A stretch of DNA of 64,000 nucleotides from Acetobacteraceae bacterium (GTDB lineage: Bacteria; Pseudomonadota; Alphaproteobacteria; Acetobacterales; Acetobacteraceae), in NCBI GenBank assembly GCA_025352375.1, contig JANXTL010000092.1, positions 1 to 64,000 on the forward strand, in the 5' to 3' direction. Made by a program: the position numbers and the translations under genes. The notes under the pieces were generated by a model. That model ran no database searches. It worked only from the letters and a program-made list of their open reading frames with translations, and was not told the DNA's origin. This document shows positions 1 through 64,000 of the stretch, one piece after another (position 1 is the first letter of the stretch; the number at the start of each line of letters is the position of its first letter).

Positions 1-639
1 CCACGGCGCGATGTCCGGCGGCAGCAGCGATTCCGTCATGCGGGTGTAAGCGGATGGCGAGATTGCGTTCAGGCGGATATTGTATTTCGCGCCCTCGTGC
101 CGCAGCACGTTGATCAACCCGTTCACGGCCATTTTCGCCGCGCCGTAATTGGCCTGGCCGAAATTGCCGACGGTGCCGGAGCCGGAGGTCGTCACCACGA
201 TGCGTCCATATTGCTGCTTGCGCATGATGGGCCAGGCGGCCTTGATGCAGTATGCGGTGCCGAAATGGTGCACCTGGTTGACGAACTCGTAGTCCTCCAT
301 GGACATGTTGTTGAACGCCTTGTCGCGCAGGATGCCGGCGTTGTTGACCAGGATATCCAGCCGGCCCCATGTATTCACAGCGGTGTCGACGATGCCTTGC
401 GCGGCGGCTTCCTCGGCGACGGAGTTGTAGTTGGCGACAGCCTGCCCACCGGCCGCCTTTATTTCCGCCACCACCGCGTCCGCGACCCTATGCGCACCGC
501 CGGTGCCGTCCACCGATCCGCCGGGATCGTTCACCACCACCTTTGCCCCGCGGGAGGCCAAAAGCAGTGCGTGGCAACGGCCGAGGCCAGCGCCAGCCCC
601 GGTGACGATCGCCACCCGGTCATCGTAACGTACGTCCAT
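1..639 (-). CDS. SDR family oxidoreductase (3-hydroxyacyl-CoA dehydrogenase-like), truncated by window edge
   Basis: Reverse-strand translation from ATG at 639 gives MDVRYDDRVAIVTGAGAGLGRCHALLLASRGAKVVVNDPGG...; TGxGxGxG Rossmann motif, NNAG, YGAAK. Confidence 0.85.
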   Translation of the reverse strand, partial: MDVRYDDRVAIVTGAGAGLGRCHALLLASRGAKVVVNDPGGSVDGTGGAHRVADAVVAEIKAAGGQAVANYNSVAEEAAAQGIVDTAVNTWGRLDILVNNAGILRDKAFNNMSMEDYEFVNQVHHFGTAYCIKAAWPIMRKQQYGRIVVTTSGSGTVGNFGQANYGAAKMAVNGLINVLRHEGAKYNIRLNAISPSAYTRMTESLLPPDIAPW

Positions 640-642
640 GGA

Positions 643-1530
643 TTAAACTCCCAACTTGGATTTCACGAAGGCTCCGCCGGCTGCGATAGCGCGTTTTCCG
701 GCGGACAGTTCGGTGTGGTAGGTGTGCCAGACGTGGATCATTTCAGGCCAGATTTGCAGGTCTACCGCCACGTCGGCGATGCCGGCGGCGCGGGCCAACT
801 GGATGGAATCGTCCAGCAGCGTCTCGCACGCGCCCACCTGGATCATCATGGGCGGCAAACCGCGCAGATCGCCGTAGTGAGGCGCGGCATGGGCGGAACG
901 AGGATCGGCCCCGGCCAGGTATGTTTCCGCCATGAACCTGATGGTCGGTGCCTGCACGGTTGGGTCGGTCGCGGCACGATCGGTAAAGGATTCGCCTCGT
1001 GCTTCCATGTCCACCCACGGGGAAATGCACCAGGCGCAGGCAGGCAAAGGCAATCCGGCATCGCGAATGGCCAGAATGCCGCCGACCACCAGCCCGCCGC
1101 CGGCGCTGTCACCCGCGATGCATATTTTCCCGGCCGCGACACCGCTGGATAGCAGGAACCGATACGCCGCGACCGTATCCTCCACCGCCGCCGGAAACGG
1201 GTGCTCGGGTGCCATACGGTAATCGATCGCGAGTGTTCGCACGCCCGCGGTGCGCCCACACTCGGCGACCAGATGCCGATGGCTGTCGAGCGAGCCGATC
1301 ACGTAGCCGCCGCCATGCAGGAAAAGGATGACCTTGGAGGCGTCGGCACCCGGGGTCGAAGTCCACTCGGCCTTCACGCCATTGGCGCTGAGCGGTTCGA
1401 CCTTCACGTCGGAAGGCAGTCCAAAGTCCAGGCCGCGTGCGTCGTAATCCCTGCGCATTTGGGGAATTTCAGTGGCGCGCGTTCGGTCGGCTATCTGAGC
1501 GCGTATCGCGGTGATTTCTGGGTCGCTCAT
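643..1530 (-). CDS. alpha/beta hydrolase, HSL-like (HGGG, GDSAGG motifs)
   Basis: 295-aa ORF with FLHGGGYVIGS and GDSAGGGL. Confidence 0.85.
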   Translation of the reverse strand: MSDPEITAIRAQIADRTRATEIPQMRRDYDARGLDFGLPSDVKVEPLSANGVKAEWTSTPGADASKVILFLHGGGYVIGSLDSHRHLVAECGRTAGVRTLAIDYRMAPEHPFPAAVEDTVAAYRFLLSSGVAAGKICIAGDSAGGGLVVGGILAIRDAGLPLPACAWCISPWVDMEARGESFTDRAATDPTVQAPTIRFMAETYLAGADPRSAHAAPHYGDLRGLPPMMIQVGACETLLDDSIQLARAAGIADVAVDLQIWPEMIHVWHTYHTELSAGKRAIAAGGAFVKSKLGV

Positions 1531-1575
1531 GAGATTTTTCTCCGGGTTTGGTCAATCGGACACAAGGCGGCGCAC

Positions 1576-2436
1576 CTATTTCCTGGCGGGCGAATTGGGC
1601 GTGACCAGTTCGATCGGCGCTTTGGTCGGATTCTTACGCAGGCGAGCGATATAGTCCAGTTCCCGCATTGCGATAGGATTGTTGGGATCGGTGACAAGCG
1701 AGTCACGGTACGATTTCTCGGCCTCGTCCAGCCGACCTAATTCGGTCAGTGCGAGGCCGCGGCCACGAAGCATGCGCCCTCGATATTTGTTGTCGAGATT
1801 TGGTATACGTAATCCGCCATCATAAGCAACAAGCGCCTCCCCGAAGCGTTTCAGCCCGATCAGCGCGATAGCCCGCTCCGTCGTAAGGTTGGGCAGGGTT
1901 TCGCCCAGCAATTCACCCGGCAGAGGCGAAGGCAGCGCCAAACCAGCGTCGAGTACCCTCAATGCGTCGGGTACTCTGCCAATTTCGTTATAATAGGTTC
2001 CGAGCAATAACGCCGCCGACGGGTACGGGTTGTTCACGGCGATAATTCTGTCGCTGGTCTTGCCCCCTGGCGCCAGCACGTATCTCAACGGCGCCTTCAC
2101 AGACTCGGTCTGCCCATCGACCAGGATGGCGATCGTGTTGTCTGCCTGCCGCGCGGCCGCGAACCGTTTATCCGCCGCGGCAAGCGCTTCCTCCAGTTCC
2201 GCGACGTGGCTTCCAATGGCTTGCAGCCCGCCCTTATTCACGTCCGCCCGTACGGCGGCGACGATGGTTTGGGTTTTCTTCCAGTAGGGCAATAATTTGA
2301 CGGTTAGCGGAGCGACGTTTACCGTCGTTTCCTCGGCCGCGGTCGAACGCAGGGGGGCAAATAGCAGACCGAACGCGAGTATCGCGAAGGCGAGGCACGG
2401 CTTCATCCGCGGTAGAGGCGGGCTCAGGAACGTCAC
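1576..2436 (-). CDS. TPR-containing secreted/periplasmic protein
   Basis: 286-aa ORF, hydrophobic N-terminal signal-like segment and C-terminal TPR-like helices. Confidence 0.6.
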   Translation of the reverse strand: MTFLSPPLPRMKPCLAFAILAFGLLFAPLRSTAAEETTVNVAPLTVKLLPYWKKTQTIVAAVRADVNKGGLQAIGSHVAELEEALAAADKRFAAARQADNTIAILVDGQTESVKAPLRYVLAPGGKTSDRIIAVNNPYPSAALLLGTYYNEIGRVPDALRVLDAGLALPSPLPGELLGETLPNLTTERAIALIGLKRFGEALVAYDGGLRIPNLDNKYRGRMLRGRGLALTELGRLDEAEKSYRDSLVTDPNNPIAMRELDYIARLRKNPTKAPIELVTPNSPARK

Positions 2437-2744
2437 AATACCTCATCCCCAGCCACAAAAACCTCCCGGGCCCGGGTGACATCGGGCCAGCACCGATCGA
2501 ACACGGCAATCGAAGCTTTAATCGCAGCCCCCTGTATCACCGCGTCCAACCGTTCATGGGATTCAAAGCGGTAATGCGCGCAATGAATTGCCGGATCCTG
2601 CTCGCTCCACCCGCGCCACGCGGTCGCAACGCCGAACGCCTTCATGGCGTCCGGCATGTGCTCCGCGCGATACCAGGCATCGAAGCCCGCACGGTCGGCG
2701 ACCGAAGCCACCGTCGCGCGGACCACCAACCAGGCGGCGGGCAT
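2433..2744 (-). CDS. conserved hypothetical, EthD/ferredoxin-fold-like small protein
   Basis: 103-aa ORF (FDAWYRAEHMPDAMKAFG); 4-nt overlap with downstream gene. Confidence 0.5.
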   Translation of the reverse strand: MPAAWLVVRATVASVADRAGFDAWYRAEHMPDAMKAFGVATAWRGWSEQDPAIHCAHYRFESHERLDAVIQGAAIKASIAVFDRCWPDVTRAREVFVAGDEVL

Positions 2745-2745
2745 G

Positions 2746-3666
2746 TTACGCTTTCGCGTATTTGCCGGTAAGCTGGTTGGTCGGGCCTTCCAGGCCCTTC
2801 TCCTTGCGATCCTGCCGGGTTTCCCGCGACCAGGTGCGCTTCAGGTCGTCCTTGATGTTGAACGTCAGCTTGCCGAGGCCCTGAGTCTCCAGCGTCACCA
2901 CGTCGCCATCCATGAAGGACGACAGGCCGCGATGGTTGGTGCCGGTGGCGAGAATATCGCCGGGTTCCAGCACATGCACGGACGACGCCCACTCGATGCA
3001 GCGGGCGATCTGGTGCGCCATGTCGTTGGTGTTGAAGTCCTGCTTGACCTCACCGTTCACGGTCAACTTGATCGGCAAATTCTGCGGATCGGTTATTTCA
3101 TCCGCCGTCACCAAATACGGCCCGATGGGGGCGAAGGTGGCGCGCGACTTCATCGCGAAGAACCCGGCCGAGGCCAGCCCCCGAGCGGACCCGTCGATGA
3201 AGTTCATATAGCCAAAAATGTAGTTCATCGCGTCGGCGGCTTTGACGTTGTCGGCGCGCTTGGAGATCACCAGGGCCATTTCGGCCTCGCCCTCGAAGAT
3301 CGTGGCGGGTTCGTCCGGCAGTACCATTGTGTCGCCGTTGCCGATCACGGCCGTCGCGGCTTTATGGAAGGCGTTGATTTGCGGCTTCTTCGGCAGGGTG
3401 CCGTTTTCCATATAATTCACCGCCATGCAGACGATATTGCCGGGCTTGGGCACCGGCGGGCGGATGCGCACGCTGGACACTGGGACGCCGGCACCGGCTG
3501 AGGCCGCCTCGATCTTGCCCTTATAGTCGCCCCAGGCGGCGATCAGGTTGGACAGTAGGTCGCCAGGACCGGTGTGCGGTATGGACGCGACGGCGGCGGA
3601 CACGTCGACGATGTTTTCACCAACGACGACGCCCAGACGGAAGTCGTTAAAAAACGCGAGTTTCAT
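2746..3666 (-). CDS. fumarylacetoacetate hydrolase family protein
   Basis: 306-aa ORF with FEGEAEMALVI, GYMNFIDGSARG, GDILATGTNHRG. Confidence 0.85.
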   Translation of the reverse strand: MKLAFFNDFRLGVVVGENIVDVSAAVASIPHTGPGDLLSNLIAAWGDYKGKIEAASAGAGVPVSSVRIRPPVPKPGNIVCMAVNYMENGTLPKKPQINAFHKAATAVIGNGDTMVLPDEPATIFEGEAEMALVISKRADNVKAADAMNYIFGYMNFIDGSARGLASAGFFAMKSRATFAPIGPYLVTADEITDPQNLPIKLTVNGEVKQDFNTNDMAHQIARCIEWASSVHVLEPGDILATGTNHRGLSSFMDGDVVTLETQGLGKLTFNIKDDLKRTWSRETRQDRKEKGLEGPTNQLTGKYAKA

Positions 3667-3693
3667 GGTTTCCTCCTTGGAACTACCAACACA

Positions 3694-4680
3694 CTAGCCC
3701 GCTGTCAGGTCCGCCAGCAACGGCAGGCATTCAGCGGCGAACCATTCGATCTGGCGGTTGCGTTCCTCGTAGGGTCCGAGCAGGTCCAACGCGATATGCC
3801 GCACCCCGGCGGCGTGGAATTCCCGGATGCGGTCGGCGACCTGTTGCGAGGTGCCAAGGGCGCAATACCGCGCCGCCGCCTTCCGGAAATCCATCGCATA
3901 CCGAACGCTGAGGGTCTCCGTCGCTCGGTCCAGCGCGGTCTCGTAATCCTTGTCCAGCCGGGTGAACAACAAATGCCCGGTGCCGAACGGAACCGTCCCC
4001 CTGCCCTTTTCATCCGCCGTGTCGCCGATCGTCGCCAGCGCATCGCGGTACATCTCGGGGGAGATCACATAGGCCAGGAATCCGTCGCCTAGCCTTCCGA
4101 TGCGGCGCAGCGCGGCGGGCTTGCGGCCGGCGAACCAGATCGGCGGGCCGCCGGCTTGGCGGGGGCCGGGACGCATGGGGATGTCCTCGAACGGGCCGTA
4201 GAATTTGCCGTGGTGGCTGACCGGTTCGCCGCTGAAGTATTTGCGGATGACCTGCACGCCCTCGGCCAGACGGGCGCCGCGTTCGTTGTGGGGGACGTCG
4301 CAGGCGGCGTATTCCTTGGGGAATTCTCCGCCCACGCCGACGCCGAAGATGAACCGGCCCTCGGTCAGGTGGTCCAGCGTCAGCACCTGCTTGGCGACCG
4401 GCGTGGGGTGGCGCAGCGGCACCAGCAGCACGGACGTCCCCAGCGTCAGTCGCCGGCTCACCACCGCCGCCTGCGCCAATTGCAACAGCGGGTCCAGAAT
4501 GGGGATGGCGAAGGAGATGTGATCTCCGGCCCAGAGCGAATCGTAGCCGCAGCGATCCACAAGCTGCACCAGTTCCACCAGCTCGTCGATCCGCGGCTCC
4601 CACGGGCCGTTCGCCGGTTCCGTGCGGCGGTGGATGGTCTGGATTCCGATGCGCAGCTTTTTGTCCAGGATCAGGGCCAT
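3694..4680 (-). CDS. LLM class flavin-dependent oxidoreductase
   Basis: Start at ATG 4680 (MALILDKKLRIGIQT...); luciferase-like motifs (YDSLWAGDH, RFIFGVGVGGEFPKEY). Confidence 0.85.
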   Translation of the reverse strand: MALILDKKLRIGIQTIHRRTEPANGPWEPRIDELVELVQLVDRCGYDSLWAGDHISFAIPILDPLLQLAQAAVVSRRLTLGTSVLLVPLRHPTPVAKQVLTLDHLTEGRFIFGVGVGGEFPKEYAACDVPHNERGARLAEGVQVIRKYFSGEPVSHHGKFYGPFEDIPMRPGPRQAGGPPIWFAGRKPAALRRIGRLGDGFLAYVISPEMYRDALATIGDTADEKGRGTVPFGTGHLLFTRLDKDYETALDRATETLSVRYAMDFRKAAARYCALGTSQQVADRIREFHAAGVRHIALDLLGPYEERNRQIEWFAAECLPLLADLTAG

Positions 4681-4757
4681 AGATGCGTCCTCCTGCGCGG
4701 ATGTTGCAGCCAACGCCGTCGCCCGCCAAGCTACGGCCAACGCATTTGGAGGAACCC

Positions 4758-5540
4758 ATGCCCGATTTGCTCGAGAAAATCGAAAACGGCGTCGCCACGC
4801 TGACCCTGAACCGGCCGGAGGCGCTAAACGCGCTGTCGATGGATATCCGCAACGGGCTGATCGCCGCCCTGAACCGCTATGCCGAGGATGACTCCGTCCG
4901 CTGCATCGTCATCACTGGCGCCGGCCGCGCGTTCTGTTCGGGAGGCGACGTCAAGGGCATGGGCGAGCGGGCGGCGCGCGGGCTGGAATCAAGGGCACGC
5001 GGGATCCAGTTCTCCAACTCGATCCCGATGGCGATGCGCAAACATCCGAAAGTCATCATCGCCATGGTGAACGGCGTCGCAGCCGGCGCCGGCCTGAGCA
5101 TGTCCATGGCCTGCGACATGCGCATCGCGGCGCGGTCCGCACGCTTCACCACCGCCTTCCTGAAGATTGGCCTGTCCGGCGATTGGGGCGGTTCCTGGAC
5201 GCTCACCCGCCTCGTCGGCACAGCCAAGGCCCGGGAGCTTTTTTTCCTCCCCGACCTCATTGGGTCGGAGGAAGCGCTGCGGATCGGTCTGGTCAACCGC
5301 GTGGTGGACGACGCGGAATTGCATGCGACGACCATGGAAATGGCGCAGCGCATCGCGGAGATGCCGCAAATCGCAGTCGCCGCGACCAAGCGGAACCTGT
5401 TCGAATCGGAAACCGGCAGCTTCGATACGGTGCTGGATATGGAAGCCTTCAACCAGGCTCGCTGCTCGCAGACCGGGGATCACCGGGAGGCTGTCGCCGC
5501 CTTTAAGGAAAAGCGCAAGCCAGTGTTCGAGGGGCACTGA
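4758..5540 (+). CDS. enoyl-CoA hydratase/isomerase family protein
   Basis: MPDLLEKIENGVATLTLNRPEALNALS; GAGRAFCSGGDVKGMG; RBS-like GGAGG upstream. Confidence 0.9.
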   Translation: MPDLLEKIENGVATLTLNRPEALNALSMDIRNGLIAALNRYAEDDSVRCIVITGAGRAFCSGGDVKGMGERAARGLESRARGIQFSNSIPMAMRKHPKVIIAMVNGVAAGAGLSMSMACDMRIAARSARFTTAFLKIGLSGDWGGSWTLTRLVGTAKARELFFLPDLIGSEEALRIGLVNRVVDDAELHATTMEMAQRIAEMPQIAVAATKRNLFESETGSFDTVLDMEAFNQARCSQTGDHREAVAAFKEKRKPVFEGH

Positions 5541-5673
5541 GACTTGAACACTCGTTTGAGCCAGATCGCGGCATCCGCCAAGGCGTCGGAAAGTGCCGGC
5601 AGTCGTAACGCAGAACATCGAACGCATCCCGACCCCGTTCCTGGGCTACAAGACAGCTTGGTGAGGTAACCCG

Positions 5674-6285
5674 ATGAAATTTTTCTACGCCGAAGGCTCC
5701 CCCTACGCGCGAATCGTGCGGATCGCGCTGCTCGAACTGGGGATGAACGATACGGTGGAGAAGGAGATCGTTACCCTGCGCGATCCCGAGTCCGCCCTGC
5801 TGCCCTATAACCCCATCGGGCGGGTGCCGACCCTGCAACTGGACGACGGCACGATCCTGACGGAATCGCTGCTGATTTTCTTCTATTTGGACACCCAGCA
5901 CGGTGGCCAACCGCTGCTGCCGCGCGACGGCTCCGACGGCTGGGTCACCCTCTCACGCATGGGCACCGCAATGGGCCTGATCGACGGCATCGCCGTCTGG
6001 AACCGCGCTTTACGCCTGCCGGAGCATGAACGCTCGCCTGGCGTGCTGGCGCTGGAACGCACCCGCGCTACGCGCACCCTCGACGCACTGGAAAAGGCGG
6101 TGGCGGGGGGCGCCTACACCGGCCGGCTTGACGCTGCGCGCATTGCCCTCGGTTCTACCCTGGGATGGACAGAGCGGCGCCATCGGAAATTTAATTGGCG
6201 AGAGGGACATCCGGTACTGTCGGCCTGGTATGACGACATTGCCCAAACCCCTTCGTTTACGATGACTTTACCGCCGATCGTGTAA
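5674..6285 (+). CDS. glutathione S-transferase family protein
   Basis: 203-aa ORF, MKFFYAEGSPYARIVRIALLELG, N-terminal thioredoxin-fold signature. Confidence 0.85.
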   Translation: MKFFYAEGSPYARIVRIALLELGMNDTVEKEIVTLRDPESALLPYNPIGRVPTLQLDDGTILTESLLIFFYLDTQHGGQPLLPRDGSDGWVTLSRMGTAMGLIDGIAVWNRALRLPEHERSPGVLALERTRATRTLDALEKAVAGGAYTGRLDAARIALGSTLGWTERRHRKFNWREGHPVLSAWYDDIAQTPSFTMTLPPIV

Positions 6286-6335
6286 AAGGTGCAGATTCGA
6301 TAATATATGTTACAAACTGAAGCGCCTCGGTTGGT

Positions 6336-6452
6336 TAGACCATGATCGTTTGAGGTCGCACGCGATCTCGGCGTTGGATCATGGTCTAAGCCTTTGTTTG
6401 AGAGGGTGATTCACGCCCGAGGTTGAAGTCAACCTCAGGCGATCACGCTCTA
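6336..6452 (+). repeat. MITE-like palindromic element family 1, copy A (117 bp)
   Basis: TAGACCATGATC...GATCATGGTCTAAGCCTTTGTTTGAG...GAGGTTGAAGTCAACCTC...GATCACGCTCTA; near-identical to copies at 8083, 12044 (inverted) and 62559. Confidence 0.9.
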
Positions 6453-6489
6453 ATGTGCATGCGTGCCAACCAATCGAGGAGCCCACTTC

Positions 6490-6612
6490 ATGAAGCGTTT
6501 CGTTATCCTGCTCGTCTTGTTCGGCCTGGGACTCCCCCTTGCCGGATGCGTGGTCGAAGGGCCCGGCCGTCCCGGAGGCTCGTGCTACTGGCATCCGTAT
6601 CGCTGCCGCTAA
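6490..6612 (+). CDS. small (40 aa) putative lipoprotein
   Basis: MKRFVILLVLFGLGLPLAGCVVEGPGRPGGSCYWHPYRCR; lipobox LAGC; GAGGAG RBS-like sequence upstream; TAA stop at the border of repeat family 2. Confidence 0.6.
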   Translation: MKRFVILLVLFGLGLPLAGCVVEGPGRPGGSCYWHPYRCR

Positions 6613-6723
6613 GGCCCTGTCCAAAGATAATCGAATCGATCATGCGGATCGGACAGGGCCTAAGCTCTTGTTTTGAACGGCAACTTTGCCGGCGTGCTGA
6701 CGCACTTATTTGCCGGCGTTGCC
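6613..6723 (+). repeat. MITE-like palindromic element family 2, copy 1 (111 bp)
   Basis: GGCCCTGTCC...GGACAGGGCCTAAGCTCTTGTTTTGA...GGCGTTGCC identical to 19303..19413; flanked by TAA direct repeats (6610-6612, 6724-6726). Confidence 0.9.
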
Positions 6724-6759
6724 TAAGCGCTGGATCGGGAAGCAAGCGGCGAGAGGGAA

Positions 6760-7941
6760 TCACGCGAAGTCGTAGGCGCCCGCGATCGTCCGGTCAGCAC
6801 CTGACCAGGCTGCGAGTTGGGCGTTGGCGTACGCCCGCATCCGGGCCTCCCGGCTGGTCGCGTCGCCGCCGGCGTTCGCCCAATCCCCCAGAAAGGTCCA
6901 TGTCGCGCCATCGGGAATTCGGAATGTCCAGCCACCTTCGGCGGGCGCACCGAGTTTATTGAACAGCATGTACCCCATCACTTTGTTCGACGGAATGTTC
7001 TTGTACGCCTTCTCGCCAGGCCGCCATTGGCGGTTTTGGGTCATCTGGTAGGCTTCCGTGTCGAAAGCGCGCAAGCCCGCGACATCCACCGCCCACATCA
7101 CCGCCGTATCTTCCATCTCACGCAGCGGAAAGGCCGTCGCGCCGTAGAAATTGCGCGAAACGCAAACCGCTGATTCGTTGAATAGGTCGTTCTTCGTTGT
7201 CCAGACGCGCGGAGCGTTGGTGTCGAGATCGACGGTCGTTCCCTCAACCTCCCATCCCTTTATTGTATGCATAAGATAACGGTTCTTGAGCTGTGTTGTC
7301 ATGCCTTGACCGGTAACGCGATCGATCGACCGCTGATAGTCCGCGCCAGACCCATCGACCCGAAATCCGACGCCCAGCCCCGTGAAGGCGTCCGGGATTC
7401 GCCCGTTGTTGAGATAAGCCATCGTCATGCCACCCCCCGGTCCGGGGATTGCACCGCTCGGCACGGGCGTGGTGTTGGCCCCGACCAAGGGGGATGTCGG
7501 CTCGTAGAGTTCCCGCGTGAGTTTGTTGTAGCCCCTTTTCGTGCAGACTTTGTTCCAACCCTGATCGATCGCGGCCATTTGGTCGACAGCACTCAGCGTC
7601 ATGAATTGCCGAATGGTCATGATGCCCGGAATTGTTTGCCCACCAATAAGAACGTCTCTGAACAAATCGGGTCGGGTGGAGCCGTTACCGAATGCCGCCT
7701 GTGCGATGATCGTCGTGAGACGTTGCATCATCTTGAATTCGACGCGCGGCAGATTATCGGCATCCGCTCCACCGTTCAGCATCAGGTCCCGTTTGCGCGG
7801 TTCGAAACTATCGATCGGCTTGAGGTAGTGGGTCACGAATGGACTCTGGTTACCATCCGGCATCGGTCCTACCATGCGAACGGTGATCGAATTCTTGTAA
7901 ACGGAAACGAGTTGGTCTCCGAGCATGCGGCTGGGGGGCAT
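6760..7941 (-). CDS. hypothetical protein, family not recognised
   Basis: 393-aa ORF, no motif recognised; bounded by repeat elements on both sides. Confidence 0.6.
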   Translation of the reverse strand: MPPSRMLGDQLVSVYKNSITVRMVGPMPDGNQSPFVTHYLKPIDSFEPRKRDLMLNGGADADNLPRVEFKMMQRLTTIIAQAAFGNGSTRPDLFRDVLIGGQTIPGIMTIRQFMTLSAVDQMAAIDQGWNKVCTKRGYNKLTRELYEPTSPLVGANTTPVPSGAIPGPGGGMTMAYLNNGRIPDAFTGLGVGFRVDGSGADYQRSIDRVTGQGMTTQLKNRYLMHTIKGWEVEGTTVDLDTNAPRVWTTKNDLFNESAVCVSRNFYGATAFPLREMEDTAVMWAVDVAGLRAFDTEAYQMTQNRQWRPGEKAYKNIPSNKVMGYMLFNKLGAPAEGGWTFRIPDGATWTFLGDWANAGGDATSREARMRAYANAQLAAWSGADRTIAGAYDFA

Positions 7942-8082
7942 TCTTATACCTGCTTGTTGGCGGGACTTTCCGCTGATTCTTTGACGGCCGCAATGTGTCA
8001 GAACATTGGGCGTTTTTCAAGCTCCCGAACGAATAATTGCGTGAAGACGGGATTATTTTTTTATCCGGCAGTCGGAGGACGT

Positions 8083-8199
8083 TAGACCATGATCGTTTGA
8101 GGTTGCACGCGATCTCGGCGTTCGATCATGGTCTAAGCCTTTGTTTGAGAGGGTGATTCACGCCCGAGGTTGAAGTCAACCTCAGGCGATCACGCTCTA
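8083..8199 (+). repeat. MITE-like palindromic element family 1, copy B (117 bp)
   Basis: Same 117-bp sequence as copy A apart from a few changes in the left hairpin loop. Confidence 0.9.
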
Positions 8200-8640
8200 A
8201 TTCCACCCCAAAATGCTCGGCAACGCCCCGACCGGGATTTCGATCGACGCGCCAGGGCGACAAAATTGCGATTGTGCAGGTCCACGCCGATCGTGCGGTC
8301 GCCATATTGGGTTTGCTGGATGCGTTTGACGTTGCCGAAAGCGCCGTCGTTCATGACGATGTCGGCGCGGCAGATCATGGTGGCATGGACGGGGTACTCG
8401 GCGATGCATCGCCCGTGCGGCGGCATTTTTGTTAGGGCAGACGCGGCCGTCGCGCAACACAGGCGTGAGCGTTCCGACCACAGGGCATAACGGATTGCCA
8501 CTGCCACATCGCACTTGTCCGACACCCGCACCAGGGTCGGGTCCAACCATTGCCGCACATGTTCGCTCGACCAAATCTGCTTGGCGAACCGGCCACAGCG
8601 AAGCAAGCTCAGAGCTTCGGGCGATGACCAATTTTTATCG
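8197..8640 (-). pseudogene. degenerate IS66-family transposase C-terminal remnant
   Basis: Two frames together give SDKCDVAVAIRYALW / LTPVLRDGRVCPNKNAAARAM and terminal LPSILGWN, like the IS66 C-terminus (AIRYAL..LT.fL.DGR...NNAaERA ... LPW); frameshifted. Confidence 0.55.
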
Positions 8641-8666
8641 TCTCGTAGCCAATTATAATATCCGAC

Positions 8667-8698
8667 GCATGTGGCCAGCCCAAAGACTGGCCACATGC
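8667..8698. terminator. perfect 12-bp stem / 8-nt loop hairpin downstream of ketopantoate reductase-like gene
   Basis: GCATGTGGCCAG-CCCAAAGA-CTGGCCACATGC; no clear U-tract. Confidence 0.5.
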
Positions 8699-8709
8699 GA
8701 CACGCTCAA

Positions 8710-9774
8710 TCAGTTCAGCCGCAGATCCAGAATATGCTTCGGATCGGCCTGCAACTCGCCCTTCTCCACCCGCTTCACGATATCGACCAACGCGGCGTTA
8801 GCTGGCGTCGGCAGGCCGATTTCTTCGCCTTTGCGGACGATCAGGCCATTCAGGAATTCGATTTCGGTCCGGCGGCCCTTGACCATGTCCTGGCCCATCG
8901 ACGGGCGATGCTCGCCGCCGCCGGATTTGGCGACCTCGGCCAGCCGGTGATCGTCGTATTCCTTGGTCGCGGCGGCATCGCCTTCGCCGGCCTTGGCGAT
9001 GATCTCGGGATCGATATGGTGCACTTCTTCAAGCTGATAGCCCAGCGCCTGGCCGACGCGGATGGCTTCCGACCCAAGCCGGGAACCAAATCGTCGCAGT
9101 GCGTCGTTGGTCAGGATTTGCTTGCTGATCAGACCGGTCGACGCCGACATGCCGTTCGCCATAGCGTTGGTTACCAGCTTGGACCAGCGCTCGCCCCAGA
9201 TGTTCGTCGTCGCCAGCGCGCTATCGGACAGCGCCACAAGTCGGGTCACTTCCTTCAACCGTTCGGTGATGCGGCCGTGCACTTCGCCCGCCCGAAAGAC
9301 GGTGTGTTTGGTGCCGCTTTTGCCGGCGGCGCGCTTCACGTGGCCGGGTTCGAACAGGTCGACGGTGATTGAACTGGCGATGCAGCCCAAAACCTTACCC
9401 CAGCCGACGACGCCGGCGATGGTTTCCTCATTCATGCAGTTCTGCAACGACACGACGAACCCGTTCGGCGCCAGGTACTGGGCGATCATCGTGGTCGCCC
9501 ATTCGGTGTCGTAGGATTTCATGCAGACGAAAGCGATGTCGAAGGGCTGTGCCTTCGCTGCCTGCTGCAACTCGGTCAAATGCAGGGCTTTGACCGGAGT
9601 GGACCAGGGCTCCACATCGCGCAGATGCGACACTTTCAGGCCGTTGGCCTTCATGGCCTCCACGTTTTGCGGCCAGGGGTCGATGAACGTGATGTCTTCC
9701 CCGGCGCGAGCCATATGTGCCCCGGCGTAGGCGCCGACGGCACCGGTGCCCATGACGGCGATTTTATAACCCAT
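8710..9774 (-). CDS. ketopantoate reductase family protein (2-dehydropantoate 2-reductase-like)
   Basis: MGYKIAVMGTGAVGAYAGAHMARAGEDITFID; ApbA/PanE-like architecture. Confidence 0.8.
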   Translation of the reverse strand: MGYKIAVMGTGAVGAYAGAHMARAGEDITFIDPWPQNVEAMKANGLKVSHLRDVEPWSTPVKALHLTELQQAAKAQPFDIAFVCMKSYDTEWATTMIAQYLAPNGFVVSLQNCMNEETIAGVVGWGKVLGCIASSITVDLFEPGHVKRAAGKSGTKHTVFRAGEVHGRITERLKEVTRLVALSDSALATTNIWGERWSKLVTNAMANGMSASTGLISKQILTNDALRRFGSRLGSEAIRVGQALGYQLEEVHHIDPEIIAKAGEGDAAATKEYDDHRLAEVAKSGGGEHRPSMGQDMVKGRRTEIEFLNGLIVRKGEEIGLPTPANAALVDIVKRVEKGELQADPKHILDLRLN

Positions 9775-9837
9775 TGGTTTCCTCCTGACTGAGACAACGT
9801 TGGGGCCTAGTGTGACGCGATCCCCAGGAAAGGCAAT

Positions 9838-10845
9838 CTAGGCAAGGTCCTCTGGGGGCAGCCACAGGACCTGCCCGATCCGGTCCGCACCTGCCGCCAG
9901 CATCGCCAGCCGGTCGAAACCGACGGCGATTCCGGCAGCGGACGGCATGCCGTGCGCCAGCGCCGCGAGAAAATCGTCATCCATCGCCCAGTCCGGCCCG
10001 TACATATCATGCCGTCGCGAACGGTCTTCGTCGAAACGGGCGCGTTGTTCTGCCGCGTCGGTCAGTTCCACGAAGGCGTTCGCCAGTTCGATGCCGCCCA
10101 CGAACAGCTCGAACCGTTCCGCCACGCGCGGATCGTCGGGAGACCGGCGGGCCAACGCCGCCTGTGCCGCCGGCCAATGGGTCAGGAAGGTCGGTTGGTC
10201 GCGGCCCAGATGGGGTTCGATACGTTCCAGCATGAGGCGGAAAAACAGATCCTCCCATGTTTCGCCATCCCGAATCCGAGCACCGGACGCGGCTGCCAAA
10301 GCGGCCGCATCGCCGGCGGTCGCCAGGACATCCACGCCGGCATAACGCTGAAACGCGTCGGCCATGGTGAGCCGTTCGATGCGCGACAGGTCGGTGGTAA
10401 CGCCGGCCGACGTCACCACCGCGGGCAAAACCGCCTGCATGAAGGCGATGGTTTCCGCGATCAGCGCGTCCATGTCGGCGCCGGGTCGGTACCACTCCAA
10501 CATGGTGAATTCTGGCGCATGTCGCGCGCTACCCTCCCCGTTGCGCCAGACACGGGCGAGCTGAAAAATCGGCCCCGCGCCGGCCACCAGCAGCCGCTTC
10601 ATCGCGAACTCCGGGCTGGTGTGCAGCCATAACGCCTCCGTCCGCCCGTCGGGATGGACGCGTTCGGTGCGGAAGGTCGCCAGATGCACCTCCTCGCCCG
10701 GCGCGGGGACAGCGTACGGCGTTTCAACCTCGGTGTAGCCGCGTTCGGTGAAAAAACGGCGGGTGGCGGCGGTCAGTTCGCCGCGCCGCCGCAGGAAGGG
10801 TAGCCGGGCGGCGAGATTTTCGGGATGCCAAACGGGAAGGGTCAT
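9838..10845 (-). CDS. epmA: EF-P lysine lysyltransferase EpmA (GenX/PoxA, lysyl-tRNA synthetase paralog)
   Basis: 335-aa class II aaRS core without anticodon-binding domain; LHTSPEFAMKRLL, FQLARVWRNGE, GIAVGFDRLAML. Confidence 0.9.
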   Translation of the reverse strand: MTLPVWHPENLAARLPFLRRRGELTAATRRFFTERGYTEVETPYAVPAPGEEVHLATFRTERVHPDGRTEALWLHTSPEFAMKRLLVAGAGPIFQLARVWRNGEGSARHAPEFTMLEWYRPGADMDALIAETIAFMQAVLPAVVTSAGVTTDLSRIERLTMADAFQRYAGVDVLATAGDAAALAAASGARIRDGETWEDLFFRLMLERIEPHLGRDQPTFLTHWPAAQAALARRSPDDPRVAERFELFVGGIELANAFVELTDAAEQRARFDEDRSRRHDMYGPDWAMDDDFLAALAHGMPSAAGIAVGFDRLAMLAAGADRIGQVLWLPPEDLA

Positions 10846-10900
10846 GGTGGCAACCTACCCCACCGACGACAAACCGGCCACGCCGTGCTAACCGGCGGCG

Positions 10901-11926
10901 ATGCATGCTACGGCACAGACCCTGCGGGATGCCGACGCGCTGGTGGACGCCGGCCTGATCCCAGCCGCCGCCCGTGACGCGATCGCGGCTGTCGAGGCGC
11001 GTTACGCGGTCGCGATCACCCCGGCGATCCAAGCCATAATTGAAAGCCCGCACGATCCCATTGGGCGGCAGTTCGTTCCGGACCAGGCGGAATTGATTAC
11101 CGCGTCGCACGAAAGCCTCGACCCGATCGCCGACGACGCGCTGTCACCGGTCAAAGGCGTCGTGCATCGTTACACCGATCGAGCGCTGCTGAAACCGCTG
11201 CTGGTGTGCCCGGTCTATTGCCGGTTCTGTTTTCGTCGGGAACATGTCGGCCCCTCCGGCGGCCTTTTGACCGAAGCCGAGTTGGAGGCCGCCTACACCT
11301 GGTTCACGGATCATCCGGCGATCGAGGAAGTCATTCTGACCGGGGGCGATCCGCTCATGCTGTCGGCACGGCGCCTGTCGGACATACTCGCACGCCTGTC
11401 GGCCATCCCCCATATCCGGACCTTGCGTATCCACACCCGTGTCCCCGTCGCGGATCCCGATCGGGTCACGGCAGCGCTGGCTGGCGCGCTGGACACCGGG
11501 ACTCCGCTATGGGTCGTCGTCCATGCGAACCACGCGCGTGAGTTCTCTCCCGCCGCCCGCGCAGCCCTCGACCGGCTTCGTCGCCACGGCATTCCTCTGC
11601 TCGGACAATCCGTGTTGCTGCGTGGCGTGAACGATAGTGCCGAGGCTTTGGAGGCGCTGTTCAAAGCCATGCTCGCTTGCCGGGTGAAACCGTACTACCT
11701 GCACCAGCTGGATGCGGCGCCGGGCACCGCGCGATTCCATGTGCCGATCGAACAAGGTCAGGCATTATTGGCATCGTTACGCGGACGTGTGACGGGCCTG
11801 GCCTGGCCTACTTATGTGCTGGATATTCCCGGCGGGCATGGGAAAGTGCCCATCGGTCCCAATTATCTGATGGACGATGACAGGGTCGCCGCGCCCGACG
11901 GCTCGATCCACCGGTTGCCACGGTAG
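10901..11926 (+). CDS. epmB: EF-P beta-lysylation protein EpmB / KamA-family radical SAM aminomutase
   Basis: Radical SAM CPVYCRFCFRREHVG motif, GGDPLML, VLDIPGGHGKVPIGPNY; divergent from epmA. Confidence 0.85.
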   Translation: MHATAQTLRDADALVDAGLIPAAARDAIAAVEARYAVAITPAIQAIIESPHDPIGRQFVPDQAELITASHESLDPIADDALSPVKGVVHRYTDRALLKPLLVCPVYCRFCFRREHVGPSGGLLTEAELEAAYTWFTDHPAIEEVILTGGDPLMLSARRLSDILARLSAIPHIRTLRIHTRVPVADPDRVTAALAGALDTGTPLWVVVHANHAREFSPAARAALDRLRRHGIPLLGQSVLLRGVNDSAEALEALFKAMLACRVKPYYLHQLDAAPGTARFHVPIEQGQALLASLRGRVTGLAWPTYVLDIPGGHGKVPIGPNYLMDDDRVAAPDGSIHRLPR

Positions 11927-12043
11927 AAGCGGGCAGCGATGGAGGCTGCGACGGTGCGAAACTGCAAACAGCCTAGCGTCCGTTTTTCGGCCTCAAACGA
12001 TGCCCCGCCCTATCCGGCGTTGGAACAACGAAGATTTAACGGC

Positions 12044-12160
12044 TAGAGCGTGATCGCCTGAGGTTGACTTCAACCTCGGGCGTGAATCACCCTCTCAAAC
12101 AAAGGCTTAGACCATGATCGAACGCCGCGATCGCGTGCAACCTCAAACGATCATGGTCTA
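12044..12160 (-). repeat. MITE-like palindromic element family 1, copy C (117 bp, inverted)
   Basis: TAGAGCGTGATCGCCTGAGGTTGACTTCAACCTC...GATCATGGTCTA, reverse complement of copies A/B/D. Confidence 0.9.
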
Positions 12161-12508
12161 GGCGCTGAAGCGCGCCGCATAGGCTTCCTGCTTGAACCCG
12201 ACCAGTAGCGTGCCGTCCACCGCCAGAACCGGGCGCTTGATCATGGAGGGTTGAGCCAGCATCAGGCAGATGGCCTTGGCTGCGTCCAGGTTCTGGCGTT
12301 CGGCTTCCGGCAGCTTACGGAACGTCGTGCCGGACCGATTCAGCAATGGCTCCCAGCCGAGTTGGGCAACCCATCCGCGCAACGTTGCTTCGTCGATGCC
12401 TTGCGTCCTGTAGTCGTGGAAGGCATAGGTCACGCCATGAGCCTCCAGCCAGGAACGGGCTTTCTTCATAGTATCGCAGGCCTTGATACCGTGGACCGTG
12501 ACGGGCAA
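12158..12508 (-). CDS. ArsC/Spx family protein (arsenate reductase-like, YffB type)
   Basis: LPVTVHGIKACDTMKKARSWLEAHGVTYAFHDYRTQGID; probable TTG start at 12508 (ORF opens at 12547); stop TAG lies in the repeat terminus. Confidence 0.8.
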   Translation of the reverse strand: MPVTVHGIKACDTMKKARSWLEAHGVTYAFHDYRTQGIDEATLRGWVAQLGWEPLLNRSGTTFRKLPEAERQNLDAAKAICLMLAQPSMIKRPVLAVDGTLLVGFKQEAYAARFSA

Positions 12509-12770
12509 TTTGGTTAGTCCCACTCGATTATTTCCAGAGCATATCACTATTTTAATTTACATGCAATTTTTTGCGCCGTGACGTTATGTTCCGCCAAGCA
12601 GACCGTCAAAAAATTACGTTATCGATTTTAAAGAGCAATCGCAGCGAAATTTTTTCTTGTGTTTCGCCAACTATCGGGGCCAATCGGACGATTTCTGCAT
12701 CTAGCGGTGTCCGGCGCCCCTTCCGGACTCGGCAAAACTACCGTCGCGAACTATATCACGCCACGCAGAT
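12491..12770. repeat. diverged direct repeat, copy 1 (arsC 5' end + guaA-like core + AT-rich arm)
   Basis: First 45 nt match 13270..13314 at 35/45 ungapped; weaker matches continue through the AT-rich arm. Confidence 0.6.
12519..12528 (-). other. displaced guaA 3'-end / candidate att core (encodes IEWD-stop)
   Basis: Minus strand ATCGAGTGGGACTAA; same 10-bp core as guaA 3' end (ATCGAATGGGAATGA). Confidence 0.55.
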
Positions 12771-12868
12771 CGAGGCCATCTGCCCCAAGCGAGGCTTGCG
12801 CACCGACGAGATTCCTTGCTCGAATCCTGTTCCCCGACTATATTACTGGAAATACTCAGGAGTTCGCA

Positions 12869-13168
12869 TTGGGCAGTTCGCAAAAACGCGTCATCCAAAA
12901 TTATCGATCTCGCCTTAGCGACCGCGGCTTGGCTCGCTTCGAGGTGCTCGGTCGCGATGCCGACCGCGACCTCATTCGATCGCTGGCGCGCCGCCTGGCA
13001 GAAGATGGCCCGGAGACATCGCGCCTACGTGCAGCGGTTAGCCAGACCATCGCTGGTGAGCCCCCTAAGAAGGGCGGCATCCTGGCTGCGCTCCGCCGCT
13101 CTCCCATGGTCGGCGCCGACCTCGATCTGACGCGTCCTCGCGAGAAAGGTCGTAGGGTCGATCTTTGA
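12869..13168 (+). CDS. putative orphan type II antitoxin
   Basis: (L/M)GSSQKRVIQNYRSRLSDRGLARFEVLGRDADRDLIRSLARRLAEDGPE...GADLDLTRPREKGRRVDL; recalled antitoxin-like pattern; no PIN/VapC toxin follows; TTG start assumed. Confidence 0.5.
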   Translation: MGSSQKRVIQNYRSRLSDRGLARFEVLGRDADRDLIRSLARRLAEDGPETSRLRAAVSQTIAGEPPKKGGILAALRRSPMVGADLDLTRPREKGRRVDL

Positions 13169-13269
13169 CGGAGGCCTGCCGTCAGCCCACGCTCTATCCT
13201 TCATGTCCGCGCGGCTGCTGGAACTCGGCGAAACCGCCCTGGCCGATGCGATCGATGACGCCCCCCTCT

Positions 13270-13545
13270 GTGGACGATGACGGGTAACCTGGTCACGCCC
13301 ACTCGATTCTTTCAATGCATTGTAACGCGCTGATTTATAATAGAAAAATTTTTTGCTGACGGTCGAAACCCGACTATCGAACCGTCAAAATTTTGTGCTG
13401 TTGATTTTGAAGGGAAATTTGCGCGATTCGAATCCATCGACGTTACAGCGTCCATCGCCAACGATCGGTCGATTTTTCGCATTGTCGATCGCGGAGCACA
13501 TTCTGTGCCGGGATGAAAAAATACCGTCGGCCTCTTTGGCACGAT
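13270..13545. repeat. diverged direct repeat, copy 2
   Basis: See copy 1 at 12491; includes remnant of the arsC 5' end (LPVIVH vs LPVTVH on the minus strand). Confidence 0.6.
13298..13307 (-). other. displaced guaA 3'-end / candidate att core (encodes IEWA-stop)
   Basis: Minus strand ATCGAGTGGGCGTGA. Confidence 0.55.
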
Positions 13546-13579
13546 ATGATGCCCCGGCCACGTCAGGACTGAGAGGCAT

Positions 13580-14596
13580 GTGCCGAACGACAAGACCTGC
13601 ATCTATTGCCCGCAGTCAGAGCCGTTTCGGTTCTGCGGAGTCGAGCACGTCATCCCACAAGGGTTTGGCCGCTTCGGAAGCGGGACGCCCACGCTCAATT
13701 GCGTGTGCGATGACTGCAACACCTATTTCGGCCGCGAACTCGATCAGCTTCTGACCCGCGACACCTATGAAGGGATTTCCCGATACAGCCGCGGCCAGTT
13801 CTCCAGCCAGGCGCGCTCGCAGAAGCGCGTGAGACTCGCGTTTGCCGATCCGGCAGAGGCCGGCGCATTTCAGGGCCTTCGAGTCGCGCTCGATGGAACG
13901 ACCGGGCAGCTCATGCCGTTCACCGTCCAATTCCACATCCACAACTTCAGGACGGGCAAGGACGAGGTCTATTTCCTATCGCGGATCGCCGGCCTGACCC
14001 TGCCGGAGGCGGATTACGGCAAACCGGGCGCGGACGGCGAAAAGGGTACGTGGCGGTGCAAGATTCTCGCGCCATCGCGGGAAGCATACGATGCAATGGT
14101 CGAGGCGCTACAGTCCTCCGGGATCGCCTTCAGACCTGGAACGCCCTTTCAAAACCCTTGGGCCGCGGAGACTGCGGCGCCGTCGTCCCTCCTAGTCGAG
14201 ATCACCTCGGAGATCGAAAAGCCCCATAAGCGCGCGATCGCCAAGATCCTCATGAACTTCGTCGCCTTCCATCTTGGCCGCGATGAGGCGCTCAGACCGC
14301 GGTGGGACTTTCTTCGTTGCTACGTCCGCAACGCCGCGGGCGAGATCAAGGCAAGGCTTTCGCAGCGACCGTTCTGGACCGGCCAGGAGACGGACGAACT
14401 TCGCTTGCGCGACGACAGCATCAATGTCCGCATCGAGAATCTGGATGGGAATATCGTCGGCGCCATCCAGTTCTATAATCTCTACACCTACGAGATGATC
14501 CTCGTGGAAAATGAGAGCCTCGGTACCGCCCAAGAGATCGGGCGCCGGTACACGCCCGACGAGCTTCCGCTTGAAGGTGAAAAGCGCCCGGTCTGA
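13580..14596 (+). CDS. HNH endonuclease-like protein (HNH_5-type) with uncharacterised C-terminal region
   Basis: CIYC-x13-EHVIPQGFGRFGSGTPTLNCVCDDCNTYFGRELD: CxxC...H...CxxCN layout; GTG start. Confidence 0.7.
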   Translation: MPNDKTCIYCPQSEPFRFCGVEHVIPQGFGRFGSGTPTLNCVCDDCNTYFGRELDQLLTRDTYEGISRYSRGQFSSQARSQKRVRLAFADPAEAGAFQGLRVALDGTTGQLMPFTVQFHIHNFRTGKDEVYFLSRIAGLTLPEADYGKPGADGEKGTWRCKILAPSREAYDAMVEALQSSGIAFRPGTPFQNPWAAETAAPSSLLVEITSEIEKPHKRAIAKILMNFVAFHLGRDEALRPRWDFLRCYVRNAAGEIKARLSQRPFWTGQETDELRLRDDSINVRIENLDGNIVGAIQFYNLYTYEMILVENESLGTAQEIGRRYTPDELPLEGEKRPV

Positions 14597-14654
14597 TGGA
14601 TCGCTCTTCCGCCCCTAAACCAAGCGTACTCCATGCTCGCGCCGTCTTCTTCTC

Positions 14655-15608
14655 TTAGAATAACATGAAATCGGCATCCTCTCCGACGTCCTGCTGGCTC
14701 TCGACCGTCCGCACGAACGCGTCTGCGATCTTCTTTGCTCTTTCAGTACCCCACCGGTCGTAGTGGCGTGGCGAGATGAGGACATTGGATATCCGGCTCA
14801 ATACGAGCTTGGACAACTCGTACTTCTGCAGATCCCCGCTTGAGCCCAGGACGCGGTCCAACGCAGCGCGTACACTCCCTTGGTCCTTCTTCGCATAGGA
14901 GAACACAGCGAGTGTCCTTGTTTCGCTGACTGGCAGGATGTTGATCGCGACGCCGACCAGTTCCTCATGGAACGGCGCATCCCTGACCGTGATGAACGAC
15001 GAGGCCGCAAGACACGGCGCTTGGCTGCTCAGCTCGATGACATCGTGCTCGACGCCGTCGAAGGAACCGCGCAACAACGGCCCGTCGTAGTAGCTATGGC
15101 GATACCGCCACGTCGCCCAAAACAGGAGCATCTGCTCCACGGCCTTCTGCCCCGACGGACTGGAAGAATCCGCAGAGTCGACCCCGCGTTCGACCCTTGC
15201 CGTGTACAGGCTTTGCAACTGCACGGCGGAGGACATGATCGCGTGCAGCTCACAGGTGATCCCTCGATAAGCCAGCAGGAAGAGCTGCTCGCGATCGGCG
15301 CCATCGAGCGGTTTGGTGTCGAGCGGCCGGAAGAGCTCGGTGTCGTGCTGATTGCAGAACCCCGCGAATGTCGATGCGTCGTTCCGCCCAATCCGTCTGA
15401 GCGCGATGTCGGGTCCAGCCTGTGAGAATCGCGGCTGCCAGGCGAGTACATGATTGTCCTGTTCAAGCAGCGCGATGGTCTGACGATTCTGGATCGAATG
15501 CGCGCGGATGGCCGGCTGATCGCATTGCATCGTGGGTACGAGACACCGGCCGAACCCGATCTTTCGAATCCGAAAGAACTCAGCCAGATCTTCGGTCTTA
15601 GGCGCCAT
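14655..15608 (-). CDS. uncharacterised protein with N-terminal Cys/His (treble-clef/HNH-like) motif
   Basis: CLVPTMQCDQPAIRAHSIQ...ASTFAGFCNQHDTELF; ATG overlaps GNAT stop (ATGGCGCCTAA). Confidence 0.65.
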   Translation of the reverse strand: MAPKTEDLAEFFRIRKIGFGRCLVPTMQCDQPAIRAHSIQNRQTIALLEQDNHVLAWQPRFSQAGPDIALRRIGRNDASTFAGFCNQHDTELFRPLDTKPLDGADREQLFLLAYRGITCELHAIMSSAVQLQSLYTARVERGVDSADSSSPSGQKAVEQMLLFWATWRYRHSYYDGPLLRGSFDGVEHDVIELSSQAPCLAASSFITVRDAPFHEELVGVAINILPVSETRTLAVFSYAKKDQGSVRAALDRVLGSSGDLQKYELSKLVLSRISNVLISPRHYDRWGTERAKKIADAFVRTVESQQDVGEDADFMLF

Positions 15609-16116
15609 AGAACAGCCGCCGGATATCCGCCATCGGCCGGAACAGCTTCATCGGCTGATCGGGAAACGGCAGGAAGCTCTCGCGTTCATAGAAACGGCGC
15701 GCTGCCTCATCTTTCGCGTCGACGACAACGGCGAACGACGCGATCTCACTACGGACCGCGCGGAACAGAGCGTCGGCGAGCAGGAAACGACCGTAGCCTC
15801 GCCCTTGATAGTTTCGATCGACAGCGAGCCGACCCAAAAGCGTCGCCGGGACGAGTGGATAGCGCGGCAGCTTGCGGGTGATATCAGCCGGAAACTCGGT
15901 GAGGTTCACGCCAGTCGCGGACAGCGTGTAATAGCCGCCGATGGCGCCGTCCGGCAACACGAGCACGAACGGCGCCGCCATGTTCTTGCGGGCGTCCTGG
16001 CCAGCCTGGTTTCTTAGGTAGCGATCGAGCGCTTCGGCGCCGCTGACGAACGAACCGCGATCGTGCCGCGGACCGAGCGCTTCGACCCGAAGCGATCCCT
16101 TAGAAGCGTCCAGCAC
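15598..16116 (-). CDS. GNAT acetyltransferase toxin (TacT-like)
   Basis: FVSGAEALDRYLRNQAGQDARKNMAAPFVL...LLGRLAVDRNYQGRGYGRFLLADAL. Confidence 0.85.
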   Translation of the reverse strand: MLDASKGSLRVEALGPRHDRGSFVSGAEALDRYLRNQAGQDARKNMAAPFVLVLPDGAIGGYYTLSATGVNLTEFPADITRKLPRYPLVPATLLGRLAVDRNYQGRGYGRFLLADALFRAVRSEIASFAVVVDAKDEAARRFYERESFLPFPDQPMKLFRPMADIRRLFYGA

Positions 16117-16119
16117 CTG

Positions 16120-16422
16120 CTATACGCCGGTGGCTTCGCGATAGCGGTGCACCGTGTCGCGAAGGCGGTCGTTGACGGGCTTCGGATTCAGCAGCGCATC
16201 GACAAACGCCTGACTGTCGCGAACCGACAGCTCGAGTTGCTGGTGTTCCTCGATCGCCCGCCGCGCAGCGTCCTGGACGCTGGTCAGCACGAAGTCCGTG
16301 ACCGTCCGTCCCTGGAGGGCGGCGGCATGTTCGATGAGAGTCTTCTGCTCCGTCGTCACCCGCGTCTCAAGGCGCTGTGCACGCGTGCGACCGCGAGTCG
16401 ATTTCGAAGCTACGTTTGCCAT
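16120..16422 (-). CDS. DUF1778 family antitoxin (TacA-like, RHH)
   Basis: MANVASKSTRGRTRAQRLETRVTTEQKTLIEHAAALQGRTVTDFVLTSVQDAARRAIEEHQ. Confidence 0.85.
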   Translation of the reverse strand: MANVASKSTRGRTRAQRLETRVTTEQKTLIEHAAALQGRTVTDFVLTSVQDAARRAIEEHQQLELSVRDSQAFVDALLNPKPVNDRLRDTVHRYREATGV

Positions 16423-16771
16423 ACCAATTCTCCTGCCCTCAATGTACGGCCAATACCCGGCGATTTCAAGAGCGGAACCCCGCACGACTGCTTCCGGGAC
16501 CAAGCTAGGCGGCCGGCCACTTAGTCGTAAAAACGCGTCGAACAGGCTTAAATTTACCTCTTCCAGCACATTTTCCAGAACTTACCGGTCAGAAAAGGAC
16601 CGTCAACCCATCCGGCTACGAATATCCAAAGCTGCTCGAAGCACTACTAATTCTCGTGATCGTTCAATGAGTTATCAGAGCGCGCGGCAGACCTGACAAC
16701 CTACGGCGATCATTCTCTTCGCCTGACAAGCTATTGAGTTAACACCAAAATTTCTCAAGGACCGTAGCCCC

Positions 16772-18337
16772 TCATTCCCATTCGATGGTGCCCGGCGGCT
16801 TGCTGGTGATGTCGTACGTCACCCGGTTGATGCCCCGCACTTCGTTCACGATGCGGCCGGCGACGCGGGTCAGGAATGCCATATCGAATGGGTAAACATC
16901 CGCCGTCATGCCGTCGGTGCTGGTGACGGCGCGCAAGGCGCACGCGTAATCGTAGGTACGCCCGTCGCCCATGACGCCGACGGTTCGTACCGGTAACAGC
17001 ACCGCGAAAGCCTGCCAGATCGCGTCATAGAGGCCGGCGTTGCGGATTTCCTCCAGATAGATTGCATCGGCCTTGCGGAGAATATCCGCTCGTTCGTGGG
17101 TGATCGCGCCGGGGATGCGGATCGCCAGACCCGGTCCGGGAAAAGGATGACGGCCCACAATGATTTCGGGTATCCCGAGTTCGCGACCGAGCACGCGGAC
17201 TTCATCTTTGAATAGTTCGCGGAGGGGTTCGACGAGTTTCATCCGCATACTGTCTGGCAATCCGCCCACATTGTGGTGCGATTTTATCGTTACAGACGGA
17301 CCGCCGGTGAAGCTCACGCTTTCGATGACGTCCGGATAAAGCGTGCCCTGCGCGAGGAAATCGGCGCCGCCGATTTTCGTTGCCTCTTCCTCAAAAACTT
17401 CGATGAATAGGCGTCCGATGGTTTTACGCTTTAATTCGGGATCCGTTACACCTTCCAATGCACCCAGGAAAAGATCGGACGCGTCGCGATGCACCAGCTT
17501 AATATTGAACCGATCGCGGAATGTGGCGACCACATCGTCCGCCTCGCCGTGCCGCAGCAGACCGTGGTCGACGAAGATGCAGGTGAGTTGGTCGCCGATC
17601 GCCTCATGGATCAGCACTGCCGCAACGGATGAATCAACGCCGCCGGACAGGCCGCAAATCACCCGCCCCTGCCCCACTTGCGCCCGGATTTTCGCGATCT
17701 CGGCCGCTCGGAATCCGGCCATGGTCCAGTTGCCACTGAGGCCCGCTACCTTATGGGTGAAATTGCGCAGCAGCTGCGCGCCATGCGGGGTGTGTACGAC
17801 CTCCGGATGGAACATCGCACCGTAAAACTTTCGCGAATCATCGGCGAACAGCGCGAAGGGGGCGCCTTCCGATGACGCAACCACGCGGAAGCCGGGCGGC
17901 AACTTCGTGACCCGGTCGCCGTGGCTCATCCAGACCTGTTCGCGCGCGCCTTTATGCCACATGCCGTCCAGCAACTCGCACTCACCGGTGACATCGACGA
18001 AGGCCCGGCCGAACTCCCGATGGTCCGACCCCTGGGTTTCACCACCGAGCTGCGCGCACATCACCATTTGGCCGTAGCAGATGCCGAGGACGGGAACGCC
18101 CTGCTCGAACACCATTTGCGGGGCGCGGGGCGACTCGCCCTCATGCACGCTGGCCGGGCCGCCGGACAGGATGAAGGCTTTGGCGTTGAAGGCGGCGATA
18201 CGCGCGGGATCGGCGTTGAACGGCCAGATCTCGCAGTAGACGCCGGATTCGCGCAGGCGGCGGGCGATCAGCTGGGTGACCTGGCTGCCGAAATCCAGGA
18301 TCAGAACGCGTTCGGCGGTGTCGGCAGGATCAAGCAT
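16772..18337 (-). CDS. guaA: GMP synthase (glutamine-hydrolysing)
   Basis: [30 protein letters not shown]...[12 protein letters not shown]...[11 protein letters not shown]-stop. Confidence 0.97.
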
Positions 18338-18421
18338 GGCGGATTCTCTCGCGGTTTCCCTTGGGGGGAGAAGCATGATCGGCCGGCTTGGACCACGGAA
18401 CCCCGCCGCGACGCAAGGCGT

Positions 18422-19177
18422 TTACGTGAGGAACAGCCCCCCGTTTACGTGCAGTGTCTGGCCCGTCACGTACCGTCCGTCGGGCCCCGCCAGGTACCGC
18501 ACGGCTGCCGAGATTTCCGCGACCGCGGCCTTGCGTCCCAGGGGAATGCCGGCCTCACCCAAGGCGCGCGGCCCCGGACCGCCAGCGGAGGCACCCCGCA
18601 CGGTGTCGACCATACCCGGTGCCACGCAGTTGCAGGTGATGGCGTGCGGCGCCAGCTCGATGGCCAGGGCCCGCATCAAACCCTCCAGCCCCGCCTTCGA
18701 CGCCGAGACATGGCAGCGGTTGGGGGTGCCGACATGGGTCGATATCCCGGACAGCGATACAATCGCCCCGCCCCCGCGCCCGATCATGTGCGGGACCGCG
18801 GCGCGGGTCAGGATAAACGCGCCGTCGAGCGCGACCGACATGATTTCCCGCCACTCGGCGAGGCTCATGTCGAGGAACTTCGTTTGACGGCGCAAGCCGG
18901 CGTTGCTGACCACGACGTCCAGGCCCCCGAACGCCGCGACCGCGTCGGCGATCATACGCTGGGTCGAGCCCTCATCGGACACGTCCGCCATACAGCCGAT
19001 GGCCTGCCCTCCCGCCGCATCGATCTCGCCCACCACGGCATCCACCGCCGCTCGGTCTGAGCGCCCGTTGACCACGACCGACGCACCGCGTTGCGCGAGG
19101 TCCAGCGCGATGGTGCGCCCGATATTTTTGCCGGCGCCGGTAACCAGCGCGACCTTGCCGGCGAATGTTTGTTCCAT
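18422..19177 (-). CDS. SDR family oxidoreductase
   Basis: MEQTFAGKVALVTGAGKNIGRTIALDLAQRGASVVVNGRS; Rossmann motif. Confidence 0.85.
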   Translation of the reverse strand: MEQTFAGKVALVTGAGKNIGRTIALDLAQRGASVVVNGRSDRAAVDAVVGEIDAAGGQAIGCMADVSDEGSTQRMIADAVAAFGGLDVVVSNAGLRRQTKFLDMSLAEWREIMSVALDGAFILTRAAVPHMIGRGGGAIVSLSGISTHVGTPNRCHVSASKAGLEGLMRALAIELAPHAITCNCVAPGMVDTVRGASAGGPGPRALGEAGIPLGRKAAVAEISAAVRYLAGPDGRYVTGQTLHVNGGLFLT

Positions 19178-19302
19178 TGCGGTGTTCCCTTGGGGTATGG
19201 ATCGGTGTTAGCGGGATTGGCTACGAATACCAACGTATGCATCTGAAAATAATTAAAAAATCTCATTCCCGTTTATCTTTTGTTAACCAGATTATGCGCA
19301 TA

Positions 19303-19413
19303 GGCCCTGTCCAAAGATAATCGAATCGATCATGCGGATCGGACAGGGCCTAAGCTCTTGTTTTGAACGGCAACTTTGCCGGCGTGCTGACGCACTTATT
19401 TGCCGGCGTTGCC
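19303..19413 (+). repeat. MITE-like palindromic element family 2, copy 2 (111 bp)
   Basis: Identical to 6613..6723; flanked by ATA direct repeats (19300-19302, 19414-19416). Confidence 0.9.
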
Positions 19414-19610
19414 ATAGTCCCGGGCGAAGGACGACCACCCGCACCGAGCCGAGCGTTCATCGGCATCATGGAGGTGGGCGCCGGGTCGGTCATCAAATTT
19501 ATGGCCGCAATCGAGCCAGCCGTATTAAAGGCGGTCGCCGTCTTTCGGATGCCACTTTTTACGCTCGGCCTCGCCGGCCTGCGCAGCTCCTGGCGGTGCG
19601 TTCTGCGCGG

Positions 19611-20945
19611 TTAAGCCGCCGCGATCCGAAGGCGGATAGATGCCCTGGCACGGCCGATCAAGGGAAGCAGCGCCTCTAACGCCGGTCCATGTTCTTCGCC
19701 GGTTAACGCCAGCCGCAACGGCATCAACAACGCGTCGCCGACCCGGCCCGTCGCCTGCGCCAAGGCGTCGGTCCAACGGCGCCAGACCGAATCGTCCCAC
19801 GGTTCCGGTGGCAGCAGGGCCTCAGCTTCCGATAGGAACGCGCCTTCGCCATAAATCACGGGGGGCACGATGGTCCCCGCCACAACCTCCCACCAGCCCC
19901 GCACCTCGTTCAGCAAATCCAGACTGCCGCGCACCGCCAGCCAGAATGCCTCGGTCGCGCCGCTGGGTAGCCGATCGGCGATGGCGCCGAAATCCACGCG
20001 ACTGAGCGCACGCCGGTTCAGCGACAGCAGTTGCGAAGCATCGAACCCAGCGGCCGTCTGCGACAATCGGCTGAGGTCGAAGGTTCGGGCCAGATCGTCC
20101 GGCGTGGCGGGTTCGCCTGAAGCCGGTAAGCCGACGCGGGCCAGACATGTCGCCAAGGCGGTCGGATCCACGCCGTCGCCGCGCAACGCGCGAACCGATA
20201 GGCTGCTGGCCTTGCGCGCCAACCGAACGCGGCCTGTGTCCGCCAATGCCGGCAGATGAGCGAATTGCACGAGCGGCGGCTTGCCCGTCAAAGCTTCCCA
20301 CAGGTCGAGCTGCACGCCCGTGTTGACGGCGTTGTCCTCACCGCGAATGACGAGGGTTATGCCGGTTTCGATATCGTCGACCACGCTGGCGAAGAGCGGA
20401 GTCGCAGTGCCATCGGCGCGCACCACGACGGGATCGGACACGGCCGTCAGCTTGGCTTGCCGCGGCCCCGCGATTTGATCGCGCCATTCCAATGTGCGCG
20501 GCGACAGCAGGAAGCGCCAATAAGGGCGCTTGCCGTTGGCCTCGGCTTTGGCGCGCTGTTCGGCGGTCATGCGCAGCATGCCGCGGTCGTAGACGGCTGA
20601 TTTACCGCGCTTGAGCTGCTGGTCCCGCTTGGCGCGCAGCTCGTCGTCGCCCTCGAAACAGGGGTAAATACGGTTCGACTGCCGCAATTTATCGGCGGCC
20701 TGGGCGTATAGGCTCAGCCGGCCGGACTGTAGGAAGGTTTCATCCCATGCGACGCCCAACCATTGCAGGTCGTGGGCGATAGTCTCGGCGAAGGCCGGGC
20801 GGGCGCGGTCCCGATCGACGTCGTCGAACCGCAGCAGCATATGGCCACCGTGACGCCGAGCATGCAGGAAATTGGCGAGTGCGACCCTGGCGCCGCTGAC
20901 AAAGAGGTGACCGGTCGGGCTCGGGGCAAACCGGACGCGGGTCAT
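19611..20945 (-). CDS. gltX: glutamyl-tRNA synthetase-like protein (GltX/GluRS2 type) with altered signature motifs
   Basis: MTRVRFAPSPTGHLFVSGARVALANFLHARR...VIRGEDNAVNTGVQ...RVRLARKASSLSVRALRGDGV. Confidence 0.8.
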   Translation of the reverse strand: MTRVRFAPSPTGHLFVSGARVALANFLHARRHGGHMLLRFDDVDRDRARPAFAETIAHDLQWLGVAWDETFLQSGRLSLYAQAADKLRQSNRIYPCFEGDDELRAKRDQQLKRGKSAVYDRGMLRMTAEQRAKAEANGKRPYWRFLLSPRTLEWRDQIAGPRQAKLTAVSDPVVVRADGTATPLFASVVDDIETGITLVIRGEDNAVNTGVQLDLWEALTGKPPLVQFAHLPALADTGRVRLARKASSLSVRALRGDGVDPTALATCLARVGLPASGEPATPDDLARTFDLSRLSQTAAGFDASQLLSLNRRALSRVDFGAIADRLPSGATEAFWLAVRGSLDLLNEVRGWWEVVAGTIVPPVIYGEGAFLSEAEALLPPEPWDDSVWRRWTDALAQATGRVGDALLMPLRLALTGEEHGPALEALLPLIGRARASIRLRIAAA

Positions 20946-21310
20946 TCGTCGTCACCACTGTCATCGTCGTCCCGACGGGGATCGAGAGCACGCCAGTCGC
21001 GTTCCTCGCCGCCGGCGCGGTTGTCGACGAAGTCCCCCAGTTCGGTCGCGCTGCGCCACCCTCCCTGTTCGGCGTCTACGACAAGGGCGTCCTCGCCGAA
21101 GGCGAACCAGGATTCGAGGACGTCTTTGGTGGACATGCCGGCTCCGCGGCATAGTTCAACGGAGTCCCGCACGTAACGGCGGGCGAAGGCGTTGGCTTGC
21201 ATGAGAGTAGGAAATCCGCCGACTTCCTCGACGATATTGTCCTCGGCACCGCCGGAGAGGTCCAGAATGCGGACCCGCCAGCCTCCGTCGGGGGCAAAGA
21301 TGTCGCTCAT
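20942..21310 (-). CDS. hypothetical acidic-tailed protein
   Basis: 122-aa ORF, 4-nt overlap with gltX start, tail DPRRDDDDSGDDE. Confidence 0.6.
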   Translation of the reverse strand: MSDIFAPDGGWRVRILDLSGGAEDNIVEEVGGFPTLMQANAFARRYVRDSVELCRGAGMSTKDVLESWFAFGEDALVVDAEQGGWRSATELGDFVDNRAGGEERDWRALDPRRDDDDSGDDE

Positions 21311-21424
21311 GGTTTACGTTGGACGTTTGGACTCATTCGGCGAGGCTAGTGCATTTATCGAAGCACGGAAACGTGGCCATTTGACCACAGGCAACTGTGG
21401 CCCTGCTGCATCAGGGCGCTGACG

Positions 21425-22273
21425 CTACTGCTTCACCGCCCCTGCCGTCAGTCCTGCCACGTAGTGTTCAACAAAGAATGAATAAATCACCGCTACCGGC
21501 ACCGATCCCAGCAAGGCCGCCGCCATCAGCTGACCCCAGTAGAAGACGTCGCCCTTCACGAGTTCGGCGATCGCTCCGACCGGCACGGTGCGCACGTCGG
21601 TTTGGGTCAGGAAAATCAGTGCGTAAAGAAACTCATTCTGCGACAGGGTAAACGCGAAAATGCCGGCGGAAATGAATCCAGGCACGCACAACGGCAGAAA
21701 CACCTTGAACATGGTCTGTAGCCGCGTGGCGCCGTCGATCCGCGCCGCATCCTCCAGCTCGGTCGGCACGGAACGAAAATACCCCATCAAAAGCCAGGCG
21801 CAGAACGGCACCAACAGAGTCGGGTATGTCAGAATGACCGAGGTCAGCGTATCCCCGAGGTGCAGCTGATTAATGATATCCGCCAAGGGAATGAACAACA
21901 GCGGCTGCGGCACCAGATAAGTCGCGGCTATGGCGAACGAGATCAGCGCCGATCCCGCGAATTTCATACGTGCCAGCGGATAGGCCAGCATGGTGCCGAA
22001 CACGAGGGAAATCGCTGTGGAGGTAATCGCGACCAGGAACGTGTTCCAGGTCCACTGAAGAAAATTCGTCTCGGTCAGCAAATCCACATAATGCTTCAAC
22101 GTCGGGTGATACACGATCATCGGCATGATCTTACGGTTGTACAACTCGCTGTTCGGCTTAATGGACGTTACCGCCATCCAATAAAACGGGAACAACGTAA
22201 ACACCATGAACGCCCCCAGAGGGATCCACAATTTCAGTGTCCGGACTTTCCAGCCGCCGCGTTCGACGCTCAT
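21425..22273 (-). CDS. carbohydrate ABC transporter permease (MalG-like)
   Basis: 282 aa, EDAARIDGATRLQTMFKVFLPLCVPG EAA motif. Confidence 0.9.
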   Translation of the reverse strand: MSVERGGWKVRTLKLWIPLGAFMVFTLFPFYWMAVTSIKPNSELYNRKIMPMIVYHPTLKHYVDLLTETNFLQWTWNTFLVAITSTAISLVFGTMLAYPLARMKFAGSALISFAIAATYLVPQPLLFIPLADIINQLHLGDTLTSVILTYPTLLVPFCAWLLMGYFRSVPTELEDAARIDGATRLQTMFKVFLPLCVPGFISAGIFAFTLSQNEFLYALIFLTQTDVRTVPVGAIAELVKGDVFYWGQLMAAALLGSVPVAVIYSFFVEHYVAGLTAGAVKQ

Positions 22274-23187
22274 GATTTATTGGGTTTCATATACACCGAC
22301 ATGGCGATGATGATCAGGGCAAGCGGCGGCAGCATGGCCAGCGCGACGGAGGCACCCATGCCCAACTGACCGCCGCTCATGGCGATGTCGAAGGCATAGG
22401 TGGCGAACAGATGCGTGGCATTCGCGGGTCCGCCGCGAGTCAACACATAGACCAGCTGGAAATCGGCGAAGGTGAAAATGACCGAGAACATGGTCACGAT
22501 GAAAATCACCGGCTTCAGCAACGGCAAGGTAACGTAACGAAACCGAGCCCATGTGCCGGCGCCATCGATCGTCGCGGCCTCATACAGGTCGGGGGAGATC
22601 GTTTGCAGCCCCGCCAGCAAGGTGATCGCGTAGAACGGCAAACCGCGCCAGACGTTAACGATAATCAGCGACATCATCGCCAGCGATGGATTGCCTAGCC
22701 AAGACGGGCCGGGATCGGCAATGCCGGTGTATTTCAGGAACCAGTTAATCACACTGAATCCGGGATCGAGCATCCACATCCACGCAATGGTGGATAAGAC
22801 CGTCGGCACGATGAACGGCAGCAGCATCATCGCACGGATGGTGTTCTTGAAACGAAAATCCTGGTTCATCGTCAGCGCCAACGCAAGACCGCCGACCATT
22901 TTCAGGATTGTCGCGAAGAACGTATAAACGAACGTGTTGATCGCGACTTGCCAGAACACCGGATCGTTGAAGTCGGCGATGAAATTGGCCAACCCCACGA
23001 ACTTACCGGCATGTGCGACCGGCCGGTCTTCCAGGCTCAACCAAATGCCGTATGCGAAGGGGTACCCAACCAGCAGAATCAGGAAAAGGATCGGCGGGCC
23101 GATCATCAGCCAACTGAATATTCCCTCCCGCTCCGTCCAGCGGCGGAACGCGGAGGCTCGGCGGTATTCGAGGTAGGTTGCCGACAC
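22270..23187 (-). CDS. carbohydrate ABC transporter permease (MalF-like)
   Basis: 305 aa, LYEAATIDGAGTWARFRYVTLPLLKPV EAA motif. Confidence 0.9.
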   Translation of the reverse strand: MSATYLEYRRASAFRRWTEREGIFSWLMIGPPILFLILLVGYPFAYGIWLSLEDRPVAHAGKFVGLANFIADFNDPVFWQVAINTFVYTFFATILKMVGGLALALTMNQDFRFKNTIRAMMLLPFIVPTVLSTIAWMWMLDPGFSVINWFLKYTGIADPGPSWLGNPSLAMMSLIIVNVWRGLPFYAITLLAGLQTISPDLYEAATIDGAGTWARFRYVTLPLLKPVIFIVTMFSVIFTFADFQLVYVLTRGGPANATHLFATYAFDIAMSGGQLGMGASVALAMLPPLALIIIAMSVYMKPNKS

Positions 23188-23188
23188 G

Positions 23189-24493
23189 TCAGGCAGACTT
23201 GAAAATCTGCTTGAGTTGCGCGGAAGCGTCGGCGATGACCTCCTTGGTAGATTTGCCGGCGCACGCCTTGGCGAACATGTCCACGATCACATATTTCGCA
23301 ACGCTTTCCGACTGCGGGCGGCTGATCGGCGCTGGCCAGCCGGGCAGATGGGAGTTTGCCATCGAGTCCCGGTACGGCAGATTGCGCGGTTCGGTGTGCC
23401 AGAACGGCGCGTCGTCGTAGGCGTGCAAGAACGGACCGTAGTAGCTGACGGCCACATCGTACCAGCCGCTGACCTGCTTCGGGTCCATCAGCCACACCAT
23501 GAAGTCTTTGGCCGCCTGCACGTCCGGGGTGTGGGTAAAGATGCCATGGGTCCAGGGGTTCAGCATATGGAACCGCTCGCCGGTCGGGCCCTTCGGATTT
23601 TGCGCCTGACCCATGGCCTTGCCGATTTCAGGGAAGTCGCGCTTGGCGATATAGAGAATGCTCTCGGCGTTGTTGGTGCAGGAGATTTGTTCGGACAGGA
23701 ACGCCTTGTTGTTGGACACGTCGGTCCAGCCCAACACGTCCTCCAACATCGTCTTTTGGAAGAATTCGCGGCAGAAATCGATGGCCCGAGCGGTCTCGGC
23801 CGAGTCGATGGCGACGGTCTTGCCGTCCTTGTCCACTTCCCGCGCGCCGAACGACCACAGCAGCGGATAGAGCCAGCCATGGTTGTCGCCAAAGCCGTGG
23901 CCGAGTTCGAACCCAAAGGGGTGGCCGGCCTTCTTCAGTTTGATACCGGCTTCCAGCAGCTCGGCCCAGGTTTCGGGGAAGGATTTAACGCCGGCCTCAT
24001 TGAACCAATCGGTGCGGTAGTTCATCAACTGGCCGATATTGCCGAACGGGATAGCTTTCCACTTGCCCTTCACCACTACTGCCTCGGCCGCGCTGGCGTG
24101 CCAGCCGCCGGACTTGTCGCCAATGATTTTGGCGATGTCGGTGACATCGACCAGCTTCTCGTCGAACAGGAACGGCCAGTTGAACGCCATCTGCGCGATT
24201 TCCGGTCCGGTGCCGGTTTCCGCGACGGTGGTATCGCGGGTCTGGATGCTGCCGACGCTGACGGTTTCGTATATGATTTTGATGCCGGTGGCCTTCTCGT
24301 AGGCCGGGGCGAGCGTGTTCTTGAAATAGGCGTCATAGGCCGGGATGAACGAACTTTCGTGCATCATGGTCATCTGCTTCGGTGCGGCGTTTGCCCGAGC
24401 CGCGCCAAGAATTCCACCCACCGCTGTCGCGGCGGAGATTTTGAGAATGTCGCGACGCGACGCCGCCTGGATAATGTTGGCCACTTGTTGCAC
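23189..24493 (-). CDS. extracellular solute-binding protein (sugar ABC importer), Tat-type signal
   Basis: MQQVANIIQAASRRDILKISAATAVGGILGAARANA; SBP family 1-like. Confidence 0.88.
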   Translation of the reverse strand: MQQVANIIQAASRRDILKISAATAVGGILGAARANAAPKQMTMMHESSFIPAYDAYFKNTLAPAYEKATGIKIIYETVSVGSIQTRDTTVAETGTGPEIAQMAFNWPFLFDEKLVDVTDIAKIIGDKSGGWHASAAEAVVVKGKWKAIPFGNIGQLMNYRTDWFNEAGVKSFPETWAELLEAGIKLKKAGHPFGFELGHGFGDNHGWLYPLLWSFGAREVDKDGKTVAIDSAETARAIDFCREFFQKTMLEDVLGWTDVSNNKAFLSEQISCTNNAESILYIAKRDFPEIGKAMGQAQNPKGPTGERFHMLNPWTHGIFTHTPDVQAAKDFMVWLMDPKQVSGWYDVAVSYYGPFLHAYDDAPFWHTEPRNLPYRDSMANSHLPGWPAPISRPQSESVAKYVIVDMFAKACAGKSTKEVIADASAQLKQIFKSA

Positions 24494-24567
24494 CTTCCCT
24501 GTCTTATGTTTGTCCCGTCGCGAGCGGGACAGCGTGATACGATATTAGTACGCTGCCCCGAGGCTGG

Positions 24568-25783
24568 TCAATCGGACGGCTTCTCGCATTTCCCGGTGTC
24601 CCAGAAACGCCGCCATTTCTGAATGCGGGCCTCGCGCTCCGACAATGAGATTGCCTCGACGCCGTTTCCTGTTTTCAGTTCCTCTGGAACCCCCGTGGAC
24701 CTGACTGCCGCCATCGCGATCAAACTGCCATTTACCCTACGCCGAATGTCGGAATTTTCCACGGCCAAAGCCGCGATCATGACGCAAGCGATGTCGCGGG
24801 TCCAATAGCCGTCGGCCCCGGCCCGCACTAAAATCGGCAGAATCTGGTCGACGCGGTCCATCGGAAGGCTGGGATCCCGCAACAGCGGTCCGAGGGATTC
24901 CACCATATCTTTCGCCCGCTTTACATCCGCCGCGTCGTCAGTCTTCGCACGCAGCAACTCCGCGATGTGCTCCCGGGCACGATACTGATCTGCCGCGGTC
25001 GCGTTCGCCTTGCCAACTCGCCATAAGATATAGACCGGCCGCAGGTATTCTTTCGCGTAGATGCCACCACCGAGCATCAGAACGATCGCGGCAATCACGA
25101 ATTTGGCCGCATGTTGGGCCAGCCACCGCCATGCCACTTGCCTTTTATTCAGTCGCCGATGTTGTTTTCCGACGTGATCGACAAGCGCGGGAAATGGCAT
25201 CATGAAGCCATAAAGACGGCGAATCTCGGTTTCTCTGTCCAGGTGGCGACCCGTGGAGGCCGGTTCCGATTGAACCGAGGCCAATACCGCCCTGACGCCT
25301 TCCTGGTCCGGAACATGCGACTGAGCATAGTCCTTGAATTTTTGATACTTGGCGTCAGTGCTCGCTATATCGGCGATGATACTATCCTCGTCCGACCTCC
25401 GCCGTCGATCGATAGTCTCACGCACCTTCACGACCACTGAGTCGGCATATGTTTGAAATGGGGTCCAAAATCCGGACAAATCGCTTCCGGCACGGATGGA
25501 ATCGCTCTTTCCCGCGATAATGCTCTTGTATCCGAACCCGACAAAAACCGCCGCAAACATGCTGGTGTCGTTGAGCGCCCCCCCGGTCGAGCAGCCAAAA
25601 GAGACCCATTGGCACGCATGTGTACAGCAGAGCCAGGACATAGGTCCGAAGGATCGACCAAATACCCGGGATGTCCGCCAGTTGTGCCGAGATTTGCTGG
25701 ACGGCTACCCAGGCGCCGACCAGAAACACAATCCCGTAGCACCAGAATGCCGGGAAATCCGGCGAGATACCCATTTCGAACAT
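24568..25783 (-). pseudogene. membrane protein split by a frameshift in a G7 tract (two overlapping ORFs 25418..25783 and 24568..25641)
   Basis: Upstream ORF reads ...LYTCVPMGLFWLLDRGG; downstream frame continues GGALNDTSMFAAVFVGFGYKSIIAG...; switch point at the C7/G7 run 25578..25584. Confidence 0.6.
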
Positions 25784-25801
25784 CGAATATCCGCCGACCG
25801 T

Positions 25802-26077
25802 CTACCAGGCCGTCAGCTCACGCAGCCGTCTTTCGCGCGACGGTGGCGTCGTAAACGTCGCGAATAATACGGTGTCAGCGGTCAATTCCGCTCCCAGACC
25901 ACTCGCATCGATCAGGCGGTACTTCAACAATTGCTTTATTGGTTCGACAAGATCTTGCGGTGTTTTGAAACTCTCATAGCGCAGCAGTTCCCCACCTCGC
26001 ACCAGCTTGCGATCAAGTACGGCTCGGAGCACGGTCTGCGCCTCGGGGGACAGACTGATTATCGGGCTTTCGGACAT
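25802..26077 (-). CDS. hypothetical protein
   Basis: 91-aa ORF just upstream of the frameshifted membrane gene. Confidence 0.45.
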   Translation of the reverse strand: MSESPIISLSPEAQTVLRAVLDRKLVRGGELLRYESFKTPQDLVEPIKQLLKYRLIDASGLGAELTADTVLFATFTTPPSRERRLRELTAW

Positions 26078-26119
26078 CGCAATACCCTTGGTCAGTGTTC
26101 TGAACGCTCACTATGCTAA

Positions 26120-26154
26120 GGCGATAGCACGTTCAACAGCAACGTGCTATCGCC
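26120..26154. terminator. 14-bp perfect stem hairpin (putative terminator)
   Basis: GGCGATAGCACGTT-CAACAGC-AACGTGCTATCGCC, just downstream of the dehydrogenase gene. Confidence 0.5.
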
Positions 26155-26161
26155 GCAGTCA

Positions 26162-27232
26162 TCACCCCCGCGCCACCACCTGCGCGATCGCCGTGCCCAC
26201 ATCCTGCGTGCCGGCCTGGCCACCCATGTCGCGGGTTTTCGGGCCGTCTTCCCGCAGCAGTTGCTCAATCGCGGCGACGATGGCGTTGCCGGCCTCGTTC
26301 TCCCCGAGATGGTTCAGCATCAGCGCCGCCGACCAGATCTGCCCGATCGGGTTGGCGATGAATCGCCCCGCGATATCGGGCGCCGATCCGTGGACTGGCT
26401 CGAACATAGACGGAAAAATCCGCTCCGGGTTGATGTTGGCACTGGCGGCAATACCGATGGAGCCGGCCAATGCCGGACCCAGATCCGAGAGAATATCGCC
26501 GAACAGGTTGGAACCGACCACGACGTCGAACCAATCGGGGTGCTGCACGAAATGGGCGCACAAGATGTCGATGTGATACTGGTCGGTGCGGATGGACGGG
26601 TAGTTCTTCGCCATTTCGGCGAATCGCTCATCCCAGTACGGCATGGTGTGGATGATGCCGTTCGACTTGGTCGCGGATGTGACGTGCTTCTTGTCGCGGG
26701 TCATCGCCAGCTCGAAGGCGTATTTCATGATCCGGTCGGTGCCCTTGCGGGTCAGGATGCTCTGCTGGGAGACGAATTCGCGGTCGGTGCCCTCGAACAT
26801 GCGCCCGCCGACGGACGAATACTCGCCCTCGGTGTTTTCCCGCACGACGTAGAAGTCGATGTCCTTCTCGGTGCGGTTGGCCAGCGGGGTGTAAACGCCC
26901 GGCATCAGCTTGCAGGGGCGCACGTTGGCATACTGGTCGAAGCCGCGGCGGATGGGGATCAGCAGGCCCCAGAGCGAGATATGGTCGGGAACGCCCGGCC
27001 AGCCGACCGCACCCAGCAAGATCGAGTCGGATTTCGCCAACTGGGCCATGCCGTCCTTGGGCATGAACTCCCCGGTTTCCTTGTAGGTCTCGCAGGACCA
27101 GTCGTAGTGCGTCAGCTCCAGGTCGAAGCCGAACTTGCGCGCGGCGGCGTCGAGCACCTTCAGCGACTCCGGCACGGTTTCCTTGCCGATACCGTCGCCG
27201 GGCAGTACGGCGATCTTATGTTTGCGGGTCAT
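26162..27232 (-). CDS. tartrate/isopropylmalate dehydrogenase family protein
   Basis: MTRKHKIAVLPGDGIGKETVPESLKVL...; VVRENTEGEYSSVGG. Confidence 0.88.
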   Translation of the reverse strand: MTRKHKIAVLPGDGIGKETVPESLKVLDAAARKFGFDLELTHYDWSCETYKETGEFMPKDGMAQLAKSDSILLGAVGWPGVPDHISLWGLLIPIRRGFDQYANVRPCKLMPGVYTPLANRTEKDIDFYVVRENTEGEYSSVGGRMFEGTDREFVSQQSILTRKGTDRIMKYAFELAMTRDKKHVTSATKSNGIIHTMPYWDERFAEMAKNYPSIRTDQYHIDILCAHFVQHPDWFDVVVGSNLFGDILSDLGPALAGSIGIAASANINPERIFPSMFEPVHGSAPDIAGRFIANPIGQIWSAALMLNHLGENEAGNAIVAAIEQLLREDGPKTRDMGGQAGTQDVGTAIAQVVARG

Positions 27233-27296
27233 ATGGGGTGGTTCCTGGGCCAGTCGTCCGTTATCAATAGCCCATTGGATAAAGGACTCACCCCAA

Positions 27297-28037
27297 ATGG
27301 CCAAGCCCGCCCGCGCCGCATCCCCTACGACGGAATGGGATCGCGACGCCGCCCTGACCGCCGCACGCATCCTGCTCGAGATCAAAGCCGTCAATTTCCG
27401 CCCGGAGGAGCCTTACACCTTCACCGCAGGCTGGAAATCGCCGGTCTATATCGATTGCCGCCGCATCATCTATTTCCCCCGCGCTCGGGCTAAAATCTGC
27501 GATTTGGCGGTGGAGAAGATCGACCGGCACGTCGGCTATGAGAACATCGAGGCCGTGGCGGGCGGCGAAACCGCCGGCATCCCCTTCGCCGCATGGATCG
27601 CCGATCGCATGTCCGCGCCGATGGCCTACGTCCGCAAGAAGCCTAAGGGCTTCGGCCAGAACGCGCTGATCGAGGGTGACGTCCCTGTCGGCAAGCGCAC
27701 CCTGCTGGTGGAAGATTTGACCACCGACGGCGGTTCCAAGATCAAGTTCGCGAATGCGCTGCGCGACGCCGGTGCGATCTGCAACCACACCTTCGTGGTG
27801 TTCTTTTACGGCGTGTTCCCCGGCGCGTTCGAGAAGCTGGCGGAGATGGATATCTCCCTGCACAGTCTATGCACGTGGTGGGACGTGCTGGAAGCCTGCA
27901 AGGACCGGCCGTATTTTTCCGACGCGGCCATGTCGGAAGTTCGCCGATTCCTGGAAAACCCGGTCGCCTGGTCCGCCGCGCATGGCGGCGTCGCATCGGC
28001 CGAGGAAGCCGCGGCGCGGCGTGCCGCCTCGGAATAG
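27297..28037 (+). CDS. pyrE: orotate phosphoribosyltransferase
   Basis: LVEDLTTDGGSKIKFANALRDAGA PRPP-binding motif; VAGGETAGIPFAAWIADR. Confidence 0.88.
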   Translation: MAKPARAASPTTEWDRDAALTAARILLEIKAVNFRPEEPYTFTAGWKSPVYIDCRRIIYFPRARAKICDLAVEKIDRHVGYENIEAVAGGETAGIPFAAWIADRMSAPMAYVRKKPKGFGQNALIEGDVPVGKRTLLVEDLTTDGGSKIKFANALRDAGAICNHTFVVFFYGVFPGAFEKLAEMDISLHSLCTWWDVLEACKDRPYFSDAAMSEVRRFLENPVAWSAAHGGVASAEEAAARRAASE

Positions 28038-28046
28038 GAGGGAACA

Positions 28047-29381
28047 ATGCTGAAGGACGCTCAGGGACACGCACTCACAGGTGCCACGCCGGAGGCGGTT
28101 CAGCATTACGACACGGCCATCGCCGCGTACAACCAAGCCTATGGCGACGCCATGGGTGGGTTCAACGCGGCGATCGCCGCGGCCCCCGAATTCGTCATGC
28201 CGCGTTTGGCGAAGGGCTGGCTGCTTTCCCAATCCCGCGACCCCTCTATCGTTCCGAAGGCTCATGACGCGCTGCACGCCGCTGTTGCGCTGCCGATGAA
28301 CGAGCGCGAACAAGGCCACGCCGCCGCATTGGCCAAAGCGGTCGAGGGCGCACGCTTTAGCGCCGTCGGACTGCTCGACCGGCACCTCATGCGCTTCCCC
28401 TTCGACACCTTGGCGCATCAGATCGCGCTGTTGTCCGACCTAGCGCTGGGACGGTCCCGCTGGATGCGGGATCGGCTGGGCCGCGCGATGCCGCTGTGGT
28501 CGAAGGACATCCCGGGCCATGCGCCGATGCAGACCTTCCACGCCTTCGGGTTGGAGGAAAACGGCCACTACGCCTGGGCCGAAGACCTGGCCCGCATGGC
28601 GTCCGAAACCATCCCCAACAGCTATTTCGTGCATCACACCGTCACCCACGTCATGGAGATGACCGGCCGCCCAGAAGACGGCGTCGGTTGGATGGCGGCG
28701 CGCGAGCCGCTATGGGCCAGCGGCGCGCATCCCAATCGCGATCATATCTGGTGGCATAAGGCGCTGTATCACCTCGATCTCGGCCAGCACGAGGCTGCGT
28801 TAGCAATTTACGACGGGCCGTTTTTGGCGTCGGAGAAGGCGCTGGCTATCAGCCTGACGCATGCCTCGGCGCTGCTGTGGCGGTTGGACACGCTGGGCGT
28901 CGACGTCGCGAATCGCTGGCAGGCATTGCTGAAACGTTGGGACGGGCACGCGGACGGGCGGTGCCTGGCCTTCGCCGATCTGCACGCGATCATGGCCGAG
29001 CTGCGATCGGGACAGGAAGCGGCAGCAGAACGCCGGCTCGGCGCGATGCGCGAGGCCGCGGCCGGCACCGATGAGGGCGCGCCGGTCTACCGCGACGCGG
29101 GCGTGCCCTTCGCCGAGGGGCTGATCGCCTTCCATCGCGGCCAATACGGCGTGGCTCTCGAGCACATGCTTCCGACGCGCTTCGCGATCTGGCAGGTCGG
29201 CGGCAGCCACGCGCAGCGCGACGTGTTCGACTGGACGATCGCCGAGGCCGCTGTGCGGTCTGGCGTACGCGACGTCGCTGTGTCCCTCGCGAACGAGCGG
29301 CTGACATTAAAGCCACGCAGCCATATCAACCGCCGTTTCGCTCAGAAGGCCGAGGCGATCACATCTGCACCTGCTGAATAG
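28047..29381 (+). CDS. tetratricopeptide repeat protein, TTC38-like
   Basis: 444 aa, GHAPMQTFHAFGLEENGHYAWAEDLARMA. Confidence 0.75.
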   Translation: MLKDAQGHALTGATPEAVQHYDTAIAAYNQAYGDAMGGFNAAIAAAPEFVMPRLAKGWLLSQSRDPSIVPKAHDALHAAVALPMNEREQGHAAALAKAVEGARFSAVGLLDRHLMRFPFDTLAHQIALLSDLALGRSRWMRDRLGRAMPLWSKDIPGHAPMQTFHAFGLEENGHYAWAEDLARMASETIPNSYFVHHTVTHVMEMTGRPEDGVGWMAAREPLWASGAHPNRDHIWWHKALYHLDLGQHEAALAIYDGPFLASEKALAISLTHASALLWRLDTLGVDVANRWQALLKRWDGHADGRCLAFADLHAIMAELRSGQEAAAERRLGAMREAAAGTDEGAPVYRDAGVPFAEGLIAFHRGQYGVALEHMLPTRFAIWQVGGSHAQRDVFDWTIAEAAVRSGVRDVAVSLANERLTLKPRSHINRRFAQKAEAITSAPAE

Positions 29382-30222
29382 CCTCCTCCATATCGGCGAA
29401 GCTTGGCATGTGTTGGTTCGGTACCATCTTGCGGCCGGACTCGACACTCACCTGCGGGGCGTTCCCATGCAGATGTGTCACGATCACCGCTCGTATGACC
29501 TCGGTGAATTTCGCTTCCTCCTCCACGACGCCTTTCAGCCGGCTCGCGAAGGGGGCGAACATCCCGTAAGCCAGCAAAATCCCCAGGAACGTGCCGGTTA
29601 GTGCCCCTCCGATCATCGCCCCCAGGACTGCCGGCGGCTGATCGATGTGCGACATGGTTTTGATCACCCCCAGCACGGCGGCGATGATACCCAATGCCGG
29701 CAGACCGTCAGCCATGGTCTGCAATGCATGCGCTGGGTGCATTTCCTCGTTCAACGTCTTCTTCAACTCCCGCGCCATCACGTCTTCGATCTGATTGGGA
29801 TCGTCGGCATTCATGCCGACCATACGCAGGTAGTCGCATATCAAGTCGCAAGCGTGTTGATTACCGACAATTTTGGGAAATTTCTGGAATGCCGAGCTTT
29901 CGGTCGGCTTCTCGATATGGGGCTCCAGCGCCATGTTGCCTTTAGTACTCGCGAGACGCACCAGGAAATACATCAAGCTGAGCAATTCGACATAGTCGCC
30001 CTTGTGGTACTTCGCCCCTTTAATAATCTTCCCGAATCCGCCGATGGTATGTTTCACGTCGTGCAACGAGTTCGACATTAGAAAGGTGCCGATCGCCGCG
30101 CCGCCGATCGTCCACATTTCGAAGGGCACCGCTTCGATCAGCGGCTCCATGCTGCCGCCAGATACAATGTAGCTGGCGAAAACACAGAAAAAGACGAAAA
30201 CAAGACCGCCGATGGTGGTCAT
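29359..30222 (-). CDS. motA: flagellar motor stator protein MotA
   Basis: MTTIGGLVFVFFCVFASYIVSGGSMEPLIEAVPFEMWTIGGAAIG...; LPALGIIAAVLGVIKTM. Confidence 0.93.
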   Translation of the reverse strand: MTTIGGLVFVFFCVFASYIVSGGSMEPLIEAVPFEMWTIGGAAIGTFLMSNSLHDVKHTIGGFGKIIKGAKYHKGDYVELLSLMYFLVRLASTKGNMALEPHIEKPTESSAFQKFPKIVGNQHACDLICDYLRMVGMNADDPNQIEDVMARELKKTLNEEMHPAHALQTMADGLPALGIIAAVLGVIKTMSHIDQPPAVLGAMIGGALTGTFLGILLAYGMFAPFASRLKGVVEEEAKFTEVIRAVIVTHLHGNAPQVSVESGRKMVPNQHMPSFADMEEAIQQVQM

Positions 30223-31241
30223 GGGGCAGTCTTCCTTTCGCGCAGCACCAGAATCGCAATGCGCCGGTTTGCCGCGGCGAGCGGTTCGGCCGGCAGCAAC
30301 GGATCCTTGTCGGCATTGCCGGCCACCGAACGAAACCGCCCCTCGGGCAGCCCGCCCTCGACGAGCAGACGCCGGGTCGCGTTGGCCCGATCGGTCGACA
30401 ATTCCCAATTCGTGCGGCCGGGACCTGGAAACGGCGCGGCGTCGGTATGTCCGGCGATGGAGATTGCTTGCGGTAGTTTCAGAAGCACCGGGGCCACTTT
30501 TTGCAGCAGGAGGCGGGCCCGTTCGTTCGGTTCCGCCGAACCGGTGGCAAACATCGGCAGCTTCACCTCATCCATGATCTGGATGCGCAGCCCGTCCGGG
30601 GTCATGTCGATGGATAGTTGACGCGCGAGGTCCGCCAATGCCGGATCGGCCTTCACCGCCTCCCGGATTTGTCGAGCCGCGGCGTCGAATGCGGCTTTCT
30701 CCTGGCGCTCCTGCTCGGCTCGCAGTTCGGCTTCGGTCGGCTTTGGATCGCCAGCCCGTATTTCTACAACCGGGGGTGTGACGGGGTTCGGCGTAACCTC
30801 GGGGCCCAGTGGCGCCGAGGGGGGCGCGGAGGGGGGAGCCGAGGGGGGATTCGAGGCCGGCGTGCGCCGGGTTTCGAGCGTGATTTCGGTGGAATCTTCG
30901 TCGGACGGCGAGACCGGGGGGCGTTTGCCGGGCACGATTTCCACCGAACCCCGGTCGGATACCAGCGCACCTTCGTCGAACGCGGTATGGCCACCGAAGG
31001 GCTGGCCGGTGCCAGACGACGCATGGCTGAGCAAATTGTTGGGGCTGAAATAGTCTGCCAAACCCTTGCGCTGATCCTCGGTCGTGGCATTCAGCAGCCA
31101 CATCAGCAGGAAGAACGCCATCATGGCGGTCACGAAATCGGCGTAAGCCACCTTCCAGGCGCCACCGTGATGGCCACCTTCGATGATTTCCGTCTTCCGG
31201 ATGATGACCACGCCACCCTTTTTGTCACCGCCACGCGCCAT
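30219..31241 (-). CDS. motB: flagellar motor protein MotB
   Basis: IRKTEIIEGGHHGGAWKVAYADFVTAMMAFFLLMWLL; OmpA-like domain SIAGHTDAAPF. Confidence 0.93.
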   Translation of the reverse strand: MARGGDKKGGVVIIRKTEIIEGGHHGGAWKVAYADFVTAMMAFFLLMWLLNATTEDQRKGLADYFSPNNLLSHASSGTGQPFGGHTAFDEGALVSDRGSVEIVPGKRPPVSPSDEDSTEITLETRRTPASNPPSAPPSAPPSAPLGPEVTPNPVTPPVVEIRAGDPKPTEAELRAEQERQEKAAFDAAARQIREAVKADPALADLARQLSIDMTPDGLRIQIMDEVKLPMFATGSAEPNERARLLLQKVAPVLLKLPQAISIAGHTDAAPFPGPGRTNWELSTDRANATRRLLVEGGLPEGRFRSVAGNADKDPLLPAEPLAAANRRIAILVLRERKTAP

Positions 31242-31641
31242 GCCTGCCTCCGTTACCGGCGGCAGGATGACGCGTAATAGTTGACGAAAGGTTAACGCCG
31301 GGCAGGATTTATTGGGCGGGGCGCTTTTTTCTGGCAGCATCTGCCTGTGGCAGCCCGGCCTCGGCGGCGCCGATCGGCACGCGGATGGTGACGAAGCTCC
31401 AGAGACCGGTCACAAATGCCGTTGCGGCGGGCATCGGTCCCCAGGTCGGATGCATCCACCGCTCATCCTCCCACGGGCCGGCATCCCGTCGTAGTGCGAT
31501 ACGGGATCGCCGCTCGAACCCGCAAGCGCGGCACTTGCTGCCGAGCGGCGCGATGTGCCGGGTGGCTCGTATGGCGTTGCGCCGTGATAGGCCGCCGATT
31601 TTATGGCCCGAACCTTGCGTTGCGCGACGCGGAGGGCCGAG

Positions 31642-32703
31642 ATGCCGACGCCAGATCTGATCGCCGCGCCGAACCCGACGACCGCCGCGCGCGGTCCGGC
31701 TCCGCTTGTGCAGCCTGACGGCGGCGTGCCGCAAGGCTTCGAGGCTCTGCTGACGGCGCTGCTGCCGGTTGCCTCGTCGGTGGCCGATACACCACCCCAG
31801 GCAGCGCCGGACATTCGAACCGATGAGGCTACGAAAGCACCGAAGCCATCGTCCGGCAAGATGGACATCGGCCGTACGTCGAAGATCCGGTCGCTCCTGC
31901 CCAGCCAAACGCCCGTGACCGAACCGAAACCACCCGCGCTGGACACGCCGTTACCGGTCATTCTCCCGATCCCACCAATGATGCCCGCCGTTCAATCGTC
32001 GCTTGCCGATGCCTCGCCGCCTGGCATACCGGCGGAGGCTGCGCCTCTTGTTATCTCCCAGTCCGCCCCGCCCCATGTGAGCGGACCGTCCGAAGCAGCA
32101 AAGAGGCGAGACCTGCCAACGCCGGATCGTGCACCCTTGCAAGTCGATTTCGCGCCAGTGGTGAGTCTACCGACAAGCGCTCCCGTACTGACCCCGGCAC
32201 CGGCCAAACCGGCTTCGCCCAACACCGCCGCACCGCCCGTTGAGCAACTCGCTCCGGTCCTCCTCTCGGTCGCCCACACGCCGCCCGGCACCACGCACCT
32301 GACCCTCCAGTTGCGGCCCGATGCCCTCGGCGACTTGCATATCGCGATCGACCGCGCGCCGGGTGCTCCGACCCAAATCCGCATCGAAGCAACGCGGCCG
32401 GAGACGCTGGCCTTGCTCCAACGCGATACGACGCAGTTGCTGCATGCGCTGGATCGCGCCGGTGTCGCACGTGATTCGATGGTCGTGACATTCCACGCAG
32501 CGCCTGCCGTCGCGCCCATCCCCTCAACACAGGATAGCGGCCAGACGTCCACGCAATTCATGGGAACCGGCCAGCATCAGCAGGGTTTTGGCGAAGGACG
32601 GGCCAGGCAGGGGACACGTCCCTTTACCGAGGCCGCGATGGCCACCGACGTCCCGCCACCCAACGACAGATCGGCCCGATCTGGAATCAACATCACTGCC
32701 TGA
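31642..32703 (+). CDS. fliK: flagellar hook-length control protein FliK
   Basis: C-terminal THLTLQLRPDALGDLHIAIDRAPGAPTQIRIEATRPETLALLQ, proline-rich N-terminus, adjacent to flgD. Confidence 0.8.
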   Translation: MPTPDLIAAPNPTTAARGPAPLVQPDGGVPQGFEALLTALLPVASSVADTPPQAAPDIRTDEATKAPKPSSGKMDIGRTSKIRSLLPSQTPVTEPKPPALDTPLPVILPIPPMMPAVQSSLADASPPGIPAEAAPLVISQSAPPHVSGPSEAAKRRDLPTPDRAPLQVDFAPVVSLPTSAPVLTPAPAKPASPNTAAPPVEQLAPVLLSVAHTPPGTTHLTLQLRPDALGDLHIAIDRAPGAPTQIRIEATRPETLALLQRDTTQLLHALDRAGVARDSMVVTFHAAPAVAPIPSTQDSGQTSTQFMGTGQHQQGFGEGRARQGTRPFTEAAMATDVPPPNDRSARSGINITA

Positions 32704-32717
32704 AGGAAAACCAAACC

Positions 32718-33371
32718 ATGACCATTCCCGCGGTTACCGCACAGACGACTCCCCCGGCCAGCGCCACCGATCCCCTGAAGTCGCTGACGTCCAACATGAA
32801 CGATTTCCTGAAGCTGCTGATGACCCAGCTGCGGAATCAGGATCCCACCACCCCCATGGACACAGGCCAGTTCACCGCGCAATTGGTGCAGTTCGCAAGC
32901 GTCGAGCAGCAGGTGAATATCAATACCGGCGTGCAATCGCTGATCCAGCTCGCGCAGTCCAACAACGTGCTGCAAGCGTCGGCGCTGATCGGCAAGACGG
33001 TGACCGCGACTGCCAACCAGATTTCGCTCCAGAAAGGCACCGGCAATATTCAATTCCATACGCCGGCCGCGGAACCGGTCACGGTCACGGTCGCCGACAG
33101 CACCGGCGCGACCGTTTCACAGGCAGCTCTCACCAGCAACGCGGGACAGAACACATGGACCTGGAACGGCAAGGACGGCAGCGGCCAGCAACGACCGGAT
33201 GGCGCTTACACGGTCACCGTCTTGGGCGGCACGGCCGGCACCACGCCCGCGCCGATCCCCTTCACCGTCAGCGGCATTGCCTCCGGTGTGACGACACAGA
33301 ACAACATCGAACTGGTACGATTGGGGCAGCTGACCGTGCCGGTCAGCGCGATTCAGTCGGTTGCAAACTGA
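32718..33371 (+). CDS. flgD: flagellar hook assembly (capping) protein FlgD
   Basis: MNDFLKLLMTQLRNQDPTTPMDTGQFTAQLVQFASVEQ. Confidence 0.93.
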   Translation: MTIPAVTAQTTPPASATDPLKSLTSNMNDFLKLLMTQLRNQDPTTPMDTGQFTAQLVQFASVEQQVNINTGVQSLIQLAQSNNVLQASALIGKTVTATANQISLQKGTGNIQFHTPAAEPVTVTVADSTGATVSQAALTSNAGQNTWTWNGKDGSGQQRPDGAYTVTVLGGTAGTTPAPIPFTVSGIASGVTTQNNIELVRLGQLTVPVSAIQSVAN

Positions 33372-33682
33372 TCCGCCGGCGGATAAAAGAACGCCGTATA
33401 ATTCAGCGGCGCGCCGCCGAACGCCGCTCGCTGCGCCGCGAAATGAACCGCGACGTCGTAAACCTTGGCTGGATGACCGGACAGCGCGATCCCAGACGCC
33501 GTCCAAAACGATATAAAATCCGTCCCGATCGGACGATTGTCGAAGGCCAGTCCACCATGCGCGCCAACGACGACGACGACCGCCGCCAACACCTGAGCAG
33601 CCAGCAATATGTTACGGTAGGCACGCGAACGTGCCGGCCTGAGCCAAATTGCGTCGCGCAGGATCGAGAACTGGAGGCGCAT
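33353..33682 (-). pseudogene. truncated N-terminal fragment of a DUF2029/GT87-type membrane protein
   Basis: GTDFISFWTASGIALSGHPAKVYDVAVHFAAQRAAFGGAPLNYTAFFYPP then stop; overlaps flgD 3' end. Confidence 0.5.
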
Positions 33683-33726
33683 GAGGATGCGGGTATCCCC
33701 AGTTCCCGAGTCAGGTCGAGCCCCTT

Positions 33727-35037
33727 CTATACGGGTATCGCTACCGTGCGCGGCTGTTTTCGTCCGATGGTCAGAATGCAAATCGTGCCAATGGTGGCAA
33801 CGAGTGCGATCGGCATGATCGCCAGCGGAAAGCTGCCGGTCTCGTCCTTGATCCAACCGATCATATAGTTAAAGAAGAAACCGGACAGATTTCCCAGTGC
33901 GTTGATCTGTGCCAACCCGGCGGCGGCGGTGGTCGCCCCGAGCCATTCCGACGACAAGGCCCAGAACGGTCCTTTGCTGGCATAAGTACCGGCGGCGATC
34001 AGCGTCATAAGCGGGATGACTACCCAGATGTTCTTGATGAAGAAGAATGTCAGTACCATCGCCACGACCATCCAAACCAGTGGCAAGGCGTTATGCCAAA
34101 CCCGCTCCCCGCTGCGATCGGAGCTGCGGCCCCAAAGGATCATCCAAACGGCGGCGATCCCAAAGGGGATGGAATTAACCAACCCAGTCTGGAAGTTGGT
34201 CATCCCGAACGATTTGACCAAGGCGGGCAACCAAAGCGCAAGCGAGGTGGAGGCCCCGGCCGCTCCGGCATAGACCAATGCCATGATCAGCACGTATTTG
34301 TTGGTCATCGTCTTCCACACCGACTGGTGCGTGACCTTCGTTTCGCGGCGCTTCTCGGCGGCGAGGCGGGCGATCAGCCATTGTTGCTGCTGTGCCGGCA
34401 ACCAAGGCGCATGCTCGGGACGATCGGTCAGCCAATAGAACGCGGCAATGCCCAATATCAGTGTGGGAATGGCCTCGATAATGAAAATCCACTGCCAGCC
34501 ACCCAGACCCAACACACCGTCCATGCCCAGGACCGCACCCGAAATGGGGGAGCCGATCAGCCCGGCCACTGGGATGGCAACCATGAAGATGCCGACGATC
34601 TTTGCTCGGTACACGGCGGGGAACCAGTACGTCAGATAGAGGATCACACCGGGGAAAAACCCTGCCTCGGCGGCACCCAGCATGAAGCGCAGCACCAGAA
34701 ACGAGGTCGGTCCACCGATCAGTGCGAAAGCCCCAGAGACGATCCCCCAAGTGAGCATGATCCGCGCAATCCATTTTCGCGCGCCGAATCGCTCCAACCC
34801 CAGATTGCTGGGCACTTCGAGAAGGAAGTAACCAATGAAGAAAATCCCGGCTCCAAGACCGTAGGTCTTGGGATCGATCCCGACCGCCTTGTTCATTTGC
34901 AAGGAGGCAAACCCAACGTTCACCCGATCGATATAGCAAAGCAGATACGCGAATATCAAAAAAGGCATCAGGCGCCAGGAGACCCGGCGCATCGTGGCGG
35001 CCTCCAAGGCTTTATCGTCAAGCAAGCTGGCGGACAT
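33727..35037 (-). CDS. MFS transporter, anion:cation symporter (ACS) family
   Basis: MRRVSWRLMPFLIFAYLLCYIDRVNVGFASLQMNK...; GIFFIGYFLLEVPSNL. Confidence 0.88.
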   Translation of the reverse strand: MSASLLDDKALEAATMRRVSWRLMPFLIFAYLLCYIDRVNVGFASLQMNKAVGIDPKTYGLGAGIFFIGYFLLEVPSNLGLERFGARKWIARIMLTWGIVSGAFALIGGPTSFLVLRFMLGAAEAGFFPGVILYLTYWFPAVYRAKIVGIFMVAIPVAGLIGSPISGAVLGMDGVLGLGGWQWIFIIEAIPTLILGIAAFYWLTDRPEHAPWLPAQQQQWLIARLAAEKRRETKVTHQSVWKTMTNKYVLIMALVYAGAAGASTSLALWLPALVKSFGMTNFQTGLVNSIPFGIAAVWMILWGRSSDRSGERVWHNALPLVWMVVAMVLTFFFIKNIWVVIPLMTLIAAGTYASKGPFWALSSEWLGATTAAAGLAQINALGNLSGFFFNYMIGWIKDETGSFPLAIMPIALVATIGTICILTIGRKQPRTVAIPV

Positions 35038-35077
35038 CGAGACGCTCCCTTTCTGGTTAAGGGCAGCGTAACGCCAA

Positions 35078-36577
35078 CTATTGTCGGACGACAAATCCCG
35101 GGGTGGGCATCGTCGCGCCGGTCGTTCGGCCAATGACGCGCCATACGCGATAACGCTCCGTCGTACCGCGCGCGGATGGCCGGTCGATGAAGCCGAGGGG
35201 GATCGCGGCTGACCAGGTTTCCGGGTCGATTTCATCGCCGCGATGTTCGGCGCGCACCAGGATTCCGACGCGACCGGTCATGTCGGCGGGCGCAAGGCCC
35301 ATCGGCTTTAGCCGTGGTTCGATCCCCACGACCGGCATCGTGGCAGGCGCATCCCACGCCAATTCCGAGATCAGCGCGTATTCTTCCGCCACAACATAAG
35401 CACCATTTTCCCGCTGCCTGATGCCTTCGGCGGCGGAGGCCAGTTCCACCCATCCGGCGAGTTGCCTCGCCGCTGGATCGGTTCTCGCCGGTAGCGGTAA
35501 GCCACCGGTGACCGCATGCAGCAACACCACAGCGGTCAGACCGAATCCCAGCCCGACCGAGGGTGCGACCCACCGGCGCCACCGACGTGCCGTCAGTCCG
35601 GCGGCGGCTAGGATGGCGGCGGGATAAATAATGGCCGGCCAATTTCCCTGCACACGGTCGCCCAACGCGTGCTGGAAAAAGACCAGGGATGCGGGAACGG
35701 TCAGCATCAGCACGAGCACCCGTCCCGCCCGGTTACCCGCTGCATCCTTGCCGCGCGCTGCCGAAATCAGCCCGGCCATGCACAACACCCAAATGCCTGG
35801 GGTGACCAATCCGATCTGCCCGCCGACGAGCTCTGCCAGATACCCGAGCGCACGTTCGGGCCGCCAATCTCCGACACGGTGGCCCTGTTTCAGGAAACTC
35901 ACCCACCCATGGTCGGCGTTCCAGATCAAAACCGGAAGGAATATCGCCAAACCCAGCATTGCCCCGGTCCAAGGCAGCGGACTTCGCAGCCAGCGGCGGC
36001 GATCGGGCGCCATCAGGACCCATATCCCGATGCCGAACCACAGGAAGACCGCGGTGTATTTGCTGGCCAACGCCGAACCAGCGAAGGCGCCCGCGAGAAG
36101 CCACCACCCTGCCCCGGCGCCGCTGGCGATCCTGACCGCCGCCCAGATCGTCGCGCACCAGAAGAACAAAAGCGGCGTGTCCGGGGTCATGGCGATCGAT
36201 CCCGCCCCTACCAGCAGCGTCGCGTTCCAGAGCGCACCTGCGATCAACCCTGAGCGTTGGTTGGGAAACAGACGTTCCGCCGCATCCGCTAGCATGGCGG
36301 TAGCCAACGCGACCGCTATCGGCCCCAGCAGACGCACACCCAGCGCTGTTTCGCCGACCAGCCCTGTGCCGGTTCGGATCCACAACGCCACCATCGGCGG
36401 ATGATCCACATAGCCCGGCGCCAATGTTCGAGACCAAACCCAGTAGTACGCCTCATCAGGCGTCAGGGGCAGAATGGCGGCGAGCAGCAGCCGAACGACG
36501 GTCAGCGCCGCCAGAGCAGCGGCGGCACGTCTCAACGTGCGCGCCACACCAAGGTGGCGGACACCGCATAGTTCCAA
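35078..36577 (-). CDS. glycosyltransferase family 39 (ArnT-like) membrane protein
   Basis: LTPDEAYYWVWSRTLAPGYVDHPPMVALWIRTGT. Confidence 0.85.
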   Translation of the reverse strand: MELCGVRHLGVARTLRRAAAALAALTVVRLLLAAILPLTPDEAYYWVWSRTLAPGYVDHPPMVALWIRTGTGLVGETALGVRLLGPIAVALATAMLADAAERLFPNQRSGLIAGALWNATLLVGAGSIAMTPDTPLLFFWCATIWAAVRIASGAGAGWWLLAGAFAGSALASKYTAVFLWFGIGIWVLMAPDRRRWLRSPLPWTGAMLGLAIFLPVLIWNADHGWVSFLKQGHRVGDWRPERALGYLAELVGGQIGLVTPGIWVLCMAGLISAARGKDAAGNRAGRVLVLMLTVPASLVFFQHALGDRVQGNWPAIIYPAAILAAAGLTARRWRRWVAPSVGLGFGLTAVVLLHAVTGGLPLPARTDPAARQLAGWVELASAAEGIRQRENGAYVVAEEYALISELAWDAPATMPVVGIEPRLKPMGLAPADMTGRVGILVRAEHRGDEIDPETWSAAIPLGFIDRPSARGTTERYRVWRVIGRTTGATMPTPGFVVRQ

Positions 36578-37635
36578 ACCACGCCGATCACGGCGCCAAT
36601 GGCACCGGCAGCGGTCCAGTTGGTATGCGATTCATAGAGCACGTTGGCGATGCCGACGTTCGCAATCGCCCCGACGCTACAGACCGCAACGAACAACACC
36701 AGCCCACGCCACAATTTGGGTCCGCGCAGCCGTTGATCACGATAGGTAATGGAATTGTTCAGTTTGAAGTTGAAAATCATGGCGACGACGGTGGCGACGA
36801 TTTGTTCGATTCCGAAACTTAATCCCGTGGTCTGGCGCAGCCCGGCCAATACGAACAGGTGCACGATGACGCCGATCGCGCCCACCAGACCAAACGAGAT
36901 AAAGCGCAGAGGCAGCAGTCCGCCGCAGATCTTGTCCAGCAGCATTCCGCCGAATTGGATCATCACCAGCATATCGAGCTTGCTCTCGCCGGCGACACGT
37001 TCGCGGAACGTGGCGGGGACTTCCCTGACCCGCAGCGGTGCCGGGGAGGACAGGACGAGATCGAGCAGGATCTTGAACCCCTGGCCATTTAGATTATGCG
37101 CTAATTCCTCGAACAATGGGCGCGGGAGCATAAAGAACCCGCTCATGGGATCGGTCAGCTTCGCCGGCAGGAAGATCTGCGCCAGTTTGATCCCGCCGTC
37201 GGACAGCATATGCCGCCATCGATTCGCCAGCCCGGCGTTATCGCCCCCTTCGACATGGCGGCTCGCCACCGCCAAATCGTATTCTCCCGACCGCAGCGCC
37301 TCCAGCATGACGGGAAGCCGAGTTTCGTCATGTTGCAAATCGCCGTCGATGCAGGCGACGTAGGCCGCCGAGGACGACAATGCTCCTTCGATCACCGCGG
37401 AAGCCAGGCCGCGTCGGCCGATCCGTCGTATACAACGCACCCGTGGGTCTGTTTGGGCGATACGGCGTACTTCGGACGCTGTGCCGTCGGGGCTATTGTC
37501 GTCGACGTAGATCGCCTCCCACGCAATGCCGGCCAAAGCGGCGTCGAGCTTCGCGATCATAGGGGCGACGTTTGGTCGTTCGTTGTAGCAGGGTACTACA
37601 ACGCTCAATATCGGGGCGTGCGGTAATTCGCTCAT
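36532..37635 (-). CDS. GT2 dolichyl-phosphate mannosyltransferase-like protein fused to GtrA domain
   Basis: VVPCYNERPNVAPMIAKLDAAL...DGDLQHDETRLP; C-terminal GtrA-like four-helix segment. Confidence 0.85.
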   Translation of the reverse strand: MSELPHAPILSVVVPCYNERPNVAPMIAKLDAALAGIAWEAIYVDDNSPDGTASEVRRIAQTDPRVRCIRRIGRRGLASAVIEGALSSSAAYVACIDGDLQHDETRLPVMLEALRSGEYDLAVASRHVEGGDNAGLANRWRHMLSDGGIKLAQIFLPAKLTDPMSGFFMLPRPLFEELAHNLNGQGFKILLDLVLSSPAPLRVREVPATFRERVAGESKLDMLVMIQFGGMLLDKICGGLLPLRFISFGLVGAIGVIVHLFVLAGLRQTTGLSFGIEQIVATVVAMIFNFKLNNSITYRDQRLRGPKLWRGLVLFVAVCSVGAIANVGIANVLYESHTNWTAAGAIGAVIGVVWNYAVSATLVWRAR

Positions 37636-38138
37636 GTTGTGCGGGCCGGCACGTCCTGGAAGGGCACGCCGGCAAGGCTCCTGCTGGTACGGATTGTTTG
37701 CAAGGTTTGCACGCGGCTGACGGTCGCAAGCCCGGTCAGGCGCTGGGTGAGCTGGTTTTCATGTGCCGTGTCGCGGGCGACGAGCTTCAGCAGAAAATCG
37801 CCGCCGCCACGGATCATGTGGCATTCGCGCACCTCCACCCAGGTCGCGGCGGTCTGTTCGAACGCGGCCAGCACGGCCTCCTTCTGGCTATCCAACCCGA
37901 CGATGGCGAAGAACGTGATCTCCCACCCCAGCTTCTGCGGGTCGGTATCGGCATGGTAGCCGCGGATAACGCCCGCCTGCTCCAGCACTCGCACGCGTCG
38001 CAGACATGGCGGTGCGGACACGCCCGCGTGGCGCGACAGCTCCACATTCGTCATCCGGCCGTCCTCCTGCAGCGCGGACAGGATGCGTCGGTCGATGGCG
38101 TCGAGGTGGATGGTCACCTCAGGTCCTGGTTTTTTCAT
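37632..38138 (-). CDS. Lrp/AsnC family transcriptional regulator
   Basis: LDAIDRRILSALQEDGRMTNVELSRHAGVSAPPCLRRVRVLEQAGVI. Confidence 0.9.
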   Translation of the reverse strand: MKKPGPEVTIHLDAIDRRILSALQEDGRMTNVELSRHAGVSAPPCLRRVRVLEQAGVIRGYHADTDPQKLGWEITFFAIVGLDSQKEAVLAAFEQTAATWVEVRECHMIRGGGDFLLKLVARDTAHENQLTQRLTGLATVSRVQTLQTIRTSRSLAGVPFQDVPARTT

Positions 38139-38222
38139 GGTTCTTGGTGACCGGTGAGCGGTGTCCAGGGGGGGGTGGCGAGGCATATTATGGGTCGGGG
38201 CCGCAGCCGCAAGGGCATATCG

Positions 38223-39881
38223 CTACTTGACCGGCTTGCATGCCGGATCGGGCCTGATTCGAAACAGCGCGGCGGTGTCGTTGCCCGCGATCAGCGTCAG
38301 GCGGTCGGATGCGTAATGCGCGAGGTCCGGCTGCCCCCCGGCGATCATCAAGAGCACGGAATCGAAGCCGCACAGTCCGACCTTACCGGGCACTTCCAGG
38401 TCGCGGTGCGGCGGCAAATTCACCATGGTGTCGGCCAGACCGCGATAGGGCTGTCGCGTACGGATCGGCTGTTGCGAGGGATTATCGAACAAGTACGGCC
38501 ACCAGGCCCGGCGCTCGATGATCAGCAGCGCCGGCCAATGCGGATCCATGCGTTTTTCATTGGATAACCACCGAGCGCGCGGTCCTTGATTCCAGTAGGC
38601 CGGTTCTTCCTCGGGTTTAACGTCGGTCACGAACACCAGGCTGCCGGGTTCGGCGTGCGCGATAATAGCCCGTAGCTGTGCCAGGTCGCGGTTGTGGCCA
38701 ATCCAGACGTCGCTCAATACCGCCATCCGCACAATGAACAGGGCCGCGACGCCAGCCAGGATCAGTCGGCCCGTGCGCGGCTGGAACCCCACCGGCGCAA
38801 CGGCGCCAAACAGCATGAAGCCGAGATAGACGACAAACCGCATATCGAGGTTGTACGTGCCCTTATATTCGAACGGTGCCGCCAGATAGAGCAATGCGAT
38901 CATAACGAGCGCGACTATGGAGCGTGCGGGCATCCGCAAATGCCCGGTTACCGCGGCCAGGATCAATCCGCCAGCAAGAAGAACGGCCGTGGCGATGTCG
39001 AGCGGCAAGGAATAATTGGAGACGGCGTCCAACAGTTGCGCCGCTTTTTTCGCCAGCGACAGATAAACGGTCTCGTCCGGCATTTCCTGCAATGCGGAGA
39101 ATCGATAGAGCACCGCGGGAACGACGAATATCGTTGCCGCGTAAAGCACTCGCAGCGCCAGCCTGCGCGGTTGGCGCAGATACGCTGGCAGCTGGGAAAG
39201 CTCCGATGCGCCGATCAGCAGTGCGAAAAACACCACCCCCATCAGGTGACAAAAAAACAGCACGACCGCGCCTGGAATGGCTATCGCCAGGGTCCGCAGC
39301 GGCGCGGTTTCCCGCCAGCGCAGCCAGACTGCCGCCAGCAGCAACGCCAGCCCGGTGCCGGCCATGAAATTGAGGAAGCCTTGCAAATACCCCGCGTTAT
39401 ACGCAACGAGCACCGATCCCAACGACCACCAGGTCGCCCGGCCGAACGCCGCTCGGCTGTACGCGACCGTGCCAAGCACCGGCAGGAGCAATACGATTCC
39501 CAGCAAGACCCGGCCCGCGACGTGCACCGGCAGCGCCCACATCAGCGGCAACCCGATCACGTCGATGCCAAGGTTCGGCATAATGCCCCAATTGGGGCGG
39601 TAAAAACGAGCCAGGATGGGATCCGCACCATTATCGGCGAGCACCATCAAACGAGCCAGATGATTGGAATAATCCAGGAGCGGAGGGACATCCGTCAGCA
39701 GCAGCGGGAAGAGCAGAATCGCGCACAGAATGGCGAGAGCAGTCCACCACCAATGCCCCTCGGTTGCAGCGACCTCCCCGCGATCGGCAAGCAACTCGGA
39801 AGTCGCTGCGTCAAACCGGAAGGGGGCGGCACCGATAGCGGCCGTGGGCGTAACGTTTATCGAGGTCATGGTCGCTTTCAT
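38223..39881 (-). CDS. polytopic membrane protein (GT-C glycosyltransferase-like)
   Basis: 552 aa with many hydrophobic segments. Confidence 0.6.
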   Translation of the reverse strand: MKATMTSINVTPTAAIGAAPFRFDAATSELLADRGEVAATEGHWWWTALAILCAILLFPLLLTDVPPLLDYSNHLARLMVLADNGADPILARFYRPNWGIMPNLGIDVIGLPLMWALPVHVAGRVLLGIVLLLPVLGTVAYSRAAFGRATWWSLGSVLVAYNAGYLQGFLNFMAGTGLALLLAAVWLRWRETAPLRTLAIAIPGAVVLFFCHLMGVVFFALLIGASELSQLPAYLRQPRRLALRVLYAATIFVVPAVLYRFSALQEMPDETVYLSLAKKAAQLLDAVSNYSLPLDIATAVLLAGGLILAAVTGHLRMPARSIVALVMIALLYLAAPFEYKGTYNLDMRFVVYLGFMLFGAVAPVGFQPRTGRLILAGVAALFIVRMAVLSDVWIGHNRDLAQLRAIIAHAEPGSLVFVTDVKPEEEPAYWNQGPRARWLSNEKRMDPHWPALLIIERRAWWPYLFDNPSQQPIRTRQPYRGLADTMVNLPPHRDLEVPGKVGLCGFDSVLLMIAGGQPDLAHYASDRLTLIAGNDTAALFRIRPDPACKPVK

Positions 39882-39957
39882 GGACGGGGTTCGGACGGGG
39901 CTGGACAGCCCTTAGATGCGGTTTAGGCAGCCGGTATGGCGGCAATGTGACGGACGC

Positions 39958-39985
39958 TTGACATTCTTATACTCGGGACTAGCAT
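39958..39985 (+). promoter_or_regulatory. putative sigma70-type promoter of nadA
   Basis: TTGACA-N16-TAGCAT upstream of nadA. Confidence 0.45.
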
Positions 39986-39996
39986 AAGCCCGATAA

Positions 39997-40013
39997 ATGC
40001 TCATATTGAGCAT
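39997..40013 (+). promoter_or_regulatory. palindromic operator-like site ATGCTCA-TAT-TGAGCAT upstream of nadA
   Basis: Perfect 7-bp inverted repeat between the putative -10 and the nadA ATG (40032). Confidence 0.55.
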
Positions 40014-40031
40014 TACAAGGAGAGGCATCCC

Positions 40032-41015
40032 ATGTCGACTTCCACGGTTCTCGAGCGTACCGCGCCTTTGTATGCGAAGGTAAGATCGGTCATCCCGCCG
40101 ATCGAATGGCCGGTCTTCGCCGACGACATCGAGGCTATCCTCGCACTGAAACGCGAGCGCGACGCGGTGATCCTGGCACATAACTACATGACGCCGGAGA
40201 TCTTTCACTGTGTGGCGGATATCGTCGGCGACAGCCTGGCCCTTGCGCGCGAGGCGATGAAAGTGGACGCCAAGGTCATCGTGCTGGCTGGCGTGCACTT
40301 CATGGCCGAGACGGCGAAGATGCTGAACCCTCGCAAGACCGTGCTGATCCCGGACGTGGAGGCCGGTTGCTCCCTGGCGTCGTCCATCACCGCCGCCGAT
40401 GTGCGCCTGATGCGTGCGCGTTACCCCGGCGTTCCCGTGGTCACCTATGTGAATTCCACCGCCGATGTGAAAGCCGAATCCGACATCTGCTGTACGTCCG
40501 GCAACGCGCTGAAGATCGTGGAATCCCTTGGCGTGCCCGAGGTCATCATGCTGCCGGATGAGTTCCTGGCACAGAACATCGCCAAACAGACCAAGGTCAA
40601 AATCATCGCCTGGGCCGGACATTGCGAGGTGCACGAACGTTTCACCGCCGCCGAGGTGCGTACCCTGCGCGCCGACCATCCTGGCGTTGTGATCCTGGCA
40701 CACCCCGAATGCCCACCGGAGGTCGTGGCCGAGGCGGATTATGCCGGCTCCACCGCCGATATGTTGGCCTATGTCGGGCGCGAACAGCCGAAGCGGGTGG
40801 TGCTGCTGACCGAATGCTCGATGGCAGACAACATTTCGGTGCATCACCCCAATGTGGATTTCGTGCGCCCCTGCAATCTGTGCCCGCACATGAAGCGGAT
40901 CACATTGCCGAAAATCCGGCGCGCGCTGGAAACCATGACCCACGAAGTGACCATCGACCCCGCTTTGGCCGTTCGTGCCCGTATGTCGGTCGAACGCATG
41001 CTGGCGGTGAAGTAG
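40032..41015 (+). CDS. nadA: quinolinate synthase NadA
   Basis: [29 protein letters not shown]; Cys residues in DICCTSGN and CNLCPHMK. Confidence 0.95.
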
Positions 41016-41025
41016 GAGTACGCAG

Positions 41026-41877
41026 ATGTCTATCCCTCCCCTTCCTGCCATCATGATCGAACCGTTGGTTCGCGCCACCCTGCTGGAAGATTTGGGTCGC
41101 GCTGGCGATTTGACGACGGACTCCATCGTGCCGGCGGATGCCGTGACACGGTGCGCGCTGATAGCGCGCCAGCCCGGTGTCGTTGCCGGACTGGATTTCG
41201 CGCTGATGGCGTTCCGGCTGATCGATCCGCGGATCGACTTTATGGTGGAGCGGGGGGACGGGACGCGGCTGAAACCAGGCGACCTCATCGCCACGATCTG
41301 CGGCCCCGCCCGCGGCATTCTGACCGGGGAACGGACGGCGCTGAACTTCCTGTCGCATCTCAGCGGCGTGGCTTCGGCCACACGCGGCATCGCCGATGCG
41401 ATCGCGGGCACCAAGGCGCAGGTGTGCTGCACCCGCAAGACCATGCCAGGACTGCGATCGGCCCAGAAATACGCGGTACGGGTGGGCGGTGGATCGAATC
41501 ACCGTTTCGGCCTGGACGATGCCGTGCTGATCAAGGACAACCATGTCGCCATCGCTGGCGGCGTGCGCCCGGCCGTGGAACGCGCCCGAGCCGGGGTCGG
41601 CCATCTGGTGAAGATCGAGTTGGAAGTGGATACGCTCGATCAGCTGCGGGAGGCCATGCATCTGCGCGTCGATGCGGTGCTGTTGGACAATATGGGGCCG
41701 GAGATGCTGCGAGAGGCTGTCGGCATCGTTGACGGACGCGCGATCACCGAGGCCTCTGGCCGCATTCGCCCGGAAACGGCGCCCGCGATCGCGGCATCGG
41801 GCGTGGATTTGCTATCGGTCGGCTGGCTCACCCATAGCGCGACTGTGCTGGACATTGGTTTGGACCATTTGGGGTGA
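41026..41877 (+). CDS. nadC: nicotinate-nucleotide pyrophosphorylase (carboxylating) NadC
   Basis: LLEDLGRAGDLTTDSI...CTRKTMPGLRSAQKYAVRVGGGSNHRFGLDDAVLIKDNH. Confidence 0.95.
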   Translation: MSIPPLPAIMIEPLVRATLLEDLGRAGDLTTDSIVPADAVTRCALIARQPGVVAGLDFALMAFRLIDPRIDFMVERGDGTRLKPGDLIATICGPARGILTGERTALNFLSHLSGVASATRGIADAIAGTKAQVCCTRKTMPGLRSAQKYAVRVGGGSNHRFGLDDAVLIKDNHVAIAGGVRPAVERARAGVGHLVKIELEVDTLDQLREAMHLRVDAVLLDNMGPEMLREAVGIVDGRAITEASGRIRPETAPAIAASGVDLLSVGWLTHSATVLDIGLDHLG

Positions 41878-42009
41878 AGCGACCACCGCGATAGGGGCAT
41901 TCCAGGGGAAGCAGACCCCAAAAAACTGGCCACCATACCAAAACATCACCGAGAAACGGAAATGCAGGCCGCAGGTTGTGCCAATGGGCGGCGCCATGTT
42001 CACGCCCGG

Positions 42010-42741
42010 TCACATTGTCGCGGTTGGAGAGACCAGCAATTCCCGCAGCGACCGAATGATCCGGTCCGGACGTGCCTCTGTTCCAGCCGGCAGTCCAGCT
42101 CCAAGGGAATCGTGCCAGACCGCATGGATCCCAAGCCGTTGCGGCGCAATCACCTCCCACTCAAGGTTGTCGCCTACCATCCACGTCTCATGCGCTTCAA
42201 CGCCGAGAACCTCCATGGCATGACGATAGGCGCGTTCCTCCGGTTTCCCGAAGCCGTGCTCACCTTCGATCTGGATGTGATGGAACCTGTGGGTCAGCTC
42301 GAAACGCTCGACCTTGGCACGCTGCGGTCGGGCGGCGCCATTGGTAATCAGCGCCAGCTTGACCCCGGCGTCCCGCATCGTATCGACAACTTCATGGGCA
42401 TGCGGGAACAGGAACATTTGCTCGTTGCGATAGCTGTCGTAACGAGCCGACATCCGATGAGCCACCCGGTCATCGGGGGCACCGGCACCCAGCTGCGCGA
42501 GCCCTTCTCGAACGATCCCGGCCCGCGCCTCCAGCAGGTTCAGCCGTCCAAGACGGTGCCGGCTTTCGTCGGACCAAAATCGCTCCGCCGCCTCCGACAC
42601 AGCGTGCGCCACGTCGGCCGGTGACCAACCGGCCAGGTCAGCTTCGAACTCCCGCGCGATTGCCACCCAGGCCAGTTGCGGCAGCCGATAGGCCGAGATC
42701 AACGTGTCATCCATGTCGAACAGGACCGCCCGAGGGAACAT
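42010..42741 (-). CDS. HAD family hydrolase (HAD-IA)
   Basis: MFPRAVLFDMDDTLISAYRLPQLAW; KLALITNGAA; WMVGDNLEWEV. Confidence 0.88.
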   Translation of the reverse strand: MFPRAVLFDMDDTLISAYRLPQLAWVAIAREFEADLAGWSPADVAHAVSEAAERFWSDESRHRLGRLNLLEARAGIVREGLAQLGAGAPDDRVAHRMSARYDSYRNEQMFLFPHAHEVVDTMRDAGVKLALITNGAARPQRAKVERFELTHRFHHIQIEGEHGFGKPEERAYRHAMEVLGVEAHETWMVGDNLEWEVIAPQRLGIHAVWHDSLGAGLPAGTEARPDRIIRSLRELLVSPTATM

Positions 42742-42742
42742 G

Positions 42743-43555
42743 TCAAACCTCCAACCGGGACGGATCGAACGTGACGCCATGATCCAGCGGCCCATGCCCA
42801 GCCCCGAAGCCTGGGGCCGATGCGATCGCCGCCCGAACATAAGCCCGTGCCCGAATGACGGCATCGCGGAGCGACATGCCCTGCGCCAATCCCACCGCGA
42901 CCGCCGACGCCGTGGTGCATCCCGTGCCATGGGTATGCCGCGTCGCGATCCGCAGGCCGACAAAGGCCTCGATCCCATCCGGGGTCGCCAGCAAATCGGT
43001 GAGTTCGTCGCCGGCCAGATGCCCGCCCTTGAGCAGCACCGCCGGCACCCCCAGGGACAGCAACACGCCGCATGCGGTCCGCATGTCGGCAACGGACTGG
43101 ATGGTCATCCCCGATAGCGCCTCCGCCTCCGGTAGATTGGGGGTGATGACGCGCGCCATGGGCAGCAACCGGGACCGGAGCACACCCACAGCGGCGTCCG
43201 CCAACAGCGCATGGCCGCCCTTCGCCACCATTACGGGGTCTAGAACCAATGGCACGCCATGGGCAAAATCGGACAGGGCGGCGCAGACAGCCTCGATCGT
43301 CGGGACGTCGCCCAGCATGCCGGTCTTGATCACGTCGGCGCCGATATCCTCCATCACGACCTGGATTTGCTGGCGGATGAAGGCAGGGGGCACCGGATGG
43401 ACGCCAAAAACGCCCACCGTATTTTGTGCCGTGAGCGCCGTCAGCGCCGTCGCCGCGAAGCCACCGAGCGCGGTGATGGACTTGATGTCCGCCTGGATCC
43501 CCGCGCCGCCGCCGGAGTCCGACCCCGCGACGACCAGCACCCGCCCGCGCATCAT
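42743..43555 (-). CDS. thiD: hydroxymethylpyrimidine/phosphomethylpyrimidine kinase
   Basis: [53 protein letters not shown]. Confidence 0.92.
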
Positions 43556-44916
43556 GCGTCCTTCGCCCGCTCAACGGCGGCGATACAGGCACAGAGCCCG
43601 TCGACGACCTCGGCCACCAGCGCCTCATCCTCGCCTTCCGCCATCACGCGCACCAGCGGTTCGGTGCCGCTTTCGCGGATCAGTATCCGGCCGGTGCTGG
43701 CCAATCGCGCGGATGCTCCGGCAATGGCATGCTTGACCGCCGCGTCGCCAAGCGGCGACACCCCGGCGAACCGCACATTCTTCAAACGCTGCGGCAAGGG
43801 CTTAAACACGCGGCAAACGTGAGATGCCGGGCGTCCGCTTTCGACCATCACCGCCAGCACTTGCAACGCCGCCAGCAAGCCATCGCCGGTCGTCGCGAAG
43901 TCCGACATGATCACATGGCCGGACTGCTCCCCGCCCAGGTTGGCACCGGTTTCGCGCATGCGTTCGGCCACATAGCGATCGCCGACCTGGGTGCGATGAA
44001 GGCGCAGACCGTACTCCTCCATCAGCCGTTCCAGCCCCAGATTGGACATCACGGTCGCCACGACGCCACCGCCGCGCAATTGCCCGCTGGCGATCCAGGA
44101 CCGCGCGATCAGCGCCAGAATCTGGTCGCCGTCCACGACTTCCCCGTTTTCGTCGGCAACGATCAGGCGGTCGGCGTCACCATCGAGGGCGATGCCGATA
44201 TGGGCGCCGTGCTGCACGACCTGCGAGCACAAATATTCCGGCACTGTCGAGCCGCAGCCCCGGTTGATGTTGAAGCCGTCCGGGGTCACGCCAACGGCGA
44301 TGACAGTTGCCCCCAGTTCCCACAATACCGAAGGCGCGACGCGGTAGGCCGCACCATTGGCGCAGTCGACGACGATCGTCAGGTCATCCAGCCGCAGGCC
44401 GCGGGGGAAGCTCGCTTTCACGGCTTCGATATAACGACCGCCCGCATCGTCAAGCCGGGACGCACGCCCCAACTCGGCCGGCGCCGCCAGCCGGTCCCCG
44501 AAGTCGCTGTCCATCAGCGCCTCGATCTCAAGCTCTTTCTCATCCGACAATTTGCTGCCGTCGGGGCCGAACAACTTGATGCCGTTATCCTCATAGGCGT
44601 TGTGCGAGGCGGAAATCATCACCCCTAGATCGGCGCGAAGGCTACGGGTGAGCATCGCGATCGCCGGGGTCGGCAGCGGACCGAGTAAAGTGACGTCCAT
44701 GCCGGCGCTGATGAAACCGGCGGTCAAAGCCGGTTCGATCAAGTAACCCGACAAACGTGTATCCTTGCCGATCACGACTTTGTGGCGGTGCGCACCATGG
44801 GTGAACATCAAGCCGGCCGCCTGCCCCAGGCGCAGGGCGATCCCCGCGGTCATGGGTGCAGTATTGGCCTTGCCTCTGATACCGTCAGTTCCGAATAGGC
44901 GTCTGGTCTTTGTCAT
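43552..44916 (-). CDS. glmM: phosphoglucosamine mutase
   Basis: [51 protein letters not shown]. Confidence 0.95.
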
Positions 44917-45052
44917 CGATGTCTCGTTTAACGATTGCGATGGTTTACCCCGCTTATGCGGCGTTGGGGAAGCAGTGTATAAGCATGGCTTGCCAAGGTG
45001 CTGGCACATAAGGCAAAACGACTCGGGAGGTGCCCACCATGCTGGGCACGAC

Positions 45053-46480
45053 ATGAAAGCCGGTAAAATGTCAAGCACATCGAAGTTGCTTTCCGCACGC
45101 GACAGCGCCTCTGGCGTGCTGCCGGCCTTGCTGCTTGCGGCCACCTTGTCGGGTTGCTCGCTCTTCACGTCCACCACCACTGGCACTGGCACTGGTACTG
45201 GGGGAGCCAGCATCCATGTCGCGGAAGTCGCCTTGAGCGCGGGCTCGCCCCGCGTTGCTCTACAGGTGGCACAAAGCATTCTCGACCGCTCACCCGACAA
45301 CGTACCAGCTTTGCTGATCCGTGGCGACGCGCTGACGCAACTTGGCCAGAACGACGCCGCCGCTGCCACGTTTCAGCGCGCACTGGCTAAGGAGCCGGCT
45401 TCGGTTCACGGTAGAATTGGGCTCGCCCGCCTTCGGTTGACCACCGACCCGACCGAGGCTGCCAGCCTGCTCCGGGAGGCTTTGCGCACCGAACCCAATA
45501 ACACCAATGCTCTTACCGACCTCGGTATTGCGCTCGATCTGCTCGGGCAGCACCGGGAAGCGCAGGCGTCCTATCGGCATGTGCTGCATGACACCCCCGC
45601 CAGCGTGCCCGCACAAGTCAATCTTGCGCTGTCCCTGGCGATGTCGGGCGATGGTGCGGCCGCATTGAGATTGATTGAGCCGCTCGCGCGGGACCAAAAT
45701 GCCACAATCAAGATACGGCATAACTACGCTGCGATCTTGGCGATGTCCGGTCGGGTCAATGACGCTGCCGCCGTTCTGAAAGCAGACCTGTCCGCGGAAG
45801 ATACGGCAAAGGCGGTTGCAGCCTACAAATTGGGAACCGCGATCGTCGCATCCGGACCGGCCCAGCCGGAATCGGCACCCACGCGGGCGGCCGCTGCGCC
45901 CGCGCCGCCGCCGCCAGCCGTCGTGGCAATAGCCGAACCTGCTCCGGTCTTGGCCCCTGTATCCGAACCCGTACCTGTATCCGAACCCGTACCGGCCCGG
46001 GCTGTTATCGCGCAAGCGCCGAGACTGCCAACGGTCATGCCGACCGAAACAATCGTGGTGACTCAGACATCTGCCCCCCTGACCGCCGTTCCCCTGACCG
46101 CCGTTCCCCTGGCAGCGGCCCCGGCAGCGATCTCGCCGGCCTTCGATCCTCCGGTTCCCGTACCACCCGCGACCAATGCCGCCGAAGTGGCGCCCCCCGC
46201 CGCACCAAGCGCGTCCCTGCCGACTGAAACCGAGATCGGCCCGCACGTTCAGTTGGGTGCGTTCAACTCGGAAACCGCGGCCAGGGATGAATGGGTCCGC
46301 CTGCAGCAACGTCTGCCAGACCTGTTGGCAGGTCGTGAACCCGCGATCACGACGGTCGAGCGCAATGGCACCACATTCTGGCGCTTAAGGACCTGGGGTT
46401 TCTCCGATCAGGCGGCCGCCCGCGGCTTCTGCACGCAGATCAAGGCCGCGACGCCCCGTTGCATGGTCTATGGCGCCTGA
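45053..46480 (+). CDS. TPR lipoprotein-like protein with C-terminal SPOR domain
   Basis: [13 protein letters not shown] lipobox, TPR units, Pro-rich linker, SPOR-like [20 protein letters not shown]... Confidence 0.8.
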
Positions 46481-47305
46481 GTTTAACGCCGACCAAACCT
46501 GGATTGCCTGTCGCGTCTCGGCCACGTCGTGCACCCGCAGGATCGCTGCCCCATGCGTCAGCGCGAAAAGGGCCGCAACCAGTGACCCTGGCAACCGCTT
46601 ACGGGGGTCGGGTTCGTTCGCGACCGTTCCTATGAACGATTTCCTGGATACCCCGACCAGGAGCGGGTAGCCGAGTGACAGCAAGCGGTTCAGCCCCCTT
46701 AATAAGGCGACCGACTGATTGGCATCCTTGGCGAACCCAATGCCGGGATCGAGCATAATCGCCGCCCGCCGAACGCCCGCGCGTTCCGCTTTTTCCGCGC
46801 ACGCCCGAAGCTCGGCCACCACATCTTCGACCACATCGTCGTACGCGCCGAGGCCCCGCATGGTCGCCGGGGTGCCGCGCATGTGCATAAGCACGACCGG
46901 GCACCCGTTTTCGGCGACGACAGCCATCGCCGCTGGATCGTATTTCAGCCCGGATACATCGTTGACGATGGCCGCACCCGCCCGCAACGCGGCGGCCATG
47001 GTGCTGGCGTTGCGGGTGTCGACAGAAATCAGAACACCCCGAGCCGCCAGTTCCAGAATGACCGGGACAATACGTTGCTGCTCGCGGTCTGGATCGACGC
47101 TCGCAGCGTCCGGTCGGGTGCTTTCCCCGCCGATATCGATAATATCGGCTCCGTCCTCGACCATCTGGCGGGCAGCGGCAACTGCGGCATCCACCGTGCT
47201 GTATGAACCACCATCGCTGAAACTATCGGGCGTAACGTTCAGAATGCCCATGATACGAGGGCAATCGAGCGAAAGGCCCGCCCAGACCGGCGTCGGCCGG
47301 ATCAA
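46385..47305 (-). CDS. folP: dihydropteroate synthase
   Basis: [19 protein letters not shown]...[14 protein letters not shown]. Confidence 0.95.
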
Positions 47306-49227
47306 CCCGGCTGTGGCAGCGGGGCGGCGCCGCCCGGCGGGGGCGGAGTGGCTGCACGACCCGCCGTCGGCACGGATGCGCGCCGGTTTTCCGCCGCCGG
47401 CTCGTCCACGACCTTCCGGATGACCGGCTCGCCCCTCAGCACGGTGCGGATTTCGTCGCCACTGAGCGTTTCATGCTCCAGCAGGCCGCGCGCAATCCGG
47501 TGCAGTTCTTCCACGTTCTCGCTCAGGATACGGCGTGCCTTCGCATAAGCGTTGTCGATGATGGCTTTGATCTCGCCATCGATCTCGCGCGCCGTCGCTT
47601 CCGACACGTTTTTGCTTTGGGTGACGGAGTGCCCCAAGAACACCTCCTGGCTGTTGTCGCCGTACGCGATCATGCCGAGTTTATCGGACATACCCCATTC
47701 GGTGATCATTCGGCGGGCCTGATCGGTGGCCATCTTGATGTCGCCGGACGCTCCATTAGACACTTTGTCGGCGCCAAAAATGACCTCCTCGGCAGCCCGA
47801 CCGCCCATCGCCATCGTCAATTCGGCCAACAGCTTGGATTTCGACTTGGAGTAGCGGTCGCCTTCCGGCAGGCTCATGACCAAACCCAGCGCCCGTCCGC
47901 GCGGGATGATCGTTGCTTTGTGAACCGGGTCGCATTCCGGCTCGTACATCGCGCAAAGCGCGTGTCCGCCTTCGTGATAGGCCGTCATTTTCTTCTCGGC
48001 CTCCGACATGACCAAGGAGCGCCGTTCGGTGCCCATCATGACCTTGTCCTTGGCGGCCTCGAATTCGTGCATCGCCACCACGCGCTTGCCCATGCGGGCT
48101 GCCAGCAGCGCCGCCTCGTTTACCAGGTTGGCCAGATCGGCGCCGGAGAAACCCGGAGTCCCACGCGCGATCGTCTTCGGATCGACGTCGGAGGCGAGCG
48201 GCACCCTTTTCATGTGAACGCGCAAGATTTTTTCGCGCCCGTTTACGTCGGGGTTAGGCACCACGACCTGCCGGTCGAAACGGCCGGGACGCAGCAGCGC
48301 GGGATCGAGCACGTCGGGCCGGTTGGTGGCGGCGATCAGAATGACGCCTTCGTTCGCCTCGAACCCGTCCATCTCAACGAGCATCTGGTTCAACGTCTGC
48401 TCGCGTTCGTCGTTACCGCCGCCCAGGCCGGCACCACGATGACGCCCGACCGCGTCGATTTCGTCGATGAAGATGATGCAAGGGGCATTTTTCTTGCCCT
48501 GCTCGAACATGTCGCGCACGCGAGACGCACCGACGCCGACGAACATCTCCACGAAATCGGAGCCGGAGATCGTGAAGAACGGCACGTTCGCCTCACCCGC
48601 GATCGCGCGGGCCAGGAGCGTCTTACCGGTGCCGGGGGGGCCAACGAGCAAAACACCCTTGGGGATCTTACCGCCGAGACGCTGGAATTTCTGCGGGTCC
48701 TTCAGGAACTCGACAATTTCCTGAAGCTCCTGCTTGGCCTCATCGATGCCGGCCACGTCGTCGAACGTCACGCGGCCCTGCTTTTCCGTGAGCAAGCGCG
48801 CCCGGGACTTGCCGAAACCCATGGCACGGCCACCGCCGGATTGCATCTGGCGCATGAAGAACACCCAGACGCCGATCAGCAGCAGCATCGGCAGCCACGA
48901 CAAGACGTAGTGCAGCAGCGGATTGACGCCATCGTCGTCGGGCTTGGCGATGACCCGAACATTCTTATCGGTCAGCGACTTCACCAGCGTCGGATCTTCC
49001 GGCGTGTAGGTCTGGAAGGCGGTGCCGTCGTTCCGCTGTCCTGTCACGGTGCGGCCCTGAATGACCACATCGCGGACCCGGCCGCTGTTCACGTCGGCGA
49101 TAAAGTCGGAATACGCAACCTGTGTCGCACTGGTACGCGAGACACCGGGCTGGAAGAGGTTGAACAGCACCACCAGCAGAAGGGCGATGATCACCCAAAG
49201 CGCCAGGTTGCGGCCGAAATTGCTCAT
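47302..49227 (-). CDS. ftsH: ATP-dependent zinc metalloprotease FtsH
   Basis: AAA Walker [22 protein letters not shown] region, HEGGH zinc motif. Confidence 0.97.
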
Positions 49228-49371
49228 CAGACTTCGCTCACTTTGAAAGGCGTGTAAGTGCCATGCCGCGCACGCCGGAGGTGCGCTCCTTCGGCATGCG
49301 TGTTTTCCAACATAGGGTGTCTCCGCATCGGCCGCATCCCCTCCTCCGCGCTTTCTTCGGACGAAACCCGT

Positions 49372-50685
49372 TCAGGCGGGACAAAATGGCGCGCCAGACA
49401 GAGGTTGGGGCGGGTCGAACAGCAAACGACAGCCCCCTTCGCGCGCGACAGCGTCAGGATATAGGAGTTGCGGGACTGCTACCAGAATATTGCAACGCCA
49501 AAGCGCTGGCATCGCCGACAGGACCGCCGTCGGCAGATCGGTATGTCGGCGTAGCCTCGCGGCGGCGTCGCCGAGCGCGCCCAGCATCGTGCCGTTTGGC
49601 AGCGGGTTGGGTGTTCGCAGCCGAAAACGGCCATCCCAAAGCGCGCCGTCCCGCGCCGGTACCGGCGGTGCGACCGCCGCTTGTTCCCGCACCAGCAGCC
49701 AACCTTCGCCCAACCGTCCCGCCGGCATGGCACGAACGCCGCCGACGGTTTGCGGCTTTGGATTGGCGGCAAACGCCGCGACCTGTTCGATCGGCGGTGC
49801 AAAGGGCGCGCCGGCGATCGCGCGTACCAGCTCCGCCACCGCTTCCGGCGCAATGGCACCTGGAGACAGGAGCGCATAACCTTCTGGCCGCATCGCAACA
49901 CGGCTCGCCAGGATCGCTGCCACGGCGGCATCGTTATTCGATCTCGACACCCCGGCGCTCCGCGCCGCGTTTAGGAGAGCCTGGGTCGCCTCGCTTTCTC
50001 CAGTCACATCCTGCCGCGACCGGCGGATACGCGATCGCAACGCCTTCGGGTCCTGGTTGGACGGATCTTCCACCCAAGCCATACCCTGGCCAATCAGAAA
50101 TGCACGCAACCAGGCCGGGGGAACCGTCAACAACGGGCGTACGATCCTCAGCGACCGGCCCTCCGCCACCAAGGCCATACCGGCCAGTCCACGGGCGCCG
50201 CTACCGCTTAGGACGCGGATCATCATGGTTTCCGCTTGATCGGACCCATGGTGTCCCAACAGCAGGTGCAGAACGCCTCCTTCGGCGCAGGCCTCCGCCA
50301 GGGCGCGGTATCGGGCATCCCGAGCGCGTTCGGCCAACCCTGGCCCTTTCGCCAGGCTGGAAAGGGTGAGCATGCGCGCCTGCATGCCGCGCGCGCGCAG
50401 TCGCGAGACAGTCAACGCGGCTTCGGCGGCTGAGTCCGGCCGGAGCCCATGATCGACGACAAAGGCCAGCAGGCGACCATCCCGGTTCTGAACCCAATCG
50501 GCGGCCAACATCGCCAGCGCCATGCTGTCGGCGCCGCCCGACACGGCAGCCGCCAGTAACGGTCCATCTTCAAACGGTTCTAATGCCGCCATCGCGGCAT
50601 TGAAACGCGCGATCGGATGCGTTTCGGCCACCGTGCCAACGTTACCGGCACCCGGCGCGTTGGGTGGCGGCGGCGATGCCGTCAC
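49372..50685 (-). CDS. tilS: tRNA(Ile)-lysidine synthetase
   Basis: AAVSGGADSMALAMLAADW PP-loop motif, conserved neighbourhood. Confidence 0.9.
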   Translation of the reverse strand: MTASPPPPNAPGAGNVGTVAETHPIARFNAAMAALEPFEDGPLLAAAVSGGADSMALAMLAADWVQNRDGRLLAFVVDHGLRPDSAAEAALTVSRLRARGMQARMLTLSSLAKGPGLAERARDARYRALAEACAEGGVLHLLLGHHGSDQAETMMIRVLSGSGARGLAGMALVAEGRSLRIVRPLLTVPPAWLRAFLIGQGMAWVEDPSNQDPKALRSRIRRSRQDVTGESEATQALLNAARSAGVSRSNNDAAVAAILASRVAMRPEGYALLSPGAIAPEAVAELVRAIAGAPFAPPIEQVAAFAANPKPQTVGGVRAMPAGRLGEGWLLVREQAAVAPPVPARDGALWDGRFRLRTPNPLPNGTMLGALGDAAARLRRHTDLPTAVLSAMPALWRCNILVAVPQLLYPDAVAREGGCRLLFDPPQPLSGAPFCPA

Positions 50686-51487
50686 GCAAATCCGAACGGG
50701 CCTGCGGGAATTCCGCCTGCAGCTTTGTCAGGGCGGCGCAAGCCGACGGTTTTTCGCCAATTCCGACGAAGGAGTTGGCCAGTCCCAGCAGCGCGTTCGG
50801 CGCGTGCGCCCCTTTGCGATTGCGCTTGTAGGTATCGTCGAAGGCGATCGCGGATTCCGAATATTTGCGCTCGCCAAACAGCGCCTGCGCCAGCAGCATC
50901 TGACCATCGTACGCGCGCGGCGAGGTCCGCGATGCGACAGCTTCCCGCGCTGCCGCCTCGGCCGCCGGGTAATCGCGGCGCGCGAGGGCGGCGTTACCCT
51001 CCTGCATGGCGACCTCCGGCGTGCGGACGCGAGGGTCATTGCCTGGCGGAATCAGGGGTGGGGCCACCAGCCCACCGCCGCTTCGGCCCAAGCCCGGCGT
51101 GGGATCGGGCGCACCGCCGCCACGGGAATTCATCTGATATGTGAGATCGTCGAGGCGCTTGGCGAGGTCCGCGTTCTGGCGCTGCAGCAGGTTCTGCTGT
51201 TCGTCGATGCGCCCGCGCAGCTGGCGAATCTGGTCTTCCAGGCCGTCGACCCGGGTCAGCAACTGCGCGACCATATCGTTGCCTGACGTCGCGGGGTAGC
51301 GACCGCCGCCTCCACCGCCATGCGCGGCCTGATCGCGCAGCATCTGCACTTCCTGGCGCAACTGATAGATTTGGTTCTGCAGGGCGATGCCTTCGCGGCT
51401 GTCGACCTGCGCGCAGGCCCTGTTCAGCGGAGCGGCCAAGGTCAGGACGCCGGCAATTGTCAAAACCGCGATCGATGACGGGCGCAT
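50642..51487 (-). CDS. ybgF: Tol-Pal system protein YbgF/CpoB
   Basis: coiled-coil N-terminus (LQNQIYQLRQEVQMLRDQ) plus TPR C-terminus next to pal. Confidence 0.88.
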   Translation of the reverse strand: MRPSSIAVLTIAGVLTLAAPLNRACAQVDSREGIALQNQIYQLRQEVQMLRDQAAHGGGGGGRYPATSGNDMVAQLLTRVDGLEDQIRQLRGRIDEQQNLLQRQNADLAKRLDDLTYQMNSRGGGAPDPTPGLGRSGGGLVAPPLIPPGNDPRVRTPEVAMQEGNAALARRDYPAAEAAAREAVASRTSPRAYDGQMLLAQALFGERKYSESAIAFDDTYKRNRKGAHAPNALLGLANSFVGIGEKPSACAALTKLQAEFPQARSDLRDGIAAATQRAGCR

Positions 51488-51632
51488 TCAGCCACTCCTA
51501 AGGTCGCAAGCGGGTGCGGGCTCGCGCTATCGTACATACATCCAACCGGCGCCCCCAGGGGCCGCCGGTTCAAGTAGCACAGTCAGGCGCCCAAGGCGGT
51601 CGTCCAACCGAACCGCCCGTGGTTGCTTTGGA

Positions 51633-52094
51633 TCAACGGACCGAGGTGGTCGCGTTGCGGTTCGCTGCCCAAGCCTGCTCGTTGGAAGCCAGCTGACTCG
51701 GGCGGTCTTTGCCGAAGCTGATCGTGGTCATGCGCGCGGCGGCGATGCCCTTGGCCTTCAGATAGGAGGCAGCGGCGTTCGCGCGGCGCTGTCCGAGGGC
51801 CAGATTGTATTCGGTCGTGCCGCGTTCGTCGCAGTTACCGGCGATCTGAACGTTGTTGCTGGCATACTGGGTCAGCCACGCGGCCTGCTTATCGAGGGTT
51901 GCTCTGCCGTCATCGCGAAGGACCGACTGGTTGAAATCGTAGAACACGCGATCGCCGACGTTCGCCACCAGGTCTTCCTGGCTGCCCGGCCCGACCGTGT
52001 GCACGGTGCCGGTGGTGGTCGTGGTGGTCGTTTGATCCGCGCACGCCGCAAGCAGGCCGACAGCGGCAAAGGCGCCGAGAATTTTGATGTTCAT
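51633..52094 (-). CDS. pal: peptidoglycan-associated lipoprotein Pal
   Basis: LLAACADQ lipobox; NNVQIAGNCDERGTTEYNLALGQRRANAA. Confidence 0.95.
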   Translation of the reverse strand: MNIKILGAFAAVGLLAACADQTTTTTTTGTVHTVGPGSQEDLVANVGDRVFYDFNQSVLRDDGRATLDKQAAWLTQYASNNVQIAGNCDERGTTEYNLALGQRRANAAASYLKAKGIAAARMTTISFGKDRPSQLASNEQAWAANRNATTSVR

Positions 52095-52275
52095 TTTTTT
52101 CGTCCCTGGATTGGGGTGCACGCGACGGGTCGGGCGAGCCGGGAAAGCGAGCACGCGGAGCCGGCTCCTCCGCCCACGCGTTTAGCTTGTTTCGCCCTTT
52201 GCGGTCAAGCATTTGAGACTCCGAACATTGCGTCCCAATCCCATATTTTCCGCGCTTTCTGGATCGATCGCTAGG

Positions 52276-53679
52276 TCATGCGGTCACAGGTGACCAGGCC
52301 GGATCGGACGCATCCGTCGGGGTTGGAACCGCACGTTCATTGAAGCCGGTGATGTCAACCGAGTAGAGGCGCGAACTGAACCCCTCCCCTCGCGCACCGC
52401 TGGCGCGAGTTTCCCGCCAGAACATCAAAACCCGGCCATTTGGCGCGAACGTTGGGCCTTCGACCAGCCATCCCTTCGCCAGAATGCGTTCGCCCGATCC
52501 GTCGGGATGCATGACACCGATATCGAACTCGCTCTCGCCGCCGCCATAGCGCGTGAACGCGATCAAATCGCCACGAGGCGACCAGACCGGGGTGGCATAG
52601 CGGCCGCTGCCGAAACTGATCCGCTGCGCCCCGCCGCCGCCGGCCCCCATCACGTAAATTTGCTGATCGCCCCCGCGGTCGGACGCGAATGCGATCTTGC
52701 TGCCGTCCGGGCTGAAGCACGGGCTGACATCGATCGCGCCGGAATTCGTCAGGTTGCGGGCCCCGCCGCCGCCGAGACCGGTCATCACGATGTCCGAGCC
52801 GCCGCCATTGGCCACCGCCATGACCACATTGCCGCCATCGGGCGAGAAGCGCGGTGCGAAGGTCATGCCGCTGAAGTCGCCCAGGACCGTCTGCCGGCGA
52901 CTGTCCAGGTCGAACAGATACACCCTCGGACGGTTGCTGGCATAACTCATGAACGCGATTTTGTTCTGCGTGGGGTGAAAGCGCGGCGTCAGGACCAGCG
53001 AGGAACCGTCCGTCAGGAACTGATTATTCTCGCTGTCCTGGTCCATGATCGCAAGCCGCTTGGTGCGGCGGTCGCGCGGGCCGGTGGCACCGATATAGAC
53101 CACCCGTGTGTCGAAATAGCCTTTCTCGCCGAGCAGGCGTTCATAGATCACGTCTGCGATGACATGCGCGATGCGACGCCATGAACCTTGCGCGGTCGTA
53201 TAGGCGGTGCCTTGGATTTGCTTTCCCGGCGAAACATCCCACAGGCGGAACTCGACCCTCACGCGTCCGTCACCCATCGTCTGGGTTTGGCCTGTTACCA
53301 GCGCCTGCGCCCCGATGGGCTTCCAGTTCTGGAAATTCGGCGCGTCTGGACGCGACGGGCCAGCCTGGATGAAGCTCGCGGGATCGATAATCCGGAACAG
53401 ACCCGAGCGGGCCAGATCGGCGGAGATAACCCCAGCGATCTGGCGCCCCAATTGTGACCCCGCGCCGTCGCCACCCCCCAGATCCGGAATAGCGATGGGG
53501 ATCGGCTCAACCCGGGCCTTGTTCACATCGATGACCGCGCTTTGCCCGCCGCCCTGCCCGGCTGGCGGCGGCAACGTTTGCGCCATGACGGACGCGGGTG
53601 TGGCCGCGACCAGAAGTGCGCTGGCAGCCGACAGCATCAGATCGCGGCGGCGGAATTCGGGGTTCGGAATGTGTATCAT
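52276..53679 (-). CDS. tolB: Tol-Pal beta-propeller protein TolB
   Basis: [23 protein letters not shown] repeats; N-terminal RRRDLM..A signal. Confidence 0.95.
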
Positions 53680-53740
53680 GGCGCGGAGTCCTATCCTACG
53701 GTCGTGGCGCAACGATGGCATGGTTGGGTCCGGCGTCGAA

Positions 53741-54772
53741 TCACGGGCTGAACCGGAACGTCAGCACATTTGTCTTCCCTAGCATGTTCCCGGGAAGCGG
53801 CAGATTCGCACAGCGCACATCCATAACCGCGCGTATCGCACGCTCGGCGAACACACGGAACCTCGGATCGGGCATTCTGGACAAATCGTCACCCGAGACC
53901 TCGGCCTTGCGGACGATGCCGGTTGGGTCCGTTTCGACGGTCAACGTCACCTGCTGTTTTTCCAAATCGAGCGCGCCGGCGTCCTTGGTCCAGCATTCCC
54001 GCACATGACCGCCGATCGCGTCGCGTTGCGCCGCCGATAATGCCGCGGTGTCGTTGCCCAGCGGGTTGCCGCCGCCGCGCGGATCGCCGCCAGCCCGGGG
54101 GTTGGGACGCGCGGTCGGCGGCTTCTGTTGCTGTAGCTGCTGCCTGAGCCGCTCCAGGGTGTTGTCGACCTCGTTGCTATTCGTAGCCGGGTTTGTCGTC
54201 ACGTTCGGTTGCGACGTGCGGCTCGGAGGGGCCGGCAGCGGCGGTTTGATGGGCGGCGGCAGCGGCAAAGGCGGTTGCGGCTTCGGCGGTGTCGGTGGCG
54301 GCGGTGTCGGCTGCGTGGCCGGCGGTGGCGGCACCGGGGCTAAGCTAGGCTCCAGCGTTTGCGGCGGCGGTGCCAGTGGCGGGATCGGAGTCGGCGGTGC
54401 CGGAACCACAACGCTCGGAGGTGGCGGGGGTGGCGGAGGAGGAGGCGGTGGCGGCGGTTCGTCGGGCTGCGGCGTCGGAGGCTTGGTCACCGGCGGCGCT
54501 GGCGTCGGGTTTGGGTCCGGCGATGGCGCTGGCACCGGTGCGGCCGTCGGGGCCTTCATGGTGTTCGCCTCAGTGCCCTGGAAAACGACCGCGACCGACT
54601 GTTCCTCCGGCTGCGGGTCGGGCTGACGGGCAAACTCCAGGCGCACCAACAGCGCGACAATAATGATGATGTGAACGACCAGCGAAACCGCGGCGCATCG
54701 GCGCAACAGGGGGCTCATGCCATCCCGGCGGTGGCCGCGCTCTGTTACGCTGCGCAGCACCTGTTGCAACAT
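53741..54772 (-). CDS. tolA: TolA-like energy transducer
   Basis: N-terminal TM segment, long proline-rich linker, C-terminal TonB/TolA-like domain; position between tolR and tolB. Confidence 0.8.
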
Positions 54773-54780
54773 GGCTCCCG

Positions 54781-55275
<495 letters not shown>

Positions 55276-55278
55276 CGC

Positions 55279-55995
55279 TCAGGCCCGCTCTTCGATCTGG
55301 CGCGACAGGATCGCGCTGAACTCGCTGCCGAACGCTTCGATCCGGCTGGCGAAACGCGACAGGTCGGTGCTGATCTTATTGTAGGCGAGAACGGCCGGGA
55401 TCGCGGCCACCAAGCCAATGGCGGTGGCGAACAGCGCCTCGGCAATGCCAGGCGCGACGACGGCCAAATTGGTGTTGTGCATCGCGGCAATGGCCGAGAA
55501 CGACCGCATGATGCCCCAGACCGTGCCGAACAGCCCGACGAATGGGGCGGTTGCGCCGACAGATGCCAGAAAAACCATCCATCGCTCCAAGCGGTCCATC
55601 TCCCGCTGCACCGTCACCGTGATCGCGCGATCGATGCGGTCGCGCACACTGGTATGGGAGATGTCGGCGCCGGCAACCCGCACGGACCGCCGCCATTCGC
55701 CCATCGCGGCACCGAACACGGCGGCCATCGGATGGGTTGGGTTGGTGCCCTCATCGTCGAACAGCTCATCCAGGCTGCCGCCGGACCAAAATCGGTCCTC
55801 GAACCCGTCGGCTGCTTTGGTGACACGCCGCAGGCTGGACCACTTCTCGAACACCACCGCCCACACCCAAATGCTCGCCCCGATGAGGCCGAGCATCACG
55901 AGTTTGACGACGATGTCGGCCTGCAGGAAGAGGCCGACGAGTGAGATTTCTCCGCCCGCAGCTGCCAGGTTTACCGCTTCGACTGTCCGGTCCAC
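55279..55995 (-). CDS. tolQ: TolQ proton channel protein
   Basis: PFVGLFGTVWGIMRSFSAIA...ALFATAIGLVAAIPAVLAYNK. Confidence 0.95.
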   Translation of the reverse strand: MDRTVEAVNLAAAGGEISLVGLFLQADIVVKLVMLGLIGASIWVWAVVFEKWSSLRRVTKAADGFEDRFWSGGSLDELFDDEGTNPTHPMAAVFGAAMGEWRRSVRVAGADISHTSVRDRIDRAITVTVQREMDRLERWMVFLASVGATAPFVGLFGTVWGIMRSFSAIAAMHNTNLAVVAPGIAEALFATAIGLVAAIPAVLAYNKISTDLSRFASRIEAFGSEFSAILSRQIEERA

Positions 55996-56004
55996 TGCTA
56001 CCCC

Positions 56005-56586
56005 CTAGTGGCCGCCAGGGGAGACGTCCCCCGCGGCGGCTGGTGTCTCGACTGCGTTTGCCACACCGGCATCGCGCATCGCGGTTAACGCGGCGCGCCA
56101 ACGGGGCGGCATCGGTCTTGGTTTGTTGTCTCCCGGTCGCACGCACGCCAGCCGCACTGTCAACACGGCGCAGGAGCCATGGATTCCCCGCACATCCTGC
56201 CGCAGGGTCAACGAGGCGCCCCCGACTTCCACCGATTCGGTTACCACCGTCAGCGAATCGTCCAGCCGCGCGACACGCTGATAATCGACTTCGATGCGTC
56301 GCACCACGAACATTACGTTGAATTGCTCGACCATCGCCGCATGCGGGATGCCCATCGCGCGCAGGGCTTCCGTCCGCGCCCGTTCGGCGTAGCGGAGGTA
56401 ATTGGCATGGTAAACGATGCCACCGGCATCCGTGTCCTCATAGTAGATACGAACGGTGTAAAGGTGGCGACCGGCCGCCGGGATGGAGGGCGGATGAATG
56501 TTCGTCAATTCTGTGCTTGCTCCCCCTGTAACAAATCCATCTGCGCGAGAGCGCTTCTGGGCGGCTTGATATCGAGATGTCGCCAT
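56005..56586 (-). CDS. ybgC: Tol-Pal-associated acyl-CoA thioesterase YbgC
   Basis: [32 protein letters not shown]; true start may be a TTG near 56508, just after the ruvB stop. Confidence 0.92.
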
Positions 56587-57551
56587 CCCGGTTCGCCCAG
56601 CATGCGGCCTCGGCTGGTGCGCAGGACCAGCCCTTCCTGAATCAGGAATGGCTCGATCACGTCCTCCAGAGTATCGCGGGCTTCGGCCAACGCGGCGGCC
56701 AGGGTCTCGACCCCGACAGGCCCACCGGCATGGTGTTCGGCGATGCGGCGAAGATACCGGCGGTCCATCGCATCCAAACCGAGGCGATCGACCTCCAGCC
56801 GGGTCAGCGCGGCATCCGCGAGCTTTCGATCGACGGGGCCGGATTCGGCAACGGTCGCAAAGTCGCGGACCCGGCGCAGCAACCGCCCGGCGATGCGAGG
56901 CGTGCCGCGGGATCGCCGGGCGATTTCGATGGCGCCGTCCTCGGTGAGTGCGAAATTCAGCAGTTTAGCGCCCCGGATCACAATTTGGCGCAACTCTTCG
57001 GGGGTGTAGAATATCAACCGCAACGGAATGCCGAACCGGTCGCGCAGCGGTGTCGCCAGTAACCCTGCCCGCGTGGTGGCGCCAACCAGTGTGAACGGCG
57101 GCAGGTCGATCCGCACGGAACGCGCCGCCGGCCCCTCGCCGATGATAAGGTCGAGCTGAAAATCCTCCATCGCGGGATACAGCACCTCCTCGATCGCGGG
57201 CTGGAGGCGATGGATCTCGTCTATAAAAAGGACATCTCGTGGTTGAAGGTTGGTCAAAATCGCTGCGAGATCGCCGGCCTTCTGGATGACCGGGCCCGAG
57301 GTCGCACGGAACCCAACGCCGAGTTCCAGCGCCACGATCTGCGCGAGGGTCGTTTTCCCGAGGCCGGGCGGACCATGCAGCAGCACATGGTCCAATGCCT
57401 CCCCCCGGCCGCGCGCGGCCTGAATGAAGACCGCGAGATTCTCCCGCGATGCCTTCTGGCCGGTGAATTCCGCGAGACTACGCGGCCGAAGCGACGCCTC
57501 CACCGCGTCTTCTTCTCGTCGGCCGGAGGAGACGGTGCGATCCTCAGTCAT
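56505..57551 (-). CDS. ruvB: Holliday junction branch migration DNA helicase RuvB
   Basis: [33 protein letters not shown]. Confidence 0.96.
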
Positions 57552-57564
57552 CGAGCGAGAGCGC

Positions 57565-58128
57565 TCACCCCTCCGGCGGGGCGGCGATGATCAGGATTTC
57601 GCGTGCTTCTGGCTGATCGCCCATGCCGGGAGTGCGGATTTCCGCTTCCTCGGTTTCCGGGGCCTGGACGCTCTCATCGGTCTGGTAACGCTGGCGGTGG
57701 CCACCACCGTGCTGGGGACCGCGACCGTCGGGCTGCTGCCCACCCTGCTGCGTGCCTTGTTGCATACCGTGTTGTCCTGGGGGTTGTCCGGGGGCCTGTC
57801 CCTGCGGCTGGTTCTGCTGTGCCGCCTGGTTCATGGCATTCAGGATGCGGAAATAATGTTCCGCGTGCTGGAAGTAACCCTCAGCCATCACCCGATCGCC
57901 GCTGCTGGTCGCGTCGCGTCCAAGCTGCAGGTACTTTTCGAACAATTGCTGCGACGTGCCACGCAGCCGAATGTCTGGCCCATTGCTGTCGAAAACGTGA
58001 TTGCGGTTCAGTGGAACACCGCCACCCGAATTGTGCCGGATGGTCTGGGTGCCACCACCCCCACCCCCGCTCCCGCCGCTACCACCGCCAGAGCGATGAT
58101 TGCGGCCACGCATGCGCTTCATGTTCAT
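57565..58128 (-). CDS. DUF4167 domain-containing RNA-binding-like protein
   Basis: [16 protein letters not shown]...[53 protein letters not shown]. Confidence 0.9.
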
Positions 58129-58377
58129 GTTTCTGCCGTCGTGCTTTCCCGTTGCGGACGAGCCTGGGGCGTGCTGGGGCAGAATCGCCCCAAGATTGCA
58201 TGCCCGTGGGAACACTTCCCCCCAAGCTGGCCAAGATATCCACCGACGTTGGTGCTGGCTGGTGCCTGGGCCCACAAAATCGGCCGCACACCGGGATTCG
58301 GCCACCTAGCGGCGAATCGAGCCATCCGAAACACCGTAACCGCCCGATGGCTTCCTGCCAACGGTTAATTTTCGAAC

Positions 58378-59208
58378 CTAATCCCGTTGTAGGACGATAG
58401 CCCGTTCGATCCCCGCCAAATCCGGGTGAAAGCGGGTCGTGAACCCGACCGATCGGGCAAGCGCGGCGACATCTGGCCCCTGCCCTATCCCCAACTCAAG
58501 CACCGCCCCGCCATCGGTGGCCAGCAGCGCAGGAAGGGCGAGCAGAATTCCGCGGTACGCATCCAGGCCGTCCGCTCCGCCATCCAGAGCACGTCGCGGC
58601 TCATATCGCCAGACTTCCGGCATCAAGGTTTGGATTGTGGACGCCTCTATGTAAGGGGGATTGCTGACCACCAGGTCGAACCGCCCGTTCAACGACGCCG
58701 CCCAATCGCCGCACAAGAAGGCCGCGCGAGACCCAAGGCCGAGGTTCTCGGCGTTGGTCCGCGCGAGCCGGGCTGCCCCTGGAGCCAGATCGACGCCGAC
58801 CCCGAAAGCATCGGGGCGTTCGTGCAGGACCGACAACAGCAGGCAGCCGGTACCCGTCCCAAGATCGAGCACCTGCCTGGGCGGCGGCAATGCCAACGCC
58901 GCTTCGACGATCGCCTCGGAGTCGGGCCGCGGGATCAGCGTGGCGGGCGAGACCAGGAACTCCATGCTCCAGAACCCCTGCCGCCCCAGAATGAGCGCCA
59001 TTGGTTCGTGCGCTGCGCGGCGGACGAGCAAGGCTTCGAACCGCGAGGGGTCGATGCAGGCAGATGGCGTCCGCAGGAGCGCTTCCGCCGGCTGCGCCAG
59101 CGCATGAGACAGCAGCAGCCGAGCCTCCCGCGCGGGGCTGTCAATGCCGGCATCGCGCAAGGTCGCGGCGCCGTGACGCAACGCGCGGTCGACGGTCGTT
59201 TCGTTCAT
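58378..59208 (-). CDS. prmC: peptide chain release factor N(5)-glutamine methyltransferase
   Basis: VLDLGTGTGCLLLSVLHE; DLVVSNPPYIEA (NPPY motif). Confidence 0.93.
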   Translation of the reverse strand: MNETTVDRALRHGAATLRDAGIDSPAREARLLLSHALAQPAEALLRTPSACIDPSRFEALLVRRAAHEPMALILGRQGFWSMEFLVSPATLIPRPDSEAIVEAALALPPPRQVLDLGTGTGCLLLSVLHERPDAFGVGVDLAPGAARLARTNAENLGLGSRAAFLCGDWAASLNGRFDLVVSNPPYIEASTIQTLMPEVWRYEPRRALDGGADGLDAYRGILLALPALLATDGGAVLELGIGQGPDVAALARSVGFTTRFHPDLAGIERAIVLQRD

Positions 59209-59219
59209 GCGGGTGCGGC

Positions 59220-60128
59220 CTAAATATCCAGCGTGCCTCGCATTACCGGCACGCAATTGCCGGCAATCGTCGCGGTTACGGCGCCTTCCGCCGTTTTGCG
59301 GGCACCGCCGATCAACAGGCTGGGGCGGCCCATCTCGATGCCCTGCTCGATCTCGAAGTGCAAGGCGACATCCTCCCCGGGGGCCAAAGACACCAACAGT
59401 GCCGATAGCGCGGCGTTAGCGCTGCCGGTCGCCGGGTCTTCGAGCACCCCACCCAATGGTGCGAACATCCGCGTCCGTAGCGTCGTCGCATCGCCATCCT
59501 TGCGGACGTACAGGTGTAGATTGAACCGCGTTGCCAGTTCGGGGAACTGCGCCGCCGCGGCCCGGAATGCGCCAATGTCCGGTTGGGCTCGGGCCAAAGC
59601 GTCAAGATTCGCGACCTCCGCGATCACGAACGGCGTGCCCACCGAGGCAACCAGCGGCGTATGAGCGTTTGTCAGGAAATCGTCCTGGCTCAAGCCGGCG
59701 CAGGCAGCGACGACATTGGTTGGAATGGCGGACGTGACGGTCAGTGAATGCGGGGCGGAAATGCGTGCACCGACGATCGCCTTTGCGGCATCGCGGAGAA
59801 TATGAACCCGCACCAAACCGGCGATTTCCTCGAACGTGTAATGCTCAGGTGGGTTCGGGTCGGCGCAGGCGACTACGAAGCCGGTGCCCACGTTCGGATG
59901 GCCGGCAAATGGCATTTCGTATTTCGGGGTGAAGATACGAACGCGCGCGTGGTTTTGCGGGTTATCCGGGGGAAGGACGAACGTGGTTTCCGACAAGTTG
60001 AACTCGGTCGCGATGGACTGCATATCCCCGGCGGTGAGACCATGTGCGTTGGGAAACACGGCCAGCGGATTGCCCCCGAAACGCTCGCTGGTGAATACAT
60101 CGACCGTGACGAAATCGTAGCTCGGCAT
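59220..60128 (-). CDS. PhzF family isomerase/epimerase
   Basis: MPSYDFVTVDVFTSERFGGNPLAVFPNAHGL; MPFAGHPNVGTGFV; EDPATGSANAAL. Confidence 0.93.
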   Translation of the reverse strand: MPSYDFVTVDVFTSERFGGNPLAVFPNAHGLTAGDMQSIATEFNLSETTFVLPPDNPQNHARVRIFTPKYEMPFAGHPNVGTGFVVACADPNPPEHYTFEEIAGLVRVHILRDAAKAIVGARISAPHSLTVTSAIPTNVVAACAGLSQDDFLTNAHTPLVASVGTPFVIAEVANLDALARAQPDIGAFRAAAAQFPELATRFNLHLYVRKDGDATTLRTRMFAPLGGVLEDPATGSANAALSALLVSLAPGEDVALHFEIEQGIEMGRPSLLIGGARKTAEGAVTATIAGNCVPVMRGTLDI

Positions 60129-60229
60129 GAGGACCTCCATGAGTTCGTATCAGGGGTCTAGCACGAACGGGCCGGAATAAGTCGCACCGGAACGTCCATT
60201 CTGCCCCACCATGAATGTTCGGTTTATAC

Positions 60230-61801
60230 CTATAGTCGCCGGACGTCGTACCCTTGCACGAACCCTATGCGCGGCGCACTCAGGTTCCGGCTGTAGGCGT
60301 TCGGCTGATACTGCGCACCCAGCGGGATATATGGCACGTCGATCCACGCCCGCAACTGTATGGCCTCGCAGATTTTCATGCGGCTTGGCTGGTCCGGCGC
60401 TTCCAACCAGGCGGCACGCAGCGCCTCGATCTCCGGCGATGTTGGCCATCCCGGCCACGCTGCTTCCCCATTGCCGCGCAGGCCCAGATGGCCGGCGGGG
60501 TCGAAATTATTCACGCCGGTGATGCTGGAATAGAAGATGTTCCAGCCGCCGTCCTTTGGGGGTTTGCGGCTGTTCCGCCGCTGTACCGTGGTACCCCAGT
60601 CGACTGCCTGGAAATCGACGTTCATGCCGACCTTGCGCAACAGGTCGGCGCCCACGAGTGCCAGTCCCTGCAACGCCGGGTAATCGGTGGCGCCGAGCAT
60701 GATAACGGGCTCGTTGGTATATCCCGCCGCTTTCAGTTCACGGCGGACGCGATCGAGGTCGCGTTTACCAGCCAGAACTTCGAGCCCCGCGCTGTTCGCC
60801 ATCGGCGTGCCAGGGCTGAAGAACCCGACGCCGTCCTTCCAGAGCGTCCGGTCTTCGCCCAGCGAGGCGGTTTCGAACTCCGCCTGATCGATGCCCCATA
60901 GCAGGGCGCGCCGGATAGCGGGGTTATCGAAGGGCGGGTAGAGATGGTTGAACCGCATCAACGCGAGGGAACCACCGGGTTCCAGCACCGTGGTCGTCAG
61001 CTTCGGATTGGCGCGAATTTTCGGGAGCAGATCGGCGACCGGCTGCTGCACCCAATCCACTTCGCCATTGGCCAGCGCGTTTACCGCGGTCGATGCGTCT
61101 GGAATGACGTGCCATTCCACCCGAGGGAAATGGGCAATCTTAGGGCCGGCGGTGAATGTGGCCGGCGCACCTTCCCGTGGCACGTAAGCCGAGAAACGTT
61201 CGTAGACGACGCGGGAGCCGGGCACCCGTTCGGCAGTCACGAACCGGTAAGGGCCCGACCCCACCATCTCGGTCACCTGCTTGTTGGCGTCCGTGAGCGC
61301 CAGCCGTTCGGGCATTATGCACGGCATGGGTGTCGACGGTTTCCCCAGCGCGTTCGGCAGCAGCGGGAATGGCTTTTTCAGCCTGAAGCGAATGCGGTGG
61401 TCGTCCAGGGCGGACAACGCATCGGTCACGGCCATCAGAGCCTGCCCGAACGAGTCCTTCGCGCAATATCGACGGATCGACGCCACGCAGTCGCGGGCGA
61501 GCACCGGTGTGCCGTCATGGAACATCAGGCCTGGGCGCAGGGTCAGGGTCCAGCGGCGGCCGTCGTCCTCGGTGCTGTGCCCTGCCAGCATCTGAGGTTG
61601 CATCTGGTATGCGGCATCCATGCCATAGAGCGTGTCCCAGACCATATAGCCGTGGTTGCGCACCACGGTGGCAGTGGTGAACACGGGATCCAGGATCGGC
61701 AGATCGCCTTCCGGCACGATCTTCAGCGTATCGAGGCTTTGCGCCCGCGCGACAAATGGGGTGCTCATTGCGCCGGCAAGGATGTACCGGCGGCGGATCA
61801 A
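60230..61801 (-). CDS. ABC transporter substrate-binding protein, family 5 (peptide/opine-type)
   Basis: MVWDTLYGMDAAYQMQPQMLAGHSTEDDGRRWTLTLRPGLMFHDGTPV; start codon uncertain. Confidence 0.88.
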   Translation of the reverse strand: MIRRRYILAGAMSTPFVARAQSLDTLKIVPEGDLPILDPVFTTATVVRNHGYMVWDTLYGMDAAYQMQPQMLAGHSTEDDGRRWTLTLRPGLMFHDGTPVLARDCVASIRRYCAKDSFGQALMAVTDALSALDDHRIRFRLKKPFPLLPNALGKPSTPMPCIMPERLALTDANKQVTEMVGSGPYRFVTAERVPGSRVVYERFSAYVPREGAPATFTAGPKIAHFPRVEWHVIPDASTAVNALANGEVDWVQQPVADLLPKIRANPKLTTTVLEPGGSLALMRFNHLYPPFDNPAIRRALLWGIDQAEFETASLGEDRTLWKDGVGFFSPGTPMANSAGLEVLAGKRDLDRVRRELKAAGYTNEPVIMLGATDYPALQGLALVGADLLRKVGMNVDFQAVDWGTTVQRRNSRKPPKDGGWNIFYSSITGVNNFDPAGHLGLRGNGEAAWPGWPTSPEIEALRAAWLEAPDQPSRMKICEAIQLRAWIDVPYIPLGAQYQPNAYSRNLSAPRIGFVQGYDVRRL

Positions 61802-62541
61802 TGGAATGTCCGCCCACCGTCCACCGGCAGCGCGATGCCGGTCATGAACGACGATTCGTCGGAAGTCAGGAACAGAATCGCCGCCGCCAGTTCCTCCGGC
61901 TGGCCGTGCCGGCCCAGGGCGTAGCGCTGTGTAATCGCCGGATTGGGTGCGCCGTCGGCGGTGCGGATATGGGCGGCGGTCATCGCCGTCTCCACCGCGC
62001 CGGGGCAAACCGAGTTTACCCGGATCGCCGGCGCCAGCTCCATGGCGGCAGATTTAGTCAACCCGATCACGCCGGCTTTGGAGGCGACGTATGCGACGCT
62101 TCCCGGACCCGTGGGCATCAAGCCGACGCCGGAGGCGATGTTGACGATGGTCCCCTTCCCCGCCGCCCGCATGAACGGCTCGGCGGCCTGGATGACCAGG
62201 AAGGTGCCGGTCAGGTTCACCGCCAGCGTGCGGGCGAAAACGTCGTGCGGGGTATCGGCGATGCCGGTTTCCGACAGGATCCCAGCGGCGTTGACCAGAC
62301 CGTCCAGCCCGCCCATGGTCTCAGCCGCCTTGGCGACGGCGGCGGACACCGACGCTGGATCGGACACGTCGCAGGCGAAGGCCACGGCGCCGATTTCGTC
62401 GGCCACCGCTTTGGCGGCGTTATCGGAACGGTCGAGGACAGCGACCGCCGCGCCCTCCTGCCGGAAAAGCCGAGCGGTGGCGCGGCCGATGCCGGAGGCA
62501 CCGCCGGTGACGATGATTCTTCTTCCACTGAGACGTCCCAT
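61798..62541 (-). CDS. SDR family oxidoreductase
   Basis: MGRLSGRRIIVTGGASGIGRATARLFRQEGA; YVASKAGV; GGRTFH-stop. Confidence 0.9.
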   Translation of the reverse strand: MGRLSGRRIIVTGGASGIGRATARLFRQEGAAVAVLDRSDNAAKAVADEIGAVAFACDVSDPASVSAAVAKAAETMGGLDGLVNAAGILSETGIADTPHDVFARTLAVNLTGTFLVIQAAEPFMRAAGKGTIVNIASGVGLMPTGPGSVAYVASKAGVIGLTKSAAMELAPAIRVNSVCPGAVETAMTAAHIRTADGAPNPAITQRYALGRHGQPEELAAAILFLTSDESSFMTGIALPVDGGRTFH

Positions 62542-62558
62542 TGGTATTTCTCCTTGGC

Positions 62559-62675
62559 TAGACCATGATCGTTTGAGGTTGCATGCGATCTCGGCGTTGG
62601 ATCATGGTCTAAGCCTTTGTTTGAGAGGGTGATTCACGCCCGAGGTTGAAGTCAACCTCAGGCGATCACGCTCTA
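62559..62675 (+). repeat. MITE-like palindromic element family 1, copy D (117 bp)
   Basis: Same 117-bp sequence as copies A and B with loop differences. Confidence 0.9.
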
Positions 62676-64000
62676 GACCGGTTTCCAGGAACGATCGACC
62701 TCGACATCGATCAGGGTGGGTCCATCGTGTTTCAGCGCGGCTTCCAGCAGGTCCTGGAAGTCCGACAGCGTGTGCGACTTATGCGCGGTCAATCCGAGGC
62801 CTCGGGCCACACTCACGAAGTCGATGCGGGGCTTATCCAGCTCCATCCCGACATACAGATCGGCCTGCTGGGCCAAGCCTTTCATCGCGTTGGTGCGCTG
62901 CTTCAGGATTCGGTACGAGTAATTATTGATGATGACGAACACCATTTGCAGGTTTTCGCGCGCCGCTGTCCACAGGCCCTGGATTGTGTACATCGCCGAT
63001 CCGTCGCCGATCAGCGCGACCACCGGGCGGTCGGGCAGCGCCAGCTTGGCACCAATCGCCGCCGGCAACCCCCAGCCAATGCCGCCGCCGCGCATGCCGA
63101 AGAAGCTTTGGGGGTCATCGCTTTTCAGGAAGCGGCGCAAACCGTTACCCGACGACACGGTTTCGTCGATCACCACCGCCTCGGGCGGCAGCATACGGCC
63201 GATGACCTGCATCAGCGGCAACGGATGGATGGGGTGACGTTCGGCCAGTGCATCGGCCATGGCGTTCAATTTTGCCAGCGACGAGATGCCCTCGGTCCGC
63301 ACATGCGCAAGGCGCGAGATGGCAGACTGGGTTTCGGCCGCGGTGCGGGCTTTCAGGATCGCGGCGGTCAGTTCCGGCAGTGTGGTTTTCGGCTCGCCGA
63401 GGATGGCGACTTTTGCGGGGTAGTTTTTGCCCAGCTCCCACGGATCGGTATCGATATGGACGACCGGCATGCCCTCGGGCATCGATTCGACGTCACCGGG
63501 TAGCGACAATGTGAACAGGTCGGCGCCGACGGAGAGAAGAAAGTCATGCTGCATCAGCATGCCGCGAATGGCCGGCGGCAGCCGCACCAACGCGCCGCGA
63601 TACAGCGGGTGCGACGACGGGAACATGCACCGCGTTGCCATGCCTTCATCGTAGACCGGGGCGCCCAAGGCCTCGGCCAGTGCCACCAATTCCGACAAGG
63701 CGTTGCCCTGCGGCACGGCGTCGCCGGCGATAATCACCGGGCTTTTGGCCGCGGCGAGAAGCGCGGCAGCCTGGCCGATAGCCGTAATATCGCCGCGTAT
63801 GCCGCTGGCAATGCGGGTCGGTTCGCCAAGGTCCAGGTCGGCGCTATCGGTCAGGATGTCGCCGGGCAGCGACAGGAACACCGGGCCCATAGGCGGCGCC
63901 AGTGCGGTCTTGGCGGCGCGATGGATGGCGCGCGGCAGATCCTCCAGGCGGCGCACTTCCTCCGACCATTTCACAAAGGGGCGGGCAATCACCGGCAGAT
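62673..64000 (-). CDS. thiamine pyrophosphate-dependent enzyme (acetolactate synthase/benzoylformate decarboxylase-like), truncated by window edge
   Basis: MGPVFLSLPGDIL; GDGSAMYTIQGLWTAARENLQMVFVIINNYSY TPP motif; stop TAG at the repeat terminus. Confidence 0.88.
   Translation of the reverse strand, partial: LPVIARPFVKWSEEVRRLEDLPRAIHRAAKTALAPPMGPVFLSLPGDILTDSADLDLGEPTRIASGIRGDITAIGQAAALLAAAKSPVIIAGDAVPQGNALSELVALAEALGAPVYDEGMATRCMFPSSHPLYRGALVRLPPAIRGMLMQHDFLLSVGADLFTLSLPGDVESMPEGMPVVHIDTDPWELGKNYPAKVAILGEPKTTLPELTAAILKARTAAETQSAISRLAHVRTEGISSLAKLNAMADALAERHPIHPLPLMQVIGRMLPPEAVVIDETVSSGNGLRRFLKSDDPQSFFGMRGGGIGWGLPAAIGAKLALPDRPVVALIGDGSAMYTIQGLWTAARENLQMVFVIINNYSYRILKQRTNAMKGLAQQADLYVGMELDKPRIDFVSVARGLGLTAHKSHTLSDFQDLLEAALKHDGPTLIDVEVDRSWKPV

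Follow-up and report, generated by a model that had tools for sequence, protein, structure and literature searches.

Paired-hairpin repeats of an Acetobacteraceae genome: probable MITE-like elements of an alphaproteobacterial superfamily

Several groups of short bacterial repeats resemble the sequences described here. In the BIME-1 (RIB-RIP) elements of E. coli an IHF site lies between REP hairpins. The RIME, or Rhizobium-specific intergenic mosaic elements, were reportedly described by Osteras in 1995. The CIR repeats (CcrM-associated intergenic repeats, CIR1-CIR4; Chen and Shapiro 2003, cited in Delihas 2008, PMC2229807) abound in alphaproteobacteria and, in the passages of that review devoted to them, are intergenic sequences of ~110 bp with two independent long stem-loops, a linker, 5'TA3' termini and GANTC sites (PMC2229807). 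The same passages of this 2008 review of bacterial MITEs give CIR no terminal inverted repeats, describe target duplication as unknown, place GANTC at a terminal loop, and state that how CIR move needs more information (PMC2229807). For the 155-bp form of the Correia element, the corresponding passage mentions an IHF site that binds in vitro (Buisine 2002, cited in PMC2229807). Among insertion sequences, members of the IS1031 group commonly insert at a three-nucleotide site (PMC2516522).

The stretch analysed here, which we call the window, is the first 64,000 nucleotides of contig JANXTL010000092.1 of an Acetobacteraceae bacterium. It holds four copies of one repeat, family 1 (one on the minus strand), and two copies of another, family 2. 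No Rfam family reached the gathering threshold over the window, and none was found up to E = 5 at 6250-6800. Among described systems the published CIR repeats fit best, as judged by description, with RIME second. The repeats share with CIR a size of ~110 bp, two stem-loops with a linker, TA termini and GANTC, in a comparison made by published description only; they differ in having terminal repeats and target duplications, and the family-1 GANTC spans a stem bulge rather than a terminal loop. The likeness to RIME, drawn in the first-pass annotation of this DNA, is plausible: both are repeated elements, intergenic and rhizobial in the case of RIME, and Sinorhizobium meliloti pSymB carries an element of the same plan, which does not imply RIME identity. 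Correia/NEMIS, ERIC and RUP MITEs are likewise small and non-coding with TA termini and TA-type duplications, but they form one stem from paired ends, whereas two hairpins and a linker are found here, and the sequences are unrelated. Like BIME-1/RIB-RIP, the present elements place what appears from its sequence to be an IHF-like site between two hairpins; unlike them, they have target duplications and no RAYT in the genome. Finally, their 2-3-bp duplications of TA/TNA type recall the short targets of the IS5 superfamily (IS427 and IS1031 groups), but no IS5-type element with the family ends was found in the loci compared.

Anatomy of the elements and their insertion sites

The features of the two families in the window are as follows.

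6336-6452: family-1 copy 1, including TA duplications
6336..6337, no strand: TA duplication to the left of family-1 copy 1 (target TTAA)
6338..6386, plus strand: L1, left hairpin of family-1 copy 1, with the left terminal inverted repeat GACCATGATCGTTTGAGG as outer arm
6387..6401, plus strand: spacer 1 of family-1 copy 1, TAAGCCTTTGTTTGA, mostly unpaired
6401..6450, plus strand: R1, right hairpin of family-1 copy 1, with the right terminal inverted repeat GAGCGTGATCGCCTGAGG as outer arm
6408..6413, plus strand: GATTCA in R1 of copy 1; GATTC is a GANTC (CcrM-type) site
6411-6413: TCA, the conserved 3-nt bulge of the R1 hairpin of family-1 copy 1
6451..6452, no strand: TA duplication to the right of family-1 copy 1
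8083..8199, plus strand: family-1 copy 2, including TA duplications
12044..12160, minus strand: family-1 copy 3, including TA duplications; one end on a predicted stop codon
62559..62675, plus strand: family-1 copy 4, including TA duplications; one end on a predicted stop codon
6610..6612, no strand: left-hand TAA duplication of family-2 copy 1; these bases are at the same time the stop of the small ORF 6490-6612
6613-6723: family-2 copy 1
6613..6660, plus strand: L2, left hairpin of family-2 copy 1, GGCCCTGTCC...GGACAGGGCC
6661..6676, plus strand: spacer 2 of family-2 copy 1, TAAGCTCTTGTTTTGA
6679..6723, plus strand: R2, right hairpin of family-2 copy 1, with a 3-nt bulge, TTT, at 6685-6687
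6724..6726, no strand: TAA duplication to the right of family-2 copy 1
19300..19416, plus strand: family-2 copy 2, including ATA duplications; the element itself is 19303-19413

Family 1 reads TA-(GACCATGATC..GATCATGGTC)-TAAGCCTTTGTTTGA-(..GTGATTCACGCC..GGCGATCACGCTC)-TA, with the ends GACCATGATC/GAGCGTGATC, and family 2 reads TWA-(GGCCCTGTCC..GGACAGGGCC)-TAAGCTCTTGTTTTGA-(GGCAACTTTGCCGGC..GCCGGCGTTGCC)-TWA, with the ends GGCCCTGTCC/GGCAACGCC. The first-pass annotation had given the letters of both spacers, which proved exact at 6387-6401 and 6661-6676, and had proposed a single architecture for the two families, which folding bears out. Both are predicted to fold into two hairpins separated by an unpaired linker (z = -6.4 and -5.6 vs dinucleotide shuffles). 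The linker is AT-rich and 12-16 nt long. The inner arm of the right hairpin carries a bulge of 3 nt, which is TCA in family 1 and TTT in family 2 and is conserved as a feature across unrelated arms. The total length of 111-117 bp proposed earlier is correct at its upper end only when the duplications are counted; without them family 2 measures 111 bp and family 1 measures 113 bp.

The flanks of complete copies carry a regular signature of insertion. TA is present at both ends of family 1 in 59/60 complete copies, preceded by a pyrimidine in 58/60 and followed by a purine in 59/60. The left Y and the right R vary independently; since these outer bases combine freely, the duplication is 2 bp within a YTAR target. 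The 3-bp flanks of family 2 are of TWA type (TAA, TTA or ATA) and are identical on the left and right in all ten copies. At one locus (L058) a family-2 element is nested in family 1 at the junction of spacer and hairpin, giving AAAGGC-TTA-(family 2)-TTA-GACCATG; the TTA duplication is exact, and intact family-1 copies represent the empty site. A second family-2 insertion inside family 1 (L134) has a TAA duplication. These duplications and nested insertions are, as read from the sequence, direct evidence of transposition with 2-3-bp duplications. A search for an orthologous empty site between the window's genome (G000) and another genome of the genus (G003) gave two candidates, both too diverged to align to the base.

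Terminal inverted repeats match at 16/20 positions in family 1, where they are imperfect, and at 14/20, 15/20 and 12/20 in three further families, X, Y and Z, described below; those of family 2 are weak (10/20, shuffle p 0.018). The elements therefore combine the features of a MITE, namely small size (111-113 bp), absence of coding sequence, multiple copies (326 spacer matches), terminal repeats and target duplication. We consider it likely that families 1 and 2 are non-autonomous MITE-like elements belonging to a paired-hairpin superfamily of alphaproteobacteria that is CIR/RIME-like. In the mechanism that forms part of this proposal they would move as double-stranded DNA, cut and pasted by a DDE-type transposase acting in trans with a 2-3-bp stagger. 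Our best guess for the source of the transposase is the IS5 superfamily, IS427/IS1031 groups, and its co-evolution with the arms would lead the arms to diverge. The CIR review asks for more information on movement; the present elements are very young, numerous and in places nested, with clean duplications of 2 and 3 bp, and this makes the mechanism directly testable.

One family-1 copy of the window's genome, at G000:C18:7147 (L080), has its outer ends swapped, with an R-type end on the left and an L-type end on the right, an exchange expected from recombination between the element's own inverted ends. At G000:C354, ~1261-1330 (L168), an IS4-type IS with the ends CACTACTGTCCGGT meets the left hairpin of a family-1 element just within the spacer, and the right half is missing.

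The shared spacer in the genus and across the class

The shared spacer, TAAGCNNTTGTTT, has 326 matches in the window's genome (157 on one strand, 169 on the other), compared with a single match for its reversed control (0 and 1 per strand). The resemblance between the spacers, for which chance had been named as the alternative, is thus well above chance. The genome is a 5.1-Mb draft in 355 contigs, broken at many element copies; many contigs end in or beside elements (e.g. C21, C129, C172 and C227), so the true copy number is probably higher. The spacers listed for this genome belong mostly to family 1, with a minority from family 2. Elsewhere in the genus there are 54 copies in G003 and 8 each in G013 and G016, with near-background numbers in the remaining genomes. 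A class-wide pattern, TTGTTTKDNNNNYGATTCA, is one base off, has 0 matches in the window's own genome and serves as a null control only. In G111, an unrelated genome of the class, TTGTTTGATTTRTGATTCA occurs 15 times and seems to represent a different repeat family.

Family-1 copies differ on average by 3.1%, and the consensus sequences of G000 and G003 differ at 1/117 bases, while two comparable chromosomal regions of these genomes are ~75% identical. Family 1 is a recent, lineage-specific burst. Horizontal spread is a possible reason for the near-identity between species. A blastn search of 72,556 plasmid records found nothing that matched family 1.

The same core accompanies other arms. Within the genus, elements with different arms include family-2-like (L091, L095, L101, L109) and family-1-like (L104, L105) forms; L095, L101 and L109, from related species, carry TAAGCCTTTGTTT, in which 13 nt are identical to family 1. 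Families X, Y and Z, found mainly in G003, follow the hairpin-spacer-hairpin plan. Family Z is a second expanded family in that genome (loci L239-L278), with at least 28 matches in 0.56 Mb; no copy turned up in the part of G000 that was sampled. The constrained core suggested by the first-pass annotation is therefore supported both by the excess of TAAGCNNTTGTTT and by these related elements.

The sharing could instead reflect common ancestry, with a spacer that has no current function in copies too young to have diverged. This explanation, which we regard as a real though minority possibility, accords with family-1 copies that are ~3% apart and have left the spacer little time to change. It does not readily account for family Z, whose 16 full copies all have TTGTT whereas immediately before it lie some of the element's most variable bases (0.62-0.81), nor for retention of the core where arms have diverged beyond recognition.

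Covariance models extend the family-1 plan to other alphaproteobacteria, in support of the superfamily suggested by the first-pass annotation, with matches in ~22-25 genera. Model R1 comprises the spacer and right hairpin; model R2 comprises the right hairpin only and was built from 14 sequences. As lower bounds, since 13-15 candidates were scored per genome, R1 matched at least 23 genomes of 22 genera (the window's included; 21-22 others), with a best E outside the genus of 1e-10, and R2 matched, at E <= 0.001, at least 30 genomes of 25 genera, again counting the window's. Because several R1 hits were in the training set of R2, these searches are not independent. R2 also matches (E = 8e-8) the pSymB element of S. 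meliloti 1021, at ~30045-30164. Although R2 does not model it, a left hairpin lies upstream in most R2 loci inspected. In many of them it mirrors the right hairpin and its inner arm carries GTGAATC, which points to two inverted hairpin units as a possible ancestral plan. Covariation is strong: compensatory changes occur in 13/19 pairs, with a covariation score of 0.467 vs 0.141 for shuffled alignments (0/500), although related elements share descent and shuffle p-values here and below overstate certainty. A family-2-type model, R3, gave 5 marginal matches class-wide (E 0.0016-0.01), about the number expected by chance, and the family-2 type is accordingly treated as limited to the genus.

GANTC sites also recur. 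Families 1, 2, X, Y and Z have one or two per element, and class-wide members have 2.75 per element vs 0.55 in shuffles. In family 1 the bulge itself creates the site; the conserved 3-nt bulge usually makes a GANTC (CcrM) site.

The IHF consensus used for scoring, WATCAANNNNTTR, has 9 specified positions. The minus strand of the spacers, AAACAANNGCTTA, matches 8/9 of them, both in spacer 1 (AAACAAAGGCTTA) and in the IHF-like spacer 2 (AAACAAGAGCTTA), and families X, Y and Z score the same. The consensus A is replaced by T (TTGTTT) in families 1, 2 and Z, and members from G311 and G389 match the consensus perfectly. An initial test was biased by its use of R1 hits, whose model includes the spacer. 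With hits of R2, whose model excludes the spacer, the summed score over 13 other genomes was 86.8 vs 73.7 +/- 1.9 (0/1000 shuffles, interior shuffled and ends kept); over half of the 13 fall below 8, and several class-wide spacers reach only 5-6/9. The enrichment is only suggestive of an IHF site in the spacer across the class.

As a tentative reading, to which we give somewhat less than an even chance, the linker has been kept as an IHF (or HU) bending site at the centre of the element, allowing the ends to meet. An element of 113 bp is shorter than the DNA persistence length, and a sharp central bend would let its ends come together. If true, the presence of two hairpins around a linker would have a simple explanation in a conserved bending site at the centre. 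A broader and more doubtful version would apply to paired-hairpin MITEs throughout the class: the central IHF/HU hinge would be the most constrained part, kept because a 110-bp element could not join its ends without a bend made by a host protein, the arms would co-evolve with different DDE transposases, and YTAR targeting would direct insertions to stop codons, which the element restores, so offering harmless landing sites in GC-rich genomes.

Gene ends, arm pairing and candidate transposases

In G000 and G003 the end TA coincides with the TA of a predicted stop codon in 42/111 elements, against a background of 8.2% for YTAR sites and 16% for those in non-coding DNA; these gene calls, from a simple ORF caller, are approximate and the elements are not independent. 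An example in the window is the family-2 element that begins in the TAA stop of the small lipoprotein-like ORF 6490-6612. A YTAR target is TA followed by a purine, so an in-frame TA at a gene end was already a stop before insertion, and the inserted element restores TAG (TA + G) on either strand. Restoration of the stop on both strands may allow YTAR sites at gene ends to tolerate insertion; if true, this would account for the tolerance of hundreds of copies.

The frequent start at a stop codon, together with the very stable hairpins predicted for the RNA, could also mean that the elements are retained because of their RNA structure, as 3'-end stabilisers or terminators that are effectively parts of host genes. 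We consider this unlikely. Lineage bursts, near-identical copies at unrelated sites, duplications and nesting are the behaviour of mobile elements, and the terminator search returned 1 weak site vs 0.5 expected, leaving a promoter or terminator role unsupported.

The first-pass annotation further envisaged a modular family with interchangeable arms. This is not borne out by the 128 distinct spacers examined in the window's own genome, where arms are cognate in 115 (90 L1-spacer1-R1, 25 L2-spacer2-R2) and there is no free shuffling of left and right. The exceptions are 8 tandem R1 units (64 bp), 2 nestings of family 2 in family 1, and 3 oddities. Between species, arms have come to differ through divergence with base pairing maintained, as the compensatory changes indicate, and not by module swapping. 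Tandem arrays of the 64-bp spacer + R1 unit were seen at L005/L139 (C167), L121 (C4), L128 (C44) and L129 (C48), and tandems of a 115-bp full unit at other loci.

The nested copies raise another route to a common spacer, in which family 2 inserted repeatedly at CTAAG beside the family-1 spacer and then captured it by recombination. Two family-2 copies did insert precisely at CTAAG, but none of the 128 spacers is an L1-spacer-R2 intermediate, and four other species of the genus have family-2-like elements with diverged arms and the same core, from which it follows that spacer sharing predates the window's genome. Capture is therefore quite improbable.

Least probable is that these are REP/BIME-type elements moved as single strands by a RAYT (Y1 transposase) recognising bulged hairpins: paired bulged hairpins at high copy number do resemble BIMEs, and the 3-nt bulge is kept across unrelated arms, but PF01797 (Y1_Tnp) has 0 matches in G000 and G003, the two genomes with most copies, so that RAYT is rejected as the mobiliser, and precise 2-3-bp duplications and nested insertion are unexpected for HUH transposition.

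For the preferred reading, mobilisation by a DDE-type enzyme, IS5/IS4/IS630-type transposases (PF13340, PF01609 and PF13358) were looked up as partner candidates. The comparison of ends covered the PF13340/PF01609 (IS5/IS4-type) loci, none of which shares ends with the families, and the partner may be missing from the assembly of a draft genome. Scanning 1.77 Mb for pairs of family-1 or family-2 ends 0.4-4 kb apart returned none. The end-pair scan gave three family-Z-type pairs, and at L264 and L277 in G003 such ends lie 1.5-3.6 kb apart. A further arrangement was observed at L165 (G000:C342), where an IS5-like transposase gene with DUF4096 and DDE_Tnp_1 domains lies between copies, in direct orientation, of a third hairpin repeat (ATACCAACGGCC..GGCCGTTGGTAT) at ~1200-1256 and 2290-2340; one of the copies adjoins a family-1 spacer and R1 half that lacks L1.
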